The notes under the pieces were generated by a model. The model did not search any database. It was not told the DNA's origin and was given only the letters and a program-made list of their open reading frames with translations. From the NCBI GenBank assembly GCA_021821225.1, contig JAKACR010000059.1, positions 1 through 12,065 on the forward strand: DNA of 12,065 nucleotides. Reading direction: 5' to 3'. The position numbers were made by a program, and so were the translations under genes. The stretch is from Bacillota bacterium. Lineage in GTDB: Bacteria > Bacillota > Bacilli > Alicyclobacillales > SLC66. How positions within the stretch are numbered: position 1 is the first letter of the stretch; every line of letters starts with the position of its first letter. Of this stretch, positions 1 through 12,065 are shown piece by piece.

Positions 1-1715
1 GCCTGCTTGCGGTCGGTGTGCGGCCTATCAGCAATCTGGTCGACATCACGAATTACGTGATGTACGAGTGGGGGCAGCCGCTGCACGCGTTTGACTACGA
101 CGCGATCGCGGACGGACAGATCATCGTGCGGCAGGCGAAGGCGGGGGAGCAACTGGTCACGCTCGACAGCCAGACGCGCACACTGTGGGAGGATGTGACG
201 CTGATCGCCGACGGACAAAAGGCGCTGGGCCTGGCGGGCGTGATGGGCGGGAAAGACAGCGAAGTGCGCGGGACGACACGCGCGGTGGTCATCGAGTCGG
301 CGCGGTTTGACTCGCTCCAGACGCGGCGGACGGGCAAGGCGCTGCAATTGCGTTCGGAAGCGGAACAGCGTTTTGAACGCGGAGTGGATCCGGTTGTCGT
401 GCAACGCGCGCTCTCTCGCGCCGCCGCGCTGATGGAGCGGTATGCGGGCGGCCGGGCAGGGGGACAGACGGCGGCCGGGACACTGCCGACAGAAGGGGAG
501 ACCATGACGGAGATCACGGTGGAGCCTTCACGCATCGGTGCGTTGCTCGGCTATGAGGTTGCACCGACGGAACTGATCCAGGTCTGTGAACGGCTCGGTT
601 TTGCGGCGAGGACGGTCGATTCCCGTTCGGTCCGCGTGTCGGTGCCTTCGCGCAGGCCGGACGTGCTGGCAGAGGAGGATGTTGCGGAAGAATTCGCGCG
701 CCTGGCGGGCTATGACCGCATCCCGGCCACGCTGATGGAGGGGGTCATGTCATCCGGCAGGCTGACAGGGCGCCAGCAGTTGCAGCGCAGTCTGCGCCGC
801 TATCTGCTGGATCGCGGCTTGCAGGAGGTCTGGACGTATGCGCTGACTTCGGAGGAACAGATAGAAAAGGCGGGCATCGACGGAGCGCATGATTTGCGCA
901 GGGCCGCCGCGCTGAACAATCCCCTGTCGGAAGAACGCAGCGTGCTGCGCACGTCGCTGCTTCCGTCTTTGCTGGAAGTGGCCCAGTACAACACGAACCG
1001 CCGCATGGCGGACATTCGCATCTTCGAACTCGGCGCCGTATTTTATCCACATAGCCTTCCCCTGCGGGAGCAGCCGGCTGAAAAGCGCTTTCTGGCAGGA
1101 CTGCTGGCCGGTCGCGCCGAACCTGTGACGCCGCACGGAACGGCGCGTGCGTTTGATTTTTTCGATGTGAAAGGCATCGTGGAGAGCGTTCTTGATTTCG
1201 TGGGCGCGGATCCCCTTGCACTGAAGATCGTGCCCGACCGCTCGCCGTACCTGCACGCAGGCCAAGCCGCACGCCTGGTCGCCGGCGACCGGCCGGTCGC
1301 CCTGTTTGGCCGTCTCCGGCCTGTCGTGGCGGAACGGTTCGATCTGCGGGACGTGTATTATTTTGAAATTGATTTTGAGGCGCTGGCGGCGCTTTCGCGC
1401 ACATTGCTGCACGTCGTGAGACTGCCGCGGCACCCGGCGAGCGAGCGTGATCTGGCGTTTGTCGTCGCGCGCGATATCGCGGCGGAGCCGTTGCTGGCTG
1501 CCGTGCGCCGTGCGGCGGGACCGCTCCTGGCGGATGTGCGGGTGTTTGACGTCTTTGCGGGCGCGGCGCTCGGGGACGGGTACAAGAGCATCGCGTTGCA
1601 TCTGGTGTTACAATCTGCGGAGCGCACGCTGACGGAAGAGGATGTAAGGGATGTGTTGAACGCCGTGGTCGAAGGCGCCGGGCGTGAAGTGGGGGCACAA
1701 TTGCGCGCGCAGTAG
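1..1715 (+). CDS. pheT: Phenylalanyl-tRNA synthetase beta subunit, 5'-truncated by window
   Basis: This is the beta chain of the alpha2beta2 phenylalanyl-tRNA synthetase, which charges tRNA-Phe in the cytoplasm. The reading frame is already open at base 3 (codons read LLAVGVRPISNLVDITNYV), so the gene begins left of the window; about 570 of the roughly 800 residues usual for the family are present. Counting from the GTG at 18, the visible part holds the B3/4 editing-domain region (RPISNLVDITNYV, GQPLHAFDYD, residues 2-28), a B5 DNA-binding-like domain at about 165-235, the catalytic-like core at about 240-460 (NNPLSEERSVLRTSLLPSLL), and the C-terminal anticodon-binding FDX-ACB domain from about 466 (PRHPASERDLAFVV) to the end. 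The GTG at 18 is internal, not a start. zapA follows after 62 bases. In Bacillales pheS normally lies just upstream, outside this window. Assignment is very secure. Confidence 0.97.
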   Translation, partial: LLAVGVRPISNLVDITNYVMYEWGQPLHAFDYDAIADGQIIVRQAKAGEQLVTLDSQTRTLWEDVTLIADGQKALGLAGVMGGKDSEVRGTTRAVVIESARFDSLQTRRTGKALQLRSEAEQRFERGVDPVVVQRALSRAAALMERYAGGRAGGQTAAGTLPTEGETMTEITVEPSRIGALLGYEVAPTELIQVCERLGFAARTVDSRSVRVSVPSRRPDVLAEEDVAEEFARLAGYDRIPATLMEGVMSSGRLTGRQQLQRSLRRYLLDRGLQEVWTYALTSEEQIEKAGIDGAHDLRRAAALNNPLSEERSVLRTSLLPSLLEVAQYNTNRRMADIRIFELGAVFYPHSLPLREQPAEKRFLAGLLAGRAEPVTPHGTARAFDFFDVKGIVESVLDFVGADPLALKIVPDRSPYLHAGQAARLVAGDRPVALFGRLRPVVAERFDLRDVYYFEIDFEALAALSRTLLHVVRLPRHPASERDLAFVVARDIAAEPLLAAVRRAAGPLLADVRVFDVFAGAALGDGYKSIALHLVLQSAERTLTEEDVRDVLNAVVEGAGREVGAQLRAQ

Positions 1716-1777
1716 TCCGTGCAGGATTTTTGACCGGCCGTCGCGAAGAAGTAGTCAAGAAGTGAAACAGCGGTGAA

Positions 1778-2098
1778 GTGGTGGAGAAAACTTTTTTCGG
1801 ACAACCTCTGATCGTATCGGTGGTGGAGCGGGTGAGCGATGAGCAGTTCCGCGTCAAGGTGGATATTTTTGGACGGCAGTACACGTTGCGCGGATCCGGC
1901 TCACCGGATCGGCTCACTCGCATTGCGAAGCTTGTGGACGGCAAGATGAACGAGTTGTTCGCACAGAACGGCCGCCTGGATGTTCATACGCTGGCCATCC
2001 TGGCGGCGCTTAATTTTGCCGAGGAGTACCATTCGCTCGCGGAAGAGTACGACGCGCTGCTGCGCGCGCTGGAAGCGGACTCGGACGGGAAGCAGTGA
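1778..2098 (+). CDS. zapA: Cell division protein ZapA
   Basis: This is a ZapA family protein, a small cytoplasmic factor that binds FtsZ and promotes bundling of the Z-ring. The 106 residues include the family's N-terminal signature VKVDIFGRQYTLRG (about residues 26-39), the LVDGKMNEL segment, LDVHTLAILAALNFAEEYHSL, and an acidic, probably coiled-coil C-terminus. The start is uncertain. GTG codons lie at 1778 and 1781, and neither has a clear Shine-Dalgarno sequence; the roughly 20 residues before the conserved core are longer than in many homologues, so an internal GTG is possible. The stop codon overlaps a GTG at 2095 that is in frame with cvpA, but cvpA more likely starts downstream. Position after pheT matches the usual Bacillales order, though no rnhC (present between the two in Bacillus subtilis) is seen here. 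Confidence 0.9.
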   Translation: MVEKTFFGQPLIVSVVERVSDEQFRVKVDIFGRQYTLRGSGSPDRLTRIAKLVDGKMNELFAQNGRLDVHTLAILAALNFAEEYHSLAEEYDALLRALEADSDGKQ

Positions 2099-2120
2099 GC
2101 GCGTGTCCCGTATGGGTCGG

Positions 2121-2146
2121 GGGGACATGGGATAAACCCAATTCCG
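2121..2146 (+). repeat. Left-end copy of the GGGGACATG repeat family
   Basis: The sequence begins GGGGACATGGGATAAACC and continues with an AATTCCG segment. It matches the left end of the complete element at 8551 (GGGGACATGTGATAAACC, then AAATTTCGG) apart from a few substitutions. No matching inverted right end is seen before cvpA, so this is a solo end or a remnant. It lies in the zapA-cvpA spacer. Confidence 0.6.
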
Positions 2147-2187
2147 AGCAGACTTCTCGATCACTGCGGCATGGCGGAGATGGGACG

Positions 2188-2784
2188 GTGTGGCGGATGG
2201 ATATTGCGGATTATATTATATTGGCCATCCTCGTATTCAGCGCTTTTGACGGCTATCGCACAGGTTTTGTGGCGCAACTCGTCCGCCTGTTCGGCACGAT
2301 GCTCGCGTTTGTTGTGGCATGGCAATTTCATGGGTTGTTGACGCCCGCCATCGCGGGGTTTGTTCGGCGTGCGCTGACAACCGGCGTGCACAAGGCGCAA
2401 AATGCGCCGCTGCTCGGCCTGTTCGGCGGAACCTCGACCGTGGCGGGGGCGGCCTCGGCAATTGCCGGAGTGGTTGCGTTTGCGATCGTGTTTTACGTTT
2501 CCCTGATCCTGATTCGCTATGCGGGTCATTTATTGAATGCGGTCATGTCTCTCCCTGTGCTGTCGCTGGTCAATCGCTTGGCGGGGCTGGTCGCCGGAGT
2601 GGGCGTCGCCTTTTTGTTAATCGCTGTTTTGATCAACGTTTCGCTGTTCCTTCCCTATCCATCAGTGCGGCAACAGGTTCACCAGTCGGCCCTCGCCCCG
2701 ATCTTCCAGATCCCTGTGCGACAATTGCAAAAATTGGAGGGCAATCTGCCGCGCGTGGCGATCCACGGTGGAAACGGCGCCTAG
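2188..2784 (+). CDS. cvpA: CvpA family membrane protein
   Basis: This is a CvpA (colicin V production) family integral membrane protein, equivalent in position to B. subtilis yshB. Its biochemical role is not established. It shows the family's opening pattern (MDIADYIILAILVFSAFDG followed by YRTGF) and about four hydrophobic segments: near the N-terminus, FGTMLAFVVAWQF, a long segment around AIAGVVAFAIVFYVSLILI, and LVAGVGVAFLLIAVLINVSLF. The frame is open back to a GTG at 2095 overlapping zapA, but the first 31 codons would translate the repeat at 2121 and look unlike the family. The GTG at 2188 has a GGAG (2176-2179) eight bases upstream and is preferred; ATG at 2197 is the alternative and gives the more typical N-terminus. 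The stop codon TAG (2782-2784) lies inside another copy of the repeat. B. subtilis has polX next, but here an inverted gene follows. Confidence 0.88.
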   Translation: MWRMDIADYIILAILVFSAFDGYRTGFVAQLVRLFGTMLAFVVAWQFHGLLTPAIAGFVRRALTTGVHKAQNAPLLGLFGGTSTVAGAASAIAGVVAFAIVFYVSLILIRYAGHLLNAVMSLPVLSLVNRLAGLVAGVGVAFLLIAVLINVSLFLPYPSVRQQVHQSALAPIFQIPVRQLQKLEGNLPRVAIHGGNGA

Positions 2785-2881
2785 GTGGCATGGGATAAAG
2801 TCCGCTTGTGGTCGGCAGGGGTGTTTGCAGGATAACGGACGCCTGCCGCGAACTGGCCTGAAACGCCGTCGCGGCAGGTGT
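2781..2881 (-). repeat. Right-end half-copy of the GGGGACATG repeat family with its hairpin
   Basis: Bases 2781-2805 match the reverse complement of the right end of the 8551-8672 element at 21 of 25 positions; the last 17 bases, CATGGGATAAAGTCCGC, are identical. About 33 bases further on is a strong hairpin whose inner loop, CTGAAAC, equals the loop of the other element read in the same relative direction. No left end is found, and the holin-like gene begins where it would be expected. I infer an inverted half-element with a different stem. The end-match supplies the stop codon of cvpA. Confidence 0.6.
2839..2881. terminator. Hairpin between convergent cvpA and holin-like gene, possible bidirectional terminator
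   Basis: The arms at 2839-2851 (ACGCCTGCCGCGA) and 2869-2881 (TCGCGGCAGGTGT) pair at 12 of 13 positions. Inside the 17-base loop a further GGC/GCC pair encloses CTGAAAC (2858-2864). It lies in the 109-base gap between the stops of two convergent genes, as a shared terminator would. There is no U-tract on either strand, so Rho-independent termination is uncertain; it may simply be the core of the repeat element. Confidence 0.5.
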
Positions 2882-2893
2882 GGTAGTCCTGTG

Positions 2894-3235
2894 TCAGTCG
2901 CGCGTGCCGGAGCGCATGGTCGTCGGCACGAACAGATCGATAATGCCAATGACAAGCGATGCGAGGAGTGCGCCAAGTACGGTCACCCGCATGCCGGGGA
3001 CGACCGCCTGCGCGGCGAAAATCACGACCGCGGCCACGATGAAACCCACCAGACCGCGCGAGTACGGGGACACCCTGGTCCCAAAGATTTGTTCGACCAC
3101 CCAACCGAGCGCCGCGATCACGATCGCGGCCAGGATGGCCGTCCAGAATCCGGCGACATAAAAACCGGGAACCACCAGTCCCACAAACATCAAGACAAGG
3201 GCGGATACGACAAAGCGCACGACTGCTCCCAACAT
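2894..3235 (-). CDS. Small four-helix membrane protein, phage-holin-4 / YvlD-like family
   Basis: This 113-residue protein is almost entirely hydrophobic, with about four predicted membrane helices: VVRFVVSALVLMFVGLVV near the start, FWTAILAAIVIAALGWVV, LVGFIVAAVVIFAAQAVV and VLGALLASLVIGIIDLFV. The repeated PGFYVAGFWTAILAA-type pattern resembles the family annotated 'phage holin family protein' (YvlD-like). Despite the name these are chromosomal proteins of unknown function with no shown lytic role. The start at 3235 (ATG) is supported by GGAGGT at 3245-3250 with a nine-base spacer. An upstream in-frame start at 3265 would place the ribosome binding site inside the gene. It is transcribed opposite to its neighbours and interrupts the usual cvpA-(polX)-mutS2 order. 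Family assignment is by overall pattern only. Confidence 0.8.
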   Translation of the reverse strand: MLGAVVRFVVSALVLMFVGLVVPGFYVAGFWTAILAAIVIAALGWVVEQIFGTRVSPYSRGLVGFIVAAVVIFAAQAVVPGMRVTVLGALLASLVIGIIDLFVPTTMRSGTRD

Positions 3236-3258
3236 GTGTGGCACACCTCCATTATACT

Positions 3259-3280
3259 GGCGCATGTCGGGCCATGCGCC
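3259..3280. repeat. Perfect 8-bp inverted repeat upstream of the holin-like gene
   Basis: GGCGCATG (3259-3266) and CATGCGCC (3273-3280) are exact inverted repeats around a six-base loop, just upstream of the ribosome binding site of the minus-strand gene. It could be an operator or a hairpin in its leader. No U-tract follows on either strand, and no function is shown. Confidence 0.35.
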
Positions 3281-3409
3281 GGCGGATACTGTATTGCGCC
3301 GCCATACCGCAGGTGCTTTGGCGGGGATTTAAGCGATAGTGTTTCCATTTGCGGCGAGAATATTGCTGTGAGGCTTTGGCATTCTTGAGGCTGTGTGCCT
3401 TAGAAGCGG

Positions 3410-5776
3410 GTGGTCCAGGTGAATGAGCGCGTACTGGCACTGCTGGAATTCGACAAGATTGCCGCGCGCGTGCGCGCGGAGTGCATGACGCCGTACGGCC
3501 GCGAACTGGCGGAGCGGGCGCACCCGCTTGCGACGCACGACATGGTGCTGCGTGCGCTCGATGAAACAGAAGAGGCCGGTTCCATCCTCCGTCTCAAGGG
3601 AAGTCTGCCGTTTGCGCGAACGATGGATATCCGCCCGGTCGTCGGCCGCGCCGCACGCGGAGCCGTCGCGTCCGCGGCAGAACTGCTGGCCGTTGCCGTG
3701 ACATCTGCAGCGGCGCGGCGCATTTTCCAGGCAGTTGCGGGTGCGGCGGAGCAGGTGGACGCCCCGCGGTTGCAGGAGTATGCCGCGGGGTTGGCGACAC
3801 CCAAGGACGTGGAGGACGAGGTGTTGTCCTGCCTGGATGAGGACGCGCTGCTGCGCGATCGCGCCAGCCCGGAGCTGTATCGTCTGCGCAAGGCCATAAC
3901 GGGAGCCGAGGAACGCATAAAAAAAGCCCTTGATGAATTGCTGCGTTCCGCACAGATGCAGCGCAATCTTCAGGATCACATTGTCACTGTGCGCGGTGAC
4001 CACTACTGCCTCGCGATCAAGGCGGAACACCAAAATCACGTGCGAGGCGTTGTGCATGACGTGTCCGCGTCCGGCCAGACGGTGTTTATCGAGCCAGAGC
4101 GCGTGTTGCAGGCCGCCAACGAGAAGCGTCGGCTGCTTGCGGAAGAGGAGCGGGAAAGTGAGCGCATCCTGGCGCATCTGTCGTCGCGGGTTGGCGCGCA
4201 CGAGGCGCTCTATCAGAGCGCGACGCAGGCTCTGGGCGCGATCGACTATGCGGCGGCAAGAGCGCATCTGGCGCGCCGCACGGGGAGCGTGCGACCCTTG
4301 GTGGCGAGGGAACCCCGCTTACACATTCGCGGCGGCCGCCATCCGCTGCTCGATCAGGAAGCCGTCGTGCCGCTCGATGTCAGACTGGGGGGCGACGCCG
4401 TTTCCCTCGTCATTACGGGGCCGAATACGGGCGGGAAGACGGTCGTGTTGAAAACGGTGGGGCTGCTGGCGCTCATGGCACTGTGCGGGTTTTTCATCCC
4501 GGCCGTGGAAGGCACGGAAATCGGGTTTTTCATGGAAATCTATGCGGACATCGGCGATGAACAGAGCATTGAGCAAAGTCTCTCCACGTTCTCCAGTCAC
4601 ATGACCCACATTGTGGACATCCTGCGCAGTGCGGACAACCACGCACTCGTGCTGCTGGACGAAGTTGGGGCGGGCACCGACCCGACCGAAGGCGCGGCTT
4701 TGGCGATGGCCATTCTGGAACGGTTGCGCCAGCTTGGCGCGCATACGCTGGCCACGACGCATTACAGTGAATTGAAGGCGTACGCCTACACGACGCCGGG
4801 CGTCACGAACGCGAGCGTCGAATTTGACGCGGCGACCCTCGCGCCGACGTATCGTCTGCTCATGGGTGTGCCGGGCAGATCCAATGCGTTTGCCATCGCG
4901 CGCCGGCTCGGGCTGGCGGAGGAGATCATCGACGACGCGGAAAGCAGGCTGTCGACGCACGACATCCGCGTGGAGGATCTCATCTGCCGCCTGCAGGAGA
5001 GCGTGTCCGCGGCGCGGACGGAGGAAGAGGCGCTGCGTGAGACGCGGCTTGCGGCGCAGCGCGTCGAGGGTGAATGGCTGGCGCGACAGCGCGCCGAGCG
5101 AGAGGAGCGGGATGAGCGCAGGCGGCGCGCGAATGACGAGTTGCGTCGCTATGTGCGGGGCGTGGAGCGGGAAGCGGATGAATTGCTGCGCGAGTTGCGC
5201 ACCCTGCGCGAGCGCGCGACGCCGGTCAAGGAGCATGAGCTGTCCGATGTCATGCGGCGGCTGCGCGAGCTCGCCCCGGCGCAAATTCTGCATACGCCCG
5301 CTTCGCAACGGCGGACGGCGCAGGCCTTCGAACCGGGCGACGAGGTGCGCGTGCTGCCGCTGGCCGGCCAGGTGGGAACGGTCGTGGAGGCGGGGCAGGA
5401 TGGGACGGACCTGCTGGTCGCGCTTGGCGCCATGAAGATGAAAGTCGGGCGCGACAGTGTGGAATTGTTGCGCAGGGCGCCGAAGAAACCGCAGACATCG
5501 GCAATGTTCCAGCGCGTGGCGGATGATGTGAAACCGACTCTTGACATGCGCGGGGCGCGAGTGGAAGAAGCGATTGCGGAAGTGGACCGCTACCTGGACC
5601 GCGCGCTCGTGGCAGGGTATCCGATGGTGACCATTATCCACGGCAAAGGCACCGGCGCGTTGCGCAGCGCGCTGGAGACATACCTGCGCGGGCATCCTCA
5701 CGTGCGGCAGATGCGTCCGGGCGGGGAGCGCGAAGGCGGCAGCGGGGTTACCGTCGTGACGTTGGGGGAGCTGTGA
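3410..5776 (+). CDS. mutS2: MutS2 ATPase with Smr endonuclease domain
   Basis: MutS2 is a cytoplasmic MutS-family ATPase with a nuclease-like tail. The family is known to suppress recombination in some bacteria and, in B. subtilis, to act on collided ribosomes; it is not a mismatch-repair enzyme. The 788 residues are full length. The N-terminal region (1-290) holds the MutS core and clamp helices (VHDVSASGQTVFIEPE at 215-230). The ATPase carries Walker A GPNTGGKT (337-344), Walker B LVLLDE (413-418) followed by VGAGTDPTEGAAL, and TTHYSELK. A charged Arg/Glu-rich coiled coil spans about 510-610, followed by a KOW-like segment (FEPGDEVRVLP). The C-terminal Smr domain starts at 711 with LDMRG (usually LDLRG) and has HGKGTGALR at 744-752. 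The start is GTG 3410 or GTG 3419; neither has a strong ribosome binding site, and the conserved NERVLALLEF begins at once. No convincing promoter was found between 3281 and 3409. Confidence 0.97.
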   Translation: MVQVNERVLALLEFDKIAARVRAECMTPYGRELAERAHPLATHDMVLRALDETEEAGSILRLKGSLPFARTMDIRPVVGRAARGAVASAAELLAVAVTSAAARRIFQAVAGAAEQVDAPRLQEYAAGLATPKDVEDEVLSCLDEDALLRDRASPELYRLRKAITGAEERIKKALDELLRSAQMQRNLQDHIVTVRGDHYCLAIKAEHQNHVRGVVHDVSASGQTVFIEPERVLQAANEKRRLLAEEERESERILAHLSSRVGAHEALYQSATQALGAIDYAAARAHLARRTGSVRPLVAREPRLHIRGGRHPLLDQEAVVPLDVRLGGDAVSLVITGPNTGGKTVVLKTVGLLALMALCGFFIPAVEGTEIGFFMEIYADIGDEQSIEQSLSTFSSHMTHIVDILRSADNHALVLLDEVGAGTDPTEGAALAMAILERLRQLGAHTLATTHYSELKAYAYTTPGVTNASVEFDAATLAPTYRLLMGVPGRSNAFAIARRLGLAEEIIDDAESRLSTHDIRVEDLICRLQESVSAARTEEEALRETRLAAQRVEGEWLARQRAEREERDERRRRANDELRRYVRGVEREADELLRELRTLRERATPVKEHELSDVMRRLRELAPAQILHTPASQRRTAQAFEPGDEVRVLPLAGQVGTVVEAGQDGTDLLVALGAMKMKVGRDSVELLRRAPKKPQTSAMFQRVADDVKPTLDMRGARVEEAIAEVDRYLDRALVAGYPMVTIIHGKGTGALRSALETYLRGHPHVRQMRPGGEREGGSGVTVVTLGEL

Positions 5777-8225
5777 TCACCCGGGTCTGACCGCCGGGTT
5801 TTGGGAGCAGGGCGATCGCGGGGAGCGCGGAGTCGTCCGTATCTGTCAAGGGAGCTCCGCCGCGCGGATCCGTCTGGTCCGGAATGTATTCTCGCTCATC
5901 CTGCGGCGCAAACGGCCGGTCGCGTTCGTCGAGCGGGGCCGGTTGCCTGTCGAGCACGATCTCGCGCCGGATCAGGGATGGCGGCGTCAGTTCGGTGGCG
6001 AGCACGCGCCGGCCATTGACGACCGTAGTGAGCGCGATGCGGTGCAGCCGGCAGACGCTGTGCGGTTCAGATCCGTTGACAAACACGTCCCACTCCGTCT
6101 CTCCCGCGGCATCGCACAAAGGACCCGCCAGTTCACCGGATTTGGTGCAGATTTTCAGTCGGCGGACGGCGGCCGGCGCACTGAAGCGACCGTCGTTTTT
6201 CATGACCGCGGCCTGGAAGATTTCCCGAAACAGGCGCAACGGTCGAGTGCTCTCACGCAGGTGGGAATGGACCGGCAGGGAGTGCGGAATGTCGTATCCC
6301 ACCCACACGCTCGTGGTCATGCGCGGCGTGAAGCCGACGAACCATGCGTCTTTGTTGTCGTCTGTAGTTCCGGTCTTGCCCGCGAGGTCCATCCGGTTGG
6401 CCAGGGGGGCCAGCAGATGTGCCGTACCGTAGGGGCTGGTGATGACGGACTGGAGCATGCGCGTCGTGAGATAGGCGACAGTCGGCGAGAAGACGCGGCG
6501 CAGACGGTGTCGCCCTGTATAGATCACCCTGCCGCCGGAATCTTCAATATGGTCGATCAGCGTCGCCGGGGCGTACAGGCCGTCGCCGGGGAGTGCCGCG
6601 TACGCCTGCGCGAGTTCCAGCGGGCTCACGCCGCCCCGGATGCCGCCGATGGCCAGACCGAGGCTCTGCGCGTCCTCTTGGCCGATCCCGTCAAGTCCGA
6701 GCGACCAGGCGTATTCGGCCGCTGTCCGCGTGCCGAGTTCGCCGAGGACCGTGATGGCCGGACCGTTGAACGATTGCATCAGCGCGTCGCGCACGGTCAT
6801 CAGTCCGTGGAAGTGTCCGTCCCAGTTTTGCGGGAACCAGTCATGTGACGGCGCATTCGGATTATAATAGTGGCGCGGTTCATCGTCGACAATCGAAGCG
6901 GGCATGAGCAATCCTCGCTCCAGCGCGGGCGCGTAGACGATGAGCGGCTTTAAGGTGGACCCGGGCTGTCTTCGCATGACAGTGTGATCCACTTCGTTGC
7001 GGCTGAAATTGCGGCCGCCGCCCAGCGCCAGGATGCGCCGCGTCTGGTTGTCCAGCACCACCACAGCGGCTTCCTCGTCTGCGCCGCGCACGATGTGCGG
7101 TCCCGAACGGTCTATGTAAACATACGACTCCGGCGGAGCAAAGGAATGCGGATCGGCGAGCAAGGCCGTCACACGAGCCTCCAGACGGGGATCGATCGAC
7201 GTGTAGATGCGGTAGCCGCCTGTTTGCAGTTCTTCTCTGGCCTGCCACTCCGGTATGTTGAGAGCCCGCGCGATCAAAGCGGGCGCAATGCGGCTCACCG
7301 CCTCCGCGATGTATGGCGTGCCGCTCTCATACGGCGCGAGCAAAATGGGACTTGTCGCAAGCTCCGAGAGAACAGGTTCGGCGCGTGCGATGCGGTAGTC
7401 CCGCGTGTCGAGCAGACCGATATCCCGCATGCGGGACAGGATCCAGCGCTGGCGCGCAAGCGCGTTTTGCGGATGCCGCCAGGGAGAGAGTGCGGCTGGG
7501 TTGTTCGGCAAAGCCGCAAGCAGCGCCGCCTGGGCGGTCGTCAGGGCGTTCGCGTGCACGCCGAACGTGTGCAGGGCCGCGCTTTCTACGCCGTACACCT
7601 GTACGCCGCGCATGCGCCCGAAATAGAGGGCGTTCATGTACTCAAGCAGGATCTGGTCCTTTGTCTGTCGCCGTTCCAACAGGATGGCGAGGATCATTTC
7701 CTGTATCTTGCGGCGCCATGTCCGCTCCTGGCGCGGGAACATGGCGAGTTTCACCGTCTGTTGCGTGATGGTGGAGGCGCCGCTCCTGATGGCGCGATTC
7801 CGGAGATCGCTCCATGCGGAACGCGCGATCGCGGCGGGATCGATGCCGAAATGACGGTAGAAATCCTTGTCCTCCGCCGCGATCAGCGCGTTTGGCGCGT
7901 TCTTGCCGGCGTCGGCCAGATGGCTGAGCGGTCTTCTGTCGCCTTCGGACGCGAAACGCCCGATCAGGTTGCCCGCGCCGTCAAACACGAGAGAAGCCGC
8001 CGACAGGTTTGTGAATGCCGACAGGTCCAGCGCGGGCAGGCTGCGCGCAAAAGAAGCCAGCGCGCCGAGCGCCCCGCCGAGCGTGAGCGCCAGCATGGTC
8101 ATGGCGGTTGCGAGCATACAGCCTTTCCGGCGCCGGCGGCGCCTGTCTGCGCGTAACCGCCTGCCGCGCACGGGCGGCGGATGGTCCGGGCTATGCGGTT
8201 GCGCGGGTGTGCGGCGCCGTCTCAT
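5748..8225 (-). CDS. Class A (bifunctional) penicillin-binding protein, PBP1A family
   Basis: This is a membrane-anchored peptidoglycan synthase with glycosyltransferase (GT51) and transpeptidase domains acting outside the membrane. With the ATG at 8225 it has 825 residues, a full length. This start has GGGAGGT at 8236-8242, ten bases upstream; the frame stays open to a GTG at 8270 with no comparable support. A very basic cytoplasmic tail (RRRR at 2-5, RRRRRRK near 28-34) precedes one membrane helix at about 37-57. GT51 motifs follow: EDKDFYRHFG (118-127, with the catalytic Glu), GASTITQQ (149-156), RKIQEM, and YMNALYFG. The transpeptidase has the active-site serine in GSTLK (Ser423, Lys426), SFN (485-487) and KTGT (617-620). 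A C-terminal segment with CTKSGELAGPLC resembles that of other Bacillota PBP1A proteins. The 3' end overlaps the end of mutS2 by 29 bases. Which B. subtilis paralogue (ponA, pbpF, pbpG) it matches cannot be decided here. Confidence 0.96.
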   Translation of the reverse strand: MRRRRTPAQPHSPDHPPPVRGRRLRADRRRRRRKGCMLATAMTMLALTLGGALGALASFARSLPALDLSAFTNLSAASLVFDGAGNLIGRFASEGDRRPLSHLADAGKNAPNALIAAEDKDFYRHFGIDPAAIARSAWSDLRNRAIRSGASTITQQTVKLAMFPRQERTWRRKIQEMILAILLERRQTKDQILLEYMNALYFGRMRGVQVYGVESAALHTFGVHANALTTAQAALLAALPNNPAALSPWRHPQNALARQRWILSRMRDIGLLDTRDYRIARAEPVLSELATSPILLAPYESGTPYIAEAVSRIAPALIARALNIPEWQAREELQTGGYRIYTSIDPRLEARVTALLADPHSFAPPESYVYIDRSGPHIVRGADEEAAVVVLDNQTRRILALGGGRNFSRNEVDHTVMRRQPGSTLKPLIVYAPALERGLLMPASIVDDEPRHYYNPNAPSHDWFPQNWDGHFHGLMTVRDALMQSFNGPAITVLGELGTRTAAEYAWSLGLDGIGQEDAQSLGLAIGGIRGGVSPLELAQAYAALPGDGLYAPATLIDHIEDSGGRVIYTGRHRLRRVFSPTVAYLTTRMLQSVITSPYGTAHLLAPLANRMDLAGKTGTTDDNKDAWFVGFTPRMTTSVWVGYDIPHSLPVHSHLRESTRPLRLFREIFQAAVMKNDGRFSAPAAVRRLKICTKSGELAGPLCDAAGETEWDVFVNGSEPHSVCRLHRIALTTVVNGRRVLATELTPPSLIRREIVLDRQPAPLDERDRPFAPQDEREYIPDQTDPRGGAPLTDTDDSALPAIALLPKPGGQTRVITAPPTSRR
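5779..5802 (+). terminator. Probable Rho-independent terminator of mutS2
   Basis: ACCCGG (5779-5784) pairs with CCGGGT (5794-5799) around a nine-base loop, followed by a run of four T (5799-5802). It starts two bases after the mutS2 stop and lies inside the last codons of the convergent PBP gene. The stem is short and the T-run brief, so efficiency is uncertain. Confidence 0.45.
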
Positions 8226-8270
8226 GGGCTGTGCAACCTCCCACCAGTCTGCCAAAAATAAGGATATCAC

Positions 8271-8286
8271 AGGGTTGATCCCATGT
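8271..8286 (-). repeat. Possible decayed copy of the repeat end
   Basis: Read on the minus strand this is ACATGGGATCAACCC, which differs at one of 15 bases from ACATGGGATAAACCC in the copy at 2121. The GGGG start is replaced by an A-run. It lies about 45 bases upstream of the PBP start codon. It may be a remnant or chance. Confidence 0.3.
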
Positions 8287-8373
8287 TTTTTTAGTGTTCC
8301 GTTTCGTACAGGCCGTATGCCAGACGGGACAATTTGCCAGGAAAACGCGGCTGACTCAATGGCGGCCGATTAT

Positions 8374-8405
8374 CGGACGTTTGGCAATCCCGGACGTTTG
8401 ACAAT
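8374..8405 (+). repeat. Imperfect 17-base tandem duplication spanning the tyrS -35 box
   Basis: CGGACGTTTGGCAAT (8374-8388) is followed by CC and then CGGACGTTTGACAAT (8391-8405), 14 of 15 identical. The second unit contains the TTGACA -35 box of the leader promoter; the first carries TTGGCA at the same place. Confidence 0.6.
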
Positions 8406-8427
8406 GGAGCGATCGACTCGCTACAAT
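8398..8427 (+). promoter_or_regulatory. Sigma-A-type promoter for the tyrS T-box transcript
   Basis: A perfect -35 TTGACA (8398-8403) and a -10 TACAAT (8422-8427) are separated by 18 bases. The predicted start near 8434 places Stem I of the T-box right at the 5' end of the transcript, as expected for this riboswitch class. Confidence 0.8.
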
Positions 8428-8550
8428 AGCGACCAACAGTGGTGTTGAACACCGCCAGTAACCGTCAGCGGGACGGGCAGAGAGCCGGCGCATGGTGCGA
8501 GCCGGTCGGCGCGGACGGCGAATGTACACGGTGGGAGCCAAGCGTCGCCA

Positions 8551-8672
8551 GGGGACATGTGATAAACCAAATTTCGGAAGGCGCACGACGGCACCTATCG
8601 TGTTTGAGGTTTCAGTCAAACACGATAGGTAGGATGAAGGCGCCTGCTGTGCGGACTTTATCCCATGTCCCC
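8551..8672 (+). mobile_element. MITE/REP-like palindromic element within the T-box leader
   Basis: The element starts GGGGACATGTGATAAA (8551-8566) and ends TTTATCCCATGTCCCC (8657-8672), inverted repeats with one mismatch in 16; with flanks, CCA and AGG extend the symmetry. Further pairing is possible inside (CGCAC at 8582 with GTGCG at 8650), and a perfect 15-bp hairpin lies at the centre. It encodes no protein. Similar ends occur at 2121, 2781 and 12020. Such short, non-coding, inverted-ended units are typical of elements moved by a transposase encoded elsewhere (REP/RAYT-like or MITE); which one is unknown. No clear target-site duplication is seen. Confidence 0.72.
8593..8630. repeat. Perfect 15-bp central hairpin of the element
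   Basis: The arm ACCTATCGTGTTTGA (8593-8607) and its exact inverse (8616-8630) flank the eight-base loop GGTTTCAG. There is no T-run after either arm, so it is not an evident terminator. On the minus strand the loop reads CTGAAACC, which shares CTGAAAC with the hairpin loop at 2858-2864. Confidence 0.85.
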
Positions 8673-8777
8673 AGGTTGCCGGCAGGTTGCCGTTATCGAC
8701 CGCATGAGTGGGCCGCGCGGAGGATGTGGGTACATCCTGACAGCCGGGGCGGCCAATGAGGGTGGTACCGCGAGTGA

Positions 8778-8806
8778 ACCTCGTCCCTTTTGGGGGCGGG
8801 GTTTTT
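8778..8806 (+). terminator. T-box leader terminator
   Basis: The arm ACCTCGTCCC (8778-8787) pairs with GGGGCGGGGT (8793-8802) with two G-U pairs, around a TTTTG loop, and is followed by TTTTT (8802-8806). Its 5' arm overlaps the antiterminator partner of the T-box sequence, so the two structures are mutually exclusive. Confidence 0.88.
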
Positions 8807-8855
8807 CCTTGCGCGGGGAGACGTCCGGCAGCGCGCGAAGACGGGAGGAGTGACA

Positions 8856-10091
8856 ATGGAAGGAGTGGCACAGGTGTCGGTTGAACAGGAAGTGCGGCGC
8901 CAGCTCGCGGTGATCCGCCGCGGTGTGGTCGAAATCATTCCGGAAGAGGAACTGGTGGACAAACTGCGGCGCAGCATCGCGGAGAACCGGCCGCTCAAGG
9001 TCAAATTGGGGCTTGACCCGACGGCGCCGGACATTCACCTCGGCCACACGGTGGTGCTGGAAAAATTGCGCCAGTTCCAGCAACTCGGCCATGTCGTGCA
9101 ACTGGTGATCGGCGATTTCACGGGACGCATCGGCGACCCCACGGACAAGTCGGAAACGCGCCGCCAGCTTTCGCCCGAGCAGGTGCGGGAGAACGCGCGC
9201 ACGTACCAGGAGCAGATTTTCAAGGTCGTGGACCCGGATAAGACGGAGGTGCGCTTTAACTCGGAGTGGCTCTCGCCGCTGGATTTTGCGGATGTGATCC
9301 GGCTGGCCGCGACGATGACGGTGGCCCGGATGCTTGAGCGCGACGACTTCAAGAAGCGCTTTGCCGCGGGCGCGCCGATCAGCATCCACGAGTTTTTCTA
9401 TCCGCTGATGCAGGGGTACGATTCGGTCGCCCTGGAGACGGACGTGGAACTCGGCGGCACGGACCAAACGTTCAATCTGCTGGCCGGCCGGACGCTGCAA
9501 AAGGAGTTCGGCATGACGCCGCAGGTGGCCGTCACCATGCCGCTCATCGAAGGTCTGGACGGCGTCCGCAAGATGTCCAAGAGCCTGGGCAACTACATCG
9601 GCGTGAGCGAACCGGCAAAAGAGATCTACGGCAAGGCCATGTCCATTCCTGACGCGCTCATGGGCCGCTACTTTGAATTGCTGACGGGCATCCCGGATGA
9701 CGAACTGGAGCGGATGCGGCGGGATCTCGCCGCAGGCGCGCTGCATCCGCGGGATGCTAAGATGCGCCTGGCGCACGTCCTGACGGTGCGGTTTGCCGGC
9801 GTGGCGGAGGCGGACGCCGCACAGGAGGAATTTGTGCGCGTATTTCAAAAGCACGCATTGCCCGAGGACATGCCGGTGCACCGCGTGGACGCCTCGCCTT
9901 TGGGCATTGTGCCATTGCTGGTGGGCGCCGGGCTTGCGCCGAGCAATTCGGAGGCGCGGCGCCTGATTGCGGGCGGCGGGGTCCGCCTTGATGGTCAGGC
10001 GGTCGCAGACCCGGCGCTGGATGTCGTGCCCGCCGACGGCATGGTCGTCCAGGTGGGCAAGCGCCGCTTCGTGCGGCTGTCCGTCCGCTGA
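8856..10091 (+). CDS. tyrS: Tyrosyl-tRNA synthetase (KMSKS type)
   Basis: This class I aminoacyl-tRNA synthetase attaches tyrosine to tRNA-Tyr in the cytoplasm. The 411 residues show the ATP-binding HLGH (61-64, in [11 protein letters not shown]), the tyrosine-site segment [14 protein letters not shown] (198-211), KMSKS (239-243) and a C-terminal S4 RNA-binding domain from about 345 ([18 protein letters not shown]). HLGH plus KMSKS places it with the TyrZ-like branch rather than the branch of B. subtilis TyrS, which has KFGKT; the symbol tyrS follows common usage. The ATG at 8856 has GGGAGGAG (8843-8850) just upstream and is preferred over the in-frame GTG at 8790, which lies within the leader terminator. 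It is controlled by the tyrosine T-box, consistent with the UAC specifier. Confidence 0.97.
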
Positions 10092-10152
10092 CAGGGTAAG
10101 CGCCTGATGTACGGACGGTCTGTCCTGTTATCCGCCACCCGCCGCATACGAT

Positions 10153-10170
10153 GAAGATAGCTGCATCTTC
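10153..10170. repeat. Small hairpin downstream of tyrS
   Basis: GAAGAT (10153-10158) and ATCTTC (10165-10170) form a perfect 6-bp stem with a six-base loop, about 60 bases after the tyrS stop. No T-run follows, so a terminator role is weakly supported. Confidence 0.25.
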
Positions 10171-10195
10171 CGGATTGCGGATGGTGCGCCAAAGG

Positions 10196-10221
10196 GACGC
10201 CCGGGGTGTTTTGCGGGCGTC
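10196..10221. repeat. Perfect 7-bp inverted repeat upstream of yunB
   Basis: GACGCCC (10196-10202) and GGGCGTC (10215-10221) are exact inverted repeats with a 12-base loop. It lies in the 213-base tyrS-yunB gap, which holds no other clear signal. It may be a leader hairpin or a weak terminator. Confidence 0.3.
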
Positions 10222-10304
10222 GCCGCAATGATGACGGGCGCGCCTGGACCATGGGCCGGCGGTGTGCCGGCGGTGTGTCGCGGCGCGGCGGGGAGACGGT
10301 CGCC

Positions 10305-10982
10305 GTGCGCTTTCAGGCAAAGAAAAGGCCGTCGCGGCTGCGGCGGACAACCGTTTTTGGCCTGCTGTTCCTGCTTTTTTCCTTCCTATTTCTATACGAG
10401 GGCATGCAGTTGCTCGATCGCAGCCTGCGGCCACCGTTCATGGCTCTGGCGACTGGCATTGCGCGGCAGCTCGCCACGCAGGCGATCAACGACGCGTTGA
10501 CCAAACGGATCGCGGAGGACGCCGAGTATGCGAGGCTTGTGGTGCTGGACAAGGATCGCACTGGCCGCGTCACCTCCGCTCATTTCAATTTTGCGGAAGT
10601 GGCGCGAATCGAGAGCCTGACCACGCTGCGCGTGCAGCATGTGCTCACGAGGCTGGAGGCGCGCACGATCTATGTGCCCGCCCTGCAGGGGATGGGAAGC
10701 GCCATATTGGCCACGTTCGGCCCGGCCGTCCCGGTGCGGATCGTCCCGATCGGCTCGGCCCAAAGTGAGGTCGAGCCCGTGGTGCATACGGCCGGCATCA
10801 ATCAGACCGTGCATATTTTATATCTGCACATCACTGCGCAGGTCAGCGTCGTGGTGCCATTTATCACGCAGCCTGTGCAAGTCCAGACGCGGATACCGAT
10901 CGCCTATGTGATTTTTGTCGGTTCCGTGCCGCAGACCACGGTGACGGGCAACGGTTATCCGCTCACCGTGAATCCAAAATAA
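10305..10982 (+). CDS. yunB: Sporulation protein YunB
   Basis: This is a YunB family protein, found in endospore formers and needed for normal sporulation in B. subtilis; its molecular role is not known. The 225-residue product has a basic N-terminus, one membrane helix at about 15-33 (VFGLLFLLFSFLFLYEG), and an extracellular or forespore-space domain. Family features visible are ATQAINDALTKRI, HFNFAEVARIESLTTLRVQ (acidic-to-N pattern), YVPALQGMGSAILATFGPAV with VRIVPIG, GINQTVHILYLHITAQVSVVVPF, and the ending PIAYVIFVGSVPQTTV. The start chosen is GTG 10305, with GGGGAG (10290-10295) nine bases upstream; the frame is open to GTG 10206, but the extra residues are Arg/Gly-rich and unlike the family. 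The stop TAA overlaps the ribosome binding site of pheA, suggesting a shared transcript. Confidence 0.88.
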   Translation: MRFQAKKRPSRLRRTTVFGLLFLLFSFLFLYEGMQLLDRSLRPPFMALATGIARQLATQAINDALTKRIAEDAEYARLVVLDKDRTGRVTSAHFNFAEVARIESLTTLRVQHVLTRLEARTIYVPALQGMGSAILATFGPAVPVRIVPIGSAQSEVEPVVHTAGINQTVHILYLHITAQVSVVVPFITQPVQVQTRIPIAYVIFVGSVPQTTVTGNGYPLTVNPK

Positions 10983-10994
10983 AGGAGCTTGACC

Positions 10995-11852
10995 ATGCTG
11001 GGATTTCTCGGACCGCGCGGCACGCACTCAGAGCGTCCCGCCCGGTTCTTCACAGAGAACGGTCCGCTTGCCGGGCAGGCGGTTCGCGCGTACGCGTCGC
11101 ACGTCCGCGTGCTTGACGCATTGGAGAGCGGCGAGGTAGAGCAGGCTGTGCTGGCGCTGGAGAACTCGCTGGAAGGGTCCGTGCTGGTCACGCTGGACCG
11201 CCTCGCCGTGTCGCCGCTGCAGATCTGCGCCGAGGTGGCTCTTCCCATCCGCCATGCGGCTTTCGCCGTCGAACCGGTGGAATTCTCGCGCGTGACGGAA
11301 GTGCGTTCGCATCCGCAGGCGCTGGCGCAATGCAGGGAGAATCTGCACCGGCTTTTTCCCCGCGCCGCACACGTCGACATGGAGAGTACGGCGGCCGCCA
11401 TCGCTTATGCGGCGCACGCCGGCGACCCGCTTGTCGCGTGCGTCGGTGCGCTGCAGACGGGCATTGATGCGGGGCTGTACGTGCTGCGGGAAGACGTGCA
11501 GGATGTCGCGGACAATGTGACGCGGTTCGGGCTGATCACCACATCCGACCATCGGGTGGACATATCCGCGCAAGAAGCGTCCGGACACAAGACATCCGTG
11601 CTGATGATGCTGGGCGACGACCATCCGGGCGCTTTGTACGAGGTGCTGCGCGTGTTTGCCGCGCACGAGGTGAACCTGTCGCGGCTGGAATCGCGCCCGA
11701 CGCGGCGGGGCCTTGGCAGTTACCATTTTTACATCGACCTTCTCGGGCGCCCGCGCGATGAGCGGGTGCAAAGAGCGCTTGAGGAAATCGGCATGATCGA
11801 GGGGTTCACAATGAAGATGCTCGGGTCGTACCCCTGCTTCTCCCTGGAGTGA
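10995..11852 (+). CDS. pheA: Prephenate dehydratase
   Basis: This enzyme converts prephenate to phenylpyruvate, the committed step to phenylalanine. The 285-residue monofunctional form has LGFLGPRGTHSE at the N-terminus (many homologues have GTFS or GTFT here), ENSLEGSV (56-63), SHPQALAQC (105-113), and the catalytic TRF motif (176-178, in DNVTRFGLI). The C-terminal ACT domain (about 200-277) contains GALYEVLRVF and ESRP (232-235), the usual phenylalanine-sensing motifs, so feedback inhibition by phenylalanine is likely. The ATG at 10995 has AAGGAG (10982-10987) seven bases upstream; a TTG at 10989 is less likely. It begins 12 bases after yunB. No chorismate mutase domain is present. Confidence 0.97.
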   Translation: MLGFLGPRGTHSERPARFFTENGPLAGQAVRAYASHVRVLDALESGEVEQAVLALENSLEGSVLVTLDRLAVSPLQICAEVALPIRHAAFAVEPVEFSRVTEVRSHPQALAQCRENLHRLFPRAAHVDMESTAAAIAYAAHAGDPLVACVGALQTGIDAGLYVLREDVQDVADNVTRFGLITTSDHRVDISAQEASGHKTSVLMMLGDDHPGALYEVLRVFAAHEVNLSRLESRPTRRGLGSYHFYIDLLGRPRDERVQRALEEIGMIEGFTMKMLGSYPCFSLE

Positions 11853-11858
11853 CAGGGG
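11831..11858 (+). terminator. Hairpin at the pheA stop codon, weak terminator candidate
   Basis: CCCCTG (11831-11836) pairs with CAGGGG (11853-11858), and inside it CTCC (11840-11843) pairs with GGAG (11846-11849). The stop codon TGA lies in the 3' internal bulge. There is no T-run after it, so this may not terminate transcription. Confidence 0.25.
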
Positions 11859-11876
11859 ATCTCCACGCCATTCTGT

Positions 11877-11913
11877 GCATCCTGCGCTTGCCTGCATCCT
11901 CGCTTGCCTGCAT
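11877..11913 (+). repeat. Short tandem repeat downstream of pheA
   Basis: Two units of GCATCCT(G)CGCTTGCCT run head to tail (11877-11893 and 11894-11909), followed by a third GCAT. The 213 bases after pheA carry no gene; only this repeat and the element end at 12020 stand out. Confidence 0.55.
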
Positions 11914-12019
11914 GTCACGGATGCCGCGCTTGTTTCGTTCGCGCCCAACTTCCGGGTCTCCCCTGTCAAAATGCCCACGGGCGCATATATTGCTACGGAA
12001 CAAAATCCGTCGGCCGCAA

Positions 12020-12065
12020 GGGGACATGTGATAAACAGAATTTTTGCAGGTATTATCACATGTTC
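12020..12065 (+). repeat. Compact copy of the GGGGACATG repeat, cut by the window end
   Basis: The left end GGGGACATGTGATAAAC (12020-12036) is identical to that of the element at 8551. Only 18 bases further on is an inverted copy: ACATGTGATAA (12024-12034) pairs perfectly with TTATCACATGT (12053-12063). It continues TTC at the window edge, so the outer G/C pairs are partly lost or the unit extends further. Confidence 0.65.

Follow-up and report, generated by a model that had tools for sequence, protein, structure and literature searches.

A MITE-like palindromic element within the tyrS T-box leader of a Bacillota bacterium

The tyrosyl-tRNA synthetase gene (tyrS) of a bacterium in the order Alicyclobacillales is preceded by a T-box riboswitch whose interior holds a palindromic segment of 122 nucleotides. 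Our results support the conclusion that this segment, at positions 8551 to 8672 of the window (the whole stretch of 12,065 nucleotides that was analysed), is one copy of a multicopy element. The element is mobile. By structure and mobility it is MITE-like, and we do not claim it as a derivative of a named insertion sequence. We give a probability of roughly 0.78 to the joint reading in which a MITE-like copy entered the T-box linker through an insertion of the IS630/Tc1-mariner type, and in which antitermination of tyrS by uncharged tRNA-Tyr was most likely kept.

The arrangement amounts to a natural insertion experiment, in which a helix of 122 nucleotides lies between the tRNA-contacting halves of one T-box and an empty orthologue is available as a control. 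It makes the tolerable spacing and delay of a transcriptional T-box testable. It also shows that a structured regulatory RNA can be entered by a mobile element in hairpin form, whose own folding may make the insertion tolerable.

Results and discussion

The leader and the element within it

The leader was compared with those of seven relatives, five of them from among the 80 loci of a tyrS search. The nearest is L001, from a metagenome-assembled genome, with 83% protein identity. Its leader has identical promoter hexamers and an identical 18-nucleotide spacer. The Rfam T-box model RF00230 matches positions 8436-8791 of the window with 72.7 bits (E 1.5e-14, model positions 1-219), short of the gathering score of 93, and its alignment skips 134 nucleotides between Stem I and Stem III. 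The empty leader of L001 scores 98.8 bits with the same model (7763-7969).

The original prediction recognized a T-box Stem I with a UAC specifier on the 5' side of the element, and a T-box sequence, antiterminator and terminator on its 3' side. The RF00230 alignment bears out both halves. The specifier fits the downstream synthetase gene, the 3' block is invariant in all eight aligned leaders, and so is CCGTTAT at 8690-8696, after Stem III. A simple terminator scan found no terminator at 8758-8806 (0 found), and the terminator stem is visible in RNA folds. Positions 8709-8757 account for most of the approximately 27 nucleotides by which the leader, element aside, exceeds that of L001, and contain an extra GGATG...CATCC hairpin. 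Elsewhere in the window, a match to Cis90_sRNA at 655-805 (18.9 bits, against a gathering score of 50) was judged to be due to chance.

The element was expected to be a self-contained palindromic unit with inverted ends and a central hairpin, and this proved correct. Its outer ends, GGGGACATGTGATAAA at 8551-8566 and TTTATCCCATGTCCCC at 8657-8672, are complementary at 15 of 16 positions, and a hairpin of 15 bp (ACCTATCGTGTTTGA / TCAAACACGATAGGT) lies at its center. The RNA fold of 8546-8677 has a free energy of -64.8 kcal/mol (z -7.1), a stability equalled in none of 200 shuffles. Recurrence of the ends in the window, from which the repeat nature had been proposed, also held: with up to 3 mismatches, the end motif occurs 5 times against 0.52 expected, a count reached in 1 of 200 shuffles.

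Table 1. Features of the window around the tyrS leader and other traces of the element
Feature	Position	Strand	Evidence or remark
One-sided family remnant upstream of presumed CvpA-like gene	2121..2150	+	exact end GGGACATGGGATAAA
Degenerate family end directly after TAG stop of presumed CvpA-like gene	2785..2805	+	2 mismatches to end motif
Leader promoter, TTGACA-18-TACAAT	8398..8427	+	11/12 matches; 1 found against 0.2 in shuffles
T-box Stem I, UAC (Tyr) specifier at 8525-8527	8436..8539	+	RF00230 alignment; 84/103 identical to L001
Left flank CCAGG	8547..8551	+	CCAGG again at 8671-8675; putative target C-CA-G
Palindromic mobile element (MITE-like), 122 bp	8551..8672	+	inverted ends, hairpin, absence from 7/7 aligned relatives, family
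Stem III hairpin, limits approximate	8681..8691	+	RF00230 alignment
T-box sequence GGGTGGTACCGCG (8760-8772), antiterminator, terminator	8758..8806	+	RF00230; invariant block in 8/8 leaders
tyrS, tyrosyl-tRNA synthetase	8856..10091	+	ORF; best relative 83% identical
Short hairpin copy cut by window end	12020..12065	+	end-motif match

Relatives with an uninterrupted leader

Eight leaders were aligned: that of the window, L001 to L005, and L305 and L307 from two further genomes. The alignment agrees with the expectation that relatives would have leaders lacking the segment yet otherwise collinear. All seven relatives lack 8551-8672 (119-122 of the 122 positions are gapped) and align on both sides of it, although the seven do not count as independent observations, since L005, L305 and L307 are closely related (92-95% in the tyrS region). 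The L001 leader continues uninterrupted across the place of insertion. Stem I, the CCGTTAT stretch and the T-box can be aligned in all eight leaders, and window and L001 are identical at 84/103 positions in Stem I, 30/38 just 3' of the insert and 51/61 in the T-box region.

In the relatives, Stem I and Stem III are separated by approximately 15-20 nucleotides, as judged by eye, and no native Stem II is visible. The segment had been placed where Stem II and linker elements normally are. The position between Stem I and Stem III holds, but the relatives show no native Stem II for the element to replace. From the alignment by eye, the element thus appears to fill the slot that Stem II uses in other T-boxes, and not to have taken the place of a Stem II.

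A family of 122-bp palindromes

The 122-nucleotide block was searched for in 61 genomes, namely G001 (the genome of L001) and those around it, and four of them (G001, G008, G014 and G017) have matches at E<=0.001. For G001, 58 matches are listed at E<=10, many of which are partial or represent the two strands of one copy. The exact 16-nucleotide end is present in 3 of 59 genomes of the order. Exact ends GGGACATGNGATAA occur 26 times in G001, 14 times in G008, 59 times in G017 and not in G014, and a reversed-pattern control gave 0 in all four. A second class of ends, GGGGAGCAGTGATAA, occurs 11 times in G008, 15 times in G014, 51 times in G017 and 0 times in G001. Elements with the end classes GGGGACATGTGATAA and GGGGAGCAGTGATAA (G008, G014 and G017) have the same length of 122 bp, and one element, L240:5955-6076, has one end of each class. 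It belongs to a tandem pair of 122-bp copies (L240:5955-6200) with only TA between them, where one copy seems to have entered the CTAG that flanks its neighbor.

We collected 80 distinct pairs of ends for which both flanking sequences were available, drawn from fetched regions and not from whole genomes. Exactly 122 bp were spanned by 44 of them and 59 bp by 10. By a rough ORF call that places the window copy inside a spurious ORF, 65 of the 80 copies are intergenic. No preference for gene ends was found: 25/80 elements share a TAG stop with an ORF of at least 100 codons, as do 29/130 control CTAG sites (Fisher p 0.19). CTAG itself, the preferred target, is very rare: outside elements, 434 kb of sequence with 58.5% GC (L207-L303 and the window; loci may overlap) contain 130 sites. 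By our own estimate, this is approximately 1/12 of the number expected from base composition, again with fetched loci that may overlap.

As in MITEs, the family combines terminal inverted repeats and short length (122 bp) with many dispersed copies. It is marked by a length that is mostly 122 bp, by compensated stems and by a target resembling CTAG. It belongs to related acid-mine bacteria and is apparently undescribed; among the titles and abstracts listed in our literature matches, no paper on a 122-bp CTAG-targeting repeat or on insertion sequences of Sulfoacidibacillus describes it. As for spread by viruses, nine viral contigs carry the 16-nucleotide end, with no inverted partner seen by eye within approximately 340 nucleotides around each, and were taken as chance matches. 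Spread by plasmids was also set aside, as plasmid matches cover just 18-23% of the query, with E of 1 or worse.

Three further traces of the family lie in the window (Table 1). For the remnant at 2121-2150 and the hairpin copy at the window end, none was seen at the matching place in L001. At the counterpart of 2785-2805, the L001 gene ends in TAA and no element is there. The gene between the two one-sided remnants (2121-2805), neither of which was seen in L001, is one that we take to be CvpA-like. L001 in turn has a complete copy (L001:9465-9586) approximately 235 nucleotides downstream of its tyrS match, in a relative whose T-box is empty.

Target site and mobility

The copies share the flank pattern C-NN-[GGGG...CCYC]-NN-G, and 60 of the 80 pairs have both the leading C and the closing G. 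The flanking dinucleotide is TA on both sides in 29/80 and on one side only in 31/80. The remaining 20 pairs are without TA; 7 have the same dinucleotide on both sides (permutation mean 2.2, p 0.0005) and 13 show no direct match. Of the 20, 4 show an inverted match. We read one-sided TA and non-matching dinucleotides as decay and variant targets.

Two copies have empty counterparts. At an IS200-type locus of G017, the L210 copy stands in a site that reads CCCTA-element-TAGATATC, with TA duplicated within CTAG, and the empty site of L158 reads CCCTAGATATC; in the further empty counterparts L156 and L165 it reads CCCTTGATATC. The second case is the L279 copy, beside an IS630-type gene, for which L316 is the empty relative. 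Here the dinucleotides of the filled site differ (CA and TA), and the empty site has TG. In both cases the filled site, element aside, is 2 bases longer than the empty one. The remaining candidates represent occupied sites or neighboring copies and were not counted as empty.

The empty counterparts and the duplicated TA therefore indicate a MITE-like element. Target duplication and empty sites were found at the level of the family, and the duplication of the window copy itself is imperfect, its left dinucleotide being CA and its right one AG. If the run of C on the right had lost one C, the mismatch would be accounted for, because restoring that C would give CA/CA in a CCAG target.

Consequences for the riboswitch

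We propose that a transposase would target C-NN-G sites, often CTAG, inserting the hairpin at the central dinucleotide and duplicating those two bases. In the present case, the insertion lies in the linker that joins the tRNA-decoding Stem I to the Stem III and antiterminator portion of the tyrS T-box. In the transcript, the element would fold into a rod of its own and would preserve the two working halves, as an extra stem does. The T-box would most likely still antiterminate tyrS on uncharged tRNA-Tyr, possibly with some delay, or an effect of spacing, between codon reading and the terminator decision. Because the promoter, the UAC specifier, Stem III, the T-box and the terminator are all present, we infer that the element is a tolerated extra stem and that the T-box still works.

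The original prediction also called for a comparison of predicted folds with and without the segment. In the ensemble of the full leader, 0.007 pairs are expected between element and core, and energies are additive within 1.9 kcal/mol, so the element is predicted to fold independently. However, by eye, none of the RNAfold structures for the full leader, the excised leader and L001 shows the canonical T-box fold, and core pairing probabilities shift between full and excised leader by a summed difference of 25.5 of approximately 84 pairs. The folding results therefore point to an independent hairpin, not to an intact switch.

It is possible, but unlikely, that the insertion disabled or rewired the T-box, so that tyrS is constitutive, off or less sensitive to tRNA. 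Decoding and decision are now separated by 122 additional nucleotides, the leader has a further expansion of approximately 27 nucleotides before the T-box compared with L001, and the predicted core pairing changes as described. Yet nothing points to decay: identity to L001 is 79-84% across Stem I, the Stem III stretch and the T-box region, and the two leaders have the same promoter hexamers.

The inserting enzyme

A 2-bp TA duplication within CTAG is the behavior of IS630/Tc1-mariner elements. The enzyme that inserted the element was most likely a cut-and-paste transposase of this type, and membership of the element in that group is not claimed. In the available text of PMC2170065, ISY100 of the IS630 family duplicates TA, with a normal TA duplication in 34 of 39 insertions and 2 insertions at AA/TT. 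The same source cites a paper titled for an IS630-associated transposon that prefers TA in CTAG.

No transposase gene with element ends on both sides was found among the matches scanned to PF13358 (9/9), PF13546 (2/2), PF01609 (23/23) and PF00665 (7/7), or among 30 of 55 matches to PF01797 in 20 genomes (in the four carrier genomes, 13 of their 30 such matches), an absence that is weak evidence, as the carrier genomes are fragmented drafts that break at repeats. Three contigs (L216, L249 and L302) stop inside an element. The nine PF13358 (DDE_3) loci, from four genomes, all lack these ends and thus provide no link to IS630 by sequence homology. Several single ends were taken as coincidence. 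L380 and L381 adjoin complete MITEs but have no good end beyond the gene, and L380 has one match with 3 mismatches inside the gene. L391 has an exact end on one side only, which is that of the L279 copy, and L171 and L403 have one end each, with 2 mismatches.

A different mobilizer, an HUH tyrosine transposase (RAYT/TIRYT) acting on a REP-like or REPIN-like element, seems rather improbable. HUH single-strand transposition is not known to make target duplications, whereas 2-bp target duplications are present in this family. Ends on both sides are absent from all 30 PF01797 loci inspected, and the single end at L171, with 2 mismatches, is in a genome free of the family. Most PF01797 frames, at approximately 110-165 amino acids, are IS200-like by size, and the 220-amino-acid frame of G014 adjoins an ORF that, by motif, is presumably TnpB-like. 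What speaks for such an enzyme is the mostly intergenic position of the copies (65/80 by the rough ORF call), which is REP-like, and the similarity of ends: TIRYT ends share GGGGWSAS (available text of PMC3733652), and GGGGACAT fits 7 of the 8 letters. Also, the inspection covered 13 of the 30 Y1_Tnp matches in the carrier genomes.

Conservation of the hairpin

We aligned 42 distinct 122-bp copies, without gaps, as equal length implies. Standard pairs occupy 92.3% of pair cells. Changes on both sides occur in 16 of 47 pairs, against a mean of 7.9 in shuffles, none of 500 of which reaches 16, although the relatedness of the copies inflates this comparison. Structures slid along the alignment, which retain the relatedness but are disadvantaged since the structure was derived from the consensus, give 3-7. 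Given the compensatory changes on both sides, the hairpin itself is therefore conserved. The hairpin of the window copy is intact, and its C-G pair at columns 45/78 is found in no other of the 42 copies.

We consider it doubtful that the element has been retained because it is beneficial, whether by delaying or spacing or by serving as an acquired domain like Stem II. The intact hairpin, including the private C-G pair, and the empty relatives with no visible Stem II are what such retention would lead one to expect, but intact pairing may be inherited from a parent copy, and no element overlaps a known RNA in the 67 further loci scanned. These loci carry element copies or ends and gave 0 overlaps with an Rfam match (E<=0.001), in a scan that could miss an RNA whose score had been lowered by an interrupting element. 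The Rfam matches in these loci are tRNAs, one c-di-AMP riboswitch and one SAM riboswitch; two others, below gathering scores, are to the ylbH leader and Plastid-ycf2. Equally speculative is the stronger form of this idea, that a transposon gave a T-box without Stem II a working domain that tunes the time or distance from codon reading to the aminoacylation decision, such that a switch evolved by domain insertion.

Finally, there is almost no likelihood that the segment represents a native Stem II domain specific to the lineage: it occupies the Stem II slot and forms a stable helix, and a typical T-box such as that of B. subtilis tyrS has a Stem II (available text of PMC7583486), but its absence from seven of seven aligned relatives and the close copies at dozens of other sites in sister genomes, that is, empty leaders and a multicopy family, lead us to reject this explanation.

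Comparison with known systems

With IS630/Tc1-mariner elements and their MITEs, as represented by ISY100 (available text of PMC2170065), the element shares a 2-bp TA duplication, occasional AA/TT sites, a preference for CTAG and terminal inverted repeats. It differs in that no transposase with these ends was found, and the likeness is one of target-site behavior, not of sequence homology. REP, REPIN and TIRYT sequences, as far as described in the available text of PMC3733652, are likewise short palindromes, mostly intergenic, with ends like GGGGWSAS. Unlike these, the element has a target duplication and, by eye, no GTAG/CGTC end tag, and no tyrosine transposase is associated with it among the PF01797 matches inspected (30/55).

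The leader itself shares with tyrS-type T-boxes of RF00230 a Stem I with UAC, Stem III, the T-box, the antiterminator/terminator and a position directly upstream of tyrS. In contrast to that type, its linker from Stem I to Stem III contains a mobile hairpin of 122 nucleotides; the linker of the aligned relatives is short.

Among the literature matches listed, no title or abstract describes another riboswitch, T-box or otherwise, that contains a MITE or transposon. One review, in its available text, deems the formation of riboswitches by MITEs conceivable (PMC10969869). The nearest published case that we found is a BOX element between two T-boxes of the trp leader of Streptococcus pneumoniae, whose authors, in the text available, infer continued function of the riboswitches from RNA-seq data (PMC3049150). 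There, as here, a mobile repeat and T-box riboswitches are joined in a composite leader RNA. The pneumococcal BOX, as presented in that text, sits between two T-boxes, whereas the element of the window lies inside one, between its two tRNA-contacting halves.
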